In this document: positions 1 to 64,000 of the stretch, piece after piece
Numbering within the stretch: the stretch's first letter is position 1
How the letters are laid out: every line of letters begins with the position of its first letter
NCBI RefSeq assembly: GCF_900696045.1
Contig: NZ_LR216287.1
Location: 248,001 to 312,000, forward strand
DNA: 64,000 nt
Source: Candidatus Nitrosocosmicus franklandus
GTDB lineage: Archaea > Thermoproteota > Nitrososphaeria > Nitrososphaerales > Nitrososphaeraceae
Reading direction: 5' to 3'
Notes under the pieces: generated by a model
The model's database searches: none
What the model was told of the DNA's origin: nothing
The model's input: the letters and a program-made list of their open reading frames with translations, nothing else
Position numbers and translations under genes: made by a program

Positions 1-684
1 CGATATAGTAATTTCTGTACCTAGACGGATTCCTCTTAAAACGATCTTTTCGATATTCTCTACACTAGATTTAAATACAACACATGGGAGTCTAGATCTC
101 TGAATTACCTTTAAGCTAATAAGATCCATCAAATCATAAGTTCCAGCTATAGAGTTTTCCTTCCTTAGCATATCTATGCAATCGGTAACTTTGATTGAGT
201 CAAATAATACAGCATTCTTGTTTGTTCTAGGATCAGAATCATATATCCCATCAACATCAGTAGCATTGAAAAATTTTATAGCGCCGGTCCTTTCAGCGAT
301 TAATGCCGAGGTTGCATTTGTGCTTTGACCAGGATACAAACCCCCTGTAATTATAATTTTTTCTGAATTAACTGCTGTCGAGATTTCATCTAAATTTTTT
401 GGTGTTGTAGGATGACAAAGATCACCCAATCCAGACATAAGCAGTTTTGCATTTAGGTGGGAGACCATTATCCCTGTGAGGTCAAGACCCGATTCATCTA
501 AACCCATTTCTCTCGACAAATCAATGTAAAAACGTGCAATTCTTCCTCCCCCTGTAACTATTATAGGTTGATATTCGTTAGCTATTTTTTTTATCAGTTG
601 AGTGTAGTCCCTGAGCGCTTTGACCTGAGTATCAAAACTAAACAAACTTCCACTTAATTTTATGACTATACGTTGCTTGGCCAA
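1..684 (-). CDS. pyrH: UMP kinase, archaeal type (3' end outside window)
   Basis: Phosphorylates UMP to UDP in cytosolic pyrimidine synthesis. The minus-strand frame is open from a TTG at 684 to the window edge (228 codons). It begins AKQRIVIKLSGSLF, the amino acid kinase N-terminus, followed by the glycine-rich segment IIVTGGGRIARFY near residue 40 and the late motif FFNATDVDGIYDSDPR near residue 145, typical of archaeal PyrH. Archaeal PyrH is about 225 residues, so only the last few codons should be missing. A TATA-like stretch (minus strand tttttataatg, about 702-712) lies about 24 bases upstream, which fits a leaderless TTG start. It follows the HD-domain gene on the same strand after 42 bases. 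Family assignment is firm; the start is inferred. Confidence 0.9.
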   Translation of the reverse strand, partial: MAKQRIVIKLSGSLFSFDTQVKALRDYTQLIKKIANEYQPIIVTGGGRIARFYIDLSREMGLDESGLDLTGIMVSHLNAKLLMSGLGDLCHPTTPKNLDEISTAVNSEKIIITGGLYPGQSTNATSALIAERTGAIKFFNATDVDGIYDSDPRTNKNAVLFDSIKVTDCIDMLRKENSIAGTYDLMDLISLKVIQRSRLPCVVFKSSVENIEKIVLRGIRLGTEITIS

Positions 685-726
685 TACGTCATTCTAAAAG
701 AAAACATTATAAAAATGGTTAGAAAA

Positions 727-2031
727 CTACTCTGAATCTTTGATTATTGTTTCATAAAATTTTCTATTTTCCTTATTTGTGTAAACTCGGATCATATCAA
801 GGTAACCGCTAATGACGTAAATCAATGGAATCTGATCAAATGACTTTTCGTATTCATCTTTTTTGTCAACAACCATTATTGATGAAACCTCCTCCTTTTT
901 TGGAGCTAGTGGAATCGACGGGGCACTGGAAATATCCAAGAATACTTGTTCCCCACTTGCTTGATATTTTCCTATTATGGATTTAAGTTTACTCACCTGA
1001 GCATCAAAGATTCTTTTCTTCTTATCGGACTTTAGGTGTTCTCCAGTATTTTTGATTGCCTCGTCTGGGCGCAGTTCCTGTCTTTGTCTGGATAATGAAA
1101 AATATTCATAAATACATTTGAGTAATTCTCTCTTCTTGTAGTCCTTTGCCAAGTTCACATAAGAAATTTCTTTAGGCCCCAGTGATGGATCTCTAACATC
1201 ACAGAGCATACCCAGAACCTTTTCATCATGTAACTCAAAAAAACTATCCAAGGATGACAAATCAGTCAAATTAAGCACAGAATTCAAACACTTCATAGCG
1301 TTTAACAACATTACTTCTCCCGACCTCACGGTCTTGTGAAAATAAACCGATTTAAACATCTGATATCTCGAGATCAACATGGATTCGTAGGAATACAATG
1401 CAGATCTACTAATTCCTAATTTCTTTGAATTAGTAACTTCTAATGAATTTATAATCCTATGATAATCAACCTTTCCATATTCTGTTCCCGAAAAGTAACT
1501 ATCTCTTGGTAGATAATCCATCAAATCCACAGATAGGCCGCCGGAGATAATTTCATTTAAAAACCTCGTTTTGTGTTTTCCAAAGCTTAAAGAGGAAATG
1601 GTTATTGGATTGTATCCATTACGCTGTAATATGTCAGTTATCAAGGTATCCAAGATGATTCTCTCCCCCAATTTTTCATGGGAATGCGTAGTACATTCTT
1701 TCAAAACTTCTTCAAAAAGATGTGAAAAAGGTCCGTGACCAATATCATGTAACAGTGCAGATATCCTCAAATTTTGTATCATATCATCACTGTCTAAATA
1801 TCCCTTTTCCAGTAAAGTTTGACCTGCCAATCCGGCGAGAAACATTGAACCAATCGAATGCTCAAATCTGGAGTGCAAGGCTCCTGGATAAACCAAATGA
1901 GCACCAGCCAATTGCCTTATTCGCCTCAATCTCTGGAAGATAAAAGTGTCTATTAATTCCCTTTCGACCAGAGTAAATTTTATGTTTTTGTGAATCGGAT
2001 CAGTAATTTCACCTATGTATCTAAGAGGCAT
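727..2031 (-). CDS. HD-domain phosphohydrolase (dGTPase-like)
   Basis: A cytosolic metal-dependent phosphohydrolase of the SAMHD1/dGTPase-like HD superfamily; the substrate cannot be read from sequence. Of the 434 residues, the N-terminal half carries the conserved series: FQRLRRIRQLAG (about 33-44), HSRFEHSIG (about 53-61, first His ligand), HDIGHGPFSH (about 95-104, the HD pair and third His) and SVDLMDYLPRDSYFSG (about 167-182, distal Asp). The C-terminal 150 residues are charged and less conserved, usual for archaeal members. It lies between dTMP kinase and UMP kinase on the same strand with 42-base gaps, so a link to nucleotide pools is plausible but is inferred from context. Confidence 0.88.
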   Translation of the reverse strand: MPLRYIGEITDPIHKNIKFTLVERELIDTFIFQRLRRIRQLAGAHLVYPGALHSRFEHSIGSMFLAGLAGQTLLEKGYLDSDDMIQNLRISALLHDIGHGPFSHLFEEVLKECTTHSHEKLGERIILDTLITDILQRNGYNPITISSLSFGKHKTRFLNEIISGGLSVDLMDYLPRDSYFSGTEYGKVDYHRIINSLEVTNSKKLGISRSALYSYESMLISRYQMFKSVYFHKTVRSGEVMLLNAMKCLNSVLNLTDLSSLDSFFELHDEKVLGMLCDVRDPSLGPKEISYVNLAKDYKKRELLKCIYEYFSLSRQRQELRPDEAIKNTGEHLKSDKKKRIFDAQVSKLKSIIGKYQASGEQVFLDISSAPSIPLAPKKEEVSSIMVVDKKDEYEKSFDQIPLIYVISGYLDMIRVYTNKENRKFYETIIKDSE

Positions 2032-2073
2032 GTGTTAACTAAACTCCACGTGGTATTGCAATCCTATGAAACA

Positions 2074-2688
2074 CTATACTCCAAGTATTCTTATGATTTC
2101 ATTAAAAAGCAAGGGTTTGGACACATTTGAACTAACGACTTTCCAATCAAATATTCTTGCTAGTCTTAGATATTCATTTCTAGCCTTGTTCAAGAATTCC
2201 TTATTCCTTTCAAATTCATCAGGTTTGAAATTGTTGGCTGTCAATCGTTGCAAAGATATTTCTGGAAATATATCCAAGATCAGAGTCACATCCTCCTTAG
2301 GCAATCCTTTTTCCAGATTCTTTAACCAGTTAATGTCGAGACCATTTGCTAGTCCATAAGCAAGATTCGATTGGTAATATCTATTCATCACTATAGTTTT
2401 TCCACTCATAAGCAAATTCTCAATGTCCTGTTTTTTTTCCCATCGATTAGCAGCCATCAAAATATGTTTTGTTTCATTGTTGTAGCTTATACTGCCTTCC
2501 AAAAATGCTTTAATTTCCTTACCGATTCTTGTCGAATAATCTGGAAAACTCATCAACACCACATTTCCTTGCTGCTTTTCATGCAGATACTTAAATAACA
2601 TGTTTGATTGAGTTGTCTTGCCTGATTTGTCCAACCCTTCTATTACAATAATCTTGCCAAATTTCTTATTGTTCACAACAAGCTCCAA
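2074..2688 (-). CDS. tmk: dTMP kinase
   Basis: Phosphorylates dTMP to dTDP for DNA synthesis. The 204-residue frame has the P-loop IVIEGLDKSGKTTQS at about residues 14-28, the dTMP-site segment SFPDYSTRIGKEI (about 52-64) and NRYYQSNLAYG (about 102-112), equivalent to the family motif DRYxxSxxAYQ. The usual Asp of that motif is Asn here. Length matches the family. The start is a TTG at 2688; a TATA-like run (ttttaatttataaatcc on the plus strand, 2703-2719) is centred about 24 bases upstream and fits a leaderless message. It is divergent from the small membrane protein gene at 2740. Confidence 0.92.
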   Translation of the reverse strand: MELVVNNKKFGKIIVIEGLDKSGKTTQSNMLFKYLHEKQQGNVVLMSFPDYSTRIGKEIKAFLEGSISYNNETKHILMAANRWEKKQDIENLLMSGKTIVMNRYYQSNLAYGLANGLDINWLKNLEKGLPKEDVTLILDIFPEISLQRLTANNFKPDEFERNKEFLNKARNEYLRLARIFDWKVVSSNVSKPLLFNEIIRILGV

Positions 2689-2739
2689 GTTTACTGGTAA
2701 AAGTTTTAATTTATAAATCCTCTATACCCAAATATCGCA

Positions 2740-3069
2740 TTGAAACTTAAAGCTATCAGTCCTTTAATAATCGTAGCAAGTGTATATATCCTGATATACT
2801 TTGCATTTACTTCCGGGATAATAAATGCAATAATTGAGGGTCAACAATATAATCAGGCTGTTTTTTTACCATCTCGCGCTGTCCAAAATAATTATGAAAT
2901 GATAGTAGGGGTTATGATATTATTGTTCGGGTTTGCAGGTGCATTCATGACAGCTAAAGCATTCGTAATCCGCAAGATAAATGAAAAATATGCGCTACTT
3001 GGAGTAGGCTTTTTGATATTGGTTATTTCCATGATATTTATTTACAAGGTAATAGAGTTGAAAGCCTAG
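2740..3069 (+). CDS. small three-helix membrane protein, unknown function
   Basis: A 109-residue integral membrane protein with no recognised family. Hydrophobic segments lie at about residues 6-28, 53-72 and 84-104, joined by a polar loop (EGQQYNQAVFLPSRAVQNN) that is probably extracytoplasmic. The start is a TTG at 2740 in the short divergent promoter region shared with tmk. The clean reading frame and membrane topology support a real gene; it is probably a lineage-specific protein. Function unknown. Confidence 0.7.
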   Translation: MKLKAISPLIIVASVYILIYFAFTSGIINAIIEGQQYNQAVFLPSRAVQNNYEMIVGVMILLFGFAGAFMTAKAFVIRKINEKYALLGVGFLILVISMIFIYKVIELKA

Positions 3070-3092
3070 TATTTCTTATGAAAACAAAAGGA

Positions 3093-3794
3093 TTACTTTA
3101 TACTAAATTTGATCGAACGAGGGCAAAATCCTGTTTCTAATTCAGATACCGAAGCAGTAATAGTTAACTTTTTTTTAATGATGGTAGATACTAATGTAGT
3201 ATTATGGTCATCTAGGCTTGCTATATATGAAACCGTATCAGAAAACCTTAGAAAGTGATTCTTCTCCATTGAATAATTATAGCCAGTCTTTTCCAAATCC
3301 ATAATCAGTTTGGTCAAACTTCTTTGTGAAATATATGAAGTTAGAACCATAGGTATATTTTTGACGGAGTGATAACCAAACAAGATATTTAATAACGAAA
3401 AAGCAAAATAACCGGCATCTTGGTTACTACTTCCAAAATGCCCGTCTAAAGATAATTGCTTCCCCCCAGACTGAGTTTTTGAATTATACTTATTCTTGTG
3501 AGAAAAATATGTTCGAAAATAATCTACCAGTCCATTCAACGAGTCAATTACAATCAAAGAATCAACCGCAAAATAATCAGATATCTTATCCATCATTGAA
3601 TGCAAAGTTATTTCGTAGGGCAAAAGAATCTCTGTCTTGTTGAATAGTTCAAGTTTATACCCAAAAGAGTTATTAATCTTTAAATTTGTTAGCTGAGTAT
3701 CATAGTCAATTATCAAATTATTCTTAATATTTAACCTGGTAACCAGATTATTTAGAAATAATATCTTTGTATTTGGTTCTGAGTAGTACACCAA
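3093..3794 (-). CDS. hypothetical protein, possible degenerate RecA-fold protein
   Basis: A 233-residue cytosolic protein of unknown function. The stretch DSLIVIDSLNGLVDYF (about 78-93) looks like a Walker B strand with the following segment of RecA/RadB/KaiC-type ATPases, and IPMVLTSYISQRSLTK (about 146-161) resembles their motif-3 strand. No Walker A loop is visible, so it may be an inactive RecA-fold remnant. The start is a TTG at 3794; no earlier start codon is in frame. It is divergent from the aminotransferase at 3880. The RecA-fold idea is a weak inference from short strand patterns. Confidence 0.6.
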   Translation of the reverse strand: MVYYSEPNTKILFLNNLVTRLNIKNNLIIDYDTQLTNLKINNSFGYKLELFNKTEILLPYEITLHSMMDKISDYFAVDSLIVIDSLNGLVDYFRTYFSHKNKYNSKTQSGGKQLSLDGHFGSSNQDAGYFAFSLLNILFGYHSVKNIPMVLTSYISQRSLTKLIMDLEKTGYNYSMEKNHFLRFSDTVSYIASLDDHNTTLVSTIIKKKLTITASVSELETGFCPRSIKFSIK

Positions 3795-3879
3795 ATTTAT
3801 TCCTGTAGTTATAATGGAACTTATAGCAGTCGGATTAATTTGAGCACACCTTATATAACAAAAACGATTCTAATATTTA

Positions 3880-5154
3880 TTGAGTGATCAAAGAAGTCAA
3901 ACTATTACCGATAAGACCATTTTTGATATGGCCCGATCGGACTTTAACATTACAAAAAAGAAAATATACTTAAATAACGGTTCTATCAGTCCTCTTCCCG
4001 TTTCTACTATTAAGTCGATGACTGATTTTTGTTTGCGTTACTCTGAAACTGGACCTGATTCTCCTGATTTTAATACCTACCTGGATGAATTAAAAAATGA
4101 GGTAAGACAAAGGCTAGCAGACTTGATCAAAAGCCAAAAAGATGAGATCATCTTTACCCAAAGCACAACAGAAGGTATCAATTTAGTTGCCAATGGAATA
4201 AGATGGAAATCAGCTGATCGGATTCTGATAAGAAACCAGATAAATGAACATCATTCAAATTATTTACCTTGGCTAAAAGCTGCAGGAGATTTTAAGCTAA
4301 AGTTGGAAGTGTTCCCACTACACAATATAGAATCCACAGGTAGTATGTTGATCAAGGAATTTGAAGATATTTACCTCCGGCAAAATCATAAATTGATTTC
4401 AACCAGTCATGTAATGTACAATAATGGTTCGATTACCCCGGTAGAGTATTTCGGCAGGGTCATCAAAGAAAGTAACAATGACACACTCTTTTCAGTAGAT
4501 GGAGCTCAAAGTGTTGGAGCTATCGACGTTAATGTGAAATCTATCAATTGCGAATTCATGACCTTTCCAAGTTTTAAGTGGATTTGTGGACCATTAGGTA
4601 TAGGGGTATTATTTGTAAAGAAAAAAGCAATGAATGAATTGAACCCAATTTTTGTCGGGAGCGGTTCCGCCGAAGTACTACCATCAACTGGCACACAATC
4701 TGGAAAAAGGAGCCAACCAGCAGGACATGGTAGTATAAAGTATAACAAATACCCCGAAAAGTATCATGCTTCATTCAGAAATTTCCCTGGACTAGCAGGA
4801 TTAGAAGCTTCACTAAGATATCTTTTGAGAATTGGAATTAATAATATTCAAGCTAGAAACAAAGCCCTGAGTTCAATATTGAGAGATGAATTATCCAAGA
4901 TTAAGGAATTGGTAATCCATGAAGCAGAAGAAGAAAATTACAGGTCGACCTTAGTTTCCTTTTCATTTAAAAAGAAAAGCAATGAAAAGGTTATTAAACT
5001 AAATTCCAGATTGCGAAAACAAGGTATAATTTTAGCTGAAAGGGAAATAGGTACTAGAAAAATTCTCAGAGCATCACCTCACTTTTACAACTCAGAGGAC
5101 GAATTACAAAAAACCTCCGAGGTAATTAGATCGGAACTTGCAAGCATTTTGTGA
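3880..5154 (+). CDS. class V aminotransferase, cysteine desulfurase-like without the active Cys
   Basis: A fold-type I PLP enzyme of 424 residues. Visible motifs are YLNNGSISPLP (about 30-40), FTQSTTEGINLVAN (about 92-105), EHHSN (123-127), the PLP-ring Asp in SVDGAQS (Asp207) and the Schiff-base lysine in FPSFKWICGP (Lys233). Cysteine desulfurases carry a catalytic Cys in a C-terminal loop; here the equivalent region (KQGIILAEREIGTRKILRAS) has none. It is more likely an isopenicillin-N-epimerase-like or selenocysteine-lyase-like relative of unknown substrate. The start is TTG 3880, with ttatataa at 3851-3858 about 26 bases upstream; an internal ATG (codon 17) is less well placed. Confidence 0.85.
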   Translation: MSDQRSQTITDKTIFDMARSDFNITKKKIYLNNGSISPLPVSTIKSMTDFCLRYSETGPDSPDFNTYLDELKNEVRQRLADLIKSQKDEIIFTQSTTEGINLVANGIRWKSADRILIRNQINEHHSNYLPWLKAAGDFKLKLEVFPLHNIESTGSMLIKEFEDIYLRQNHKLISTSHVMYNNGSITPVEYFGRVIKESNNDTLFSVDGAQSVGAIDVNVKSINCEFMTFPSFKWICGPLGIGVLFVKKKAMNELNPIFVGSGSAEVLPSTGTQSGKRSQPAGHGSIKYNKYPEKYHASFRNFPGLAGLEASLRYLLRIGINNIQARNKALSSILRDELSKIKELVIHEAEEENYRSTLVSFSFKKKSNEKVIKLNSRLRKQGIILAEREIGTRKILRASPHFYNSEDELQKTSEVIRSELASIL

Positions 5155-6383
5155 ATTAAGTCACGAAAAATCGCTAGTCCTGCCGATATATTAAATTCCG
5201 GGTGAAGAGGAATCGATCATACACATTTCGATTTGAACACGAGGCAAACATTTGCTGTTTACCAATGACAGTAGGATGAATTGACGAAGGGTATTTTATT
5301 TGAGATATTGTAAGTTATGATTAGTAGTTTGGAACATTGAGATGGCGTTACAAATAGAAACCTAAAAGATATAAACTGGTTACCTTCTTTACTTGTAATT
5401 CAACGGGTATACAGATTGAATAACTATTATTTGTTAAGAAATTGATCATAACATAGAGCATCTTCATCACTACTTATGGCTATTGCACTTAACATATAAA
5501 AAATCATTGGATTAGGTATTACCATTTCATACTTTCGAATGCAATATATGAACAAATGCTCAAAATAATGGTTTATATGGATTATATATCGGTCAGAACC
5601 TTCAAATAATACAACCAGACACCTTAAAAGGGTATAAAATAAAGAAAGCAGAGATTACTGTGATTCATTACCTAGGTAATCCAATTTATGATGTTTTATA
5701 CTCATTACTAATCTAAAAGATCGGATGAATACGTTACATATCTTATAAGCAGGTTGTAGAGATTATAAAAACTGCAAAGAAATAAAAGATCTATTAAAAA
5801 TGAATTGAGATTGTTAACGATATAAATATCTAATAGAATATTTTAGAAAGCAAATCAAATGAAAAACGACTTGTTAGCCAACGGTATTGTGCTATGACAA
5901 TGATTGAAATAACACCGGTTGTTAATATTATTTCACCTGTAGTAACCAAGACTTTAAGTTTCATTTTACCACTAAGAAGGATACTAACAATAATAATGTC
6001 GTCAAAAATGCATTAATCTTATCTCATCATAATTACAACAGATATTAAATTAATACAACAATCGTGAGCTTTTTTTAGTCTTTTCAATAGCTTATACTTC
6101 TTACCTTTGTCCAATACTCTCATATGAGATCGTGTATCCCTGTAATATTTCTATTAAAAGCTATGATTTTTTCACGCAGGTATTGATTAATTATCTCATT
6201 ATACATTTATGCCGATAATTTCTTCCATGATTCTATGACACTTAAAATAGTCAGGTGAATGAAATGTGGCATGAGAAAAAAGAGTTATTATAACATATTA
6301 TCAATCAAACTTTAGTTTATCAATAACGTGACTTATTTCCATTCTTCAAGAGCTAGTACGATTGGAAAATGCGTTTTATGTCG
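5155..6383. other. long AT-rich spacer, no gene recognised
   Basis: About 1.2 kb without a reading frame of convincing length or composition on either strand. Stops are frequent in all frames and no tRNA, repeat array or clear promoter cluster stands out. Non-coding RNA cannot be excluded by eye. Confidence 0.6.
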
Positions 6384-6698
6384 TCAAAGCATCTCCAATA
6401 GAGAGTGTATTTGGTGCAATATTATCCAAGTATTCATCTTTTTTATCAGGAGAGTCATTTGTTCCTTTTTTCCTTCGGAAGTAGCATTAGAAAGTGAGCT
6501 CGAGGTAGTCAGTGAGTCCCCGATAAAAGGAGTGGTTTTTGTAGCATTAGCTACGGAGATTTTAATTTTATCTAGGACATTGTTAGTTGAATTACTAGAC
6601 CCATCAGTCTCTCTTGTTTGAGCAAATGTACCTTGAGGTGATAATATTGAAATTATGGTCACGAAAAATGTGCAAAGGTATTTTATTATATTTATCAT
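6384..6698 (-). CDS. small secreted protein
   Basis: A putative exported protein of 104 residues, function unknown. From the ATG at 6698 it begins with a hydrophobic signal peptide (MINIIKYLCTFFVTIISIL then SPQGTFA), probably cleaved near AQT, followed by a Ser/Thr/Asn-rich segment (TDGSSNSTNN) typical of archaeal exported proteins. An upstream ATG at 6719 would place seven extra residues before the signal peptide; the TATA-like sequence at 6717-6726 suits 6698 better. The overlapping plus-strand frame lacks such features and is taken as a shadow. Confidence 0.5.
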   Translation of the reverse strand: MINIIKYLCTFFVTIISILSPQGTFAQTRETDGSSNSTNNVLDKIKISVANATKTTPFIGDSLTTSSSLSNATSEGKKEQMTLLIKKMNTWIILHQIHSLLEML

Positions 6699-6719
6699 TA
6701 TAACACATTCTATAAACAT

Positions 6720-7541
6720 AAATAATTTTCTTCATATATGTAATAGTAAATAGAACTTTACTAATATTAGGACTTACAATTTATTAAATACGAATTTTTT
6801 GTCTTTTATATACACCAAATTTGACAGCAATTCATGTAAAGTATTATGATGATTGTCAATGCTGCTATATACCCGATCAGAAAAAAGCATTTTGATTTCT
6901 AAAAGACAAATTACTAATCCCGTATAATCATATCCTCTTATCTTTAATGCTAAAGGATTACTAAATTGTTATTCATACATGCAAGAATTTAGTATTTGAT
7001 TAGCATGGTAGCATTGTTTTGTAAAAGTATCGATTTATTCTAACATTGTATCATAAGCACATGTAAATACCTTATTGTAATACCGGCTGAAAATCATAAA
7101 TTAATTTAGGAATTTAAATTAATTTTAAACTGCAATAAGTTAGAGGACGTTTAACTAACATCTGGTTACAGAGTAATGAACGAAATTGGTATATTTTGCT
7201 AAATATTACTCATCGTCTCCACCTAGTATGGATAAACAGATTATTATACTATAAAACCTCATATCTTATTACTTTTCTTGTTCTCTAAACTTTGGGTCAA
7301 TTCATAACAAAAAATAATCTACCTCAAACTACTTATACTGTCATAATTAACTAGTTTATTGACCATTAGTAAATAAACTTCCAAGATTAAAAGAAGTAAA
7401 TAAAAGTACTGACTAGAGATGAATTTGTAGTTGGCTTAAAATTTCCTTTTGTCCACGAGTCGATGATTTTGTGCAAACAAGCTGAGCAAATTAAGGGACA
7501 GTAATATCTTTTAATTATATTTACTTAGAGAATGATTACAC
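6720..7541. other. AT-rich spacer
   Basis: About 0.8 kb between the divergent secreted-protein gene and the DedA-like gene. No open frame of note. The last 40 bases hold a TATA-like element (ttaattatattt, about 7511-7522), about 26 bases before the GTG at 7542, which is the probable promoter of that gene. Confidence 0.55.
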
Positions 7542-8174
7542 GTGGAATACATATACTCATCTCTTGTCGATACGACGTTTGAATACTTTCAAGTGTTTGT
7601 GGTAAGTTTTCTTACAAGTATCATATTGTTTATTCCTATTCCATATGCACCGTTTCTCGTTATTGCTAGTTTTAATTCTAATCTAGATCCCAATATCCTT
7701 GCTATTGTAAGTGCATTCGGTGTGACTGCAGGTAGAACCCTGATATTCATTCTAAGTTATCACGGTAACAGGGTTCTTAGCAATAGAATAAAGGAAAATA
7801 TGTTACCATTAAAAAGGCTATTAAAAAAATACGGATGGATAGGGTCATTTTTAGCTGCAATTACACCTTTTCCTCCAGATGACATTGTAATTATTCTTCT
7901 CGGTATGGTAAAACTTAGTCCATGGAAGTTCATAATAACAAATTTTGTTGGGAAGTTGATCTCTAACTTAATTGTTGTGTGGAGTGCAGCCTTAACTGGA
8001 AAGATTATAGTTGAGCAAATCATATTGCAGAGTCAAAGTTTTACCAATATGTTGATTCTGACTATTGTAAGCATCATTATTGTTGGAATCACAATTTACT
8101 CTTTAGTAAGGGTCGACTGGAGGAAAATTATTGGAAAGTGGTTCCCATGGACCTTGGATGATCAGAATGATTAA
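7542..8174 (+). CDS. DedA/VTT-domain membrane protein
   Basis: A polytopic membrane protein of 210 residues resembling the DedA/VTT (SNARE-associated Golgi protein) family, whose members act in lipid scrambling or membrane homeostasis. Hydrophobic helices lie near residues 17-40, 52-73, 97-120, 128-155 and 168-188. The amphipathic segment LLKKYGWIGSFLAAITPFPP (about 89-108) followed by GMVKLSPWKFIITNFVGK matches the VTT pattern of a re-entrant proline-rich loop and a glycine-containing helix. The start is GTG 7542 with a TATA-like box about 26 bases upstream. Substrate unknown. Confidence 0.75.
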   Translation: MEYIYSSLVDTTFEYFQVFVVSFLTSIILFIPIPYAPFLVIASFNSNLDPNILAIVSAFGVTAGRTLIFILSYHGNRVLSNRIKENMLPLKRLLKKYGWIGSFLAAITPFPPDDIVIILLGMVKLSPWKFIITNFVGKLISNLIVVWSAALTGKIIVEQIILQSQSFTNMLILTIVSIIIVGITIYSLVRVDWRKIIGKWFPWTLDDQND

Positions 8175-8406
8175 GATGCTGCTATTTAGAAGTTAACCCA
8201 AACCCACTAAAATAAAGACAGGTTACAAGTAGGAATTACTTCATATACCTGATGAGAAGATCTTTTCATGTCCGCTGGTGCTGTACTTGCGCGGCTATTC
8301 AATCACTATGTCATTTTATCATTCCTGTTCCCGAACGATTTTTTAAAATCGGTTCAGGTAGCCAAACAAAAAAGAGCTTGTCATACTAACACGAAATATT
8401 TTTGAA

Positions 8407-8766
8407 TCACCGGACTGTTCGGCGGATAACAGATAAGAAGAATAGCGTCATTATAGCTAGTGTAATTGAAGTATGCAATAAATCTTGCATAGGATAAGTA
8501 ACTGAATAATATCGCTCAATAATTAATTCCAAGAAAACCTGAAATGCAAAAAGAGCAAATGCTGTTGCTGCGTAAAGAATATTCTTTAGACCGGTCTTTT
8601 TATAAGTCGTAATAGATAGTAACAATAATGTAATTGAGAAAACCCCGATTAACAGGCTTTCCAAATTTTCGATGATTCCTATGAACTCTAGTTGTAGAGT
8701 AGAGATCATGAAAGTTGAATAAAAAAAATCCGGAATCGTAGTTATCGATGTCATCATTTCTAGCAT
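8407..8766 (-). CDS. membrane protein partnered with wHTH regulator
   Basis: A 119-residue protein with about three membrane helices (near 28-52, 61-85 and 92-112). Its ATG directly abuts the stop codon of the winged-helix gene upstream (no gap), so the two are almost certainly co-transcribed and translationally coupled. Pairs of a winged-helix protein with a small membrane protein (DUF7521-like) are known in other archaea, and a membrane-signal to transcription link is a reasonable inference. No ligand or catalytic motif is visible. Confidence 0.7.
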   Translation of the reverse strand: MLEMMTSITTIPDFFYSTFMISTLQLEFIGIIENLESLLIGVFSITLLLLSITTYKKTGLKNILYAATAFALFAFQVFLELIIERYYSVTYPMQDLLHTSITLAIMTLFFLSVIRRTVR

Positions 8767-9333
8767 TTAATTCTTGTCCTTATTTTCAGCATCAAATGAA
8801 AGAGATAAATAGATTTCTGCCAATTTGTCGCTCCATTTGCTCCATAGACTCGGGTAGTAGGATTTTAGTAATTTGGTTATCATCAGAGGATCAATATCTG
8901 AATTTAGTGAATATCGTTTGAATCTTCCATCTTTTATTTCCGTAATTATTTTTGTTCTAGTTAATCGACTCAAATTCCAGCTTACTGTGGGCGCGGTTAT
9001 ACCTAATTCCTGTGCAATCTCCATTTGAGTAGGCTGACCATGTTGTATAATACACATTATTATTTTGCGAGGTGTTTCTAGGTTAAAGAATTTGATTACA
9101 TCTTTTTCATTCTCACCGAAAATGCCAGTTACAAAAAAACACTTGTGTAATCCAGTTCTAGAGGAGGTAATTTTTTCTTCTTTTTCTAATTTACTAAGAT
9201 AGTATTGTATGGTACCCATAGAACACCCAAGATCACCTTTTATCCGGCGCAGATGTATTCCAGGATTGTCTTTTATATAGTTGAGTATTCTTGATTCATT
9301 GGTATTATCGTTAGTGTTCTGGTGTCCTCGCAT
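8767..9333 (-). CDS. tandem winged-helix transcriptional regulator
   Basis: A 188-residue DNA-binding protein with two winged-helix units. The first covers about residues 14-70 (NPGIHLRRIKGDLGCSMGTI, then YYLSKLEKEEKI). The second covers about 85-150 (PTQMEIAQELGITAPTVSWN, then LSRLTRTKIITEIKDG, a typical MarR/ArsR helix-turn-helix and wing). It is first in a two-gene unit with the abutting membrane protein gene. A TATA-like sequence about 24 bases upstream of the ATG (aagataataaatg, 9350-9362 on the plus strand) fits a leaderless transcript. Target genes are unknown. Confidence 0.85.
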   Translation of the reverse strand: MRGHQNTNDNTNESRILNYIKDNPGIHLRRIKGDLGCSMGTIQYYLSKLEKEEKITSSRTGLHKCFFVTGIFGENEKDVIKFFNLETPRKIIMCIIQHGQPTQMEIAQELGITAPTVSWNLSRLTRTKIITEIKDGRFKRYSLNSDIDPLMITKLLKSYYPSLWSKWSDKLAEIYLSLSFDAENKDKN

Positions 9334-10193
9334 TTATCAACCGCATCAACAAGATAATAAATGATATTCTTTAATAAATGATATTAAGAATCTAAACAAA
9401 AAAAATTATAAAAACTAAACTAGACATATGGAAAAATTTCAAGGACATTCTTTAATTTTTGAAAACAATTGCATCTATTAGTCGGTGTATAGCTCTAAAT
9501 GATACAAATCATAATTCTGGTAGTATGAAGGCTTAATCAAATTAGAAACAAAATAAATGTAATGATAGACTACATTATTATAACGAGTCTTTTTTATAAA
9601 ATATTTGTACTCAAATTAATTCCCTTAATTAGTACACTTATCTAATCTATGTTAGTTATACAAACCCGAGTTCTGAAATATACTTTGATATTTGTATCAA
9701 TTTTCTTTTAAACCAGATTTGTAAAAAGTATTTAAAGTCAACAATGCAATGCTTAAGGTCCAAACAAATTTTTGAAAATGTTAGTAGGCACATCTATAAT
9801 GAACTCAATATAGGTATCATCCGGCGAATTTCTAGTTCATACACTTCGAGCTACTATTTGATGTCAAGATACAAGATTGTCGCTCTTGTTTGCAATTTAC
9901 ATCCTGAGGAATAAATTAACTTTGACCAGTTCATCAAGATTTGATCAAACAATTTTTTATTTCCACAAAGAAATGGTTTTTGGAATCTCCATTAGTTCAC
10001 GCAAGATCACAGAAAGGAGCCTAGTACTCACCTCATTGTGGTTTTGGTGCATTAGTCTGTTATTGAGATCGGCCACAAGAAGCTATTTATTGTTATCAAT
10101 ATTTTTCAGGAAATTCTGCATGAATTGTTTATTTATCCAGTGTACAATGGATCATTTTCCTTCAAAATTCACAAAAGGAAGGTTGTTTTATTA
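9334..10193. other. spacer with one weak small frame
   Basis: About 0.86 kb. The first 30 bases hold the promoter of the wHTH gene. The rest is AT-rich; a 56-codon frame at 9744-9914 is listed separately, and the longer plus-strand frame starting at 9877 has an implausible composition. Nothing else is recognised. Confidence 0.5.
9744..9914 (+). CDS. possible small protein, 56 aa
   Basis: A short frame starting ATG CAA TGC, encoding a basic Ser/Tyr-rich peptide (for example ISSSYTSSYYLMSRYKIV near the middle). It contains no known motif. It lies on the same strand as, and 280 bases before, the winged-helix-like gene at 10194. It could be a genuine small gene or the remnant of a longer one; support is only an open frame with a normal start. 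Confidence 0.22.
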   Translation: MQCLRSKQIFENVSRHIYNELNIGIIRRISSSYTSSYYLMSRYKIVALVCNLHPEE

Positions 10194-10511
10194 ATGAATG
10201 AAAATTTTGGAAGCGCCGGAACCCTTCCTATTTACTTGAGAGCATCGATCGTTGAGCCAATATTACAAGCTTGTTCTAAGGAGGCACCCTTTATTAGCAT
10301 TTATAAAAATACTAAATCCCTAGAAGATATTTCTGAACATTTAGTTAGAAAGTACTTATATCATTTGATAAACGGTAATTTTTTAAGATATGAAGGGCAC
10401 AAAAAAATATTCGTTTTGCTCCCATCAGGAATGGAATTATTGGTTGTAATTTATGCACAAATACAACAAAATCCGACTTACCATAAGGATCTACGTATAA
10501 AAGTCGAATAA
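10194..10511 (+). CDS. small winged-helix-like protein
   Basis: A 105-residue protein starting at ATG 10194 (the frame is open further upstream but the N-terminal extension has no coding character). The pattern of helices LRASIVEPILQACSK, ISIYKNTKSLEDISEHLVRK, YLYHLINGNFLRYEGHKK and a hydrophobic C-terminal segment suits a one-domain winged helix of the PadR/archaeal type, with KIFVLLPSG as a possible wing strand. Probably a DNA-binding regulator of unknown targets. The fold is inferred from pattern only. Confidence 0.5.
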   Translation: MNENFGSAGTLPIYLRASIVEPILQACSKEAPFISIYKNTKSLEDISEHLVRKYLYHLINGNFLRYEGHKKIFVLLPSGMELLVVIYAQIQQNPTYHKDLRIKVE

Positions 10512-11880
10512 ATTTCAAAGACTTTACCAATTCGATACGTCACTCTAAAAAAAGTGTAAAAATGATCAAAGCAACTATGAAAAATTCAAATAACTAATTT
10601 ACTAAATTATTAGTAATTTGGTTCCCAAGTTGTCAACTTCAATTATCAAGTCTGATATTTGATCTTCATTTGACAAACCTTAGAATTACCCTTATTATAC
10701 TCACTTAATTTTTCTGTTTTTCCAATGACAAAAAAAGAGAGGTTCCAACAAATCTGATAGACATGAACCAAAAAATAACTATTACCATAACAGCGATATA
10801 TTGTAAGTAAATCAGTTCACCTCTCTATCGTATTACTCTCTCGGGGACCTGAACTGCAAATTATGATTGTCTGCGACAAATACTTTTTCTCACCTACATG
10901 TACCTAGTTTAGATATCAAAAGATCAACGGAGAGTAAATTGGAGTTTAAGTTTGACGATTCAGTTACTTGTGCTCTTTACATTCATCCTACATTTTTAGA
11001 TGAATGTACCACAAATTATAATTAAATGGCAATAATAATTAATTTTGTATACCTAACGGTATGCACGATAGGACGATCCAATGGAAGGAAGAATGTGAAA
11101 TGGATTAACCAATAATTCCAAGTCAAGAATTTTCTCGATCCATTTCATATTCTGTTAATCAAGAAACAGGTAAATTGCAAATATGGTTGCCTGCCTTATC
11201 TTATTTAATTAGGACGTATGTAAGAGCTAGATTGGCCAATTAATAGTATTGTTAGATGTTATCCTCTTAAAACGCATATGAACGATGCTGTGCAAAAACC
11301 TATGCATATACATTTAATTTCCGTTGAGTATATATTTACTTTTGACCAAAGTCTTAGATCATTACATAATCCACGATGTAAAAGTAAAACAATATCTTAA
11401 TAACACGATCCTTTCAACTTTGCAGTATCAAAAATTCTAATCATGTTTATTAAAAACAAGGAGCAACACAAGTGCTAGATCTCATCACTGAGGATTTTGA
11501 AAATTGATAAAAGGATGCATTCTCATATCATGTAAACAGGCATATCTTATGCAGATGATCCCATTAGTTCACAATGGAGCTATCTCTTCAAACTAGAATG
11601 CTAGAATGTCGTATCACAAAGTATGAACAAGAAATAATCTTACTTTTTTATCTAAAATGTAGATATGACTTGAGTTAAAAATTATCATGCAATATACATA
11701 GTATCGACGATTATGAATCATTTTCAAATACCCAATTTGTTTATTAATGGTCACTTTACTAAAAAGAGATATCCAAAGGTTTTTACTTTACTAGCTATTT
11801 AAATTTATACAACAAGATAGTAACATACTAAATAATATGGGAGAAGATAAGAATTTTTTGCTATTTTCAAACTTAACAAT
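10512..11880. other. 1.4-kb AT-rich spacer
   Basis: No reading frame of convincing length on either strand and no RNA gene recognised. Frequent stops in all frames. It separates two small genes of unknown function. Confidence 0.55.
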
Positions 11881-12225
11881 TTGCGAGGAAAACAGAATCG
11901 CCTCAGACTTGCAAGATTTGTTATTTTAGTAGGATTCATAGTTGTAGCATTAGTTGTCCTATCTGTCTTCATTCCAAGGGCTGGTATAAGTGTGGAGGTA
12001 GTGCAAAGAGCTGAAGTTATAGGAACAATGAAACTACTTAGTGTGAGAGTGTCAAACAATAACTTTGAAACACTGCAAAACATTACAATCCAATTTGGCG
12101 ACAATGGAGAGATACAATCGATTGGAAATATGGGACCATTTAGCTCAGTAATGATAACACCAGACAGAGAAGATCGGAATTTTGACAAGGCAATAGTAGA
12201 AGGTAATAATAGTATTATAAGGTAG
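11881..12225 (+). CDS. membrane-anchored small protein
   Basis: A 114-residue protein with a basic N-terminus (MRGKQNRLRLAR), one hydrophobic helix (about residues 13-33) and an outside domain of about 80 residues rich in beta-strand pattern (ISVEVVQRAEVIGTMKLLSV, LQNITIQFGDNGEIQSIG). The layout suggests a signal-anchored extracytoplasmic Ig-like domain. The start is TTG 11881. The minus-strand frame over the same DNA lacks coherent features. Function unknown. Confidence 0.55.
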   Translation: MRGKQNRLRLARFVILVGFIVVALVVLSVFIPRAGISVEVVQRAEVIGTMKLLSVRVSNNNFETLQNITIQFGDNGEIQSIGNMGPFSSVMITPDREDRNFDKAIVEGNNSIIR

Positions 12226-13114
12226 GTCCACACCAGATAATCAGCTAGTAAACCAGACACATGCTCCAAAATTGGCTTTGTTAAAGTTAGAATTAGTACA
12301 GAGTAGGTGAATATATACCCTCATTTTCATAGGCCTATAATTGGTATATACAGGGTTTATCAGTCTCTAAACTTTAGGATATTCAATGGACAATCAATTG
12401 ACATTTGTATAATTAATCTAACATCATGCGGATTAACGCATTTAGCTCATTTGATAAAATCCAAATGCATTACACATATTAGTATCAACATTATTTTCAG
12501 TAGATCATTTTACTTACTGGAAATGATCTGTCATCATTTGTTCACGATGTCTCTGAGACTACTTTATCGCGTATTATACGAGTTAAGAATTATGGGTTCC
12601 ACCATTATCCATTAAGACAGGTACGCCTGGAGTTATACGCATTGACAGAATTGCCAGTAGTAGAAATTGTTTTTCCGTGCCGGTGTGCCTCTAACGTTGA
12701 TATCTCTGGATACCTAATGATGATGAAAAAATTTGCTATAATTTCAATAACAAATTTTCTAACTTTTTCCAGTTAATGATCACATATTTCTGTCTGAATA
12801 ACTTATTGATGTTGCCAAAGTTATAAAACGAATGTACCTGTTGTTATTATTCTAAACGATGTCTACAAGGTAATTTCTATTCTTCGTGAAGTTTTTAAAA
12901 GGATATCGGCATGGTTCAGATGGTGATAAATAAGGTTCGTTTAATAATGAAGAATAGATGATTTTCTTGTCTAAGGATTACGATTAATCATATCGATGAT
13001 TTAAATCGGATCAAAAAATGATCATGTAACGTCATTATTAAAATTCCATTAACATGGTGATAGTTATGTCCATGTTTAACGATTTGTTAAATAACATCTG
13101 TTAGATCCTAGTAA
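12226..13114. other. AT-rich spacer
   Basis: About 0.9 kb. A 102-codon plus-strand frame at 12307 is Ile/Leu/His-rich without any motif and is not accepted. An ATG triplet run at 12719-12727 followed by a short signal-peptide-like frame of 19-20 codons stops early. Nothing firm is seen. Confidence 0.5.
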
Positions 13115-13363
13115 TTAAAGATCACGGCTCTGTCCTTCAATTACTATCATTGTCAGAGTTGAGCGTACTTTATCTATCTTTCTAATCTTCCAGGTAATAA
13201 TTTCGCGTAATTTATCCATGTTATCAGAAGACACTCTAACTATAATATCATAAACACCGAAGACCCCATTCACCTCTACCACTTCCGGGACTTCTTTAAT
13301 TTTTCTAATTATCTCACTCTCTGATCCTAAATCACAATTGATTAAAACATAGGCTGTTGGCAT
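13115..13363 (-). CDS. stand-alone Lrp/AsnC effector (RAM) domain protein
   Basis: An 82-residue protein consisting only of the Lrp/AsnC ligand-binding domain: the alternating pattern TAYVLINCDLGSE, VVEVNGVFGVYDIIVRV, SDNMDKLREII and KVRSTLTMIVIE matches beta-alpha-beta-beta-alpha-beta RAM units, and no helix-turn-helix is present. Such stand-alone domains form oligomers that sense amino acids or modulate full-length Lrp regulators. A close paralogue is at 52935-53168, sharing VFGVYDIIVRVSSDNMDKL exactly. It lies just outside the integrated element. Confidence 0.85.
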   Translation of the reverse strand: MPTAYVLINCDLGSESEIIRKIKEVPEVVEVNGVFGVYDIIVRVSSDNMDKLREIITWKIRKIDKVRSTLTMIVIEGQSRDL

Positions 13364-13486
13364 GTTTTACAGAGGCAATTTCAATTATTAAACGTTTTTT
13401 ATTCTTTATTTCCTATGTCTTGGTGGTTCTTGTACTATAACTGGGTTTGAAGGTAAAGAATTTAGTTGAAGAAATTTATGACATAA

Positions 13487-13495
13487 TTAATATAC
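13487..13495 (+). promoter_or_regulatory. probable TATA box of tRNA-Ser
   Basis: TTAATATAC lies about 25-33 bases before the first base of tRNA-Ser at 13520, the expected position for an archaeal TATA box. Inferred from position and base composition only. Confidence 0.4.
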
Positions 13496-13519
13496 CCTAA
13501 TAAAAAATTATAAACTTAG

Positions 13520-13603
13520 GCGGGGGTCGCCTAGCCTGGTAGGGCGTGGGATTGCTAATCCCATGTTCGTAAGAACTCGTGGGTTCGAATCCCACTCCCC
13601 GCG
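13520..13603 (+). tRNA. tRNA-Ser (anticodon GCU)
   Basis: An 84-base class II tRNA. The acceptor stem GCGGGGG pairs with TCCCCGC (one G-T pair); discriminator base G. D arm, anticodon stem TGGGA/TCCCA with loop TTGCTAA (anticodon GCT), a long variable arm (about TGTTCGTAAGAACT) and T arm GTGGGTTCGAATCCCAC are all visible; the long variable arm fits serine. There is no intron and CCA is not encoded. Its last 20 bases are the start of the 29-bp direct repeat bounding the integrated element, so the tRNA remains intact after integration. The integrase frame overlaps its 3' end. Confidence 0.97.
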
Positions 13604-15108
13604 CTTATCTTGGGGATTTATACGACAATTTTAAATGCGATAGAAAAGCACCTAATGACAGAACGACAAATTTGGCGCATGAAAATACTTCTAGTCATAT
13701 TGAACAACATCAGCAATACATCTATTCATCAATCACTAAAAGGATAGACTCATTGACAAAATCATGCACAAAACAATATTTCAACAAGGTTTTAAAAAAT
13801 CTAGCCATTGCTAATATCGGCAATGCGAATACTATTTGTGATTATATTATCTCTGAAGAAACAGAGATCAACATCAAGAATTCTACTAAAGAAGGGAAAA
13901 TAAAGGTTCTTGTATGGCTTTCAAATTATCATGAAAACAAAAAACTCTTTAGAGAACTAACCAAACAAGATATCCTAGAATTTTTAAATAATTTGCGAAA
14001 ACCAATATCTGAGGACCCGACTCAGAGGTGGATTGGTTCTTACAATGGAAGACAAATCATTTTGAATAAATTTTTTAGATGGCTTTACAACCCTGAAGAA
14101 CCAGATCACACAAAGAGACAAACTCCGGATTGTATGAAGGGAATAAAGCAACTGCCAAGGAAGGAAAAAACTCCATATTCTCCCTCAGACTTATGGGAAC
14201 CCAGAGAGCACGTTTTATTTTTGAGATATTGTCCTAGTGTACGAGACCGATGCTTTCATGCTATGGCAAATGATTCCTCATGTCGGCCGTCAGAGTTGCT
14301 GAATTTACGAATACGTGACATTATTTTCAAAAAGACGCGTGAAGGAAAGCAATATGCAGAAATTCTGATAAAGGGAGGTAAAACCAGACCAAGGACCGTA
14401 CCATTAATAGATTCAATTCCATATGTAAAAGATCTTATTGATAATCATCCCACCGGTTCAAACCCTGATTCTTGGCTTTTTGTTTCCAGTTCTAAAACAT
14501 CCTTTGGATCGAGATTAACCCTTGATGGTTTAACCTATCAGTATAAATATTTCTATAAGAATCGATACTTCCCGGATCTTTTAGAGGACGAAACAGTTCC
14601 CGAAGCAGATAAAGCTTTGATTAGAAACCTGATAACAAAAAAATGGAACATTTATGTCCAGAGGCATTCGGCTCTCACCCTTAAATCCCAATTCTTAAAA
14701 GAACATGTTTTAAGAGACCATGCAGGTTGGACCTTAAGCAGCAAGATGCCTCAGATTTATATTCATTATTTTGGTAACGAATCTGCCAATTCTATCCTAC
14801 AAGCCAAAGGAATTATCAAACCCGAGAATGAAGAAAATAATATTAGCACGATGAAACCAAGAGAATGCCCGAATTGCGGTGAACCAAATAAAAGAGATGC
14901 CAGATTTTGTGCGAGTGATCATTGTCGAATGGTCCTATCATATGACTCCTATAATGAAGTTCGGAATGAAGATAAGCAAAAAATTGACAGACTAGAAAAT
15001 CAGATGAAATCACTGCAAGATGGTATGAACAGGATTTTTGCAGTCATACATCAAAATAACATGTTGATTAACATAAAGCCGGAGATTTTAGAAAAATTAG
15101 TAAAATAG
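13579..15108 (+). CDS. int: tyrosine recombinase (integrase) of the element
   Basis: Recombines attP with attB in tRNA-Ser. Catalytic residues in order: Arg236 (SCRPSELLNL), Lys265 or Lys268 (IKGGKTRPR), Arg362 in YVQRHSALT (the His of HxxR is Tyr here), His381 with Gly383-Trp384 (DHAGW) and nucleophile Tyr394 (PQIYIHYFG). A C-terminal zinc ribbon (CPNCGEPNKRDARFC, Cys430 and Cys433 onward) and a coiled coil (about 465-490) follow. In the integrated state the frame starts at GTG 13579 inside the tRNA; TTG 13672 (codon 32) is an alternative. Joined to the right repeat in a circle it would start at an ATG (see attR). Length 509 residues. Confidence 0.93.
   Translation: MGSNPTPRAYLGDLYDNFKCDRKAPNDRTTNLAHENTSSHIEQHQQYIYSSITKRIDSLTKSCTKQYFNKVLKNLAIANIGNANTICDYIISEETEINIKNSTKEGKIKVLVWLSNYHENKKLFRELTKQDILEFLNNLRKPISEDPTQRWIGSYNGRQIILNKFFRWLYNPEEPDHTKRQTPDCMKGIKQLPRKEKTPYSPSDLWEPREHVLFLRYCPSVRDRCFHAMANDSSCRPSELLNLRIRDIIFKKTREGKQYAEILIKGGKTRPRTVPLIDSIPYVKDLIDNHPTGSNPDSWLFVSSSKTSFGSRLTLDGLTYQYKYFYKNRYFPDLLEDETVPEADKALIRNLITKKWNIYVQRHSALTLKSQFLKEHVLRDHAGWTLSSKMPQIYIHYFGNESANSILQAKGIIKPENEENNISTMKPRECPNCGEPNKRDARFCASDHCRMVLSYDSYNEVRNEDKQKIDRLENQMKSLQDGMNRIFAVIHQNNMLINIKPEILEKLVK
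13584..13612 (+). repeat. attL, left attachment-site direct repeat
   Basis: A 29-bp sequence covering the last 20 bases of tRNA-Ser and the next 9 bases, identical to 32596-32624. It begins TTCGAATCCCACTCCCCGCG. Typical of archaeal tyrosine integrases, which recombine in the 3' half of a tRNA gene. Confidence 0.93.
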
Positions 15109-15113
15109 ATCGA

Positions 15114-16070
15114 TTATATGTTGTCACTTTCTGCTATTTGAAAACCCATCGTCCTTTGTATAACCTGATCTTTATCCTTTTTAAGATTGTAAAGGAATTC
15201 CTCTATTTTTTTGTCAGTATCATATTTAGAAACTGTATCTAAATTTCGATAGTTGGCACTCAATAATAATTTCGTTTCCGAGGTCTCAATTTGTTTATAG
15301 AGCAAAAGGAATGGCTCTGTGTTCTTACTCCAGAGTAACTTTAATAGATTGTCTAAATCATCTTCGATTTGCATTATTTCGGATATTTTTACAATTTCAT
15401 AAAGTCTACCCCATAAATTCTGTCCTTTAGAATCCATATAATTCACGTATAACAAGAGTTGTTGATCAATATCAGAATTAAATGGGGAATTTTCTGTAGA
15501 TAAGTCAGAAATTACATACAAGTACATTTCGCTAATCTTGTTAAAATATATTGAATATAGTCTATTGATCAAATTCTCATCATGTAGCCTAGCGGGTAAG
15601 ATTACAACGAAATTGAATAGATAGACATCATTGATAATTTCTATCATATCGTATTGTAATAATGACGCACCATCTTTTTGGACTAAGTTAGCTTTCTTAC
15701 TTGTTCCAATTGCTTCAATTTCTATACGATTCTCAAATTTTTTCTTTTTTTCAAATTGCTTTACTTTGTCTATAAATTTCTTGAACTGTTCGAAAATGTT
15801 GTCCAAATCTTTTGGAATAACTAATAATAAATTATCCGAATTTACGGATAGACTATATGATTTAGAATTCCTTCTTTCCTTTCCTGAATTTAATATACCT
15901 TCAGCAAGTAATTCTTGAATTGCCTCGGTTACTGTGGACTTACTACCAATCCCTTCCTTTATACAATAGTTTAGAACGTCCTTTACTCTCTTGTTGCCCT
16001 CATTGGTTAGATAATCAATTATCCTATTTTTTCTATCTTCTTTTGTTGTCGTATAGGGATTTAGCGCCAT
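15114..16070 (-). CDS. winged-helix protein of the element, likely regulator
   Basis: A 318-residue protein with an N-terminal winged helix (RIIDYLTNEGNKRVKDVLNY, then SKSTVTEAIQELLAEGILNS) and a long lysine- and leucine-rich remainder without known motifs. It is convergent with integrase (5-base gap between stops) and divergent from the ribbon-helix-helix gene. I chose ATG 16070 because a TATATA (16097-16102) lies about 28 bases upstream; an earlier ATG at 16097 overlaps that box. Probably an element-encoded regulator or plasmid-maintenance protein; the large C-terminal part is unrecognised. Confidence 0.7.
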   Translation of the reverse strand: MALNPYTTTKEDRKNRIIDYLTNEGNKRVKDVLNYCIKEGIGSKSTVTEAIQELLAEGILNSGKERRNSKSYSLSVNSDNLLLVIPKDLDNIFEQFKKFIDKVKQFEKKKKFENRIEIEAIGTSKKANLVQKDGASLLQYDMIEIINDVYLFNFVVILPARLHDENLINRLYSIYFNKISEMYLYVISDLSTENSPFNSDIDQQLLLYVNYMDSKGQNLWGRLYEIVKISEIMQIEDDLDNLLKLLWSKNTEPFLLLYKQIETSETKLLLSANYRNLDTVSKYDTDKKIEEFLYNLKKDKDQVIQRTMGFQIAESDNI

Positions 16071-16094
16071 TTTAATAGGTATATACGTATAGAT

Positions 16095-16110
16095 CATATA
16101 TACTTATTTA
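16095..16110. promoter_or_regulatory. back-to-back promoters in element control region
   Basis: TATATA at 16097-16102 serves the leftward winged-helix gene (ATG 16070) and ttattta at 16104-16110 serves the rightward ribbon-helix-helix gene (ATG 16134), each about 26-28 bases from its start codon. The two boxes nearly touch, so the promoters probably exclude each other, as in lysis/lysogeny-type switches. Inferred from spacing. Confidence 0.5.
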
Positions 16111-16133
16111 TCATACATAATTATCTATAATTA

Positions 16134-16286
16134 ATGGTTACAATATTAATCGACAACCAGGTTAGGAACCAATTACGCAGAATAGGACACAAACATCAAA
16201 CCTACAATGACATAATAAAACAACTGTTAGAAAAAGCAAAAAAAAGTTCGGCTAATTCTGACCGAACTGCTATGGATGAAGGATAA
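16134..16286 (+). CDS. ribbon-helix-helix DNA-binding protein
   Basis: A 50-residue protein with the ribbon-helix-helix pattern: strand VTILIDNQVRNQL, helix A RRIGHKHQ, turn TYNDI, helix B IKQLLEKAKK. Small archaeal RHH proteins act as repressors or as antitoxins; no toxin gene is recognisable next to it. It starts two bases after the divergent promoter region ends and its stop is two bases before the next ATG, so it heads the operon running towards the replication genes. Probable autoregulator of that operon. Confidence 0.72.
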   Translation: MVTILIDNQVRNQLRRIGHKHQTYNDIIKQLLEKAKKSSANSDRTAMDEG

Positions 16287-16288
16287 AA

Positions 16289-16492
16289 ATGTCTTCGACA
16301 AGATTAAATCAAGACTTTAGACAAGACCATGACAAATTATGTTATGCATTTGGATGTGATAACGAACATTCGGAAAAAATCAATGTAAGTGCCGGAACCT
16401 TTGGGACTATTACTTTAAAGCTGTGTAACAAATGCGTGAATTTATTCAAAGATAGTAATACATTATCAAGCCGAGGGATTTTCCAAAAATGA
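16289..16492 (+). CDS. small four-cysteine zinc-binding protein
   Basis: A 67-residue protein with paired cysteines CYAFGC (18 and 23) and CNKC (46 and 49), spaced as in a treble-clef or zinc-ribbon site. It follows the RHH gene by two bases and overlaps the next gene (its TGA stop overlaps the next ATG), so all are one operon. Function unknown; probably nucleic-acid binding given context. Confidence 0.6.
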   Translation: MSSTRLNQDFRQDHDKLCYAFGCDNEHSEKINVSAGTFGTITLKLCNKCVNLFKDSNTLSSRGIFQK

Positions 16493-16710
16493 ATGATAGA
16501 ACATCAAATTATAATTTAGGTAGAAACATGCACCATACAAGAATATTGTACAAGATTTGCATTCACGATTACAGTAATATACTAATCAGTAGAAAATTGG
16601 CAGAAGAAAAAAGTGATGGAATCGAAAGTTTGACCGACTTGCTTCCATCATTATTATCCGAAATCAATCAACATAGTACAAAATCGGAGGCCGATTTAAT
16701 ACATGTATAA
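16489..16710 (+). CDS. hypothetical element protein, 73 aa
   Basis: A 73-residue protein with ATGA overlap to the preceding zinc-protein gene, which supports translation coupling. The sequence has a mixed N-terminus and a helical C-terminal half (GIESLTDLLPSLLSEINQ). No motif is recognised. A 143-base gap separates it from the helicase-like gene. Confidence 0.5.
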   Translation: MNDRTSNYNLGRNMHHTRILYKICIHDYSNILISRKLAEEKSDGIESLTDLLPSLLSEINQHSTKSEADLIHV

Positions 16711-16853
16711 TTTTATATTCTCGTTGGATAACAATAAACCTTTTGATTTCTGTAGGCTCTCTTTTAATAATGCTTTCTGCATACTAATCCTGCAATACAG
16801 AATTAAGCAGGGTTCGACATGTCCGAATAACCATTCTGAGAAAGGATACCAAC

Positions 16854-19439
16854 ATGAAATCTTCGGCCGGAGTCGTAGTTGATTTGATTGAATTTGACAT
16901 ATCTGATGAGTTAAAGCCTATTGTTTCGGAATTTGGATACGATAATAATGGATCAATCAAAATAACCTTTACAGAAGTTTATCAAAATTTGTCTTTACAC
17001 TGTTTCTTTGATATAAATAAGATTCAAAAATCACTTGCCGAATTTGAAAGGAAGTTGAAGTCCAAAGTACAAAGGCTTTTGCCATCTCACTATAATCTTA
17101 TCGAAGAGGATTTTATCAAGAATTTGCATAAGATAGACCTCGTTGAAGATGATACAAAGAGTTCAGATAGACAAAGTGATGATACTAAAACACAAGACAA
17201 CAAAATAGTATATCAAAGAAAATATCAGTTAGGTTTTATCCTATATGAAGCTGTTATTGTAGAAAGGTTACCAAAATTTGTTTTTTATGACTCTGGCACC
17301 TTCAATCTCATAGATAAAATAGAAGTAGCAAATTACACTATTTATCCAGCTGATACAATAATTTCATCTAACCCCATTCCATATTCTTTTGAATCAGAAC
17401 AAGAGCTAGCAGACTACCTGGAACTTGCCAAGAATGAAACTTTTGACTCTCTATTTGAAAAGATCCTATCAGAATTCAAAGACTACGTTAACGTAGAAGA
17501 ACATAATCAAATAATATTATCATGTGGAATATTGTTTAGCTATTTTCAGGACAAATTCGGCGCAACTCCCTATAATATTCTAGTAGGAGAGAACGGGTCC
17601 GGAAAGAACTCGGCGCTACTTGTATTTAGGTTGTTAGGATATAGGCCTCTTTATATCACAGCTGCAAGTGCTGCAAATTACTATACATTTTTGGGCCAAA
17701 TTCAGGAAGGCCAGGGAACAATAATAGAGGATGAGGCAGATAACATCTGCAACTCAATAGAAAAGAAAAACATGCTCAAGACAGGATATTCCAGTGGTGG
17801 TTCCGTTCCGAAGGTTGGGTTTACAAAAAATGGTAGACGATTCCAAGAATTCTATTTGACTTTTTGTCACAAGTGGTTTGCAATGGAAGAATTACCTCAG
17901 GGTAAAAACAACAGAGGTGTTTTTGACCGGTCGTTCATACATTATTTTATGAAAGGTGATGTAAAATACAACATTAAGGATGTATTAAAGGACAAAGATT
18001 CAAAGTCATACCAGAATTTAATTCACCTAAGAAAACTTCTCTTGGCTTTCAAACTTGTAAACTATGACCGAAAGTTTCCAAGTGTAAAGACAAATTTGAA
18101 AGATAGAGATGCCGAATTGACTCATCCACTGTTGAACATATTTTATGAGGGCCGCAATTTTGAAAAGATAAGATTAGCGTTATCAAAGATAATTTCTGAG
18201 AAGACGTCTACAAAGAGCAATTCTATTGAAGCAATGATTGCAGAAACTTTAAGACAGTTGATTGAAAATAAGAATGAACTAATAATTAGCATCTCCAACG
18301 ATGCTTTCTATTCCAGGTTTAAGGAAGTATCTGAAGCAAAAGATTACTGTTTTGATGAATCAAATTCGACCTTCTATCTACCAGATGGAACCAAGATATC
18401 CAAATCTAAAATTATAAACTTGCTAAAGTCCAAATTCAAGGCAAAACTATTCAGGACAAACCAAGCCAGAGGTTTTACCATCAATAAACGCGATATTGAA
18501 AAAATCTCAAAACAATATGATATAATAGAAGAAATAATCGTTAATGAGAACCAAACTAAAGGAACACATTCGCCTGATGCTATAGAAGAAGATGAAAAAC
18601 AAATGGCAAGTAAAAAGAAGGTGACGGAGGTGACGGAGGTGACGGAGTTTAAAGATGCCATACCTCATTTTGATGAAAAAACTTCAAAGGATGATAATCA
18701 ACGAAGAAAAGAAGATGATCTCACCCCAAAAGATAAAGGAGGTAATAAAGATACTATCTCAAGCAAGAAGGAAAATGAAGTAGATAAGAATAACGAATCC
18801 TTAGCCGGTCCAAACACTTACTATGATAAGGAAGATAACTCGACTAATAGCTCTTCTGATACTTCAAATCCTGATAATAAATCAAATACAAACTCAACTG
18901 ATCTTAACGCGACGCTTTCTAACTTAAGAGAGAGTAATAATAGTAGTATTACCAATAACAATACTGAGCATATAGGTAGAGAGGCTAAAGAGGAGCTAGG
19001 GCGAGAACCCCTTGTATCTAACAAATCAACGATCAATCAACCTGAGTCTATATCTTCTAAGGAACCATCTCACAACTCGGGTTCTACTTCCCTTTCATCA
19101 TTGAGTTCTTACAACTCAAATTCTCAGCAGGAAACTCAATCTAATAAATATAAAGTAATTTCAAAAACAATATACACACCTTTAAAAGGCGTCACGGGTG
19201 TCACCTCCGTCACTGCATTACCCCCGCAATATCCCTGTTATTTCTGTGGTAATGATTATAAGACAGGTATAGACTTTGACATGGAACTTCATCTACTTGA
19301 GAAACATAAGCAACAAATGTTAAGGCTACCTATCAAAGGTAATTTAGATAATCGGAGCGAATATTTGGTTCAACTCACAAAAAAGAAGATTAGGGACGAA
19401 AGTACAGTTAATGTCGAAGGAGACCACTATGAACTCTGA
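16854..19439 (+). CDS. P-loop helicase-like replication protein with C2H2 finger
   Basis: An 861-residue putative replicative helicase/ATPase of the element. The centre has a P-loop (VGENGSGKNS, residues 244-253; Asn replaces the usual Ser/Thr directly after Lys) and Walker B (TIIEDEAD, 289-296), with a sensor-like FCHKWFAMEELP near 342-353 and an arginine in NNRGVFDRSF near 360, resembling DUF927/D5-like ATPases of plasmids and viruses. After about residue 590 comes a long Ser/Asn-rich linker, then a finger with C795, C798, H813, H818. The linker holds the repeats VTEVTEVTE and VTGVTSVT, whose DNA forms inverted repeats. It overlaps the primase gene. Confidence 0.75.
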   Translation: MKSSAGVVVDLIEFDISDELKPIVSEFGYDNNGSIKITFTEVYQNLSLHCFFDINKIQKSLAEFERKLKSKVQRLLPSHYNLIEEDFIKNLHKIDLVEDDTKSSDRQSDDTKTQDNKIVYQRKYQLGFILYEAVIVERLPKFVFYDSGTFNLIDKIEVANYTIYPADTIISSNPIPYSFESEQELADYLELAKNETFDSLFEKILSEFKDYVNVEEHNQIILSCGILFSYFQDKFGATPYNILVGENGSGKNSALLVFRLLGYRPLYITAASAANYYTFLGQIQEGQGTIIEDEADNICNSIEKKNMLKTGYSSGGSVPKVGFTKNGRRFQEFYLTFCHKWFAMEELPQGKNNRGVFDRSFIHYFMKGDVKYNIKDVLKDKDSKSYQNLIHLRKLLLAFKLVNYDRKFPSVKTNLKDRDAELTHPLLNIFYEGRNFEKIRLALSKIISEKTSTKSNSIEAMIAETLRQLIENKNELIISISNDAFYSRFKEVSEAKDYCFDESNSTFYLPDGTKISKSKIINLLKSKFKAKLFRTNQARGFTINKRDIEKISKQYDIIEEIIVNENQTKGTHSPDAIEEDEKQMASKKKVTEVTEVTEFKDAIPHFDEKTSKDDNQRRKEDDLTPKDKGGNKDTISSKKENEVDKNNESLAGPNTYYDKEDNSTNSSSDTSNPDNKSNTNSTDLNATLSNLRESNNSSITNNNTEHIGREAKEELGREPLVSNKSTINQPESISSKEPSHNSGSTSLSSLSSYNSNSQQETQSNKYKVISKTIYTPLKGVTGVTSVTALPPQYPCYFCGNDYKTGIDFDMELHLLEKHKQQMLRLPIKGNLDNRSEYLVQLTKKKIRDESTVNVEGDHYEL
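18621..18647 (+). repeat. three tandem GTGACGGAG repeats in helicase gene
   Basis: Three exact tandem copies of a 9-bp unit. An inverted exact copy of 14 bases (GTGACGGAGGTGAC against GTCACCTCCGTCAC) occurs at 19200-19213. In frame the units encode VTE triplets. They could be iteron-like binding sites or simply a coding repeat. Confidence 0.7.
19191..19217 (+). repeat. inverted counterpart: three 9-bp GTCAC units
   Basis: Three 9-bp units starting GTCAC (GTCACGGGT, GTCACCTCC, GTCACTGCA) about 550 bases from the GTGACGGAG array and in the opposite orientation; the centre contains the exact reverse complement. In frame they encode VTG/VTS/VTA. Confidence 0.65.
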
Positions 19440-20526
19440 AGATATAGACTTTATAATGTCTCACTTTGGTCATCAGTTACAGGATTTTCCACGTAAGATG
19501 ATGACTGACAAAATAGGTGCTCAAGTTCCGGTATTTTCAAAAGAAGAGATCTTCATAAAGTGCCAAGAATCAGATTTCATAGATTGTAGGATTAATGCCT
19601 ATCCGGAATACACTGAATACCAAGGAATAGTAAGACACCCCCCAAACTTTATTTTTATAGATCTGGACTTGTCGAAGTTTAAAAATTCTAAAAAGAAACT
19701 TGATAATGCTTTAGAGAATACCTTAAACAACATTCATTATCTTGGAGCAAAACCTACCGTGATGTGGTCTGGAAACGGATATCATATTTATCTTCCAATA
19801 GAAGCTATGGTTTTGGACCTGATAGATAAATTTTCAAAAGATAAATTCCCAAGCCTTTTCTCAGATAATTATTATAGCAAATACCATGGTTATTCAGTAT
19901 CAGAATTATTTTTAAAATTCGCTAAAGACCATCTAACCAATGGAAATGCTGATCCGCAGCATCATCCAAAGTACAAAACATGTTTGATAAGGTTTCCCAA
20001 TACCTACAACTCAAAAAACATCGGGAATGGATTAACTCTTGAAGAATCAAAAGTTAGGCTAATTCAAAAATGGGATGGTGGAAGAATTCCCATACAACTG
20101 TTACTTAAGGACTTTAGGAGGTGGATAGCACAAGAAGAACTTGACCAAAAAAGAAGAATCAGAAGGATAAAGTCCAAGATTCTCAATAGTAAATCAAAAA
20201 ACTCGGAAATATTATGGATAGAGAAACTGCTTCAAATCCCACTTGAAGATCACAGAAAATATTGTCTTTTTCACATTTTGGTACCTTATCTTGTCAATGT
20301 GAAAAAGTTACCGCCCGAGGAAATTTCTCAGGTAATAGTTGATTGGTTGTCAAAATGTAACAATGTGAAGCATCTAGATTTTGATCCAGTGTCAGAAATT
20401 AAAAATAAGATGAAATATGTCAAAAGTTACAAGCCTATGAGTTTGCCTAAATTAAGAAGAGAAAATAAATGTCTGTTTCAAGTTTTGTTTCCTACAATTG
20501 GTAATTTTTGTGGGACTGGCTGTTGA
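19429..20526 (+). CDS. archaeo-eukaryotic primase (primase-polymerase)
   Basis: Probable primase of the element, partner of the helicase-like protein. Numbering from an upstream ATG at 19411, it has the AEP motifs: FIFIDLDLS (catalytic Asp84 and Asp86), MWSGNGYHIYLP (SxGxH motif, 120-125) and TCLIRFPNTYNSK (190-202, like the RxPxTxN nucleotide-binding strand). The C-terminal 130 residues (LEDHRKYCLFHILVPYLVNV onward) resemble a PriCT/PriL-type helical domain and end with Cys residues (CLFQVLFPTIGNFCGTGC). I chose ATG 19429 because AAGGAGA lies just upstream (19417-19423); it overlaps the helicase gene by 11 bases. 365 residues. Confidence 0.85.
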   Translation: MNSEDIDFIMSHFGHQLQDFPRKMMTDKIGAQVPVFSKEEIFIKCQESDFIDCRINAYPEYTEYQGIVRHPPNFIFIDLDLSKFKNSKKKLDNALENTLNNIHYLGAKPTVMWSGNGYHIYLPIEAMVLDLIDKFSKDKFPSLFSDNYYSKYHGYSVSELFLKFAKDHLTNGNADPQHHPKYKTCLIRFPNTYNSKNIGNGLTLEESKVRLIQKWDGGRIPIQLLLKDFRRWIAQEELDQKRRIRRIKSKILNSKSKNSEILWIEKLLQIPLEDHRKYCLFHILVPYLVNVKKLPPEEISQVIVDWLSKCNNVKHLDFDPVSEIKNKMKYVKSYKPMSLPKLRRENKCLFQVLFPTIGNFCGTGC

Positions 20527-20631
20527 CTCGAATATCTTTCATAATATATATAGAATATCGAATTCACATTCACTAAAAAAGATTGGTAATAGTAAGAACA
20601 AAAAAAGATAAGATTTATTGAGATCTATATC

Positions 20632-23334
20632 TTAGTTTGCAAAGTTTACATGTATATGGTCGGTTATCAATGGAACAATTCGTCCGTTTACTATTTCTGT
20701 ACAACCATTTCCTGCTAGTCCATTTACCGGTAGTAAGTTATTTCCGCCTTCGCAACGAAGGATAGTAGGTTGATTTCCATAATTATTATCACGGATTACT
20801 TCTCTAAGAAGCAGTTTATGATTATCTGTCATGGGGGCACCATTTCTATTTAAGAAACCAATATCAACCTCTTTTCCAGAATTATGGGAAACATGAGGAT
20901 TTATCCAATGCCCATTTACATCTGATAAGCCACCCCATCCCAAATTCATAGCTGTTATTTTTACAGGAACATTCACATTACGAATGAGAACAGGTATCTC
21001 TGGTTGTTGTACCACTCGATTATTTACTACAATGGGATCCTGATCAACTCTGCAATCAGGGTTTCTAGCAAAGTTTAGGACTTGACTACAAGTCTGCTGT
21101 CTATCAATGAACTCTTGAGCAATTGCCATTATTGCGTTATTTGTTTGTTGTGTACCATAAAATTCACACCCATGGTTATCTTGTTTTTGAAAGAAATAAT
21201 TCCCTACTTGAGGATATATAGCACGAAAAGCTGGCGGACAATTATCTCTTTGAGAATTTGCAATAGGCTGAAGAGGGTTATTTTGATCATTAGTGTCCAA
21301 AACCCTTGTATCAATAGAAACAGATGAATGAAATGGCGTGTTGTGATTTGCATCTTCGGTTTCTACTAATGAGGCAATTACATCATCTTGACCAGAAATG
21401 TAAACTGTAGTTCCTGATGCTGTTATGCGTTTTGGAGATTCATAGTCTACTTGAACTATCCCCAAGTTATTAGTGTTAAGAGTGATGCCTTGAATCACGT
21501 TGTTTACCATCGGTTGACGAGCGTTGTTCAGGAAAGCAGCAGGTCGTTGATCTCCTTGAGGTCCAATATTACACTTATCATTTCGATTATCGTGGTTTTC
21601 GTGACCATCATGAGATAGAGTCGAAGGAATAGTGCATGCCTTAATTCTAACATTTTCATTTGGTACAGGTTGATTATCAGTATTTTTTACAGATACAGTT
21701 AACCGTGCAGTTGCGTCCCCAGGTTGAGTATTGGTAGCAGGAGGAGCATATGGATTGATCGAATCTCTATTACTAGTTATTTCTATAATTAATGGTAATA
21801 CCGTTACACTTACTGTGTCAGGTTTACTATCCTGTTTTCCGTCGTTAACCACAAGCTGATACACAAAAGTTTCTTCTCTGTCAACGTATGGAGCCATAAA
21901 TGATGGAGCAGCGGTATTTGGATCTTTTAACGGCGGAGCAAAAGGTGTTACTGGGGTCCATCTAAAAGTTATTTCTCCAGCCGGTGTGCTTCCAAGACCA
22001 TTCAACTCAACGTTAGATCCGGAGTTTACTCTTTGATCAGTTCCAGCATCAGCAACTGGTGGACAATTATCGTCATCGGCGGCGGCAGCGGTGCTAGATA
22101 CAGACGATAGTGTCAATGGTATATTCGGAATTCCAGAGATTGTGTTAGCAGATACTTCGTCACATATCAATGGATTTACTATTATTGTTTCAGCTTCACT
22201 AGTTGATGCACCATGAGTGTCTGCTACAGTAAGTGAAAATGAAAGAGAAGTGTCTCGATCAACCGTTGGCGCAGTAAAGCTTGCAATTGGAGAATTAGCG
22301 CCAGATAAACTTACTGGAGGACCAGATACTTGATCCCACCTGTAACTCGCAATCGAATCGCCAGGATCTGGATCAAAACTATCTCTTCCGTCCAGGGTTA
22401 CAAATTCTCCACTACTGACAATATTTGAAGGAAGAACAATTATCGAAGTCTCAGGAGGACTATTTTTAGGATTCACCACTATATCTATAAAATTAGGATT
22501 ACTGTCGACAAACGCATCATTAACAACTGACTTAAATTGTAAGGTCGTCTTTTCGTCTACATTTGGAGCGACGAAGTCCCATTGATAAGAATCATCTAGA
22601 TAACGAGGAGTCAAATTGACCGCTGGTCCTTTTGTTTGTATCATGCTGGTCGAATAAATAGGATCATTATCAGAATCTGAGTACCCCTGATCTATAGTTA
22701 CAAGTGTGCCCGATCTAATTTCAGTTATATCGGTAGGTTGCACAACTCGATCATTTGAGATTGGTTTTGAGTTGGAAATAGAAAGATCCCAAAACTGTAC
22801 GTCATTCCCAGAAGAATAGATCTCCCCATTAGGTCCCCTGGTTATAGGATAATCTGAACCACCACCGAATCCGCAAACGGCAGGACTATACCCCTTTGTC
22901 AAAAAAGCCGATTCAGGCATATTTGAAACAATTACACGAAAATGTGCCCCAATACTATCCTGGTTCGCATTTACTGCTCCATTCAAGGCTACTTCTCCAG
23001 AATGAGGATCACCACCGGTTTCCAAGTTAGCTTGATATCTATATGAAGTAGCGTCTGGATCGAGTTCACCATTTTCATCGTACACATAGTTTTCACAACT
23101 TACGGTCCAAGTTCCAGTGGCCATGAAATTGCCTCCCCTTATATGCTCTATGGGGCCAGAAAGATGTATTTTTGTTTCAATAGAAGGTTCTACGTAGTTT
23201 ATCCCACCTTCAAGAGTTCTAGAGGAAGATGAAGCGTTAACAAAGGAACTATTTCCGTTCCATATTAGTATCAAAAAGATAAAACCCAAGACAATATAAA
23301 ATACACTCAATCTCTGTATTTTCATTAATTTCAA
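20632..23334 (-). CDS. secreted PKD-repeat protein with C-terminal LAS-type zinc peptidase
   Basis: A 900-residue exported protein, the largest cargo gene. A signal peptide (about 1-35) is followed by a unique domain, then about three PKD/Ig-like units (roughly 196-290, 290-390, 425-515; for example VTLDGRDSFDPDPGDSIASY and VELNGLGSTPAG), an Ig-like segment (about 535-640) and a C-terminal domain. The last domain has His817-x6-Asp824 (HNSGKEVDIG) and His893-x-His895 (DHIHVNF), the zinc-ligand signature of LAS peptidases (M15, M74/MepA), which cleave peptidoglycan peptides in bacteria. Archaea lack peptidoglycan, so the substrate may be foreign cell wall or protein. Promoter lies in 23335-23699. 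Confidence 0.82.
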   Translation of the reverse strand: MKLMKIQRLSVFYIVLGFIFLILIWNGNSSFVNASSSSRTLEGGINYVEPSIETKIHLSGPIEHIRGGNFMATGTWTVSCENYVYDENGELDPDATSYRYQANLETGGDPHSGEVALNGAVNANQDSIGAHFRVIVSNMPESAFLTKGYSPAVCGFGGGSDYPITRGPNGEIYSSGNDVQFWDLSISNSKPISNDRVVQPTDITEIRSGTLVTIDQGYSDSDNDPIYSTSMIQTKGPAVNLTPRYLDDSYQWDFVAPNVDEKTTLQFKSVVNDAFVDSNPNFIDIVVNPKNSPPETSIIVLPSNIVSSGEFVTLDGRDSFDPDPGDSIASYRWDQVSGPPVSLSGANSPIASFTAPTVDRDTSLSFSLTVADTHGASTSEAETIIVNPLICDEVSANTISGIPNIPLTLSSVSSTAAAADDDNCPPVADAGTDQRVNSGSNVELNGLGSTPAGEITFRWTPVTPFAPPLKDPNTAAPSFMAPYVDREETFVYQLVVNDGKQDSKPDTVSVTVLPLIIEITSNRDSINPYAPPATNTQPGDATARLTVSVKNTDNQPVPNENVRIKACTIPSTLSHDGHENHDNRNDKCNIGPQGDQRPAAFLNNARQPMVNNVIQGITLNTNNLGIVQVDYESPKRITASGTTVYISGQDDVIASLVETEDANHNTPFHSSVSIDTRVLDTNDQNNPLQPIANSQRDNCPPAFRAIYPQVGNYFFQKQDNHGCEFYGTQQTNNAIMAIAQEFIDRQQTCSQVLNFARNPDCRVDQDPIVVNNRVVQQPEIPVLIRNVNVPVKITAMNLGWGGLSDVNGHWINPHVSHNSGKEVDIGFLNRNGAPMTDNHKLLLREVIRDNNYGNQPTILRCEGGNNLLPVNGLAGNGCTEIVNGRIVPLITDHIHVNFAN

Positions 23335-23699
23335 ATGTTTTGCAATGAAATATAATATTAAGAATTTTCTAAAATGAGATTAAACTTTCTTGTAGTAGAA
23401 TTTCGTAGGTGATAGCGAGACAAGTAATTCCATTCAAATGTTTCGTAATTATAAATTCAATTATCCTATTTAATATTGTTCTGTAAAGAGTATATACTAT
23501 TTTATGCTTGGGCGAAGGTCATCGAAAAATTCTACTCAGAGGAAAGCTATGAATATTCGAATCATCGACAATATTTCAACATCAAGGTGTGTTTCACATA
23601 TTATTTTAAAAGTAATTATTAAACGTCTGCTATTTTCCCGAGCCAAAACATCAGAAATTTCGCTTAAAAGTTATAAAAAATAGAAATATCGAAGCAAAT
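23335..23699. other. spacer upstream of the PKD-peptidase gene
   Basis: About 365 bases, AT-rich, between two minus-strand genes and therefore the likely promoter region of the PKD-peptidase gene. It contains a 59-codon plus-strand frame (listed separately) of doubtful status. Confidence 0.45.
23504..23683 (+). CDS. possible small basic protein, 59 aa
   Basis: ATG 23504 opens a 59-codon frame encoding a strongly basic peptide (MLGRRSSKNSTQRKAMNIR at the start, ending KTSEISLKSYKK). It runs against its neighbours. Basic charge could suit nucleic-acid binding, but AT-rich spacers also give lysine-rich frames by chance. Confidence 0.22.
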   Translation: MLGRRSSKNSTQRKAMNIRIIDNISTSRCVSHIILKVIIKRLLFSRAKTSEISLKSYKK

Positions 23700-24563
23700 C
23701 TATTTTGTAAAATCAGACAAACTGGATTGATGTCGATCGATTGACGGACCAGAATTATTTTCCAATTCAGTCTTCCAATCTATTTCTGGCATATTCATTA
23801 ATTTCAAAAAGTCGTTAACTGATTGAGGACCGAAGCCAGCGAAGTGATTGTTAAAGGCTATCAATATATCACCCATGTTTGAATTTTGATTTTGTGCTTC
23901 TCGAACCTTCTCAACATATTCAAGCATCTCATTTCTTCTGTTTTTTACGGTTTTACCAAAATCCTTTTCGGAGATACTTCTATCGCCTATGAATCTAACA
24001 TAGACCTGATCGGAAGTAATAACAGAAGGAGAATCCAATTCGTCTCTTACACTCCAAACTAAGGATATATCATGTTCTCTCAGAAAATTATAAACATCAT
24101 CAGTAAACCATGAGTTATGTCTTACCTCTAAAGAATATCTAAATCTGTTATCTAAATGATGGGCCATATCTTGAAAAGCATGGAATCCTTTCTTCTTTGG
24201 AAGAAACGGAGGAAGTTGTATCAACAGCGTCAAGGTCTTATCAACCAACGGTTCTAATGAGTAGAATAAAATGGACAAAGGTTTGACAACATCTTCTAAC
24301 TTTTTTTCATGAGTTATTACTTTAGGAAACTTTAACGAGAATCTAAAATCATCAGGAGTTTTATCCTTCCATCCCCTAACAATTGATCTCGAAGGGATAT
24401 GATAATATGTAGAATCAACCTCGACAAATTTAAAGAACTTTGAGTAATAAGGTAAATAGTCTTTATTTTCTAAATATTTCGGATAAAAGTTTCCCTTCCA
24501 GCCTTCATAGCTCCACCCAGAACAGCCGATATATAGTGTCAAGATCGACTTAGAATAGATCAA
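23700..24563 (-). CDS. DUF72 family protein
   Basis: A 287-residue TIM-barrel-like protein of the DUF72 (YecE) family, function not established. Clear signatures are LYIGCSGWSYEGWKGNFYP (about 10-28), FVEVDSTYYHIPS (about 46-58), FRFSLKFPKVITHEKKL, SLEVRHNSWFTDDVY (about 142-156) and YVRFIGDR (about 186-193), followed by the family FNNHFAGFGPQSVNDF motif near the C-terminus. Length fits. It is an ordinary cellular gene carried inside the integrated element, so it is probably cargo. TTG 24563 is the start used. Confidence 0.88.
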   Translation of the reverse strand: MIYSKSILTLYIGCSGWSYEGWKGNFYPKYLENKDYLPYYSKFFKFVEVDSTYYHIPSRSIVRGWKDKTPDDFRFSLKFPKVITHEKKLEDVVKPLSILFYSLEPLVDKTLTLLIQLPPFLPKKKGFHAFQDMAHHLDNRFRYSLEVRHNSWFTDDVYNFLREHDISLVWSVRDELDSPSVITSDQVYVRFIGDRSISEKDFGKTVKNRRNEMLEYVEKVREAQNQNSNMGDILIAFNNHFAGFGPQSVNDFLKLMNMPEIDWKTELENNSGPSIDRHQSSLSDFTK

Positions 24564-24662
24564 ATAATAGAAAAGCTTTCAGTTAGAACCCATCCATACA
24601 TTATAAAGGGTTAATTTTAGAAAATTTATAGAGTAACAACAAATTCAAGTTCTAGCGATTAT

Positions 24663-25253
24663 TTATGAATCCTCTGATAGAGATTTAAATCTGTTTGGAC
24701 GATACGAAAGTTTTGCTTTAATATCTTCTAGTGTTTTTATTTCATCTTCTAATACTTTTTTTCTTAGTAACGAACAATTTATCTCATGCTGTAGCTGGTC
24801 TTTCATACTATCGAAAGAATGAATCTGACTCAAATAATCGATTAGTAAATCCGCCTCAGTATCAAATAATTCCTTGTTTTTTAGTTTCTCTATAACCTTA
24901 AGCAGAAATGGTATATATCGCTGATTTTTTCTGTAGAAATCAATAAATTCAGTCATGTTCTTTAAGGTCAGGTACTCTCCATAGTATTCTCTAACTTCAT
25001 TATATCCTAGATCTAGAATTTGCAAAACTTCAATAGTGTCTTTTCCTTCTGTGAACATTTGAAAAGCCTTTGCTCTATTTGATTTAGGTTTTTCTGGTAT
25101 TGGTTGTGTTTGGCCATTACTTTCTCTAATGATCTTTCCTATTACTGAGAAAGACATGTGAACATCTTTTGCTATTTCTCTCATGTTTTTTCCTTCCTTA
25201 TACAAGTCGATAACGCGATCTCTCTTGTTGTCTCTTATAGGGGTTGATGACAT
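24663..25253 (-). CDS. HTH-coiled-coil protein (paralogue of 35845-36453)
   Basis: A 196-residue DNA-binding protein. The N-terminal helix-turn-helix is KNMREIAKDVHMSFSVIGK (about 18-36, resolvase/Hin-like), then a second helical unit (AKAFQMFTEGKDTIEVLQIL) and a long helical C-terminus ending in a coiled coil (about 150-185). The 202-residue protein at 35845-36453 has the same layout (VREIAKLVHMSINDICEIIR). The start is ATG 25253 with cttttatactta on the minus strand about 26 bases upstream. Family known to me only as a recurring archaeal pattern; targets unknown. Confidence 0.7.
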   Translation of the reverse strand: MSSTPIRDNKRDRVIDLYKEGKNMREIAKDVHMSFSVIGKIIRESNGQTQPIPEKPKSNRAKAFQMFTEGKDTIEVLQILDLGYNEVREYYGEYLTLKNMTEFIDFYRKNQRYIPFLLKVIEKLKNKELFDTEADLLIDYLSQIHSFDSMKDQLQHEINCSLLRKKVLEDEIKTLEDIKAKLSYRPNRFKSLSEDS

Positions 25254-25604
25254 ACTCTTTATAAAAAAATAAGTATAAAAGCAAAATCCCTGTTATCCTT
25301 TAAAATGGCAGATTATCGTTGATACCCTTGTTATTTTGATAAAATTTAGAAAATTTTTTGTGCTTGATTTTTGTAAAGTTTCTACTTAGATGGATATTAA
25401 ATTTTTTAACTCTATTAAACAAAAACCTTATAGATGAAATGTCTTTATATTCTAAGAATTTTTCTAAAATAGTCCAAGCACGGATTTACTTGGCAGTATC
25501 TTGCAAGACATTAATAAAAAAGAATATTGTCAAAGCATTTGAAACTGATAACTGTTAAAATGTCATTTTCTTATGTCTTTAATCGAATAAAATAAAAAAA
25601 TGAT
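25254..25604. other. spacer
   Basis: About 350 AT-rich bases. The first 40 hold the promoter of the HTH gene on the minus strand. A 66-codon plus-strand frame here has no motif and is not accepted. Confidence 0.45.
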
Positions 25605-26015
25605 TTAGCCGAACAAGCTCCCAAACAAGTCTCCAATTGGATCGTTTCCGCTACTCGAACTACCCGAGAAAGCTGAACTAGAACTAGCTTGAGAACCCGT
25701 ACCACATCCAACCTGATTCTTTAATGCCAATAGTTCAGGATGTCCGGCTAGAATAGCGGCTGCACCACCTCCAATACAAGCCAGCACCCGTTCTCCTTCA
25801 GGTGTAAGAGTATGGCCACCATTGGTGGTTAAAGTACCACATGGTTCAGCTATAGCCATGTCAACAATTGGATTCTTACATATCTCGTACCAATTTACTC
25901 CTCTGTTCTGTGCATTTACGTTTAAACTAACAGTACTGATGATTAGTAGTCCAAATATAGCTACCACCCCAATACTCCAATTTCTACTTAATGAAATTGC
26001 ATGTTTTTGCAACAA
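25605..26015 (-). CDS. small secreted protein with Ser/Gly-rich tail
   Basis: A 136-residue exported protein: signal peptide (about 1-35, WSIGVVAIFGLLIISTVSL), a compact region with four cysteines (YEICKNP, EPCGTL, LACIGGG, QVGCGTG) that could form two disulfides, and a Ser/Gly-rich tail ending DPIGDLFGSLFG. A TATA-like tttatataatcg on the minus strand, about 22-26 bases upstream, supports the ATG at 26015. Function unknown; cargo of the element, divergent from another secreted protein. Confidence 0.65.
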   Translation of the reverse strand: MLQKHAISLSRNWSIGVVAIFGLLIISTVSLNVNAQNRGVNWYEICKNPIVDMAIAEPCGTLTTNGGHTLTPEGERVLACIGGGAAAILAGHPELLALKNQVGCGTGSQASSSSAFSGSSSSGNDPIGDLFGSLFG

Positions 26016-26120
26016 ACATTAATTATATATCGATTATATAAACTGCATGTTTTTGGCTTTCATTATCAATTAAAATCATTACCAAAAAACCATAAATAGT
26101 GGTAGTCACAACGTCTTTTA

Positions 26121-26417
26121 ATGAAACGGTCTTTTTATTTAAACAGCAATAAAAAAATAACTTCTAAAGGCATTATGATGTTGATGCTCCTTCCTCTGTT
26201 TTTTATAAGTACTAGTGAAGGTATCAAATCAATAAATGCTAGCAGTGATGGAGATGTCAGTTGTTATGATAAAGGAATTATAGATGGCGAAGACCACCCA
26301 TTCAACCAGGGAATGTATAATAGATGTGGAGAAGATTATTATCATGGATTTTTACAAGGCTGTATGTCAGTAGAGGGAAACGATAGAGATATTTGTGAAA
26401 GCGCAACAGATGCTTAA
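26121..26417 (+). CDS. small secreted Cys-containing protein
   Basis: A 98-residue exported protein: basic N-terminus and hydrophobic signal segment (GIMMLMLLPLFFISTSEG) followed by a small domain with four cysteines (VSCYDKG, NRCGEDY, QGCMSV, DICESA) and a motif GIIDGEDHPFNQG seen in short exported archaeal proteins. A TATA-like ccataaatag (26089-26098) lies about 27 bases before ATG 26121. Unknown role. Confidence 0.65.
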   Translation: MKRSFYLNSNKKITSKGIMMLMLLPLFFISTSEGIKSINASSDGDVSCYDKGIIDGEDHPFNQGMYNRCGEDYYHGFLQGCMSVEGNDRDICESATDA

Positions 26418-26865
26418 GTCAGTTTCTGTTTCGCATAATGATACTATTTTAAATTTTTAAACCATGATCCGATCTGACATCGACTTAATCTCAGATCTAT
26501 TATAAATACCCAAAATACTCCAAATTGCCTGAAAAAGTACTAAACTTGAGATAAAAAGGGTTTTTTAAGGTACTTCAATAATTCTAAGACTTGCACCTTT
26601 CTGTCCACTGTTGGTTAGTAACTTATACTGACAATAACTATGACCGGAATAGTTGAGTTTTTAGGGCATTGTTCGTGTGCTAGTATTAGTCACTTCTGGA
26701 TGAGTTACGCCTCTATAACCTTCATCATTCCTAGTGGATAATGAGTCTTCTTTTTAAATTGGAGTTAAGAATTTACTATTGCTTTGACAATCCACTAATA
26801 AATACCCACATGTTAAAAAAGAAGGCTCAATATGCCATGTATGTTATGTCGTTATCGTTATCATT
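26418..26865. other. spacer with a possible gene relic
   Basis: About 450 bases. On the minus strand at 26661-26750 a stop-bounded 30-codon frame contains EGYRGVTHPEVT, resembling [12 protein letters not shown] of the collagen-like protein C-terminus at 28023-28859. It may be the tail of a deleted relative. Nothing else is recognised. Confidence 0.3.
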
Positions 26866-27243
26866 TTAATCAAATCTATCATAACATGGTCGATCTCCAC
26901 TATCATCTAAATCACAATATATATTGCCATTACATCCATCTGAACCTTCTGAACAATCATATTCAGAACTACCTGCGGTAGCGGCCTCATAAGCCGCATA
27001 TCCTGCGTAATAACCATTCATAAATTCACTAGTATGAAATTCCGGTCCTTTTCCAGGTTGGTTGATGTATCGTTCTGATGGATAGAATAGTTGTGCATCC
27101 TCATAACCATGATCAAATCCAGATTCGTACGGGCTCTTACTGGATGCTAATGCAGATCCAGGAATGGATATGAAAAGAACTGCAAGGATGCCAAAAATCA
27201 GATAGTTATATTCAACACGGCATTTTTTTCTGTAATAATTCAA
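26866..27243 (-). CDS. small secreted acidic Cys-containing protein
   Basis: A 125-residue exported protein: signal peptide (about 10-33, YLIFGILAVLFISIPGSALA), then a Tyr/Gly-rich domain (ESGFDHGYEDAQLFYPSERY, MNGYYAGYAAYEAA) and an acidic tail with five cysteines (DCSEGSDGCNGNIYCDLDD onward), possibly metal binding. The start is TTG 27243; minus-strand aaaatatataaat about 25 bases upstream fits. It shares the Gly-Tyr style of the secreted protein at 26121. Confidence 0.65.
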   Translation of the reverse strand: MNYYRKKCRVEYNYLIFGILAVLFISIPGSALASSKSPYESGFDHGYEDAQLFYPSERYINQPGKGPEFHTSEFMNGYYAGYAAYEAATAGSSEYDCSEGSDGCNGNIYCDLDDSGDRPCYDRFD

Positions 27244-27580
27244 TAGTAAAGTTGTAAGGCAGATTTATATATTTTTTCCTATTTTGGAATTCATTATCAA
27301 TTATGTCCATAAGGACAAAACGGTCTCGTATCCATACCATGGCAACCGTGGCTCCCGAGGGGATATCATTAAATATTCACATACGATAAACTCTTCTTCT
27401 TCAAGTGTTGTTCCTGTGGATGACTGGATGAAAGACCTTTTTGAAATTATTGGAGATGTGATTGCTACTGTAATTCGAGGTTGGAAAATGAAATGTACTA
27501 TCAATTACACTTTGCTGTGCATACCTTATAGTTCGAAACATCCAATCTCCGAATGAATTTATGAAAGTGAATAAAGAAAT
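27244..27580. other. spacer with uncertain overlapping frames
   Basis: About 340 bases. It carries the promoter of the preceding minus-strand gene. Opposed frames at 27284-27556 (plus) and 27301-27504 (minus) overlap; neither has a signal peptide, motif or good start context, so neither is accepted. Confidence 0.4.
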
Positions 27581-27838
27581 TTATTCAATGCTATTCCCTA
27601 TTTGATTTCTTAATATGCTTCCCTGTTCGGGACCATGCTTGTCAAGTAGCATAGTATGTGGGCCGAATGTCTGACTCGAGTTTTCCAGATCTTTGAAATT
27701 CCCTGGCAAGGTCGTTTGTAATTCGTTTAACACCTCTTTTCTATCTGTACTAACAGTCATAGATTCAGTATTGGTAATTGGATCATCATAATAACTCTCT
27801 TCAGTCGGGATTTTGATTAGCCTTAAATGAATATCCAT
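27581..27838 (-). CDS. hypothetical protein, 85 aa
   Basis: An 85-residue soluble-looking protein without recognised motif (begins MDIHLRLIKIPTEESYYDDP). Composition is normal for a coding frame and it lies on the same strand as its neighbours in the cargo region. No cysteine, membrane or signal features. Status moderately uncertain. Confidence 0.4.
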   Translation of the reverse strand: MDIHLRLIKIPTEESYYDDPITNTESMTVSTDRKEVLNELQTTLPGNFKDLENSSQTFGPHTMLLDKHGPEQGSILRNQIGNSIE

Positions 27839-28022
27839 TGGAATTGGATTAAATTAATAGCCATCAATCGGATTTGACTGAAACAGGAATTTATGCATCT
27901 TAAAACAAAATCAAAGCTACCAAGTATTATTAAATTGGCATATGCTCTAAGACCTAAAAAATGATAATTGTAAAAAATAGGGTTTTGGATTGTTGGATCT
28001 CTTTTCAATAGCTAAAAAAAAG

Positions 28023-28859
28023 TTAGGGATTTTGTATTTGTGGATTATATAGTATGTCTATTGTACATGACTTAGTCTCTTCTGGATGGATCACACCTGA
28101 ACAACCTTCACTATATTGAACATGGGCGGTATTGAGATTAATGAAGGCGTTCTTAGCTTTATGAATTACTTTGTAACTTCCAAATCCTAATGTTACCTCT
28201 GTTGGTTCAGACGTAGCTGGAAAAGCATCTGGCGATTGATGGTTCCCTTCAATGTGAATTGTATAAAAAGTTGAGTCTGCATTACCGCCATTAATGTTGT
28301 TGACATTGGCTATAACTATCACTTTCCCATACTGAACACCTTCTCCTGTATCACCTTTAGGCCCTTGTTCTCCCTGTGGTCCCGATGGTCCCTGTGGTCC
28401 CTGTGGTCCCTGTGGGCCTTGTGGTCCAGTTTCACCCTGTGGTCCTTGTGGTCCCTGAGTTCCAGTATCGCCTTTGTCTCCCTTTTCTCCCTGTGGCCCT
28501 TGTGGTCCCTGAGTTCCAGTATCGCCTTTGTCTCCCTTTTCTCCCTGTGGCCCTTGAGGTCCTTGTGGTCCCTGAGTTCCAGTATCGCCTTTGTCTCCCT
28601 TTTCTCCCTGTGGCCCTTGAGGTCCTTGTGGTCCCTGAGTTCCAGTATCGCCTTTGTCTCCCTTTTCTCCCTGTGGCCCTTGAGGTCCTTGTGGTCCCCT
28701 CAGCAAGTCCAATCCAGGGAGGTCTGCGAATTCATCAAGGTCAAAATCCACTGATATTGTGGCTAAGGCTTGGGGTATAAATCCCGTTATAACAGTGGAG
28801 AATACTACAGTAAATGTTATTAGAACAGATAACTTTATACTATAATTTGTCAAATTCAT
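28023..28859 (-). CDS. secreted collagen-like protein
   Basis: A 278-residue exported protein: signal peptide (about 1-33), short linker ([19 protein letters not shown]), then about 115 residues of uninterrupted Gly-X-Y triplets ([18 protein letters not shown] type) and a C-terminal globular domain of about 100 residues ([11 protein letters not shown] onward) with two cysteines ([16 protein letters not shown]). Gly-X-Y runs of this length form collagen triple helices; Lys-Gly-Asp charge pairs favour stability. Collagen-like proteins in bacteria and phages act as surface fibres or adhesins. The DNA repeats in 54- and 63-base units. Start ATG 28859. Confidence 0.88.
28349..28697 (-). repeat. 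54/63-bp coding repeats of the collagen-like gene
   Basis: Four near-perfect DNA units encode [18 protein letters not shown] (54 bp) or the same plus one GPQ (63 bp), flanked by shorter GPQ triplets. The near identity of units at DNA level implies recent duplication or recombination, so copy number probably varies between strains. Confidence 0.85.
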
Positions 28860-29051
28860 TGTAATAGCAAAAATTAAGTATTTTTTACATTCGACTAAAA
28901 AACATATGAAATTAACATAAAAAATTATTATAAAAGATATTATATCTCGTCTCGATTGCTATTCTGAGACCGTATGTTCTAATAGAAGGACTGAAGATAG
29001 GTAAACCATAACCTTGAAAAACATTATGATTAATTGTAAATTTAACATACG

Positions 29052-29441
29052 ATGGAACAGCAGCAGAAAGAGGGAGAATTAAAAGGACCTATTGAAGTAT
29101 TTGAAAGGCTTTTTACAGAAAATGCTACAGCAAGAATTTTGGATTATTTCATATCACAAAGGTTTCAATCTTATTCGGCAGATCAAGTAGCTAAAGATTC
29201 AGAATTATCCAAGGAGATTGTGTCGGAAGCAATAGACCGACTTGAAAAAAGAGAAATTGTAAGACAAGATAAAAGATTAGAAAATATAAATAACAATGTT
29301 AACGAGACTGCGTATACATTATACGTTGAATCGATGACAGCTAATGTCCTTATTAGAGCTGCATTTGAGATAGCCAACGCTGAAAGGATCTCATCTGAAA
29401 AGCAAAACAGGGAAGAAAATGGACAGCAAAATATAATGTAG
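29052..29441 (+). CDS. winged-helix DNA-binding protein
   Basis: A 129-residue regulator. The segment ATARILDYFISQRFQSYSAD then QVAKDSELSKEIVSEAIDRL and EKREIVRQDKRL (about residues 26-80) gives the helices and wing of a MarR/DUF-type winged helix, followed by a long helix (MTANVLIRAAFEIANAERIS). Similar short proteins that start with GPIEVFERLF-type segments are common regulators in ammonia-oxidising archaea (from memory, not checked). It is divergent from the collagen-like gene, with 190 bases between. Confidence 0.75.
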   Translation: MEQQQKEGELKGPIEVFERLFTENATARILDYFISQRFQSYSADQVAKDSELSKEIVSEAIDRLEKREIVRQDKRLENINNNVNETAYTLYVESMTANVLIRAAFEIANAERISSEKQNREENGQQNIM

Positions 29442-29860
29442 AACTAAATCTGTTACCTCGATAACATCTAATTAAGAATTTTAAGAGTATGAAATACAAC
29501 CTTCTGTTTATACCATGATAGTGGTTCTTGTGGTGATTATGGTAATAGTGAACGATTTGTAGACCAATCATTGTTTCTTTGAAACGAGCATATTGAAAGC
29601 GTATTTCAAATCAATAGCATTTGGGTGATCACCAGGGGTAGATTAGCATCAAAATCTTTTCATTTACTCTACTCATTAACTTTATTGGATTAGGATACCG
29701 GAGCTTCATCCAGTTAGTTAAACTACAAAAAAGGTTTGCATATAATAACTCACTTATGGAAAAATTAGATTGGAAAGAATTATGGAGATAGATCTCAAGT
29801 TCCATAACTATGAATTAATATTTATATTCTCCATACTAAATAAAGGGACATATTATAATC
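29442..29860. other. spacer
   Basis: About 420 AT-rich bases between two plus-strand genes. A 72-codon minus-strand frame here is His/Arg/Phe-rich without motif and is rejected. TATA-like ttaatatttatatt (29816-29829) is near the next gene. Confidence 0.45.
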
Positions 29861-30685
29861 ATGACTATCTGTATTGGAGCTATAAGTAAAAACGATGATA
29901 AAACCAAGGAAAGTGCAGTTGTAGTATCTGACAGGATGGTCACTGTAGGATTGCCTCCAATTGAATTTGAACAGAAGTTATCAAAAAGTATTCAGATTAC
30001 ACAAAACTGTGTCGTGTCAATTGCAGGTTCTGCATTGGCCTTTTCGGACATTCTTAACGACGTTAGATCGAATCTTTCCGAAGGACAAAATTACAGTATC
30101 TCTCAGATTGCCGAAACAATAAGAAATTCATATACGAGAATTAGAAATAAGAAGATAGAAGAAGTAATCCTTTCAGGAATTGGAATGTCCTCAATTAGAG
30201 AATTTTTTGAAAGAAATATGACCTTGTCACAAAGTATAGTAAATAATGTTTTTGATGCATTTTCCAGATATAATTATGGACTCGTAATATTGGTAACAGG
30301 GACTGATATTAATGGTGCGCATGTATTAAGAATAGACAATCCGGGAACTATTCTGTCTTATGATAGTATAGGATATTGCGCCATTGGAATTGGAGAAATT
30401 CATGCAATGTCAACTTTTATTGCTAATGATTATTATCCTTATTTGGATCTCAACCATGTAGTAGCCTTATCTTATGAAGCAAAAAAACGAAGTGAAAAGG
30501 CCCAAGGAGTGGGACAACAAAGTGATTTGTTTATTATAAAGGATGGTAAATCAACAAAACTTACTGACGAACAAATTACGAATTTAAACAATATTTATGA
30601 TGCCCGCGCAGATCAAGAAAAAAAGGCTGTATCTAATATCGAGGAATCGATAAAAAACTTAAAAATTGACGACTTTTTTAATTAA
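29861..30685 (+). CDS. proteasome-like Ntn-hydrolase homologue
   Basis: A 274-residue protein with the layout of a proteasome-type Ntn hydrolase. After Met removal Thr2 (MTICIGAISK) would be the N-terminal nucleophile. SAVVVSDRMVT (about 19-29) gives the strand with the catalytic Asp, and EFEQKLSKSI (about 36-45) offers the Lys equivalent to proteasome Lys33. VVSIAGSALAFSDIL resembles the SxxGDxxD region, and SIGYCAIGIGEIHAMSTF resembles the later proteasome strand-Gly segment. A helical C-terminal extension follows. It is carried by the element; a related gene lies at 51878-52654. Substrate unknown. Confidence 0.75.
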   Translation: MTICIGAISKNDDKTKESAVVVSDRMVTVGLPPIEFEQKLSKSIQITQNCVVSIAGSALAFSDILNDVRSNLSEGQNYSISQIAETIRNSYTRIRNKKIEEVILSGIGMSSIREFFERNMTLSQSIVNNVFDAFSRYNYGLVILVTGTDINGAHVLRIDNPGTILSYDSIGYCAIGIGEIHAMSTFIANDYYPYLDLNHVVALSYEAKKRSEKAQGVGQQSDLFIIKDGKSTKLTDEQITNLNNIYDARADQEKKAVSNIEESIKNLKIDDFFN

Positions 30686-30810
30686 CGAAGTAAAAAATTT
30701 TTCTCTTCTTTTATCAAGGGATTATCCTTATTATCAGTATTAAAATTTATGAGTTCTTTATCTTGAGATTGCCTACGTAACAAAATTTCCTCCAACGTGT
30801 TCATGCCCAT
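30682..30810 (-). CDS. possible small protein, 42 aa
   Basis: ATG 30810 opens a 42-codon frame (MGMNTLEEILLRRQSQDKEL at the start, lysine-rich end) whose stop overlaps the end of the Ntn-hydrolase gene on the opposite strand. A TATA-like ttaaatatattaa on the minus strand lies about 26 bases upstream, supporting transcription. Amphipathic first half; function unknown. Confidence 0.35.
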   Translation of the reverse strand: MGMNTLEEILLRRQSQDKELINFNTDNKDNPLIKEEKNFLLR

Positions 30811-31427
30811 ACTATCATAATGTCTTTAATATATTTAACAACTCTCTTATGTTGACCCAAGGTTGATTTTGGTGCCGTTTATATTTCAGGGTTGTTATAT
30901 TGATTAAATAGAAGTTAATAAAATTTATACTATTAGAATTATTTTATACAGTGATTACTTACTATCTAGAACCAAAAGAAATGAACATCCGATGGTCTTG
31001 GTCGCTGTCGGTCCTAGCTCATTAGATAATTCTTCATCCCAAAAAGATTAGTTGTGCTCATGTTATTACTAGGTTGACTAGTCATAATAAAATCTATTGT
31101 ATCTCACAGATAGGGATTTTGCTTCTTGTTTTGTCACAATAATATAACTATCTATTTCAGGTTCCTCATGAGGTGTAATGAACTGAAATATCTATATATT
31201 TATGTGCATTTCAAATCGGACTTAATTCGCTTTACGGTCTACAAAATTACAATATAGCGAATAGGCATTTGTAATTATTTTTATGTTATTGGATAAATAA
31301 CTCATAGAGATTTACAATACAACTAATACTAGCTATTATTTTGTGCTTCTTAGATTAATATTTTTTAATCCCTAAGATCAGCACAAATAATATTAAGAAT
31401 AATACTATCTAGTTTAGAATTCGAGTA
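30811..31427. other. spacer
   Basis: About 620 bases without convincing frames. It contains the probable promoter of the small minus-strand frame at its left end and that of the YaaC-like gene at its right end (aataatattaagaataatac, 31386-31405). Confidence 0.45.
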
Positions 31428-32342
31428 TTGACTATTTCATTTTTGAATAACAAAAAACCATTTCGAAGTTTGCCACATAAGTGGGAAAAACAATATATCA
31501 TTTATACTAAAGATCCAATAAAAGAAATCTGGAATTCTTTACGGGATTTCACTAGTTATGAATATTTAAAGAGATTCCTAACTGATCGAATAGGCGATAG
31601 TGAAATAGATGAAATAATCAAACATAATTCAAAAGAGGTCTTGCATATAGGAGGACTCACCAATAATGTTGCTATTGAAAAAATACCTCTGTTTCAGAAT
31701 CTAATCAATCAGGCGAACGATTTCTATTTCGCATCGACTAATCTTCCATTATTGTCTCAACCAATTCTATTATTTTATTCATTTGAAACTTTGGCTCAGT
31801 TTCTCTTTCAATCCACGTATAACTTAAATAAAAAGAGGAAATATACACATGGGTTATACTATGACTCACAAAAACACATTCTAGAAGTTAAACAAGAAGG
31901 ACTATTTCAGGACTTTCACATTTCACATTCAAAAGGTATGATGAAGTGTCATTCGTTTGAACTAGAAGAAATAATTAACTGTGGTTCAATAAATCCCATA
32001 GAATTAGAATCCTATTCTGGAAAGTTGTATAGTCATAATATTACAGATACGAAAGGTGAAAATGTTTCATTGACAGAATTAGATAGGGAGTTTATGTTTA
32101 TATTTTCAATTTCTGTCCTTGCCCGTTATAATATCCTTGAGTGGGTTAAAATTTTGGACGGAACCAAATTAGATAATTTAGACGCAGATATTGGTATTTT
32201 TATTAGAAGATATATTAACACTACAAAGTTGATTTTTCCAATCCTCATCTTGAATGAATTAAGAAGAAAGAGCTGTTTCTTTTTTGAACCCGGACGATTT
32301 ATGGCAGATGAATGGGATAAATATGATGATAAGACAAAATAA
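31428..32342 (+). CDS. YaaC-like protein
   Basis: A 304-residue protein resembling the YaaC family of unknown function. The family-like segment PILLFYSFETLAQFLFQS (about 107-124) followed by THGLYY (about 135-140) and the late FIFSISVLARYNILEW match the usual pattern (YSxxxLxK...HGL...SxLaRYhP). Start is TTG 31428. It is the last gene of the element before the right attachment site. YaaC proteins have been seen near phage-defence genes, but no defence role is shown here. Confidence 0.65.
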   Translation: MTISFLNNKKPFRSLPHKWEKQYIIYTKDPIKEIWNSLRDFTSYEYLKRFLTDRIGDSEIDEIIKHNSKEVLHIGGLTNNVAIEKIPLFQNLINQANDFYFASTNLPLLSQPILLFYSFETLAQFLFQSTYNLNKKRKYTHGLYYDSQKHILEVKQEGLFQDFHISHSKGMMKCHSFELEEIINCGSINPIELESYSGKLYSHNITDTKGENVSLTELDREFMFIFSISVLARYNILEWVKILDGTKLDNLDADIGIFIRRYINTTKLIFPILILNELRRKSCFFFEPGRFMADEWDKYDDKTK

Positions 32343-32560
32343 AAATATTTTTTGAAAATTTTGTATAAATATAATCATTCAAAGAATAATGATTCTATTT
32401 TTAGGTAAGGTAATAAGTTGTACGATATATCAAAACTATAATTTCATTTGAGTTTAGAGTAAGATGCTTAACGCGTTTTTTCTCCTAGAGTAAGGCGCCA
32501 GGAGAGGGATCTGAATCCTCGAATATAATATAAGGTAAATGAAATACCAAGAAATTAGAT

Positions 32561-32593
32561 TTTAAATAATACAATCCCCAAGATAACCTAATG
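32561..32593 (+). promoter_or_regulatory. detached integrase promoter and ATG (circular form)
   Basis: tttaaata at 32561-32568 is centred about 26 bases before ATG 32591-32593. That ATG begins ATG GAT TCG AAT CCC and runs into the right repeat in exactly the reading frame the integrase uses through the left repeat (GTG GGT TCG AAT CCC). In an excised circle this promoter and start would precede the integrase directly. In the integrated state the frame continues into host DNA and stops after 28 codons. Confidence 0.72.
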
Positions 32594-32595
32594 GA

Positions 32596-32624
32596 TTCGA
32601 ATCCCACTCCCCGCGCTTATCTTG
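32596..32624 (+). repeat. attR, right attachment-site direct repeat
   Basis: Exact copy of 13584-13612. It holds the last 20 bases of tRNA-Ser plus 9 bases, with no tRNA body upstream; host sequence resumes to the right. This marks the distal end of the element. Confidence 0.92.
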
Positions 32625-32707
32625 TGGATTATATTATTTATCAAGAAAATGGAACTCATCAGATAGAAAACTACTAAAAATTATTATTTGACAACACTAT
32701 AGCTACA

Positions 32708-33297
32708 TTATTTTATATTGTCAAGTGGTTCCAAGTGCCGCCATGGCAGATTCACTAACATCTTTACAAAATTTTCATCAAAGTAGCTAGAGTCTGCTAA
32801 TTTGTTGATCCTCATATGCTCGAATATTTTGTTATGGATTTGATTAATGCAGTCAAGGTAGTGTGGTTTGCCTGTAATCTCGCTTTTGAAATCTTCTAAT
32901 TCTGCTAGAATTTCCTTGCATTTGGGGTTTAACGAATGAGGCTTTACAAAACTTGTTACTATTTTTCTATCAAATATCTTGGTTAATCCTATTTTTGCTC
33001 TTTCATCATCTTCAAATTCTCTAGGGTTTACTGGAGATAGATTGAAATGATCTGCATTTTTTACTTCGTTTTCAAGTATTGTTTTTGATTTGATTGATCC
33101 GTCTGCAAAAATATCTGAGCAAAAAAGAGTATTCTTAAGATATATTAAATAGAATTATCTTTGTAACTAGCGTATTCTGCAAAATCTTTCTTAGCAAATT
33201 GGATAATAGGTTTGCTTTTTCTCCACGTAAATGAAAAAATTCCAAAATGATAACACACAAGGTTGTCAAGATTGACATAATGTAGTATTTAATTATC
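32708..33297 (-). pseudogene. decayed gene adjacent to attR
   Basis: Two minus-strand frames read as one broken protein. The upstream part (33145-33297) gives VNLDNLVCYHFGIFSFTWRK and ends FAEYASYKDNS then a stop; the downstream part (32708 to about 33165) gives FCSDIFADGSIKSKTILENE and continues about 130 residues to a stop at 32708, with no start codon. A single frameshift near 33145-33165 would rejoin them. The family is not recognised. Lies in host DNA just outside the element. Confidence 0.5.
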
Positions 33298-33792
33298 AGA
33301 CTCCAAACATTCTTAATGTTCCTATCCTAAGTAGTTACTGTTTTAAAGGGGTTAGAGCATTCAAATCAGTATTCATTTTCTTCAATACTGTTTGATTATA
33401 TATTTGGATTACAATTTTTGCATTTAGTAAAAATACATTGATCCATCTATCGATATTTGTTTGAGCACCTAGAGTATCTTCTTAAAGTAATTGGACTTCC
33501 TAATAATGTTGGAATATTGACTTAAGTCATATGCAATTATGTGTCAGAATTGTTGTTTGTCTGGAAGATGATTATAAATTTAAAGGAATTATTTATTATT
33601 GGTGTTTTTCATTTGCTTCAATAAATAGGACAATAAAAATTATTATATTAGTAATTAAGATAATTCAAATATTTGTCATTATACGGTAAAATAGTGTAAA
33701 AATTGTTACAAATATAGGGCTTGTTGATAAAGAACACATAGGAATCAAAAAACCTAAAAACTAGAAAACACCAAGTAACAATAGAAAGTATA
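33298..33792. other. spacer
   Basis: About 500 AT-rich bases with no accepted frame. It may include the lost 5' end of the decayed gene to the left. Confidence 0.4.
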
Positions 33793-33984
33793 ATGAACGA
33801 TAAACAACAAGGAGCATTAGCCATAGTCCTGATTGCTTTCTTCATTATTGTAAATATTGCTGTCTCTACTCCAGCATTATCTGGTACTATGACACAACCT
33901 GCAGATCAAGCAGAATCTACACCAGAAAATGAAACTGCATCTGCTAATATGACTACTAGCGATATCAGTAATAATACTGGGTAG
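33793..33984 (+). CDS. short membrane-anchored or secreted protein, possibly truncated
   Basis: A 63-residue protein: hydrophobic helix (ALAIVLIAFFIIVNIAVSTP) then a Thr/Glu/Asn-rich tail (ENETASANMTTSDISNNTG). The frame stops at a TAG (33982-33984), but the same frame continues with a plausible segment (TKIYDPGKDVTTTQTHFW) to TAA 34039-34041. The protein may therefore be truncated by a nonsense mutation. Start ATG 33793. Confidence 0.5.
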   Translation: MNDKQQGALAIVLIAFFIIVNIAVSTPALSGTMTQPADQAESTPENETASANMTTSDISNNTG

Positions 33985-34179
33985 ACAAAGATATATGACC
34001 CTGGAAAAGATGTCACAACCACTCAAACCCATTTTTGGTAATCAATTCAAAACAGCTAAGCAATCCAAGGTGTCCGTTTTGGTTCTACAGGATTAAATTC
34101 AACATCTAACCCAAAGACAAAAGATCCCTTAGCAATAGCGTCAAATTATCTATCAACACTTTTTTTGGGACTAAAATAA
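33985..34179 (+). pseudogene. possible decayed 3' part of the gene at 33793
   Basis: After the in-frame TAG the frame carries IYDPGKDVTTTQTHFW to TAA 34041; in another frame, 34070-34179 reads GVRFGSTGLNSTSNPKTKDP and on to FLGLK then a stop. Together they look like the broken remains of a longer exported protein. Not a recognised family. Confidence 0.35.
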
Positions 34180-34348
34180 TCTTTCATTTCTGCCTTGCTC
34201 ATTTGGTTTTAGTAAAAGTCAAAGACATTTAATTTACTATTCATAATCTCTATGCATTTACACTATCAGGTTTAATCTAACATCTTTTTAAATAATTCAT
34301 AGAACCATTCTCGCTGCAGAGAATGAGAAACTTATGAATGACATATAG
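34042..34348. other. spacer, partly pseudogene
   Basis: About 300 bases; the left half contains the decayed fragment described at 33985-34179, the right half shows nothing recognisable. Confidence 0.35.
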
Positions 34349-34699
34349 ATGAATCATCATATCCTAATTAAAGTAATTACCAAGAAAGATAAAGCATATA
34401 TCGTTATTGTATGGTTACCAATAGGGTTAACCTTAATAGGATTGAGCGCGATAGTCGTGGTAACTGACGTTAGATCAGTCAAAGATATGATCAATTACAG
34501 ATTAGACGAGATTAACCAAATAAATAACCAATTAGTAGATGCTTGTAATTGGGATGTTCCCACGGACATAGCCGTAGATTTGTACGATACTCAATTAAAA
34601 GTAGCATGGAATAATTTTTCTCACGATAATAATGAAAGAGAAAATCTTAGCAGTTGTTCGAAAATTAATCTCTGTTTGGAAGAGAGAGGTATTTTATAA
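34349..34699 (+). CDS. hypothetical one-helix membrane protein
   Basis: A 116-residue frame: basic N-terminus, one hydrophobic helix (about 18-38, IVIVWLPIGLTLIGLSAIVV) and a polar domain (SVKDMINYRLDEINQINNQL, CNWDVPTDIAVDLYD). The last 20 residues overlap another open frame beginning at 34632, so a frameshift could have altered the end. No family recognised. Reality is uncertain in this decay-prone region. Confidence 0.4.
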   Translation: MNHHILIKVITKKDKAYIVIVWLPIGLTLIGLSAIVVVTDVRSVKDMINYRLDEINQINNQLVDACNWDVPTDIAVDLYDTQLKVAWNNFSHDNNERENLSSCSKINLCLEERGIL

Positions 34700-34926
34700 T
34701 ACTAATAGGATCGATATTGTGTATTTCTACACTTATTATGATTCTTCGATAACGCTTGGCAAAGTAATTGGTAGAGGCAAAACAAGACAGACTCTGGATA
34801 GATTGATTATTGATTTATTAACGGTTGATGATTATCGAAATGAAGATAAGAAGAATAGTGAAAAGTATATCTAAAATGGTTTAAAGATTTCTAGTTATAT
34901 ATTTTCCACTACTAAGAATCCGTTCA

Positions 34927-35262
34927 ATGTGTCTATATATTTTTGGATTGGTCATACCTACTTGTTCAATCTTTTTGTTATATTATTCTGTCATTCTGAA
35001 TCGATACAATAGTCGCAATACATGTAAGTTGACCGATTCAAGAAAGATTACTATAATTCTCCTTGGGCTTGACAGATTTGATCATAAGAATTTGATTTTT
35101 ATTATCATTGTCCAATCCTCCTTAAATAAAGAGCACTTGCAAGAAAATTTCGTGAGGATCTTTTTGAAAGCAAAAGTGGGAATCCAAAAAGACGAAACCT
35201 ATGGTGATGACTATAAACCGGTGATAATACCAAATGACAAGTTAAAACCAAATCACCTTTGA
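34927..35262 (+). CDS. hypothetical membrane protein, uncertain
   Basis: A 111-residue frame with an N-terminal hydrophobic segment (YIFGLVIPTCSIFLLYYSVI) and a C-terminal polar part (GIQKDETYGDDYKPVIIPND). It follows the broken-looking frames at 34349-34874 on the same strand, so it may be a downstream fragment of one decayed gene. No motif recognised. Confidence 0.3.
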   Translation: MCLYIFGLVIPTCSIFLLYYSVILNRYNSRNTCKLTDSRKITIILLGLDRFDHKNLIFIIIVQSSLNKEHLQENFVRIFLKAKVGIQKDETYGDDYKPVIIPNDKLKPNHL

Positions 35263-35844
35263 TTTAAGAATCAAACCGTAAATTAAACATCGTCATAGTA
35301 TGACTCTCCTTGTAATCCATTTTAACTATCCTTGATAAATAACATCCCTTTTGAGAAAGTATATATAAATTATTTCCCTCAAAGATATCGTAATTGAAAT
35401 CCCAATGAAGAATATTTAAAATTTAATTAGGTTAATATCTTTAAACATATCGACCAATAAAATGTGCATGATTTGAAGCACAGAATCAATAAGACGCACT
35501 GATTTTTCTGCAGAGTATATCGTTTACGAACCCATCGAGGCAATCTACCTCAACTGACGTCCAAACCTCATTTATATAAATACTATTTTTGGTGATTACT
35601 TTTACTAACACACCGCAGAGTACCTGATTCGAATTGATGATCATATATATAGAAATAAGTCACGAAAGGAAAAGAATTAGCCAGACGAATTCGCTCTTTG
35701 ATTCATGATTTCATCATCTATTATAGAATCAATAGATATACAAATATCTTGTTTTTAATATTTTATTGCATTATCATGCTAATTGTGACCTCATTTCCCG
35801 GAATCCAATGTTTGTGTGATTCTAGGTATTTAGTAAAGTCTGCT
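35263..35844. other. spacer
   Basis: About 580 AT-rich bases. A 69-codon plus-strand frame at 35698 has no motif and lies downstream of a convergent gene; not accepted. Confidence 0.45.
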
Positions 35845-36453
35845 TTAATCACCATCATCTTTCAAAGAATTCCTGAGATTTTTCAATCTACCTATTTCTT
35901 GTTCTAGTTGCCGCTTCCTCATAGCGCGTTTTTTATACTGTTCGTCCAAGTAAAGTATATCATTCTGCATTTTTCCAATAGTGTGCAGACTAGATATCAG
36001 GGCCTGAATATCTGCTTTAGTCAAACACTCTTCTTTTACTTTGTCCAATAAATGAAGAAATAAGTGAAGATCTTTTCCAAGCTGGTGATACAAATTGACC
36101 AACTCATACTTTCCGTTCAATCTAAGATAGTCCTGATAGTATTTTAAGACTGTATCTGCATCCAGATCAAGTGCAATTACAACATCAGTTGGACGTTTTT
36201 TCTCTCTAAAAAGATAAAAAGATTGAGCATAGGGAGACAATTTTGAGATCGGCTTTTCTTCTAATTTTGCATGGTCAGATTCGGAATCATTCTCATCCCC
36301 ACTAGCCTTTCTTATTATTTCACAAATATCATTAATGGACATATGAACGAGCTTAGCGATTTCCCTAACTGGCTTTCCCTCTCCGGCAAGCTTTATGATT
36401 AGTTTTTCTTTTTGTTTTCTATTTAATAGAACCAAATGGATAATACATACCAT
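35845..36453 (-). CDS. HTH-coiled-coil protein (paralogue of 24663-25253)
   Basis: A 202-residue DNA-binding protein with an N-terminal helix-turn-helix (KPVREIAKLVHMSINDICEI, about 27-46), an internal helical repeat (AQSFYLFREKKRPTDVVIAL) and a coiled-coil end (about 165-198, YKKRAMRKRQLEQEIGRLKN). A TATA box (tttatataaa, 36470-36479) lies about 21-26 bases upstream of ATG 36453, and five same-strand copies of TGTGGTA begin at 36513, possibly its operator. Similar in layout to the element-borne paralogue, but in host DNA. Confidence 0.72.
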   Translation of the reverse strand: MVCIIHLVLLNRKQKEKLIIKLAGEGKPVREIAKLVHMSINDICEIIRKASGDENDSESDHAKLEEKPISKLSPYAQSFYLFREKKRPTDVVIALDLDADTVLKYYQDYLRLNGKYELVNLYHQLGKDLHLFLHLLDKVKEECLTKADIQALISSLHTIGKMQNDILYLDEQYKKRAMRKRQLEQEIGRLKNLRNSLKDDGD

Positions 36454-37675
36454 ATATATCAGGATTTTATTTATATAAAGATCTGATTCTATTGATTCTC
36501 CTGATTTTACCGTGTGGTATTTACCGTGTGGTATTTACCGTGTGGTAACTGTTTTACAGTTGTGGTAGTGCTCATTAATATAGTACTTGAAGATAAGTAT
36601 TTCAGAATTGTGGTAGGATCCACGGAGACAGATTTTTCGAGGTTAAGTAACTAAGTAATCGAAATTACTTGTTGTAGAAAATCCAAAATAATTGATTTTA
36701 CTCCAATTTGCAGTAATGATCAATGAAGACGCTTAATTATCAACTCTCATTGTTAGCAATAAAAAGAGTTGATAACTATTTTCGGATGTTATCAGTCAGA
36801 CATGAACGGGTAAGAAGCTTCTTAAATAACACACTAAAACGCAACAATTCCCATTGCAAATTTACATCAAACCGCCAATGGAACAGGATTTAAACAAATG
36901 AATATAACTTTGTAATCTAACATAACTAATATATATCAATTTACTTTTTAATGTCGACCAAATTATTAAGTGAAGATAACGGAATATTGATGGGTTAAAC
37001 AGCCAAATCACCTAAGAAAACTCGCAAGAAAATCACAAAGAACTTAGCCATGTATTATAGGAAAATTTCCAAAATCAAGAATAAATAATGTACCAGTATT
37101 TGAATCAATTAGAAAATCACATGTTTAACAATCTAATAAGATTCTTGATACCCTATGTTTTTAATTATTAACCTGCAAGGTTTAGCAGCTAACTAATACA
37201 CTATTCGTACTATATAAATAGAGACAAATTCTATTCAAGACATTGATCAGAAATTCAGTTCTGATATTCCATAAGAATCCATAAATTTCAATCTAGTTCA
37301 TTTAATTTTGTAAATATTCGATTCTAGGAATGAATTAGACGACAATCATTCGCATGAGTATTGTGAAATTCCCCTATTTTATGTTAGCTCAAAACTTCAC
37401 TCTTGCTTAATCCAAGCAATAGTGGTAAAAAGTAACATTTGTAAGTCATATGCCGATTCAAGAAGTATTAATTACCTGTAGATGGGACGTTTTGGGTACA
37501 GAAGGATGTATTAATAATTCAATATTTATCTTGGATCTTAACTAAATTCAATTAGAAAAAAACACGAGTATAAACGGATAAACATTCCAATCAAGTAGCA
37601 AAGGAAAGTACGGAGCTGTGGTTATCAGAGCAGATAAGAATTAAGTTTATTTGTTTCATGAATTGATAAATAATT
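36454..37675. other. long spacer with repeats upstream of the HTH gene
   Basis: About 1.2 kb. The left 160 bases hold a TATA box and five TGTGGTA copies. At 36951-37088 a 45-codon frame (MSTKLLSEDNGILMG, then TAA at 36996, then TAKSPKKTRKKITKN and on) is interrupted by one in-frame stop and may be a dead small gene. Nothing else is recognised. Confidence 0.45.
36506..36547 (+). repeat. three tandem 14-bp TTTACCGTGTGGTA repeats
   Basis: Three exact tandem copies, each containing the imperfect palindrome TACC-GTGT-GGTA. Two further TGTGGTA half-copies follow in the same orientation at 36561-36567 and 36609-36615. They lie about 53-160 bases upstream of the HTH gene at 36453 and beyond its TATA box, the place for an activator or cooperative repressor site. 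Confidence 0.75.
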
Positions 37676-37879
37676 ATGTCTCCATCACACACAACCTTGG
37701 ATCTGAAATACGTTGTCTCTATGATTACGACTATTCTATTTGTTTCATTGATTGGTATTAATAATAATGTTAGTGCAACATTGATACTTCAAAATCAAAA
37801 TCAAGTTGAGAATTTAAAACAAGAGGTCGATAACATACGAAACTCCTTTAACAGTAAAAAAGCGATTTTAATATCATAA
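37676..37879 (+). CDS. short exported protein, possibly truncated
   Basis: A 67-residue frame with a signal-peptide-like N-terminus (YVVSMITTILFVSLIGINNN) and a short amphipathic helix (QVENLKQEVDNIRNSFNSKK). The abrupt end and gene-like scraps downstream (for example GYPENDRVLVI near 38055-38085) suggest a longer exported protein that has decayed. No family recognised. Confidence 0.4.
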   Translation: MSPSHTTLDLKYVVSMITTILFVSLIGINNNVSATLILQNQNQVENLKQEVDNIRNSFNSKKAILIS

Positions 37880-38260
37880 AGCAGTCATTGAAGAATATTT
37901 TTGACATCATTATCGAGAATCAGTCAAGCCCTGGCATATATTATGAATTAGAGTTACCACCATTGCCATCAACAAACCAATCCACCATGAACCAGTTGGA
38001 TTGAGTTATCAATAGTACAAGGCAATTATCCAAATTCTTAGTTATAGGGCGGGGTTATCCTGAAAATGATAGGGTACTAGTAATATAAGAAAGGCGACTT
38101 AAAATATTGATCAAGGTTTTGAATCCAGGATAAGATTTCGATGTTGCCTCTACAAGATGAAAACTTCGCCTTGGTTGTAGTAAAGTAACTCATATGCAAA
38201 AATATCGTATCTCAAAAAAAATAGATTTTTTGTATGAGACGGATAGTGAAAAAAAGAGGA
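37880..38260. other. spacer, possible gene remains
   Basis: About 380 bases between convergent genes. Short peptide-like scraps without continuous frame suggest pseudogene decay, but nothing can be assigned. Confidence 0.35.
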
Positions 38261-39315
38261 TCAGTCTTCTGTAATAGTAATTTCCTTAACTACATCAAAG
38301 CTACTTCCTAAGTTAGTATCATGAATTGTGTATGTTATCACATAGTTTCCAGAAGGAAAAGGGAATGTCTGAGATATTGTAAATGGAATGAAAACCTCCT
38401 TATTTTGATGATGAGAGATGATTTCACTAACTGGGAGTCCTTGTTGTCCAGTCAAGACATTTCCTTCTGTATCAGAAATGACAAAATCTGCAGAAAAGTT
38501 AATCGTATAGAGTCACTTCCTTCTCCAGTTGTTCCATACTCAAATCCTACTGGTTCTATGTATAGAATAATATCTTCTCCAGGACTAAATGTACTGGAAT
38601 TTCTTTGATCATAAACACCATAGCCTTGAGGGTCTGCATTTACAAATGTATCAAATGCAGAACTAAATGTTTGACTTTGATTACCAACATTCGTTAGAAC
38701 ATCTGGAATTTCAGTCTGGATGTTTTCTAATGAAATATTTTCCAACAGTAGTCTGGCCATTGTTGAATTTATTGATATGGAATCGACAACATATTCCGCT
38801 ACAGGTAAAAATGGTTCATAAATATTATTGGATGCTACAAATACAACATAGGTTTGAGTTCCATTAGGGCTAATGGAAACAATATCCAATACGTTCCTTC
38901 TTAACTCTCCTTCTAAATGTTGACTAGATAAGAAGGAACATGCGGGTTCATCGTTTAAAGTATACTTATCGCATGTAATCGGCTCCAAGAGTACAAAATC
39001 ATCATATTGTTGATACTGTGACATGAAAGAATCTAATACAGCACTAGAATTGGTATAAAAAGGTTCACTAATCATCAGTTCGATCCATGCAAATGAATTT
39101 CCTTTGTCATTGTAATGAAAAATATAATCTATTGGTGCCAATGCTTCAGCACCTGAAATCTCACTTACATTCCAATTTGATGGTACCTGAACAGAGAACA
39201 AACCATTTTCCTCTTCAAAAGTGTTCCAAGTGACCTGGGCAAAACTTTGACCAAAAATCGGAATAGTAAATACCCATATTAAAACCAAAGTAAGAATAAA
39301 TGAAGCTAATTTCAT
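38261..39315 (-). pseudogene. secreted protein gene with a frameshift
   Basis: Two minus-strand frames form one protein of about 350 residues. The 5' part (38452-39315, 287 residues) has a signal peptide (about 1-26), a PsbP-like domain start (NGLFSVQVPSNWNVSE) and runs to GEGSDSIRLTF. There the frame shifts; the true continuation in the other frame reads FSADFVISDTEGNVLTGQQG and on to VVKEITITED at 38261. The shift lies at the AAAA run 38494-38497 (TTTT on the coding strand): one extra T restores the frame. It may be a real mutation, programmed slippage or a base error. Function unknown; exported. Confidence 0.75.
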
Positions 39316-40411
39316 GAATTTACATAGTCTCCGAATATATATAGATTAACTACATTATTGGCGAGCGCTTTCATAAATACTACTGTGTCCAGGTTAAGGT
39401 TTTTGAAAATATTAAGAAAATTCTTACATGAGTAGCACATATTAATGGGACCGTTTGGCATTTATTTGGAGTTACTGACAAATAGACTAATGACATAATA
39501 CATCTTTCAATCAAGACATTATTTTCTTTGAATATCATTGTGAAACTTAAATCCCAAAATTAGTAAATATGTACAGAGAGAAACAACCCACTTGCAATAA
39601 TTAGTTCTGAATTTTCATTCAAATAGATTATTTGAATTAGTTGAATAATAAAATAAAATTCGGATAAATTTTAGATTGATTATTTATTCTTTTCATTTGT
39701 TCTTAAATTGATTTGTCCGCATAACCTTATGATACTCTTGCAATACTCATACATTACTTTCCAGCATTTGTAACAGGAATTAGTTGGTCTGATCAAGCCA
39801 TTACATTCTTATTCTTTAAACGTCCACAGATGCAAGTCATGATCAAAAATAATAATACCAAAAATAGGTATCAATTAGTACGCTTGTTAATTTTCGATCA
39901 ATCAGATCACCCAGCAAACGGGCTAAATCACATATTAAATTAGAAATATCAAGATTGTGATACTTTTTGGAATTATTATTGAAAATCAAAAATATGAAGA
40001 AATGTTAGGTTGAAACCAAGTAAGCTGTTTTGTAAATATAATCAAGAAATTGAGGGTTAGTAACTCAAATTCATAGTTTATATCGACAGATCAAGAGATT
40101 ATAGTTTACATAGTAACTTGAATATTATAGAGATATAGGAAATCGAATACTAGTGATTAGAGGTAGAAAGGTTAGTAAGGTATGATCAACTAGTTTTGAC
40201 ATATGATCTATCTTTACAATTAGAAGAGGGTCAACGTTGTAGTAAAGGGCAATAGAGACGATTTATGACAAATAATATCTAGCCATGTGTTATCTTTTAA
40301 TATGGAGAATTTTAACAGCTATTTATAGTAGTATTTCAAAAGATCCGATATGTCTTTCCAATTTTAGAAAACAATAGTGGTCAGAATAAATTGATTCTAA
40401 TAATAAGCAAT
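39316..40411. other. 1.1-kb AT-rich spacer
   Basis: No accepted frame, RNA gene or repeat is visible. It separates two minus-strand genes and contains the cyclase gene's downstream region and the frameshifted gene's promoter. Confidence 0.5.
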
Positions 40412-41242
40412 TCACTTGAATTCTTTAGTCATATATACTTTGTAAGGTTTTTGATTGTGTTTGTCGATATATTTCCAATCCAAATTTTCCAACGGAACTT
40501 GCTCAAATTGGGACTGAACACTAGGATGTAATAGTGAAAAAAAGGTTCCTCCCACCGAAATTCTGTTAGGAAGAGTAAGAGATGTTATTTTGGCTGTAAC
40601 GTTCATGACATAGCCAATCAGATCTATTTGTGAACTCTTGTCCTTTCCATATTGGATAACAACGTTTTCCCCTTCGGTCATCCCTATTTTAATCTTGATT
40701 GCAGGATAGCCGTGTTTACGGAAAACAGGATCGATATCATTTCTCAACACCGATATCATCGATTTGGCGCAATTATATGCTCTATCACATACAAGATATT
40801 TGTTAAATCCCGAAGGAAAAAAAGAAATGATAGCGTCGCCTACATATTTCAAAACAAACCCTCCATAACTTTCTACTACTGATGATAACTCATGAGAAAA
40901 TGCCTTAATTATTGTAACAACCTGCTCTGTAGACAATGACATACTCATTTTTGTGGAACCTACCATATCTGCATACATTATAACAAGATCAACCTTTGAA
41001 TTTACATGCTCGAGTAAAAACCGCTGGCCTCTTTCAATAGAGGTATTATATTGATATCTTTCACTCAGGGCGCTTTCTAAGCGACCTTGTCGTAAGTGAC
41101 GGAGTGTTCTGAAATCTACTACATTATTGTCAATTATGTCCAGGTCATTTTCATCGGTTGTACTGTTTGAGATTTCATTGTTTTTTTGATCTTGCTCGGA
41201 ATATTGGCTTTTAGAATCATTATCATCATTAATTGAAAACAA
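40412..41242 (-). CDS. class III adenylate/guanylate cyclase domain protein
   Basis: A 276-residue protein with one class III cyclase homology domain (about 80-265). VDLVIMYADMVGSTKMS (about 84-100) holds the first metal Asp92, and GGFVLKYVGDAIISFFP (about 127-143) holds the second, Asp136. DLIGYVMNVTAKITSLTLPN (about 205-224) matches the transition-state region near the usual Asn. An acidic N-terminal tail (about 1-40) has no sensor domain. It probably makes cAMP from ATP as a cytosolic homodimer; nucleotide choice is not certain. Start is TTG 41242. Confidence 0.85.
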   Translation of the reverse strand: MFSINDDNDSKSQYSEQDQKNNEISNSTTDENDLDIIDNNVVDFRTLRHLRQGRLESALSERYQYNTSIERGQRFLLEHVNSKVDLVIMYADMVGSTKMSMSLSTEQVVTIIKAFSHELSSVVESYGGFVLKYVGDAIISFFPSGFNKYLVCDRAYNCAKSMISVLRNDIDPVFRKHGYPAIKIKIGMTEGENVVIQYGKDKSSQIDLIGYVMNVTAKITSLTLPNRISVGGTFFSLLHPSVQSQFEQVPLENLDWKYIDKHNQKPYKVYMTKEFK

Positions 41243-42234
41243 GTGCTATGTCCCAAAATATTATATATTAATTTTATCTTGAATTTGCTGTCTAATCAGA
41301 TAGTCCTTCTACCAGAAATTGCCATTATAATTAATTTCGGACATCTTTTTTATGAATAACTTTTTGGATAAAAGGTAACTTAGTATTTGGTTAGACGCGA
41401 ATAGGGTTTAACAGTCTATGAGTATGCTATAAATCCAAGGGTATATCACAATAGATCATTCCAACACCACTTGACCCATTTTTGTGACATCATGACATCA
41501 TGTGTTTAAGGAGGTATTCATAGGATGAGTCGATATGATTACGATTTCAAATTCATTAACCGCCTATCACCCAGAGTAGGGAAGAAGGAGGATGTTAAGA
41601 TCAATTCTTCAACAAGTAATGAGTGTCGAGTCAAAAAGGATCAAAAGATGTCCGATAGACCTTTGTAACCTATTGTATAAACAGTCAAGTTAATCTACAA
41701 ACGTAATGACTCCATTTCTCTTGACTTTGATTATTTGATCGTCATAAGCAGCTACAGGGCAGATCTTAATTGAAGTTACTGCTTACTTCGACATCTGAAA
41801 CGGTGATCTACATGAGATCGCGAACATAATTAACATTTATCTAAAAAGTATAAAGTAGCATTATTTTAGAGAGAAATCATATTTCATATATGACGTCAAA
41901 TAAATTTATGTTGTGAACGATTATGAAGCACTAAAGTCGCTATAGCCAAGTTTATTTATCTTCTAGAGACTGCCTGTTCCGGATTACTCGATCTTGCGGA
42001 ATTTGTAATTCAGATTCATTAGTACAAGTCAAGCGTCTTTAATTACTGGATCACTACTAATACCAAGTGCAAGACCTGAGAAGATCCAAAATAATATCCT
42101 CGTGAATAGATATGAAGTTTTCTTTATGTTAAACATCTTAATCAATTATTGAAAATAAATAAGAAAAACGAAATTTGATTGGTCAATGCCCATAGTCAAT
42201 TTTGAAGATTCTGCACGCGTAATCATGTTTTAAT
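41243..42234. other. 1-kb spacer with one small candidate gene
   Basis: AT-rich spacer with no long frame. The only candidate is the 47-codon frame at 41525, which has a strong ribosome binding site (listed separately). Confidence 0.45.
41525..41668 (+). CDS. possible small basic protein, 47 aa
   Basis: ATG 41525 is preceded by AAGGAGGT (41508-41515), a near-perfect Shine-Dalgarno sequence nine bases upstream, rare in this mostly leaderless region. It encodes a charged peptide (MSRYDYDFKFINRLSPRVGK at the start, KKDQKMSDRPL at the end). No motif. The strong ribosome binding site is the main support. Confidence 0.35.
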   Translation: MSRYDYDFKFINRLSPRVGKKEDVKINSSTSNECRVKKDQKMSDRPL

Positions 42235-43488
42235 TCAGGTTCTTAATGCGGCTATTGGTGTTACTCGAGAGGCTTTCCATGCAGGCAAAAAGCCTGCCAC
42301 CATTGATAAAATCACAGATGTTATCCACACTCTTGCCAGATCTGAAACAGTATAGATTGGATCCAGTGGGGGACCCTCATCTGCACCTGGTCCTGATCTA
42401 GTTAACATATAACCACCACCTATGCCGCCAAGAAGACCGACTGTTCCCCCTAACATTCCTATTATAATTGCTTCAACCAAGAAAAGCATCAAAATTGTAC
42501 TCCCAGAGGCTCCTATCGCCTTGAGTGTTCCAATTTCCTTGGTTCTTTCCACCACAGATGTAAATAAGGTGGTGATGATTCCAACCGCTCCAACTATCAG
42601 GGATATGATGGCGATGCCGAACAAAAATGAAGTAATTCCTGCAGTAAATTCCTGTACTGTCTCTAAAATAGCTTTTACTGTTGTAATTCCTATATTGTTC
42701 TTATAGACTGCCTTAATTTGCTCTTCTACAATATCTACAGAATTGCTATCTTCAGCAGCTACAAATAAGGAATCAAACTTGCCTGCTCTCTGAAATAATG
42801 AGTTGCCAGCATCGACGTTAATCACAATAGCACTATCTATAGTGGGATTACCTGTCGACTCCATTATACCAGATACTACAAAGTTTTTAGAATTTTCTTG
42901 AGTATTACCTGCTTCATCAACAAACGAATAAGTTAGAGTTATGGCCTCACCTAACTGGGCAAATGGAACGTCCTCACCTGGAGGAAAGGCAACATCTTCA
43001 GCCAATATCGCTGCTGAGGGATCTCCTTCTCTGATAGAAGAACCTTCAAAGTATTTTAAAGTGGGTGCTATGATAGTAAGAGAGGTAGGATTAACAGACA
43101 AGACAGGATTAGATTTAGAATCGCCTCGAGACGACACAGTTACTGTTTCTTGGAAAGAAGGTACTACTTCGTCTACAAACGGAAGTGATCCAATTCTACT
43201 TATAACAGCTTGATTTAGTGTTATTTTGGCAGTAGGTGCTGGAGAGGGGCCAGAAATAGCCCCACCTGTGGAACCCCCATCTGATTGAGGAATACTACTT
43301 ACAAATAAAATGTTTGGTGCAAGATTGCTAAATTGCTTGTTAAAAAATTCCGTAAAGCCAGCACTAAATCCGCTTACTGCTACAAGCAGACTACTTCCAG
43401 CCATAACCATTAATATCGTAAGAATGGATCTCACCTTTCTCTCCTTAATTGCATTAAACGCAAGAAGTAATAGCTGTTTAAAATTCAT
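42235..43488 (-). CDS. ABC transporter permease, MacB/FtsX type
   Basis: A 417-residue membrane protein with the MacB/LolC layout: one N-terminal helix (about 20-45, RSILTILMVMAGSSLLVAVS), a large extracytoplasmic domain (about 50-275) and the FtsX domain with three helices (about 285-315, 330-360 and 388-408), containing SVVERTKEIGTLKAIGASGS (about 313-332), the signature FtsX loop. It is last of a three-gene set on the minus strand with the exported subunit and the ATPase. It works with that ATPase to move lipids, peptides or lipoproteins, or to act as a mechanotransmitter; substrate unknown. Confidence 0.88.
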   Translation of the reverse strand: MNFKQLLLLAFNAIKERKVRSILTILMVMAGSSLLVAVSGFSAGFTEFFNKQFSNLAPNILFVSSIPQSDGGSTGGAISGPSPAPTAKITLNQAVISRIGSLPFVDEVVPSFQETVTVSSRGDSKSNPVLSVNPTSLTIIAPTLKYFEGSSIREGDPSAAILAEDVAFPPGEDVPFAQLGEAITLTYSFVDEAGNTQENSKNFVVSGIMESTGNPTIDSAIVINVDAGNSLFQRAGKFDSLFVAAEDSNSVDIVEEQIKAVYKNNIGITTVKAILETVQEFTAGITSFLFGIAIISLIVGAVGIITTLFTSVVERTKEIGTLKAIGASGSTILMLFLVEAIIIGMLGGTVGLLGGIGGGYMLTRSGPGADEGPPLDPIYTVSDLARVWITSVILSMVAGFLPAWKASRVTPIAALRT

Positions 43489-43565
43489 TGTTTATACAAC
43501 CCCCTTTGTTTCGCGGCGAATATTCAATCGACTTGTCCAATGCGCGTAGTTTTCTCAAAATCAAA

Positions 43566-45707
43566 TTAATCATTGTCCCTTAGAATAGAATCTAAATCAT
43601 CTTCCGAGTCAGTGTTTTGATGATCTTGAGTTCCAATTCTTTGACTATTTCTCTTTTTTTGAATACGCCTAACAATCACATATGCAATGATCCCTATTAG
43701 CAAAATGATTACTAAAATGATAATAGGACCAAGTAAGCCAGAAAATAAACCAGTATCACTATTAGCATCATCGACCTCGGGAGAATAATTAACAGTACCG
43801 TTGACTATAAGTTGATGGTCATTGCGCAGGTTGTCTTTGTAAGAGATCTTGACAGATACAGGATAGTCGCCAGGCTCAGTACTATTAGGTATCTTTAATG
43901 GTATATTGACAGGGAGTGGAGAATTCTCAGCAAGATCACCTAGATATTGCATTGGAGGGTACTCTTCAACTAGTTTGAGAGTAGTGTTATTGACTGCGAT
44001 ACCGGATGGCATGTTTGTACTAATGGGAGGTATCATTTCTGCAGTAGTAAAAAGAGCATCAACATTTCCTTCGTTCAGGAGGTTTAATACTAAGTTAGGC
44101 TCATCTCCGACCACATTTATTTCAAAATCGTATGCACGTATTGTTATTTTGCCATCAACATATAACCCCAGCTCAAGAGTCTCTGATTTTGCTACACCAT
44201 TTAAAATATAGTCTAAATTAAAGTTGAGCTGAACAGGTTTACCAATCAAGTCACTTGATGCGAACACTGTGGTATTAAGCGGCAATACATTGTTGTTTAT
44301 ATTATCAAAAGACCATCTAGATGGACCAAGTATTTTAATAGACTCACTTGATGGTTGAATAGCAATAACCAAGTCTTGTATATCATTATCAGTGGTGGTC
44401 TTTTGAATTCCAAATACAAAATTTTCGATACTTCCCGCAGTTATTGTTTTATCATAGGAGTTAGCTGCATTCGATTTACTTTGGTTTGAATTTATGTTAA
44501 TATTATCTATATTTTGAAGATATACATTAAAATTGGATTCCTTGGGCTCAGAAGTTATCATTAATCCCAGATTATAATTAATTGTCTCTCTATTACCTAA
44601 AGCGTTTCCATATGAAATCTGTATATTAAGATTCTGGAGTGTACCAGCCGCTGACGTCGCAGGGTAAATACTCGGATCTATTGATACTATTTGGTTTGGT
44701 CCAATTACACCTACATCGAATTTTTGAGTACCAACAGTTGTGATAGATGAACTGCCAGTAGTAGAATTATTATCAATGTTCCCATCGTCAGTAGAAGAAA
44801 TAGTCGTTGCACTAGTGGTATTATCAGGAGTCGAAGATGTAGAATTAATTTGTTGTACGGACTTTGTAGGAGATGATCGAGTTACAGGGGCTAAGTTTTC
44901 CGCAGTATTGTCGTTATCATTAGAAATGGTAATTATAACACCATTGGCATCAGCACTTCCTTTATTCACAACATCAATACTTAATTTGTTTACCTTGGAG
45001 GGAGTTAAATATTGGTTTTTTGTATCTACATCGAGAATTACTTTTCCAGGTACCCTGAAAAATATGGGTATATCTTTAGCCGTAATATCTCCAGAAGTTA
45101 AAACTTTTGAATATACAAGTTCTAGGTTACCTTGGTACGTACCAACTTTTGCTTTGTTAGTTATGTAGATATCAAAATAAAGGGTGAATTGATTACCAGG
45201 TCTAACAATAGAATCGTGACTTGCAAATGCTACATTCGATATATTTGGCTGCATGTTAGAAGAGGAATTAGCTACTAGTCCATTGATATTATTCAATAAC
45301 ATATTGGAATTGTTTGAAAGACTAGTTACAGTACTCTCAGTATCGCTATTACCATATCTACGTTCAACTGCCTCAAATCCATTTGGTAGAGACAAGTAGC
45401 CTTTGATTGCCGAAATATCGGATTGGGCCTTATTGACCAAAACAATTGCGAGAGTGGCAACTCCCTCTCCTGGACCCACCTCTTTTTCTTCAAGTTTATT
45501 AGAATCATTTCCGGCTGCAACGGTCTTGTCAGTCCAATAGGAGTCTTGAAATCCAGGAATTTTTTCAGTTAGCTGTGCATAAGAATCAATGATCTGATTA
45601 TATCTGGTTTGAAGAATAGAGCTAAGGGCCAGCAACAATACTATAAAAACAACAAGAATAAAATGGAATTTTTTTCTATCCGCAAGAAAGGCTTTTGAAA
45701 GTGGCAT
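43566..45707 (-). CDS. large exported accessory protein of ABC system
   Basis: A 713-residue membrane-anchored protein, the middle gene between ATPase and permease. N-terminal helix (about 14-34), then extracytoplasmic beta-rich domains resembling COG1361/NPCBM-associated NEW3 units (for example NKLSIDVVNKGSADANGVII and VLNLLNEGNVDALFTTAEMI), an Asn/Ser/Thr-rich stretch (about 285-325), a C-terminal helix (about 655-680) and a basic cytoplasmic tail. Such proteins are archaeal counterparts of MacA-like adaptors. Its stop is 77 bases before the permease ATG and its ATG is one base from the ATPase stop. Confidence 0.8.
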   Translation of the reverse strand: MPLSKAFLADRKKFHFILVVFIVLLLALSSILQTRYNQIIDSYAQLTEKIPGFQDSYWTDKTVAAGNDSNKLEEKEVGPGEGVATLAIVLVNKAQSDISAIKGYLSLPNGFEAVERRYGNSDTESTVTSLSNNSNMLLNNINGLVANSSSNMQPNISNVAFASHDSIVRPGNQFTLYFDIYITNKAKVGTYQGNLELVYSKVLTSGDITAKDIPIFFRVPGKVILDVDTKNQYLTPSKVNKLSIDVVNKGSADANGVIITISNDNDNTAENLAPVTRSSPTKSVQQINSTSSTPDNTTSATTISSTDDGNIDNNSTTGSSSITTVGTQKFDVGVIGPNQIVSIDPSIYPATSAAGTLQNLNIQISYGNALGNRETINYNLGLMITSEPKESNFNVYLQNIDNININSNQSKSNAANSYDKTITAGSIENFVFGIQKTTTDNDIQDLVIAIQPSSESIKILGPSRWSFDNINNNVLPLNTTVFASSDLIGKPVQLNFNLDYILNGVAKSETLELGLYVDGKITIRAYDFEINVVGDEPNLVLNLLNEGNVDALFTTAEMIPPISTNMPSGIAVNNTTLKLVEEYPPMQYLGDLAENSPLPVNIPLKIPNSTEPGDYPVSVKISYKDNLRNDHQLIVNGTVNYSPEVDDANSDTGLFSGLLGPIIILVIILLIGIIAYVIVRRIQKKRNSQRIGTQDHQNTDSEDDLDSILRDND

Positions 45708-45708
45708 T

Positions 45709-46497
45709 CTAATTAATAATCTCTTTTTCTATTTTTCCATCTCTCACATATATTGTCTTGTCTGTATCTTGAGCTAAATCAGGATTATGTGTAACCATTA
45801 CTATGGTTCTATTATATTTTGAAGATATCATTTTGAGTAAGTTAAATACATCTTGTCCTGTTTTGGTATCCAGATTACCGGTTGGTTCGTCCGCAAGTAT
45901 AATAGCTGGATTATTCATTAATGCTCTTGCTATAGCAACCCTTTGTTGTTGACCTCCGCTAAGATTGAGAGGTTTTAGATTCGCTTTATCTCTAATACCT
46001 AAAATAGTCAACAAGCTCAACGCCCTCCTTCTGGTTTGGCTACCTCCATTCCCAGCTATTATTGCCGGGATTTCCACATTTGATAATACACTAGTTCTAT
46101 TGATTAGATTATAGGATTGAAAAATAAAACCTATCAATTGATTTCTCATTTTTGCTATCTTTCTGTCTGAAAGAGAAAAGATATCAACTTGCTTTATGTA
46201 TACTTTACCTGCTGTAGGTCTATCAAGAGCGCCTATTATATTTAGTAACGTGGATTTTCCGCTCCCCGACGGACCAACAATTGAAACAAATTCGCCTTTC
46301 TTTACGGCGAAGTTTATATCTTTAAGAATTACTGTTTTTCCTGCAGGTGATTCATAGGCCTTAGATATGTTAACAGCTTTAAGAATTGTATTCTGGTTAC
46401 TTTCTCCCCCACTGTGACTAACATTAGTTTGTTTGTATTTATCCCAATCCTTTAGATTTAGATGGTTACTGCTCGTTATAGAATCTGGATTATTCAT
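45709..46497 (-). CDS. ABC transporter ATPase, LolD/MacB type
   Basis: The 262-residue nucleotide-binding subunit. Walker A GPSGSGKSTLL (about 74-84), Q-loop FIFQSYNLI (about 129-137), signature NLSGGQQQRVAIARAL (about 177-192), Walker B IILADEPTGNLD (about 198-209) and the switch His in VMVTHNPDLAQ. An N-terminal extension of about 40 residues precedes the domain. The family drives MacB/LolCDE/FtsX export systems. It is the first gene of the three-gene operon. Confidence 0.93.
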   Translation of the reverse strand: MNNPDSITSSNHLNLKDWDKYKQTNVSHSGGESNQNTILKAVNISKAYESPAGKTVILKDINFAVKKGEFVSIVGPSGSGKSTLLNIIGALDRPTAGKVYIKQVDIFSLSDRKIAKMRNQLIGFIFQSYNLINRTSVLSNVEIPAIIAGNGGSQTRRRALSLLTILGIRDKANLKPLNLSGGQQQRVAIARALMNNPAIILADEPTGNLDTKTGQDVFNLLKMISSKYNRTIVMVTHNPDLAQDTDKTIYVRDGKIEKEIIN

Positions 46498-46560
46498 TTC
46501 GTGTCGGTTTTGATAAAATTTTTAGAATTCTTGACTATAACACGGATCCATTAGAATAAA

Positions 46561-47316
46561 TCAACCGAGTTCTATTAATTCCTCGCAATTTCCGGCTCTA
46601 TCATCACCTTGTTGTACATTGAAATCAGCGACAACGTCTACTCCTTCACCACAATCAAAGTAGTCTGCCCCTGGCCCACCTACGAGGACATCATCCCCTA
46701 AGTCACCATACAGTTTGTCATTTCCATCCTCACCGACTAAAAAGTCATCATCGCCACCACCAGCTAAAATATCATTACCATCTCCACCGTACAACTGATC
46801 ACTTCCAATACCACCTTGTAATATATCATTACCCTCGTCGCCATATAATTTGTCTTGTCCTTCGTTACCTTGGATCACATCGCTTCCATTCATTCCTGTT
46901 ATGGTATCCGAACCAGAGAATCCGATGATTATGTCTGTTTGCTCAGTCCCTGTAATTCTATCGTCTCCAAAGGAGCCTACTACTGGACGCTGCAGCTGTT
47001 GAAGGAGGGTATTAGGATCAATGGACTCCTGACCGGTATTTGCGAAATCCGAAGTAGATGATCCAGAATCGATTGACCTGGGTAAAGTAATACCTTCATC
47101 TTGGAATGTTTCAATAGAAGACTCGTCCGAACCATTGGTATCACTGGCGTTTATTACATTCCCTGGTGTACTAGTTGTTGGACTCCCGGCTGAATTGGTT
47201 GATACGCTTCCGGCTGAATTGGTTGATTGACCTTGGACGAGATTAGGGTATAAATTGGAAAGGCATAGAATTGAACTGATGAACATTACTAGCGCTAATA
47301 CTCTATACAGATGCAC
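46561..47316 (-). CDS. secreted RTX-repeat calcium-binding protein
   Basis: A 251-residue exported protein: signal peptide (about 1-29), Ser/Thr-rich linker (about 30-115) and about five nonapeptide-pair RTX units of type GGxGxDxLxG (for example NEGQDKLYGDEGNDILQGGI) from about residue 120 to 215, which bind calcium in a beta-roll. The C-terminal cap FDCGEGVDVVADF ... NCEELIELG has two cysteines and is shared with the paralogues at 47870 and 48938. Lies 63 bases upstream of the ABC operon on the same strand, possibly linked. Confidence 0.88.
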   Translation of the reverse strand: MHLYRVLALVMFISSILCLSNLYPNLVQGQSTNSAGSVSTNSAGSPTTSTPGNVINASDTNGSDESSIETFQDEGITLPRSIDSGSSTSDFANTGQESIDPNTLLQQLQRPVVGSFGDDRITGTEQTDIIIGFSGSDTITGMNGSDVIQGNEGQDKLYGDEGNDILQGGIGSDQLYGGDGNDILAGGGDDDFLVGEDGNDKLYGDLGDDVLVGGPGADYFDCGEGVDVVADFNVQQGDDRAGNCEELIELG

Positions 47317-47869
47317 AAATTAAAAGAGCGTTTGTTGATTATTAACTTTAGCTTAAAACTCTTGTATTACGGTTAGCGTTTTCATTCTTATATGACAAAT
47401 TCACAAAATTTATGAACATATTATAGCATATCGTGTTTTTTAGTAATTCTAAACGAGAATTATTTGTATGTACATAGGAAAGTATCACAAACAACAATTT
47501 CATCAGGATTAAATCAAACAAATTTCTATGGCAGGCTTGTGAAATGATCATTCAAGTGAATCCCGCACAAGACTTGGATACTTTGATTTGTGCTTCATAG
47601 AAGGGCGAATGGATCGTGAACAAATATTTTTGGAAAATTTAAAGCGGTTAACCACCTGAAACAATATTTATGATTCGTCAAATACGATAATGCTATGCCT
47701 ATTTTTTTATTTTTATCTCACGAGATAGCATTGCCCTAGTCAAGGCAGGTTAGCCTAACTACAATCGAAATCTACGATTCACAGTATCGAAAATATAAAA
47801 TTAAGAAGAATTTTTAGCATAAAAATATTAATGACTGTTTATTAAGGATAAATACAGACTAATATTATC
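47317..47869. other. spacer between divergent RTX genes
   Basis: About 550 bases. A 67-codon minus-strand frame at 47348-47551 lacks motifs and is not accepted. Probable promoters for both RTX genes lie here. Confidence 0.45.
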
Positions 47870-48484
47870 TTGATAAGGTTCTCCAGCATTGCTTGTTATA
47901 TTATGGTAGTAACAATCAGTTCCCAAGGATTACTATATGCTTCAGGACCGAATTTCCCGTTAACTGTCTTTGCAGGTGGCAATCATGGAGGAGATGGTGA
48001 CGGTAATCGATATGCCGGGCCTATTAATAACGCTGATTCCAGTGAAAGAGTTATTTATTGTACTTTTAATGAAAACTTTAAAGCCCCTAAATGCGAGGGG
48101 ACATCTCGAAGCGATATTATGATTGGAACCATTCAGGAGGATTTTATAGAAGGTAAGGGTTCTGATGATGCGATACAGGGAAGAGCTGCTAACGATGATA
48201 TATTTGGTGGTAAAGGTAACGACGATATTCAGGGAGGACTCGGGAGTGACAACATCTACGGAGAAGACGGAGATGATCTATTATATGGTGGACCGGATGG
48301 TGATTTCATAGTAGGTGGCAAAGGTAATGATGAGTTGTATGGCGGACCTGGAGAAGATATATTAGAAGGTGGACCGGGGTCTAATTATTTTGACTGTGGC
48401 GACGATTATGACATCATAATCGATTTTGATCCATCCAAAGATATCGCTTCTAATAATTGCGAAGATATTAGGACAGACCTCTGA
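47870..48484 (+). CDS. secreted RTX-repeat protein, paralogue 2
   Basis: A 204-residue exported protein with a signal-like N-terminus (MIRFSSIACYIMVVTISSQG), four to five RTX units (GGKGNDDIQGGLGSDNIYGE, then similar GEDGDDLLYGG and GGKGNDELYGG) and the cap NYFDCGDDYDIIIDFDPSKD ... NCEDIRTDL. Start is TTG 47870. The two cap cysteines are conserved across all three paralogues. Confidence 0.85.
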   Translation: MIRFSSIACYIMVVTISSQGLLYASGPNFPLTVFAGGNHGGDGDGNRYAGPINNADSSERVIYCTFNENFKAPKCEGTSRSDIMIGTIQEDFIEGKGSDDAIQGRAANDDIFGGKGNDDIQGGLGSDNIYGEDGDDLLYGGPDGDFIVGGKGNDELYGGPGEDILEGGPGSNYFDCGDDYDIIIDFDPSKDIASNNCEDIRTDL

Positions 48485-48937
48485 TTCTCTGATTTATTGC
48501 ATATTTCAGTATTTAATTTTGCACTTTAATTTTTATTTTAGAAACTATAGATATCCAATTAAAGTAATATCTTTTTTGAATATGATAAGTATTGCGTTAG
48601 TTGAACTATTTTTTTATCCTTAAACGATAAAAAACACTATCCAATAGTTGACATCATTTCTGAAAATTATGGGTAATGAATGATAAACAAGTGAAATATA
48701 CAGGGACAAATTTAGCTTGCAAAGACAGAAGATTACCATAATGAATATCGAAGCCAACGAATAATCGATTGGTCAAAACCGAGTAATCACTAAAAAGTCA
48801 AATCCAAGCTTTGGTGTCAATAAAAGATCCACAAGAAACTTTGGAAGATTCTTATCATTACAAAGTACAATATGAAACTCCCTATAAGATTTATTTCAAA
48901 TCCATAAATATAATTTTATTTCCATATTTATGTTAAA
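48485..48937. other. spacer between RTX paralogues
   Basis: About 450 AT-rich bases without an accepted frame. It separates two plus-strand paralogues and carries the promoter of the second. Confidence 0.45.
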
Positions 48938-49480
48938 ATGTTTACGTTTTCTTTGTTATCAATTATTTCTATTAATGTTATATTCTTGTTAGTTATCTCT
49001 TTTGGCATTGATTTTGCTATTACACATGCTCAGGAATCTCGAGAAAATTTAATTGTAGTATCAGAACCGGGCAATTACAACATTACCGACGGTACAGATA
49101 GAAGTGACATCATTGTAGGCAACAGCATGACAAATGTGATTGTAGGCGAGGAGTCAGATGATGTCCTAATGGGCAGGCAAGGAAATGATGAATTGCATGG
49201 AAATCCGGGAAATGATATACTTCTAGGGAACTTAGGTGCGGATATTCTATTTGGCAATGATGGAGATGACGTCTTATTCGGAGGTGCAGAAGAGGATTAT
49301 ATGAACGGTGGCAAAGGTAATGATAGACTATACGGAGATTTGGGCGATGATGTCTTAGAAGGTGGGCCAGGGGCAGACTACTTTGATTGTGGCGAGGGGT
49401 ATGATGTAATCATCGATTTCCGAACCCAAGAAAAGGATGTGGCCCAGAATAATTGTGAGGAGATTCGAACAAATGTATAA
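48938..49480 (+). CDS. secreted RTX-repeat protein, paralogue 3
   Basis: A 180-residue exported protein: signal peptide (about 1-31, IISINVIFLLVISFGIDFAI), about five RTX units (GRQGNDELHGNPGNDILLGN and following) and the cap DYFDCGEGYDVIIDFRTQEK ... NCEEIRTNV. The shortest of the three, with almost no linker between signal and repeats. Probable surface or secreted calcium-dependent protein. Confidence 0.87.
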   Translation: MFTFSLLSIISINVIFLLVISFGIDFAITHAQESRENLIVVSEPGNYNITDGTDRSDIIVGNSMTNVIVGEESDDVLMGRQGNDELHGNPGNDILLGNLGADILFGNDGDDVLFGGAEEDYMNGGKGNDRLYGDLGDDVLEGGPGADYFDCGEGYDVIIDFRTQEKDVAQNNCEEIRTNV

Positions 49481-49576
49481 AAGTGAGATATAAGCAAGTC
49501 TTTTCCCTTGGTATCTGTTGTTTTTGAGATGAATGATCAGAAGTTATTAGTAATGGGAAGAAGTAAACCGATATTG

Positions 49577-49915
49577 TTATTTGTCTTTTTCTTTATACAT
49601 TTTGACAAACCTGATATGTTCACATTCTTGTTCACTAGTACGGGTATCATGTGATGAACAATAAAGAGTTTGTTTACCTATCATAACTTCAACATTATGC
49701 TTTAACTTATTATCTCCAATTACAAAAACGTGATCATATCGGTACTTCATATAACAATAGTATGTAAGCTGTTGAGGATCCTTTAATTCCAATTCATCAA
49801 TCACATTTTTCCTATACGTATTCATATTATTGGTTGAAATGTGTTCGGCAATCCCACATGAATATGGAATAGCATCAATGCTTTCTATATTTCCTGTTTT
49901 TGCATGAATTTGCAT
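49577..49915 (-). CDS. hypothetical protein with possible SWIM-like zinc site
   Basis: A 112-residue protein. The C-terminal YCSSHDTRTSEQECEHIRFV (about 86-105) has Cys/His pairs spaced a little like a SWIM zinc finger (CxC...CxH), though the first pair is CxxH here. The N-terminal half holds more cysteines (YSCGIAEHI, YYCYMKYRYD). A TATA-like ctatatat (49941-49948) about 29 bases upstream supports ATG 49915. Function unknown. Confidence 0.55.
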   Translation of the reverse strand: MQIHAKTGNIESIDAIPYSCGIAEHISTNNMNTYRKNVIDELELKDPQQLTYYCYMKYRYDHVFVIGDNKLKHNVEVMIGKQTLYCSSHDTRTSEQECEHIRFVKMYKEKDK

Positions 49916-50436
49916 TCAATTGAAAATAGAGAAATCTTACTATATATTTTTATCGTATATTCTACCATTCAATAAAATAAAGATAAAAATATCCATGATT
50001 AATGAACATTTGCGCTCAATATATACAAAAACCTTGTTTGAATTTACTTACGTACACCATGAAAAGTCACGCACTAGCTACATGGTTTCTAGAACTAAGT
50101 CATTGTAATACGATCGATAATAATTTCAATTTTCTTAATTAGTTAGGAAATTATTCGGTGGCTTTAGAGAGATATTATATCTCGATCTAATTTCACTCCG
50201 ATTTCCTAATCAATATGATCGAATTTTATAGATACGAACAGGTCTCAGAGTTAGTCACATACGAAAATCTGCTAAGTTAAAAAATTATTTAGAATAACAA
50301 GTGTAGGATACTCAATATGCAGTAATTTAAGCCGAGGTTTCTCACGGGCCCAATAATAGCATTCACAAAAACATTCTTATCAACATTTACGATAGAATCT
50401 TATTATGTCCAATCTCTTAGGATAAGATATTTCTCT
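49916..50436. other. spacer
   Basis: About 520 AT-rich bases, no accepted frame apart from promoter sequence for the gene to the left. A 62-codon plus-strand frame at 49920 has no motif. Confidence 0.45.
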
Positions 50437-50664
50437 TTAGCATCCGATCAGTCTACTGCCACAATATGGGCAAAACAATATGTTTTCTAAAACAGAAAAC
50501 CCAAAACCGTCAAGTACGCAATAGTACTTGTCTTCAGTAAAAGAAGAATTATGTTTATATATTTTACCTCTACGACTTGACTTTAAAAATTCTTTACAAC
50601 AATATTGCTCGCTAACCTTTTTGCTTTTATCATTATTGTCTGTAGCAACACTATCTGAAACCAT
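50437..50664 (-). CDS. small zinc-ribbon-like protein
   Basis: A 75-residue protein with cysteines QYCCKEF (22-23) and YYCVLD (about 49) and a typical C-terminal half-ribbon FCPYCGSRLIGC (about 64-75). FCPYCGSRL is the knuckle of many zinc ribbons. Function unknown, possibly a metal-bound adaptor. Start ATG 50664. Confidence 0.55.
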   Translation of the reverse strand: MVSDSVATDNNDKSKKVSEQYCCKEFLKSSRRGKIYKHNSSFTEDKYYCVLDGFGFSVLENILFCPYCGSRLIGC

Positions 50665-50887
50665 ATGACCAAACCCTATCCAATAACATAATTGGACAAG
50701 TATTTACTACTCGAAAAGCTATTAACCTTAGAAGATTCATTTTCAAAGTCAAGGTCCAATTTCAGTATGACTTAAATATAGCATATGTACGTTATATAGT
50801 TTTTCGATGACAGAATCAGCAAAATCTAACAGAAGAACTCACTTTTGATTAAATCAAACACGATATACTATTTAACTAGTGATTTAG

Positions 50888-50895
50888 CATTCATC
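50888..50895 (+). repeat. left target-site duplication of IS copy 1
   Basis: CATTCATC, repeated at 51566-51573 on the other side of the IS; direct sequence match. Confidence 0.9.
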
Positions 50896-51565
50896 GGCTC
50901 TGTTCACTTAATATGTTTTATTTCATTGTTATTATAGTCTACAAAGAGCCGCAGCCAATTCCGTACATGCTTTAACTTGCAATTCTTTATTCTACAAGGA
51001 AAGTAGTCATCGAAACTTTCGGTTCTATCCTTGATATATTGCATCGTTCTTTCGATTACACTTTTCTCGTAAGAAGAATGAATATGGTGATCGAGATTTA
51101 AGAATCTACAGGCCATTGGATACCAAGTACCTCCATCATCAGTCGAAACTGGGTGCTTTCCATGAACTTTGATCAAATTAGAAAGATATCTTTCTGCAAC
51201 AAACATGTTTCTCTCTTTGGATATAGAAAGTGCGAGGATCTGTCTGTTTGCAGGCTCTATCGCCACCCAAAGCCAGATGTATTCTGACCCTACCTTCAAC
51301 ATTGTCTCGTCTACAATATATTCTAGAATTCTTCTTCTTGATGCTTTCAATTTTTGAGGCCTGTATTTTTGAATCCAATTCCAGATGGAGACATGGTTTC
51401 TTTTATACATCTGAGACAATCTTTCCGAGGCTTTTCTTAAAGATAAACCTGAAAAGTACAAATGTAAGCCATAATACACATACCTTGAAGGTGTTCTGTT
51501 TCTGCTAATCATAAAAGAAATAGGACATCTTCAAGCTATAGGTTTATCGTTAAATGAACAGAGCC
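50896..51565 (-). mobile_element. IS6-like insertion sequence, intact copy
   Basis: 670 bp with terminal inverted repeats GGCTCTGTTCA (50896-50906) and TGAACAGAGCC (51555-51565). Flanking 8-bp direct repeats CATTCATC (50888-50895 and 51566-51573) are target duplications of the length made by IS6-family transposases. One transposase gene fills the element. A second, decayed copy is at 54338-55008. Confidence 0.93.
50904..51512 (-). CDS. IS6-like DDE transposase
   Basis: A 202-residue transposase filling the intact IS. N-terminal helix-turn-helix (GLSLRKASERLSQMYKRNHV, then SIWNWIQKY), then the DDE catalytic core: Asp68 in YIVDETMLKV, Asp125 in VSTDDGGTWYP and Glu154 in SVIERTMQYIKDR. The frame is intact and its end overlaps the left inverted repeat. 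Probably active. The second copy at 54346-54955 differs by two frameshifts. Confidence 0.93.
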   Translation of the reverse strand: MISRNRTPSRYVYYGLHLYFSGLSLRKASERLSQMYKRNHVSIWNWIQKYRPQKLKASRRRILEYIVDETMLKVGSEYIWLWVAIEPANRQILALSISKERNMFVAERYLSNLIKVHGKHPVSTDDGGTWYPMACRFLNLDHHIHSSYEKSVIERTMQYIKDRTESFDDYFPCRIKNCKLKHVRNWLRLFVDYNNNEIKHIK

Positions 51566-51573
51566 CATTCATC
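51566..51573 (+). repeat. right target-site duplication of IS copy 1
   Basis: CATTCATC, matching 50888-50895; host sequence before insertion held one copy. Confidence 0.9.
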
Positions 51574-51877
51574 AGATGTCATATTAGATCTTTCTTCCAG
51601 ATAAAGAGTTTTAACTAAGCAGGAATTATGTCTAACTACAATCATACTAACAAGATTCATCCTGCCTGATTTTATATACCTGGTGTTTAGTCAATGATAG
51701 TAGAACAATGGAAAATGGGTTTCAGTTTTCATCTTATACGGGGATTGACAAACGCTGGAGCTTATTAATTTAGAATTTGCCGTATAACCAGACACTTATA
51801 AACCTGAATTATGGTTAAGGTTTCATAAGAAATTCATTAGGTATAGGGGTGCTTCGTTTTCACAATAGAGTTAAATC
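51574..51877. other. spacer right of IS copy 1
   Basis: About 300 AT-rich bases, nothing recognised. Confidence 0.45.
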
Positions 51878-52654
51878 CTACTCATATGGAAAAATGGACC
51901 TAATAACCTTAATGGACTTGTCCTTATCTAAGAAATTATCATTTAAAGAAGTAAGAAGATTATCGGTCATAACATTGTAGCATTGGGTTTGTTCTTCGCA
52001 AGACAAGTTCTTGTATCCGTCGCGGCCGACTATTGCAACCTGTATCTTCCCACCTGTTTCAAGATCTAATTGTTTTACTTCGTTTATTACGTATATTGAT
52101 ATCCCAACATTATGATCAATAGACAAGTCAGATAATTTTAGATTTACTGAAGAATAAAGTCTTTCTTGCTGTAAGAGAACGAGTCGAGCATAAGCGGAAC
52201 CCGAACCTATTGATGTAAAATCTCCTGTTATCTTATACAAATAGGGGGAAATTTCGTTATTTCTCCCCATTGTTCCAAAACCCATCCGATAAATAAATGA
52301 ATCCCCTATTCTTGGAATTCCAGCCACTAGAGAAAATGGAGTGAAGAACAAACGTACGTTGCCATATCCACACAAAAATGAATGGTTAATGTTGTACACC
52401 CTATGCAAATTTACCATACAACTATACATTCGAGTTTTAAATTCAGATTCAGATTCAATCTGATTTGGAAAGTTTTGCTCAAGTTCCTGAACTAATAATT
52501 CAATCTGAGAACTATCACCAGATGCAGCAACACCCAAATGACTGTTTATTTTATAGATTTTTTTCATTGTGAGTTTGATTTTAGATGCCGTTCCTTGGCT
52601 GTCGCTTGCTAGTACTATTCCTTCTTTAGATTTTATAAGTAGAGCAGTAGTCAT
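51878..52654 (-). CDS. proteasome-beta-like Ntn hydrolase
   Basis: A 258-residue protein close in pattern to proteasome beta subunits. After Met removal Thr2 is the nucleophile (MTTALLIKSKEGIVLASDSQ). With Thr2 as 1, Asp falls at 17 (LASDSQG), as in active beta subunits, and Lys in MKKIYKIN aligns with catalytic Lys33 after a 2-residue gap. GVAASGDSSQIELLVQEL matches the proteasome SGDxxD segment, and FTSIGSGSAYARLVLLQQ the late Gly-Ser-Gly turn. The host's true proteasome genes are not in the window, so this is probably a separate paralogue or HslV/Anbu-like protein. Its element-borne relative is at 29861. Confidence 0.8.
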   Translation of the reverse strand: MTTALLIKSKEGIVLASDSQGTASKIKLTMKKIYKINSHLGVAASGDSSQIELLVQELEQNFPNQIESESEFKTRMYSCMVNLHRVYNINHSFLCGYGNVRLFFTPFSLVAGIPRIGDSFIYRMGFGTMGRNNEISPYLYKITGDFTSIGSGSAYARLVLLQQERLYSSVNLKLSDLSIDHNVGISIYVINEVKQLDLETGGKIQVAIVGRDGYKNLSCEEQTQCYNVMTDNLLTSLNDNFLDKDKSIKVIRSIFPYE

Positions 52655-52934
52655 CCTATATTAGGAAAAAACTATCCCGAAATATTTAACGATAAAGTCA
52701 TTAGTACAACATCGCGACTAACTACGCCTGTATTTAACTGCAAAATTGTTCGCTATTATAGGTTTGATTATGTTGTTTAACGTGACTATATTAGATCAAC
52801 TAGGATAAATTATAATTCAATTTCAAGGAAAATTCCAATTCTCTCAAAAGTTAAATTTTCCAATCCAGAACAGAGCTTGCAAAATGAAAAAATTTTTATA
52901 CATATACATAAAGATACTCATCAAATTTTCGATT

Positions 52935-53168
52935 TCAAATTTCATTTTTTATGATAGTTAAAACTGATCGGACATTATCTATCTTCCTTATCCTCGTAGT
53001 AATTATTTCTTTCAATTTATCCATATTATCAGATGAAACTCTAACAATTATATCGTAAACCCCAAAAACCCTGTTTACTTCCTCAACTTCTTCGATCAAT
53101 TCAATTGCTTGGAGAATGTCACTTTCAGATCCTAAATCACAGCATAACAAAATATAAGCGGTAGGCAT
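52935..53168 (-). CDS. stand-alone Lrp/AsnC effector (RAM) domain protein, paralogue 2
   Basis: A 77-residue protein equal in layout to that at 13115-13363 (PTAYILLCCDLGSESDIL, then VFGVYDIIVRVSSDNMDKL and NVRSVLTIIKNEI). I use ATG 53168 because the paralogue also starts MPTAY and minus-strand tcttataattta is about 24 bases upstream; an earlier ATG at 53180 adds MLSS. Probable amino-acid-sensing or adaptor oligomer without its own DNA-binding domain. Confidence 0.82.
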   Translation of the reverse strand: MPTAYILLCCDLGSESDILQAIELIEEVEEVNRVFGVYDIIVRVSSDNMDKLKEIITTRIRKIDNVRSVLTIIKNEI

Positions 53169-53180
53169 ACTACTTAACAT

Positions 53181-54329
53181 GATAGTAAATTATAAGAACT
53201 TATTTCATTCAGACTAGTATGATTTAATCGGGAGTAGTGAACCAATAAAGGATACCGCCCCGTATCAAAGTACAATAGTTTTCTAAATTAGAATTTGATA
53301 TTTTGCCGTTTGATCGCCAGTTGATTCCTACTGGGTTTATGATGTTTAAATATTATAACATTCGATGCAAAATACCAACTATTTTCTATCAATTACTTTC
53401 AACAAGTCATGTTTTTTTAGCACAATTATAAAAAACCTGCAGGTGGTCGAACCTTAAATTTCTATTTGGAATATCAATGCATGTTATTTTTTTTGAAGAG
53501 CATCAAGATTATACATGAAATGTAGATTAGAGTATTTGTGATTAACAAGGTCTAAGAGATACTATAGGCTGATACTATTGAAAAGATTTGTATGTTTTCT
53601 GGCTGCTAGATGATCGAACAATCACCATACAAATACCACAATAAAAAATGTCTAAAATATCACCTTAGATTAGATTTTGGAGCAATCCACAATTATCACC
53701 ATGTTTTTAAAGAAGTCTTACGCTAGAACTGAAAACTTGAACCAAACTGTACAAACTTCACATGATAAATCCAAACTCAATAGAACAAGCAATGTCCCTA
53801 TAATATAAAAATCCCAACAGAAAACAATATATAGGTTGGAATGCTTAGTATTACACAATCATCTACACTTCGGAATAACGTATTAATTATTTTATGTATT
53901 TCAAATTCAATCATTTACAAGATATGTTTATCTTCAACTTTGAGTAGTAATCCTAATATGCCCTGTCAAGAAGGCTAGGTTTAATAAACTGCACTGCAGG
54001 TAAGAAAGAAATGTTTGGGTATCATCTAGCAGTTGCTTCCGTTTCTTTATGAAAAGAAGGCCGCAACTCGTTATTGGATAATAACAAGGTCATTTGGAAT
54101 AATGTAACAGAACTCGGTGACTGATACTCAAATATAGAAATTCTCGAGAATAATGAAAAGACAAACTTGACAAATCTTTCATAGTTATTATCATTCCTAT
54201 AATAGAGATAAAATAACAATCAGTAATTGATACTCAATAAACAGATTGAACCCCGACTGTTTTCAAGAAAGGCAAGAGTCTATTTAACATTCGCTTTTTA
54301 TAATATATGATCATTAACTTAGTATAATA
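53181..54329. other. 1.15-kb AT-rich spacer
   Basis: No accepted frame. A 65-codon minus-strand frame at 54022 has no motif. The right edge adjoins IS copy 2. Confidence 0.5.
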
Positions 54330-54337
54330 TTCGATCC
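54330..54337 (+). repeat. left target-site duplication of IS copy 2
   Basis: TTCGATCC, repeated at 55009-55016 directly right of the element. Confidence 0.9.
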
Positions 54338-55008
54338 GGCTCTGTTCACTTAATATGTTTTATTTCATTGTTATGATAGTCTACAAAGAGCCGCAGCCAA
54401 TTCCGTACATGCTTTAACTTGCAATTCTTTATTCTACAAGGAAAGTAGTCATCGAAACTTTCGGTTCTATCCTTTATGTATTGCATCTTTCTTTCAATCA
54501 GACTTTTCTCCAGAGAGGAATGAATGTGATGATCGAGATTTAAGAATCGACACGCTTGAGGATACCAAGTACCTCCATCATCAGTCGAAACTGGATGAAT
54601 TCCATGAATCTTGACTAAACCTGAAATGAATCTTTCAGCTACAAACATGTTTCTTTCTTTAGAGAGATAGACAGTGCGAGAATTTGCCTGTTTTCGGGTT
54701 CAGTTGCAACCCAGAGCCAGACAAACTCTGATCCCACCTTCAACATGGTCTCATCTATTATATACTCTAGAACTCTTCTTCTAGTTGACTTAGCTTTTGA
54801 GGCCTGTATTTTTGAATCCAATTCCAGATGGAGACATGGTTTCTTTTATACATCTGAGATAATCTTTCCGAGGCTTTCCTTAAGGATAGGCCTGAAAAGT
54901 ACAAATGCAACCCATAATATACATACTTTGAAGGCGTTCTGTTTCTAGTAAGCATAAAAGAAATGGAATGCTTTCAAGCTATAGGCTTATCGTTAACTGA
55001 ACAAAGCC
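54338..55008 (-). mobile_element. IS6-like insertion sequence, decayed copy
   Basis: 671 bp with inverted repeats GGCTCTGTTCA (54338-54348) and TGAACAAAGCC (54998-55008, one mismatch to copy 1). Its own 8-bp target duplication TTCGATCC lies at 54330-54337 and 55009-55016. The duplication differs from that of copy 1, so it inserted separately. The transposase frame is broken. Ends 57 bases before the gene at 55066. Confidence 0.92.
54346..54955 (-). pseudogene. frameshifted IS6-like transposase
   Basis: Three frames add up to the transposase of copy 1. The N-terminal piece (54767-54955) leaves frame after KYRPQKL (one base lost relative to copy 1), the middle piece (54639-54821) covers the first catalytic Asp (YIIDETMLKV) and ends after ALSIS where two bases are gained, and the C-terminal piece (54346-54648) holds the rest (VSTDDGGTWYP, LIERKMQYIKDR). 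Not expected to give active transposase, but its ends could be mobilised by copy 1. Confidence 0.88.
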
Positions 55009-55016
55009 TTCGATCC
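55009..55016 (+). repeat. right target-site duplication of IS copy 2
   Basis: TTCGATCC, matching 54330-54337; lies 50 bases before the next gene start. Confidence 0.9.
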
Positions 55017-55065
55017 AATAAAAAGTTTAATAATCCAGCAAAATAATCAAAAAAAAAGGGAATAA

Positions 55066-57219
55066 TTGCATCCAGTTTACTTCTTCACTGCCTTAGTTGT
55101 AGTGATATCAGCTGCCAACCTGTTGATTGTTTTTTCTGATTCAGACACAAAAATCATTTATTCAAGTTGGATGCTCATCATTAATTCGGCAATAGCTTCA
55201 GGTCTTTCCGTCTTTGCTCTTTTAAAAGAGAAGGATAAGATGAAGAAGGATAAGACAGACATTTATCTAACCTTTGGATTGATTTTCTACTTTCTGGCCA
55301 ATATTGTTTGGGGGTATTATGAATTAGTTTTAGATACTGTATCTCCAGTGCCCTCTTTAGCAGACCTATTTCTTATGTCCGCATATGGATTCTTAATTTT
55401 TCGCTTATCCCTGACTATTAAAAATTTGGTGAAAGTAAGCAATAAGAAGATTATTTTTGTTATATCTGTGGGAACCGGGCTTTTTCTTGCCTATATCTTA
55501 AATTTAACTCTTAACTTGTCTGAAGTATCCAATTTTCGTGGTCTTATGCTCTTTGTAGTCACAATGGTGTATCCTATTCTAAATTCAATTCTTACAGTCT
55601 TGGCATTAACGGTTCTTTTGAATCTGAAAAACGAAAAGCACATGACAATACCATGGATTTGCGAGTTGGTAGGACTCTTAGCTATAGTATTGGGCGATAG
55701 CTGGTTTGTCGTCATCGTGTTAACAGCATTTGTAGATCAAATTTGGATCTCTTCAGTCCTGATATCTGCCCATTATTTGCTAATAGCAGGTGGATTAATG
55801 TGGTATATACTCCATTCCAGTCCTTGGAATATAGGGAAGTTCAATTTGAAAAATCTATTCAAAAGTAAAATAATGTTTGACAAAAAATTGATAACTGGAT
55901 TAATTGCAGGCACATTAGTATTTGTTGTAACCGCATTCATTGCTACAAATTTCATAATTACATCTAGCGATAGCAAACTATTCGTAGGAAAGAATTTGGA
56001 TTCGCTGGTGGGAAACAATACGGAATATGATATAATTTTTGTAGGGGCGATTGTGCCCCAAACTGGTTCATTGTCTTCGATTGGAAAGCCAATCGTTTCG
56101 GCACTAAAAAAAGCGGAATCGGAGGTCAACCTTTATTATGAGGAAAATAATTCCACAACAATGGTCAGGCTCTTAGTAGCTGACTCAAAAACAAGTCCAG
56201 AGGATACAATTTCAGCAGTAAAAACACTAGCCGAAGGCGGAGCAAAAGTAATAGTGGGTCCTGCTACAAGTACAGCGGTTGCTGCAGTTATGGATTTCGC
56301 GAAAGAGAACAATATTACTTTATTAAGTTATGCTAGCACTTCACCCGTCCTCTCTATCGAAGGAGATAACTTGTACCGACTCGTCCCTGATGACATTACC
56401 CAAGGAAGGATAATGGCAGAGAAGATGACTGATGACGGGATCAGAGTAATAATTCCGTTCTGGAGAGGCGATATCTACGGGAATGAACTTGAGAAGGCAA
56501 CAAGATACTATTTTGAGAAACTCGGTGGAACTTTTTTGGAGGGGATAAATTATTCGCCCTATACAGGTAAATTTGCAACCAGTCTTCATAGAATCAACTT
56601 TTTGATGTGGAATCAAGAATTAAAGAAACTGAATGAAATGGTTTCAGATGTTGTTTCCAAATATGGTCCAGCTTCTGTAGGAGTATATACGATCTCTTAT
56701 GATGAAATAACACCTATATTAATACAGGCTCAGCTATTTGATTCACTTGGGAAAGTGCGGTGGTATGGAAGTGATAGCATAGCTGAGAACCACCATATTA
56801 CAAAGAATATCGAAGCGGCTGCGTTTGCATCTCAAACCCGGCTTTCTAATCCTCTGTATTCCATATCAGACGATTCAAGTAATTTTTCCGACTTTGAGAG
56901 AGATATTTCTGAATTGAATCATGGAAGTTCGATGACTTATGCTGCAATAGCTTATGATTCGTTTTGGATCGCGGCCATGAGTATTGACAAACACAAGAAT
57001 TATTATAATAAAAATGATACTAATTTTGGTGAAACCCTTTTAGAGGTCGCAGAATCTTACGATGGAGTATCAGGCAAAATAAAATTTAATGAAGCAGGAG
57101 ATAGAATCAGCGATAGTTATGATTTTTGGACAGTTACTAAAGACAATCACACTCATCAATACGAATGGCATAGTGAAAATAGCGCAGATTCAAACTCTTT
57201 ATCTACTCCTACTCATTAA
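55066..57219 (+). CDS. multi-helix membrane domain fused to periplasmic ligand-binding (LivK-type) domain
   Basis: A 717-residue membrane protein. Residues 1-255 form about eight helices with the motif VSPVPSLADLFLMSAYGF (92-109), which resembles membrane sensor domains placed before GGDEF or kinase domains in bacteria. Another helix follows (about 272-298), then a type I periplasmic-binding domain (about 318-700: DIIFVGAIVPQTGSLSSIGK, GGAKVIVGPATSTAVAAV, TLLSYASTSPVLS, VIIPFWRGDIYGNEL) as in branched-chain amino acid receptors. The binding domain would face outside. No transporter genes are adjacent. TTG 55066 start; IS copy 2 is just upstream. Confidence 0.8.
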   Translation: MHPVYFFTALVVVISAANLLIVFSDSDTKIIYSSWMLIINSAIASGLSVFALLKEKDKMKKDKTDIYLTFGLIFYFLANIVWGYYELVLDTVSPVPSLADLFLMSAYGFLIFRLSLTIKNLVKVSNKKIIFVISVGTGLFLAYILNLTLNLSEVSNFRGLMLFVVTMVYPILNSILTVLALTVLLNLKNEKHMTIPWICELVGLLAIVLGDSWFVVIVLTAFVDQIWISSVLISAHYLLIAGGLMWYILHSSPWNIGKFNLKNLFKSKIMFDKKLITGLIAGTLVFVVTAFIATNFIITSSDSKLFVGKNLDSLVGNNTEYDIIFVGAIVPQTGSLSSIGKPIVSALKKAESEVNLYYEENNSTTMVRLLVADSKTSPEDTISAVKTLAEGGAKVIVGPATSTAVAAVMDFAKENNITLLSYASTSPVLSIEGDNLYRLVPDDITQGRIMAEKMTDDGIRVIIPFWRGDIYGNELEKATRYYFEKLGGTFLEGINYSPYTGKFATSLHRINFLMWNQELKKLNEMVSDVVSKYGPASVGVYTISYDEITPILIQAQLFDSLGKVRWYGSDSIAENHHITKNIEAAAFASQTRLSNPLYSISDDSSNFSDFERDISELNHGSSMTYAAIAYDSFWIAAMSIDKHKNYYNKNDTNFGETLLEVAESYDGVSGKIKFNEAGDRISDSYDFWTVTKDNHTHQYEWHSENSADSNSLSTPTH

Positions 57220-57336
57220 TCAGGTTTCCAGGTCTACATCATTGTTTTAAAGTTCTTTAACTGTTTTAAGCAAATTATTGGATTAAGATTTTAGTTTGAT
57301 CTGTCTTATATACTTGAATTGCTAATTTATGTTGGC

Positions 57337-57513
57337 ATGATGTCAAATATCATGAAATGTAAATGCGGACTAAGGGACATCATTAAACCAAAGCATAAAG
57401 AAAGCGTTGAACAATTTATGCATAGAACAAAATGTCCAAGATGTGGAACCGTCGGTATCTGGAAACAATTATCTCAAGATGAATATATGTGGGAGAAGGC
57501 GCGCCACCACTAA
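57337..57513 (+). CDS. small zinc-ribbon protein, 58 aa
   Basis: Cysteines CKCG and CPRCG form a zinc ribbon in a 58-residue protein (MMSNIMKCKCGLRDII at the start, TKCPRCGTVGIWKQL later). I chose ATG 57337 because cttatatac (57305-57313) is centred about 28 bases upstream; a TTG at 57319 is also in frame. Possible nucleic-acid or protein adaptor. Confidence 0.65.
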   Translation: MMSNIMKCKCGLRDIIKPKHKESVEQFMHRTKCPRCGTVGIWKQLSQDEYMWEKARHH

Positions 57514-57555
57514 TGTAAATACTTTTTAGATACTCACATACTTCATTATGTTTTA

Positions 57556-57765
57556 TTACTTGTTATCAGACGTTTTTTTAAGAGAATGATCCTTTCGGAC
57601 GTGTGACTTGAGCAGATCCATGTCATCAAAGGTTTTTCCACAGTTAGAACAATCATAAGCATTCGAATTATCATGAACTAGCAGTTGATGGTGCATCAAA
57701 TATTCTATTTTTCTATATTTCTTACCACAGATTGGACAGTGGTGCTTTTTAAAAAGATTAAGCAT
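57556..57765 (-). CDS. two-finger C2H2 zinc protein
   Basis: A 69-residue protein with two classical fingers: HHCPICGKKYRKIEYLMHHQ then LVH (C-x2-C-x12-H-x4-H type, residues about 10-30), and YDCSNCGKTFDDMDLLKSHV then RKDH (about 37-60). Eukaryote-like C2H2 fingers occur in small archaeal proteins, usually as DNA or RNA binders. Start ATG 57765. It is convergent with the zinc-ribbon gene at 57337. Confidence 0.85.
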   Translation of the reverse strand: MLNLFKKHHCPICGKKYRKIEYLMHHQLLVHDNSNAYDCSNCGKTFDDMDLLKSHVRKDHSLKKTSDNK

Positions 57766-57959
57766 TTATGATTTATATCGCCTCTATTTTAATAACTTGA
57801 TCTTATTTATGATAATTCTGTCAAAAAATAAATTGCCTTACAAAATATAGCAATCCATTACATAAGTCTGAATCAATTTCGCCATAATTTATACTACTTG
57901 GCCTGATTTAAATAGCAAAAAATGGTTTGAATAAAGGTATGAGTAAAATAAAAGATAAT

Positions 57960-58100
57960 TTATTCCCTGATATTTTTCATGATAATCTGCTCTACAGCTT
58001 GACTAAAATTGAGCATTCCCTTTTCTTTTGCATATTTTTCTAACAATTTAACTTGCTCGGTTGTAAAGCAAACAGGCATGGTTCGACTTTGATTATTCAT
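57960..58100 (-). CDS. small ribbon-helix-helix (CopG-like) protein, 46 aa
   Basis: ATG 58100 opens a 46-codon frame with an RHH pattern: strand RTMPVCFTTEQVKLLEKYAK, turn EKGMLNFSQ, helix AVEQIIMKN. A probable small DNA-binding repressor. No partner toxin is recognised beside it. Confidence 0.65.
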   Translation of the reverse strand: MNNQSRTMPVCFTTEQVKLLEKYAKEKGMLNFSQAVEQIIMKNIRE

Positions 58101-58199
58101 ACGAATTATCTATTGCTTTCTTGTATTAAAATATTTGTGAATGAGAAATCGTCCAGTCTAGTAAATGATTCAACAAGCAAGACATTAAAATTCATTCAT

Positions 58200-58529
58200 C
58201 TAGTTGGGTTTTGTAATATTAATGATCAATGATTCCCCTACCTGTGGTTTCCCATAGTTTTCATAATTTCGCTTGGGCATTGTAATAGTTATGCTTGTCT
58301 GCGGGTAAGATTGTATTATAGTCTGAGGTTGGGCTTTCAACATGGCCTCCATTATGGGTTGTAATTGTTCCTTCATTTCTTTATCAGGTATCGCTCTATT
58401 AATTGCCTCTAACATCATCTGTTGCTGAGTAACTGGTTCTAATTCGATATCCTCAACTAAAGTCAAGGTCACAGTGACACCGTTATCATTCAAATTTTTT
58501 ATCTTGTAAGCATTTTCTTTAAGTTCCAT
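58200..58529 (-). CDS. conserved-looking hypothetical protein, 109 aa
   Basis: A 109-residue protein with beta-rich ends (NGVTVTLTLVEDIELEPVTQ and TSITITMPKRNYENYGKPQV, GESLIINITKPN) and a helical centre (QQMMLEAINRAIPDKEMKEQ). No known family. tatttatatatt (58548-58559) lies about 25 bases upstream of ATG 58529 and fits a leaderless start. Upstream of the epimerase gene's end by 78 bases, same strand. Confidence 0.6.
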   Translation of the reverse strand: MELKENAYKIKNLNDNGVTVTLTLVEDIELEPVTQQQMMLEAINRAIPDKEMKEQLQPIMEAMLKAQPQTIIQSYPQTSITITMPKRNYENYGKPQVGESLIINITKPN

Positions 58530-58607
58530 TCTTTTTTATGGAATTTCTATTTATATATTCTTAGTTCTTACAAGAAGGCAAATTTCAATCTCTATGAAAT
58601 AGTGAGT

Positions 58608-59006
58608 CTATTTAGGCGGAGCTTGACAGAATTCAACCAAAACACCATTTAATGATTTTGGATGAATAAATGTTATTTTCCTGCCATAAGAACCTGATCT
58701 GATATCACCCAAGAATCTCATTCCCTTTTCAATCGCATTCCTAACATCGGATTCGATTTCATCAGCGGTTATGGCAATGTGATGTATTCCTTCTCCCCTA
58801 TCCTTAAGAAATTTGCTAATAGGACTCGTGTCATCCATTGGTTCAAGGAGTTCTAACCGAGTATCCTCCAAATTTAGCATTACCACTTTTACTTTTTCTG
58901 TAGGAACTTCCTCAAAATCAATCTTATCAATTCGTAATACCTTCTTGTAGTTTTCCAAAGCCATATTCACGTCGTTTACGGCTATTGCTATATGATCAAT
59001 TCGCAT
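58608..59006 (-). CDS. mce: methylmalonyl-CoA epimerase
   Basis: A 132-residue VOC-fold enzyme that converts (S)- and (R)-methylmalonyl-CoA. Metal ligands are visible: His5 in RIDHIAIAV, His in GEGIHHIAIT (about 76-77) and Glu in GVLVEFCQA near the C-terminus; LELLEPMDDTSPISKFLKDR matches the family. In ammonia-oxidising archaea it serves the 3-hydroxypropionate/4-hydroxybutyrate carbon-fixation cycle together with methylmalonyl-CoA mutase (not in the window). A TATA-like tatatata (59024-59031) is about 22 bases upstream of ATG 59006. Confidence 0.9.
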   Translation of the reverse strand: MRIDHIAIAVNDVNMALENYKKVLRIDKIDFEEVPTEKVKVVMLNLEDTRLELLEPMDDTSPISKFLKDRGEGIHHIAITADEIESDVRNAIEKGMRFLGDIRSGSYGRKITFIHPKSLNGVLVEFCQAPPK

Positions 59007-59717
59007 GATGAGCTAAATGCCCAAAGGAGTATATATATTAGAATCGGTCGATCATAATGGTTGTAATGACTTTGCAGCCAAAAACAAATTCTATAAACTT
59101 GTTGCCCGATCTATAGTCTTTGTTGTCATTCTAATATATTACTTGTATGATCTCTGTTACAATACACGATATCATCAGTCAACCCTCCGTGATACAAATA
59201 ATTGAAATATATTCCAAAATTGTTTCAAATTCATAACAGACTGTAGAAACAACTAATACAGCACTTGGTATCCATTATCACCTTAACTGCTGATGTTGCT
59301 ATAGATGACAACTAATTGTAGATACTGAACAAGACAATAAAATCAAGGTTCCTGTTCCGGACAGATTGACTGGCAAGACGTTGATAATCTTCGCAAACAA
59401 TCCTAACGCTATAACGAAGTTCCGAACACTAATGCTCAATAATGAAAAACAGGTTGAGAATAATTTCATTTTCTCTAACAGCACAACATATCAAAGCTAA
59501 TAATCATATCAATTTAAATGTAGCAATAATATGGGCCAGGTTTATTGTATGGATCTTTTCGTAAAGAGAGACGAACCGGAAAAACTATACAAATTAGTTA
59601 TAAGGTAAGAAAAACCGCGGTAAAAAAGTCATTTATTGATGATTCATGATTATTCTAAATTTAATGAAACCACTTTCTCTGTAGTCGTAATAACAATAGT
59701 CTTTGATTATTTAAGGA
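59007..59717. other. spacer with a possible exported-protein fragment
   Basis: About 0.7 kb. At 59318-59502 (plus strand) a stop-bounded frame reads IVDTEQDNKIKVPVPDRLTG and continues to FIFSNSTTYQS, but has no start codon; it looks like the end of an exported protein gene. The rest has no accepted frame. Confidence 0.4.
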
Positions 59718-60137
59718 TTAGACAGATTCTTTCGCTTCCAGTGGAATTAAATTGTAGAAAATCTTCTCAGGTTTTATTTTTAATATTACACGCTGCTCAT
59801 TCGAGTTAATTATCGGGTACTTATCAAGGTTCAAATATTTTTTCGCTAATTTATCAAAATGATCTTGAGCACCCTTTGTTATCTTCCCGATTATTACTCC
59901 CATTATGGATACTGTCTCATACGGATTTTTAGAATCGACAATAGATATTGCCACCTGCTTGTTTGTACGAGTATTCCGTTCCTTTAATCTGCCGATTGCA
60001 GTATTGATCAGAATGTTGTGTTCTTGATCATAATCTATCCAAACATGAGTTACGTGAGGATACCCATTAGGCATAATCGTGGCTATCGATGCAAAATTTT
60101 TTCTAGACAATATGGAAAGTATCTTTTCATCCAACAT
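59718..60137 (-). CDS. PPOX-class flavin/F420-dependent protein
   Basis: A 139-residue split-barrel protein of the pyridoxamine-phosphate-oxidase-like superfamily (FMN or F420 binding). Typical segments: RKNFASIATIMPNGYPHVTH (about 12-31), WIDYDQEHNILINTAIGRLK (about 33-52, with the RxxN cofactor region ERNTRTN) and VSIMGVIIGKITKGAQDHFD (about 76-95). F420-type members are common in archaea; the substrate is not evident. Minus-strand aaaatataaac about 28 bases upstream of ATG 60137. Confidence 0.85.
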   Translation of the reverse strand: MLDEKILSILSRKNFASIATIMPNGYPHVTHVWIDYDQEHNILINTAIGRLKERNTRTNKQVAISIVDSKNPYETVSIMGVIIGKITKGAQDHFDKLAKKYLNLDKYPIINSNEQRVILKIKPEKIFYNLIPLEAKESV

Positions 60138-60301
60138 CTAGAGTACTATTCATACTTTGTTTATATTTTTAAATTTACCCAATAGATAAATGTCGAAAAT
60201 GCATATTGGTAGTTTATTAACTTTGTAGTCTTTGTAATGGTTTTTATATTGGAAACATTTTACGTAAACCTTTTAAGTTCAGAATACGAAAATAAAGGCA
60301 A

Positions 60302-60514
60302 TTGGGATTCCTCATAACTCTAATATTGCTGGTTGTAATTGGCCTAGTCATTTTGGGTATTGGCTGGACAAACTTTTTTTCAGCGATAATGAAAGGTGCC
60401 GACAAAGTCAAGGAAATACCTGTTGTTAGAAATATCACCGATACTGCACAGACTGAACTAAACAAAATATTGAATAATGTATCTAGTAATGTAGTGAATA
60501 ATATTGGCAATTAG
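60302..60514 (+). CDS. small one-helix membrane protein, 70 aa
   Basis: A 70-residue protein: hydrophobic N-terminal helix (FLITLILLVVIGLVILGIGW) and an amphipathic rest (KGADKVKEIPVVRNITDTAQ, LNKILNNVSSNV). TTG 60302 start. The opposing minus-strand frame has no features. Unknown function. Confidence 0.6.
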   Translation: MGFLITLILLVVIGLVILGIGWTNFFSAIMKGADKVKEIPVVRNITDTAQTELNKILNNVSSNVVNNIGN

Positions 60515-60654
60515 TGTTATAATAATACACGGACCTCCATAGAATAATTAGTCTCAGCTGAAACCTGAATCGATAATTGTCACAATCAAATCTTTGATTT
60601 ATTTTTTATTGCACTTCGTACTAAATATTATTTTCCTAAAAATACTTAAAAAAA

Positions 60655-60807
60655 TTAATGACTATGGCCGCAACCACAACCGCCATGTCCAAATCCACCA
60701 GTACTATTACTACCCTGCTCTGCACACGTTGGACATTTGGATTGCTGGGTCTCGGACATGAACATTGTACCACAAGATGAACATTTCAATTTTAAAATTC
60801 CTTCCAT
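60655..60807 (-). CDS. small zinc-ribbon protein with His/Cys tail, 50 aa
   Basis: A 50-residue protein with a FmdB-like ribbon: LKCSSCGTMFM and SKCPTCAEQ (four Cys), then a Gly-rich tail HGGCGCGHSH that adds Cys and His ligands. Such tails bind soft metals, so a metal-storage or regulatory role is possible. ATG 60807. Downstream of the A-ATPase operon (its end is 70 bases left of the subunit I stop). Confidence 0.8.
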   Translation of the reverse strand: MEGILKLKCSSCGTMFMSETQQSKCPTCAEQGSNSTGGFGHGGCGCGHSH

Positions 60808-60877
60808 AATTACCAATAAGCCTTTTCCAATTAATACTTAACTAATACAGTAATTATAGACTAAAAATTAAAATTTG

Positions 60878-62905
60878 TTAGGTGGCGGTAGGAGGAGATT
60901 GATACTGGTACTTAGTGTATCTACGTCTAATTCCAAATGGTTTAAACATTCTTCCTGATCCGTGATAGAATTTCGAGAAAAACTCCACATACATAAGCCT
61001 TGACGCCTGAATTCCTGGCTCAAACACACCTAGGATGGTGTTAGAGAGATGGCCTACAAACAATATCACTACACCGATAATTGCCCATACAAAGCCATTA
61101 TCAATGACCCTTAGGAAAACATAATCGATAACATCCGCGAGTATTACTGACGCCATCAAGATCCCTATAATCCTGGTAAATGACAGAATGTGGCTAATTA
61201 TAGAAGGTAACTCCATAAGCGATCGTACCCCCTCTCCAACAAACAACAACCCTATTCCTGCAAATAGAATTACAAAGTATACTAGTGCGGCCATGTTTGT
61301 CATTGGGTCCAGACTTTGTTTACCAATTAAGGCCAATCCTATCAAAACAATACCCCATCCAACAAGAAGCCAACCGGCCTTTCCTATCGCATGTTTTCTG
61401 TTTCTGGCGCGGATAGAATTTGCCAAACCTAATAACAAGCCTAGTGTAGCCATAGCCAATCCTATGTATCCACTAACAAGTAACAGCTTTCTTAATCCAT
61501 CAGAAGAAAGAGGATCCAATAACAACGATCCCTCAGTCGGTGCATTAATACCAATGCTGTTGAGGAATGGGAAAAATACGAGTTCATTCAATCGGAATCC
61601 AAAATACAAGTCGTAATTGAATCCCAATATCATTGCTATAATACAGCCAGGAATTATGGCTTTTGCTATTTTTACCATTTGACTTGGTAAAAGAATTGTT
61701 TTTCCGAAATTTCTGAAAAATTTAGGAGCTATTGTAAAATTTTTCTTCCCTTTCTCAATTCGCCTGATAACCCACAAAGAAACTAATAAGATTGTTAAAC
61801 CATAACCAAAATCACCTAGCATCATTCCATAGAAGATAGGAAAGGCTATGGCGAAAATCAGTGTAGGATCAAATTCATTGCCTTGGGGTAAAGAGTAAAA
61901 TCTCACGAATGACTCATACACCCTAGATCTTTTCGGGTTCTTTTGGAGCGTAGGTGGAATCTCATCAGTTTTTATTAAAAACAATAATGTACCTTCCGTA
62001 TGCTCGTTGAAGAAATTCCTGGTCATTGGTATCCTGTTCGTAGGGATCCAACCCTCTAGTGAAAATGAATCTGCTGTAACCCCTAAATCATCGATTACCT
62101 CAAGTTTCTTGTTTTCGATTTCAAGTTGTTCTTCTAAACCTTTAAGAAGTGAATAATATTCTTTAGAAATAACTGACAATTTATTATCTAATTCTTGAAG
62201 GCCGTGATTAATTTCTTGTAATTTTGCTCTTTGATTAGTTAAAGCATCAGGTATATTGCCCTTTAGTTTAGGAACCGCCTCAAGGTGCACATTAAATAGA
62301 TTAACGATTGAAGCTAATGCATTTGAAGGAAAATGCGGTAACACCACAAGAACGAATCTAGTCATCTTTGAATCACTTTTTGAGTACAGGATTATATCTT
62401 GATTATTTGATTCCAATTTCTTTTTTAATTCTTGGTATTTTTCACTCTTAACTTTGCCAAAAAACGATAGCGTAGAGCTTAGATGAAGGAGTTCAAGATC
62501 GTCTGGGAAAAAAGAATATTCTTCAAGCAATTTGATGTTATTTTCAATCTCTTTTAATTCAGTAAGTAATTTCTCCTTTTTACGTTCGATGGAAGCGATA
62601 TCGTTATCAATTTTGATACTTTCTAGAGACTCGAACAAATCGTCAATTGTATTGAACTGAGTTTTGCTTATATTTGGTGTACTAGGTAGTGCATTAATCA
62701 GACCACGTATCCTCAATAATTGTTCAGAGATTTTCTTGTGAACCTTGCCTTCTTTTTCTGTATACATGTATGGAATTGCGTCCTTTGACAAAGGCTCTAT
62801 TTGTATCGTATTCATTTCTTGGAGAATCGTTACTATTTTTTCTCTGTATTTTTTGAGTCCTAATATAGCTATTTTGCTCATATGTTCTGGCTGCAACAAC
62901 GCCAA
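60878..62905 (-). CDS. atpI: A-type ATP synthase subunit I (subunit a)
   Basis: The 675-residue membrane subunit that with the K ring forms the proton/sodium path of the A-type ATP synthase. The N-terminal cytosolic half (about 1-345) has coiled coils for stalk contact. The C-terminal half has about seven to eight helices, with YGMMLGDFGYGLTILLVSLW (about 355-374) and SFTRIIGILMASVILADVID (about 575-594, with the essential Arg). Length matches the family (about 650-700). It follows subunit H by 13 bases on the same strand, in the order D, small protein, H, I. Confidence 0.95.
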   Translation of the reverse strand: MALLQPEHMSKIAILGLKKYREKIVTILQEMNTIQIEPLSKDAIPYMYTEKEGKVHKKISEQLLRIRGLINALPSTPNISKTQFNTIDDLFESLESIKIDNDIASIERKKEKLLTELKEIENNIKLLEEYSFFPDDLELLHLSSTLSFFGKVKSEKYQELKKKLESNNQDIILYSKSDSKMTRFVLVVLPHFPSNALASIVNLFNVHLEAVPKLKGNIPDALTNQRAKLQEINHGLQELDNKLSVISKEYYSLLKGLEEQLEIENKKLEVIDDLGVTADSFSLEGWIPTNRIPMTRNFFNEHTEGTLLFLIKTDEIPPTLQKNPKRSRVYESFVRFYSLPQGNEFDPTLIFAIAFPIFYGMMLGDFGYGLTILLVSLWVIRRIEKGKKNFTIAPKFFRNFGKTILLPSQMVKIAKAIIPGCIIAMILGFNYDLYFGFRLNELVFFPFLNSIGINAPTEGSLLLDPLSSDGLRKLLLVSGYIGLAMATLGLLLGLANSIRARNRKHAIGKAGWLLVGWGIVLIGLALIGKQSLDPMTNMAALVYFVILFAGIGLLFVGEGVRSLMELPSIISHILSFTRIIGILMASVILADVIDYVFLRVIDNGFVWAIIGVVILFVGHLSNTILGVFEPGIQASRLMYVEFFSKFYHGSGRMFKPFGIRRRYTKYQYQSPPTAT

Positions 62906-62918
62906 TTATCTCTCACCC

Positions 62919-63257
62919 TTATATTTTAGAAAAAAGAATTTGAATCAATTCTTTTATTAGCTTCTGATCGCTCTTAAATTTATAACTCTTTGCCTTTTCT
63001 TTTGCTTCATTTATTATAGAATCTGCTTCATTTTGCGCCTCTTTTCGAGCGTTATCGATACTATCTTCAACTAATTTCTTTCCTTTTTCATTTGAAGTAG
63101 CAATAGCGTTCTTTAAATCCTGGTCTAAAATGGCTATCTCATTTTCAACCTTTAACTTAGTTTCCTCTATCTCTTTTTGAGCCTTATCTTCTACTTCTTT
63201 TATCTGTTTAAGAGTCTTTATATACTCATCTTGTCCTTGTATTTCTGACATTTTCAT
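62919..63257 (-). CDS. atpH: A-type ATP synthase stalk subunit H-like protein
   Basis: A 112-residue almost wholly helical coiled-coil protein (QIKEVEDKAQKEIEETKLKV, NEKGKKLVEDSIDNARKEAQ, then SIINEAKEKAKSYKFKSDQK), the right-handed coiled-coil pattern of subunit H (AhaH), which with subunit E forms the peripheral stalks. Length fits. Its ATG overlaps the TAA stop of the 52-residue gene upstream (TAATG), so they are translationally coupled. Confidence 0.85.
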   Translation of the reverse strand: MKMSEIQGQDEYIKTLKQIKEVEDKAQKEIEETKLKVENEIAILDQDLKNAIATSNEKGKKLVEDSIDNARKEAQNEADSIINEAKEKAKSYKFKSDQKLIKELIQILFSKI

Positions 63258-63415
63258 TAGACTCCAAAAATGTATTTCATAGCAATGATACTAAAAACAA
63301 GAATGACAATGATATTTACCATCTTTAACATCTTTTTAATTGCGAGAAATTTTTTCTGACTGGAATTAAACGTAGACTTTTCGTTGACATCATTGGGATC
63401 AGTTTTTCCAACCAT
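63257..63415 (-). CDS. small membrane protein inside the A-ATPase operon, 52 aa
   Basis: A 52-residue protein from ATG 63415: polar N-terminal half (MVGKTDPNDVNEKSTFNSSQ), basic middle (KKFLAIKKMLKM) and one hydrophobic helix (VNIIVILVFSIIAMKYIFGV). It begins 4 bases after the subunit D stop and its stop overlaps the subunit H start, so it is locked into the operon. It is too short for the K proteolipid (two helices, key Glu) and matches no standard A-ATPase subunit I know. Perhaps an assembly factor or accessory subunit. Confidence 0.72.
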   Translation of the reverse strand: MVGKTDPNDVNEKSTFNSSQKKFLAIKKMLKMVNIIVILVFSIIAMKYIFGV

Positions 63416-63419
63416 TTAC

Positions 63420-64000
63420 CTAAATCCCCACCTCTTTCAATGTTTCTTGTTCCCTTTCTCCCATCTTTCTTTTAACAGTCTTTAGCATAATAAATGTGTC
63501 ACGCTCCATTTCATCAAGCCTGAATGTAATAAATTTGACTGCCGCCATCAATCTCGGAACAAATACATTTTCTATTGCGTTTGATTTGCGTTTCGTTCTT
63601 TCGATTTCATATAACAGTTTTCGTAGTGCGGTTTCCTTTTCTGCAATGTCTAACACAATTTTGTGTATTCTATTGAAAGTTGCAATCGCCTCAGTAATAG
63701 ATGTTGGTAGTTCGAGAAGATATTCGTCATAAATTTCTGTCTGTCCACCTTTTAACTTTGGAATGTGTACGCCCATAATACTCTTAGATGACACATGCAA
63801 ATTACTCATCATTGGTAATTTCATGGATTCATTTTCCAAACGCATTGCTCCTGCTAACATCTCCGCTAGTTTAATGGACTCGTACCCTTTTTTCAATTCA
63901 TTCTGTAAACTTTCTCTCAATGCAGCGGCAGTTCTACTTGTATTAAAAAATTCGAGAATAAGAGCCTGACGTTTTAGTTTTAGAAGCTTTAACCCCTTCT
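63420..64000 (-). CDS. atpD: A-type ATP synthase subunit D (5' end outside window)
   Basis: The rotor-stalk subunit connecting the catalytic head to the membrane ring. The frame is open to the right edge and starts in-window with KGLKLLKLKRQALILEFF, the family's conserved N-terminal segment, so a dozen or so residues are missing. Helical coiled-coil composition throughout (for example ITEAIATFNRIHKIVLDIAE; ETALRKLLYEIERTKRKSNA; ENVFVPRLMAAVKFITFRLD). The C-terminal coil ends near GEREQETLKEVGI. First in-window gene of the operon D, 52-aa protein, H, I. Confidence 0.93.
   Translation of the reverse strand, partial: KGLKLLKLKRQALILEFFNTSRTAAALRESLQNELKKGYESIKLAEMLAGAMRLENESMKLPMMSNLHVSSKSIMGVHIPKLKGGQTEIYDEYLLELPTSITEAIATFNRIHKIVLDIAEKETALRKLLYEIERTKRKSNAIENVFVPRLMAAVKFITFRLDEMERDTFIMLKTVKRKMGEREQETLKEVGI

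Follow-up and report, generated by a model that had tools for sequence, protein, structure and literature searches.

The gene at positions 20632-23334 of the window, by which we mean the whole 64,000-nucleotide stretch analysed from the genome of the soil ammonia oxidizer Candidatus Nitrosocosmicus franklandus, raises the question of what an archaeon would do with an exported protein bearing a predicted zinc site of the peptidoglycan-peptidase type. To our knowledge, peptidoglycan is not made by this archaeal host and the polymer is absent from archaea, which makes bacteria a possible target for the protein, whether as weapon or tool. The initial annotation had placed a LAS-type M15/M74 domain at the C-terminus of a secreted PKD protein on a mobile element; we examined each of these attributes.

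A secreted, modular protein with a C-terminal zinc motif

From our analysis of the translation, the open frame of 900 aa starts at a TTG codon, with an ATG at codon 4, and opens with a hydrophobic segment which is a predicted signal peptide [Table 1]. There are no further hydrophobic segments in the protein and no C-terminal membrane anchor, which bears out the claim of secretion, and the PKD units are likewise real, being recognised by PF22352. The C-terminal domain contains six cysteines, a content consistent with a disulfide-bonded extracellular protein; four of them are invariant in the homologue described below.

H817, D824, H893, and H895 all stand where the initial annotation had put them, and the motif spacing of about 70 residues holds as well (69 residues from D824 to H893 and 76 from H817 to H893). 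H814, which had been overlooked, completes the H-x2-H-x6-D motif of M74, and all five residues fall within the final 90 of the protein. The loose form of the motif (H-x6-D, then HxH 50-95 residues on) appeared in 1.5% of shuffles of the protein and, taken alone, is weak evidence given that frequency; one of the 67 open frames of at least 100 aa in the window carries it, namely this gene. The fuller motif reads PH-V-SH-NS-GKEV-D...H-I-H, and its strict LAS/M74 form (H-x-[ST]-H-x2-G-x3-D...HxH) did not arise in any of 20,000 shuffles.

Table 1. Coordinates in the window of the integrated element, its recognised genes, and the parts of the 900-aa protein
Feature	Positions	Strand	Basis
attL, 39-bp repeat including the 3' end of the tRNA-Ser(GCT) gene (13520-13604)	13580-13618	+	
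attR, 39-bp repeat	32592-32630	+	95% identical to attL
Tyrosine integrase, overlapping the tRNA-Ser gene	13579-15108	+	phrog_1 integrase 4e-23; PF00589 5.1e-6
861-aa protein, Walker-A-like GENGSGKN and C-terminal C2H2-like finger	16854-19439	+	Sequence only
Primase with PriX domain	19411-20526	+	PF18689 2.8e-11
Secreted PKD and LAS/M74-like protein, 900 aa	20632-23334	-	Open frame, translation, family matches
Signal peptide, residues 1-35 (FYIVLGFIFLILIW...SSFVNA/SS)	23230-23334	-	Sole hydrophobic stretch; cleavage site by eye
Lineage-restricted N-terminal domain, residues 36-200	22735-23229	-	89% identity in G036 only, among 400 order genomes
PKD-like repeat 1, residues about 198-290	22465-22743	-	Inside NF038112 PKD match 202-387; PF22352 gives two stretches
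PKD repeat 2, residues 306-386	22177-22419	-	Best PF22352 stretch; E 4.9e-25 for the whole protein
PKD repeat 3, residues 424-513	21796-22065	-	Weak PF18911 match 423-459; PKD repeats in related genomes align with it
Ig-like (Big_1/MG4-like) segment with His-rich loop, residues 515-689	21268-21792	-	Weak PF17789/PF02369 matches
LAS/M74-like zinc peptidase domain, residues 699-900	20635-21240	-	hhalign to M74-like profile; homologue P0001 46% identical
PHVSHNSGKEVDI, residues 813-825: H814, predicted zinc ligands H817 and D824	20860-20898	-	Kept in the Nitrosopolaris homologue; aligns with GHASHQTGLDVDI of MepA
DHIH, residues 892-895: H893 predicted catalytic, H895 predicted third zinc ligand	20650-20661	-	HxH kept in the homologue and M74

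Assignment of the C-terminal domain to the M74-like peptidases

Searches of the C-terminal domain against Pfam, NCBIfam, and PHROG models and against PDB sequences gave no credible match, and PF03411 (Peptidase M74) did not match the 900-aa protein at E<=10, its gathering cut-off being unreached. We compared profiles with hhalign. The query was built from the two archaeal sequences, this domain and its Nitrosopolaris homologue, and the M74 comparison set from proteins encoded by E. coli, by plasmids, and by viral contigs. Against the broad M74-like set, the query scored 48.5 (Prob 94, P 1.4e-7), where the maximum of 500 shuffled decoys was 22.1; against MepA-type sequences alone it scored 34.4, where the top of 300 shuffles was 22.5. 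Initial decoys with shuffled gap-rich columns at times scored above 130, probably from degenerate profiles, and decoys gap-trimmed on both sides were used instead; without trimming, the score of the real alignment was 41.7 (Prob 86). The alignment covers the helix FYGTQQTNNAIMAIAQEF, the strand/glycine pair, and the zinc motif in that order, and extends beyond the motif.

In single-sequence comparisons the top ten targets were all M74 or M74-like, while M15A MepK, M15D DdpX, and phage M15 proteins scored among the negatives, like unrelated E. coli proteins; the M15 Pfam model did not match the domain either. Therefore, the domain is M74-like and not M15, and the earlier assignment holds for its M74/MepA half and has to be given up for its M15 half. 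The sequence comparisons argue strongly for LAS/M74 homology, and we regard it as very probable that this is a real, probably functional M74-like LAS domain. A chance motif in a domain lacking the LAS fold, which would agree with the absence of both library matches and a confident fold, is hardly credible against the profile scores relative to decoys and the strict motif's failure to arise by shuffling.

AlphaFold2 gave the domain a mean pLDDT of 34 when run on a single sequence and of 36 with an alignment of five rows, a low confidence that reflects too few homologues to align, and a Foldseek search with the low-confidence model returned no fold match. In the pLDDT-36 model, residues 40-63 of the domain are helical and residues 133-137 and 204-208 form strands, approximately at LAS-core positions, a placement to which no weight attaches at such confidence.

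The sequence motif of the LAS zinc triad, H-x(3-6)-D...H, is present as H817, D824, and H895 and is kept in the homologue, and the LAS HxH is present as H893-I-H895. Similarly, H814, H817, and D824 match the M74 motif H-x2-H-x6-D (H110, H113, and D120 of MepA). The second M74 motif, H-x2-H-x-H (H206, H209, and H211 of MepA), is incomplete, as the HxH is kept and the first histidine, five positions ahead of the last predicted zinc ligand, is replaced by Ile890 here and by Leu in the Nitrosopolaris homologue; 16 of the 17 M74-like sequences compared have His at this position. Because the PF03411 cut-off is not reached and the equivalent of MepA His206 is absent, we name the domain M74-like and not M74. 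The loss of this histidine from both archaeal copies could suggest a non-catalytic, zinc-binding LAS domain with a role in binding, but this is very unlikely, as the three predicted zinc ligands, the HxH histidine assigned to catalysis, and H814 have all survived while the remaining sequence diverged to 46% identity.

Patchy distribution and exchange of modules

Among several hundred genomes of the phylum, the only homologue was found in a metagenome-assembled genome (MAG) of Ca. Nitrosopolaris wilkensis (P0001), which keeps PH[VA]SHN.GKEVD and HIH, every predicted zinc and catalytic residue being invariant. When collections of genomes, viruses, plasmids, and phages were scanned with the domain, this Nitrosopolaris copy was the sole find. 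The domain is thus far seen in two of 70 family genomes and is missing from 14 other Nitrosocosmicus genomes; there were no convincing further matches in 400 genomes of the order or in 398 of the phylum (the sets overlap). None of the 398 phylum genomes has a PF03411 match above the cut-off, and the family has no PF02557 match. A lone weak PF03411 match in G178 was discarded as an out-of-frame chance hit overlapping another gene. PF08291 matches in G165, on a phage-like contig, and in G027, overlapping a CbiD-like gene, were set aside; weak HMM matches in other archaea (E 0.002-1) were disregarded as unsupported.

The M74-like gene of the Nitrosopolaris MAG is downstream of a PKD frame, and the two together span more than one reading frame, either as a pseudogene or through an assembly error, so the complete gene is known once only. 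An integrase lies about 6 kb from it. By eye, the end of our Ig-like segment is similar to the stretch that precedes the domain in Nitrosopolaris.

A different relative was found in another genus (G036), sharing residues 1-389 at 80% identity, with an unrelated C-terminus, and the HTH gene upstream of it resembles the HTH gene of the window at 24663-25253. The C-terminal domain of this relative (L003/L029, G036:C95) has a weak DUF3238 match (E 0.014) and is a possible alternative effector. The two examples hint that C-terminal modules are exchanged on a shared N-terminal part. Conceivably, ammonia-oxidizing archaea could have a modular, element-borne antibacterial effector system, with a conserved secreted N-terminal/PKD scaffold and swapped C-terminal effectors spread across genera by integrated elements, a tentative proposal to which we give a rather low probability.

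An integrated element without recognised virus genes

The mobile setting proposed for the gene is real and can now be bounded, as the gene lies in a 19.05-kb element that has an integrase and a primase and is flanked by copies of a 39-bp repeat at tRNA-Ser. The 861-aa protein has no Pfam match and, going by its motifs, is a probable replication helicase. Among the ORFs of the element we recognised no genes for a capsid, a packaging ATPase, a terminase, or conjugation. An integrase and att repeats at a tRNA 3' end, with virus and conjugation genes lacking, are the features of thaumarchaeal cryptic integrated elements (PMC6563490).

The element also encodes a secreted, collagen-like protein in which Gly-X-Y repeats run over long stretches (28023-28859, -), which is akin to the collagen segments of phage tail fibres and could be taken to mean that the element is a provirus, or virus-like or transfer machinery, and the 900-aa protein a virion or entry component. 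We consider this quite unlikely, given that none of the viral genes sought was recognised and the cryptic class fits, and that an archaeal virus has no peptidoglycan barrier to cross.

Other genes of the element include a proteasome-subunit-like protein (29861-30685, +; PF00227 1.7e-8) and two small secreted proteins (26121-26417, +, and 26866-27243, -) with related aromatic/acidic motifs, GMYNRCGEDYYHGFLQGC and YESGFDHGYEDA. Outside the element, the window encodes a class III adenylate/guanylate cyclase catalytic domain (40412-41242, -; PF00211 1.3e-12) and an RTX calcium-binding repeat protein (46561-47316, -; PF00353 1.6e-25). A segment of the window is duplicated, with long direct repeats at 50895-51565 and 54337-55008, about 3.44 kb apart and 89-90% identical.

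Comparison with known wall-cutting enzymes

E. coli MepA (MEROPS M74, PF03411, PDB 1tzp/1u10) resembles our domain in H-x2-H-x6-D and HxH, in the preceding helix, strand, and GG, and in the order of these elements. The archaeal domain differs from it in lying below Pfam detection, in Ile890 at the H206 position, in an insertion of about 40 residues that separates the first helix from the strand following it, and in its fusion to a PKD/Ig stalk in an archaeal host. Compact, C-terminal or embedded M74-like domains also occur in modular, plasmid-borne bacterial proteins from Geminocystis (WP_066122634), Nostoc (WP_104902403, where the domain is fused to PG_binding_1), Herpetosiphon (Haur_5194), and Rhizobium (WP_258163207); these, however, keep the extra His of H-x2-H-x-H, and no PKD stalk was seen in the stretches read. 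The top single-sequence hhalign score belongs to a phage M74-like protein (L041, IMGVR_UViG_3300008954_003018; PF03411 5.5e-5), which has a near-identical motif, PPHVSHQSGRDVDI, but a long insert ahead of HxH and unrelated flanks.

In other archaea, secreted peptidoglycan hydrolases that kill bacteria have a patchy, plasmid-enriched distribution (PMC12352652). Those of the Halogranum salarium Woldo type resemble our protein in being archaeal, often secreted, patchy, and enriched on mobile DNA, with a bacterial-type catalytic domain, and differ in that this domain is M23 and is accompanied by PG_binding_1 domains (PMC12352652). Of the attributes of these modular archaeal hydrolases, the 900-aa protein has a predicted secretion signal and a patchy, mobile distribution and no known wall-binding domain; as that survey demanded such a domain, proteins of this type would fall outside it (PMC12352652).

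Probable substrate and role

On balance, we favour, somewhat beyond an even chance, the reading that the gene encodes a secreted M74-like (MepA-like) LAS zinc endopeptidase, carried as cargo by the 19-kb element and most likely used on bacterial peptidoglycan. We prefer peptidoglycan as the substrate because the nearest relatives either carry a murein endopeptidase annotation or have a peptidoglycan-binding domain fused to them, and because the host, as far as we know, makes none. A further reason comes from other archaea, for which secreted, patchy, mobile peptidoglycan hydrolases able to kill bacteria have been documented (PMC12352652). The patchy occurrence within the family and the tRNA-integrated element also count for this reading. 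Against it count the lack of a recognised cell-wall-binding domain (the protein has PKD and Ig modules only), the lost His206 equivalent, the missing Pfam M74 match, the single complete gene, and the low pLDDT with no Foldseek match and no confident structure.

After export by the signal peptide, the N-terminal domain, the approximately three PKD modules, and the one Ig-like module may distance the enzyme from a surface or fix it to one. By analogy with LAS enzymes (PMC4087270), one zinc would be held by H817, D824, and H895 and would activate water; the first His of HxH is catalytic in most LAS members (PMC4087270), a role that H893 would take here, with H814 in the second shell. Peptide cross-links in the walls of neighbouring bacteria would then be hydrolysed, and the benefit would presumably be antagonism and not feeding.

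A nutritional enzyme, breaking down peptidoglycan of bacterial necromass extracellularly as a source of carbon or nitrogen, would use identical chemistry and would suit a secreted protein of a host from soil; it is nevertheless rather improbable for a lone mobile gene, with uptake or recycling genes not seen in the element. Alternatively, an active LAS peptidase might act on a surface polymer or glycoprotein of its own cell or of other archaea, in wall remodelling or in attack. The usual S-layer protein is missing from Ca. N. franklandus, which has numerous wall-associated genes for amino-sugar transformation (PMC6776761), PKD proteins occur commonly among these archaea, and with the H206 equivalent lost the substrate could have changed. 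Such a substrate is still unlikely in light of the annotation of the nearest relatives as murein endopeptidases and peptidoglycan-binding proteins, and the absence of the gene from the other Nitrosocosmicus genomes indicates that it is not a core wall enzyme.

Implications

Bacteria-killing peptidoglycan hydrolases of archaea are already known (PMC12352652), and the M74-like PKD protein would add a further form to them. In the titles and abstracts of the literature searched, ammonia-oxidizing archaea were not reported to have such hydrolases. Surveys that depend on Pfam cut-offs and on wall-binding domains already known overlook some archaeal candidates. If the enzyme is active, a cultivated and globally important soil lineage would gain a concrete means to act on bacteria, and such genes would be shown to move via integrated elements.

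Follow-up and report, generated by a model that had tools for sequence, protein, structure and literature searches.

The integrase of a 19-kb mobile element integrated beside a tRNA-Ser(GCT) gene of an ammonia-oxidising archaeon has a reading frame that runs open across its own attachment site, and the opposite end of the element carries, in this same frame, an ATG preceded by a putative TATA box. On balance, we favour the reading that this TATA box and ATG form the main start of the integrase in the excised circle and are displaced by integration.

The element, its attachment sites and the frame across the junction

The window under study is a stretch of 64,000 nucleotides (G000:C1:248001-312000) from a genome of 2,836,447 bp. 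The ends of the element are copies of a 29-bp core, an exact direct repeat for which the number expected in shuffled sequences is 0, and the integrase adjoins the tRNA gene and is read in the same direction. The features needed here are the following, in window coordinates:

13520-13604, + strand: tRNA-Ser(GCT), the integration target, intact after integration (ARAGORN)
13579-15108, + strand: tyrosine integrase ORF, 509 codons from a GTG in the tRNA T-stem; first in-frame ATG at 14134
13584-13612, + strand: attL core (exact repeat), overlapping the tRNA 3' end
13605-13618, + strand: left arm TTATCTTGGGGATT, which forms a perfect 14-bp inverted repeat with the right arm
13629-13636, + strand: P2, a TATA-like box TTTTAAAT that stays with the integrase on integration
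13672-13674, + strand: conserved in-frame TTG, +88 from the core, candidate start when integrated
32561-32568, + strand: P1, a putative right-end TATA box TTTAAATA, starting 30 nt before the ATG
32573-32586, + strand: right arm AATCCCCAAGATAA, pairing with the left arm across attP
32591-32593, + strand: ATG, predicted integrase start in the excised circle
32596-32624, + strand: attR core (exact repeat), right end

The core length of 29 bp proposed in the first-pass annotation holds for the repeat within the window, but the two closest elements share only ~21-22 bp at their att sites (TTCGAATCCCACTCCCCGCGC[T]). The rest of the repeat, TTATCTTG, may be native flank, since in a relative a tRNA-Ser site that seems to lack an element reads on as TTATCTT. 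The attP core is framed by the perfect 14-bp inverted repeats, which are the probable arm sites. Just outside attR (32616-32640), TTATCTTGtGGATTaTA resembles an integrase left end, as does TTTACGACATTTTTAAGAG in the right flank of attR in G005, so that older elements may be stacked at this flank; alternatively, the TTATCTT beside attR may be the native flank of the tRNA. A Pfam scan of seven ORFs gave PriX and YaaC as informative matches besides the integrase. The PriX (primase X) domain protein (19411-20526) and its neighbour, an 861-aa protein, are probably the replication module of the element, and the product of a cargo gene at 28023-28859, 278 aa long, has collagen-like GPQGPQG repeats and probably carries a signal peptide.

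The letters and coordinates previously reported for the right repeat are all correct. ATG 32591 and GTG 13579 precede the right and the left core, respectively, by 5 bases each, and both are in the frame open to the integrase stop at 15108. Joining the right flank, the core and the integrase in silico yields a 509-aa ORF (MDSNPTPRAYLGDLYDNFK...) starting with ATG GAT TCG AAT CCC, which bears out the earlier claim that this ATG is in the integrase frame; attP sits inside the integrase ORF of the joined, circular form, as it does in the relatives G008 and G005. Among 173 ATG-started ORFs of the fetched genomes the commonest TATA-like offset is -30, and the geometry of P1 and the ATG therefore fits a leaderless gene. 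At random positions and frames of the window, an in-frame ATG at most 30 nt upstream without a stop occurs with a chance of 12.7%, and such an ATG combined with TTTAWATA (at most one mismatch) at -32 to -28 with a chance of 0.18%. The block formed by promoter and ATG is the single PWM match in the window; on the core repeat, this unique match and the odds of the geometry, a chance origin of the right-end block was rejected.

In the integrated form, the integrase frame is open through the tRNA T-arm without an ATG before residue 186, and the chromosomal start candidates are GTG 13579, TTG 13672 and later TTGs. The protein matches PF00589 weakly (26.8 bits), as well as XerA/XerC, has no match to PF16795 (Phage_integr_3) at E<=0.01, and displays the conserved residues R236, K268, R362, H363, W384 and Y394. 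In the AlphaFold2 model, pLDDT stays below 50 for residues 1-39, and the fold becomes confident at about residue 50. TTG 13672 corresponds to residue 32 and its product to 478 aa; since the first ~39 residues are predicted to be disordered, this shorter protein would keep the whole recombinase fold, with nothing predicted lost.

Conservation of the right end and contrast between integrase clades

Homologues 69-76% identical to the integrase are found in G005, which belongs to the window's own genus, G008, G009 and G059, and those with enough upstream sequence lie at the same tRNA as in the window (NZ_VUYS01000018.1 matches the same integrase locus as G005). Right ends were mapped 21.2 kb away in G008 and 18.8 kb away in G005; in both, CCCCAAGATAACCTAATGGA precedes the core and the ATG is in the same frame as in the window. 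The search of relatives for an in-frame start beside attP, suggested in the first-pass annotation, was thus positive in 3/3 clade elements with a mapped right end. G008 and G005 keep the integrase, the core, the right arm and the ATG, while their cargo, save the integrase and a few scattered homologues, is unrelated to that of the window, which indicates that the right-end block belongs to the integration module though it stands at the opposite end of the element.

The only joined junction of the window type that was seen, G009:C349, has a TGA at codon 20 and was rejected as proof of a working circle because it leads into a truncated integrase remnant. Exact scans of viral contigs with three att patterns and one protein scan returned no free or circular relatives, and plasmid and phage collections yielded only distant integrases. 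In the sister integrase of the window clade at L019 (G001:C238), the stretch from the upstream stop to the conserved domain is free of ATG, GTG and TTG; this gene may be a pseudogene or rely on a different start codon.

A family-wide pattern search gave 23 distinct copies of the window-type right end (R1), whose alignment shows conservation between about -29 and +18 relative to the ATG. The ATG is intact in 21 of them and the TATA box, at canonical distance from the ATG, is kept in about 20. The block, ATG included, is conserved in integrase-less modules to the same degree as in integrase-bearing ones, so that part of this conservation must serve recombination, and R1 conservation, as read from these alignments, is by itself no proof of a promoter. 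R1 TATA scores are moreover barely to modestly above those of local shuffles (48% vs 36% at 3 bits or more). In R2, the right-end type of the clade to which the own-genome paralogue (58% identical) belongs, the arm is conserved and the core is preceded by GTAGA, with a TAG in the frame of the paralogue integrase and no TATA box; a TATA score of at least 3 is reached by 2/22 R2 copies vs 13/27 of the window type. R4 (32 copies), not closely related to R1, nearly always has ATGGA or ATGGT in front of the core, its ATG being at the place of that of R1, and an AT-rich box, TTTTAT, at about -29. Judging from the arms and from one module, R4 appears to pair with an integrase whose frame would match its ATG.

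Integrase-less modules of 1.2-20 kb, each enclosed between the core TTCGARTCCC and a right-end motif, form arrays behind tRNA genes like gene cassettes (L155-L158 at G008:C1:612000-691999; L052, L053 and L106 at G006:C1:185300-233999). The same 288-aa gene is present twice in G008 (100% identical) and, at 78%, in G006, and a 409-aa gene (93%) is common to both genomes; these two genes are associated with different tRNAs and different right ends in the two species. One left end, TTCGARTCCCAAACTTYGTCTGG, recurs behind the right-end motifs of several families (G008:C1 645599 and 660973; G006:C1 223757; 22 places in 10 genomes, L243-L264), and a second recurrent left end is CCCACTC(TC)ATTTAATAT.

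The layout of the start region was compared over 22 integrases. Every integrase of the window clade (6/6) and of the R4-paired clade (2/2) shares the frame of the right-end ATG, which has no stop in the core, and its TTG at +82 to +88 is not preceded by a good TATA box at leaderless distance. Conversely, in six integrases of other clades (G000b, G017, G011c111, G013, G007 and G011v) the frame differs or holds stops, and the TTG, at +71 to +79, is preceded at ~25-33 nt by a strong TATA box (4.9-6.4 bits) inside the element. The remaining integrases (e.g. G026, G030, G006 and G002) have their start downstream of the core and lack a box of this strength. We read these layouts, from the sequences compared, as two ways to start an integrase, either across attP, where the start would be lost on integration, or inside the element, where it would be retained. 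The two clades of the former layout stand apart in the tree, implying that it arose twice or was lost in between. The geometry, its conservation, the frame and this contrast with sister clades are established.

Proposed control of the integrase and alternative readings

After integration, the gene keeps candidate start signals of its own. At the position of P2, about +46 to +53 from the core, many relatives of several clades carry an AT-rich box. Its best match in the window clade lies ~42 nt before the TTG, whereas the canonical distance is ~30, and P2 scores 3.3 against 6.0 in the own-genome paralogue. TTG 13672 is conserved in 8/8 aligned clade members. All intact members keep the frame from core to TTG open and at constant length. 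Its pN/pS is 0.77 vs 0.25-0.33 in the domain, that is, weak protein-level constraint, and a neutral simulation ignoring indels gives a probability of 0.18 that this stretch is open in six sequences; neither measure is decisive.

In the mechanism that we propose, attP would stand at the extreme 5' end of the integrase gene. In the excised circle, with a predicted junction ...CCTAATGGATTCGAATCCC...TTATCTTGGGGATTTATAC, the right end would provide the TATA box at 32561 and, at 32591, a leaderless ATG from which the frame runs through the tRNA-derived core, giving the full 509-aa integrase when integration is needed. Integration would leave the catalytic frame whole beside tRNA-Ser and move P1 and the first two codons (ATG GAT) 19 kb away, where they would point into the right flank. 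The leftover pair, the TATA-like box at 13629 and TTG 13672, is poor and would sustain a low level of a 478-aa, structurally complete enzyme. The outcome would be an integration-coupled down-regulation rather than the destruction of the gene, and excision would stay possible. The first-pass annotation had described a built-in integration switch, and the attP frame and promoter/ATG geometry on which it built are confirmed and shared by the close clade; the shutdown that it envisaged has to be softened, as TTG 13672 and a TATA-like box remain. Similarly, its description of a nearly whole protein losing its promoter and first codons agrees with the displacement of two codons and with a retained frame encoding the whole fold, but conservation alone does not prove the promoter.

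Promoter activity, a leaderless start and a lower expression after integration are what we infer from several lines of evidence: the exact joined frame with a TATA/ATG spacing at the commonest offset, the module kept with unrelated cargo in G008 and G005, the clade contrast among the 22 integrases, the R2 ends devoid of ATG and TATA box, and the R4 ends with an AT-rich box and an ATG at the place of those of R1. Against this reading stand the presence of the block in integrase-less modules, the R1 TATA scores close to those of shuffles, the weak pN/pS constraint, the neutral openness probability and the TGA of the G009:C349 junction, though the integrase is truncated there. Several of these points would be accounted for if the right-end block were recombination DNA only (arm, spacer and AT-rich flank), with an incidental ATG and translation from TTG 13672 under P2 in both states. 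This alternative, which we consider a serious but less probable one, agrees with the perfect inverted arm repeat around the core, the retention of the block with its ATG in integrase-less modules, the frequent association in sister clades of a box at the P2 position with a downstream TTG, the invariance of the TTG and the predicted disorder of residues 1-39. It has however to accommodate the spacing and score of P2, a coincidence of frame, ATG and TATA spacing of about 0.2% per position, and a sister right end, R2, that manages without ATG and TATA box.

The open frame of constant length in all intact members would also be expected if both starts were in constant use, the ATG form adding a 31-residue tail with a role of its own (e.g. 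arm binding) and the amount of integrase being unswitched; we regard this as unlikely, the tail being predicted as disordered and fast-evolving. Even less credible is an integrated state relying on read-through from the tRNA-Ser promoter with translation from GTG 13579. This GTG lies in the tRNA T-stem, which tRNA 3' processing would cut off the downstream transcript, GTG included. The integrase is nevertheless located directly behind the tRNA in the same direction, and such a read-through has been proposed for the int(C) fragment of pTN3 (PMC8371274).

Comparison with known integration-controlled systems

By analogy, the closest functional parallel to the displaced P1/ATG start is the Pcirc promoter of ICEclc, an outward constitutive promoter listed as the intB13 promoter and mapped experimentally (PMC2892462, PMC9286271). 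In this bacterial ICE, as proposed for the window, an outward promoter of the element reaches the integrase of the other end only in the circle. The window differs in that the start codon is shifted as well and in its leaderless archaeal TATA geometry, and its promoter is predicted whereas that of ICEclc is mapped. Among archaea, the suicidal integrases of SSV1, pTN3 and pT26-2 have their 5' part, with the promoter, parted from the catalytic part on integration, and in a 2021 review every suicidal integrase falls into a single lineage that carries PF16795 (PMC8371274). The window shares with the SSV type an attP at the integrase gene and a predicted parting of the 5' end and promoter from the catalytic part, but it would displace two codons only. 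The int(N)/int(C) split is absent, the 509-codon frame staying open in the chromosome, and an SSV-type suicidal integrase was rejected on the lack of both a PF16795 match and a coding split. With no PF16795 and an unsplit coding body, this integrase would work partly like ICEclc and the suicidal systems and is a member of neither.

The element could represent a second, independent archaeal route to an integration-controlled integrase, outside the PF16795 lineage and with promoter and leaderless start beyond attP, a proposal that we put forward tentatively. If true, integration itself would turn the integrase down with its coding region kept, a possible way for archaeal elements to tie integrase expression to their physical state with no repressor involved, and the arrangement could be a middle step between ordinary and suicidal archaeal integrases. 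Module ends would then carry a promoter, and end exchange, also suggested by the arrays of integrase-less modules, could shift a clade between the two layouts, whose presence in related clades of ammonia-oxidising archaea allows a comparison of transcript starts.

The pNOB8-type (type II) and thaumarchaeal integrated elements resemble the window in their tRNA 3' end target (PMC8371274, PMC6563490), their uninterrupted integrase beside the tRNA and their nature of mid-sized cryptic integrated elements, and the consulted passages of the 2019 thaumarchaeal survey name only NitEve-E3 as having an SSV1-like integrase split on integration (PMC6563490). The catalytic frame of the window is intact as in the pNOB8 type, but its start signals appear to lie across attP, with only GTG and TTG starts left and the probable main promoter predicted to be displaced. 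In the integration-dependent immunity of mycobacteriophage BPs (PMC4557955), an att site is likewise located inside a gene and integration alters the product as a switch, but it is the repressor C-terminus that is lost, whereas in the window the 5' control region of an integrase would be displaced. Seen against these systems, the arrangement appears new as a variant, the logic of a circle-specific integrase promoter being already known in bacteria.
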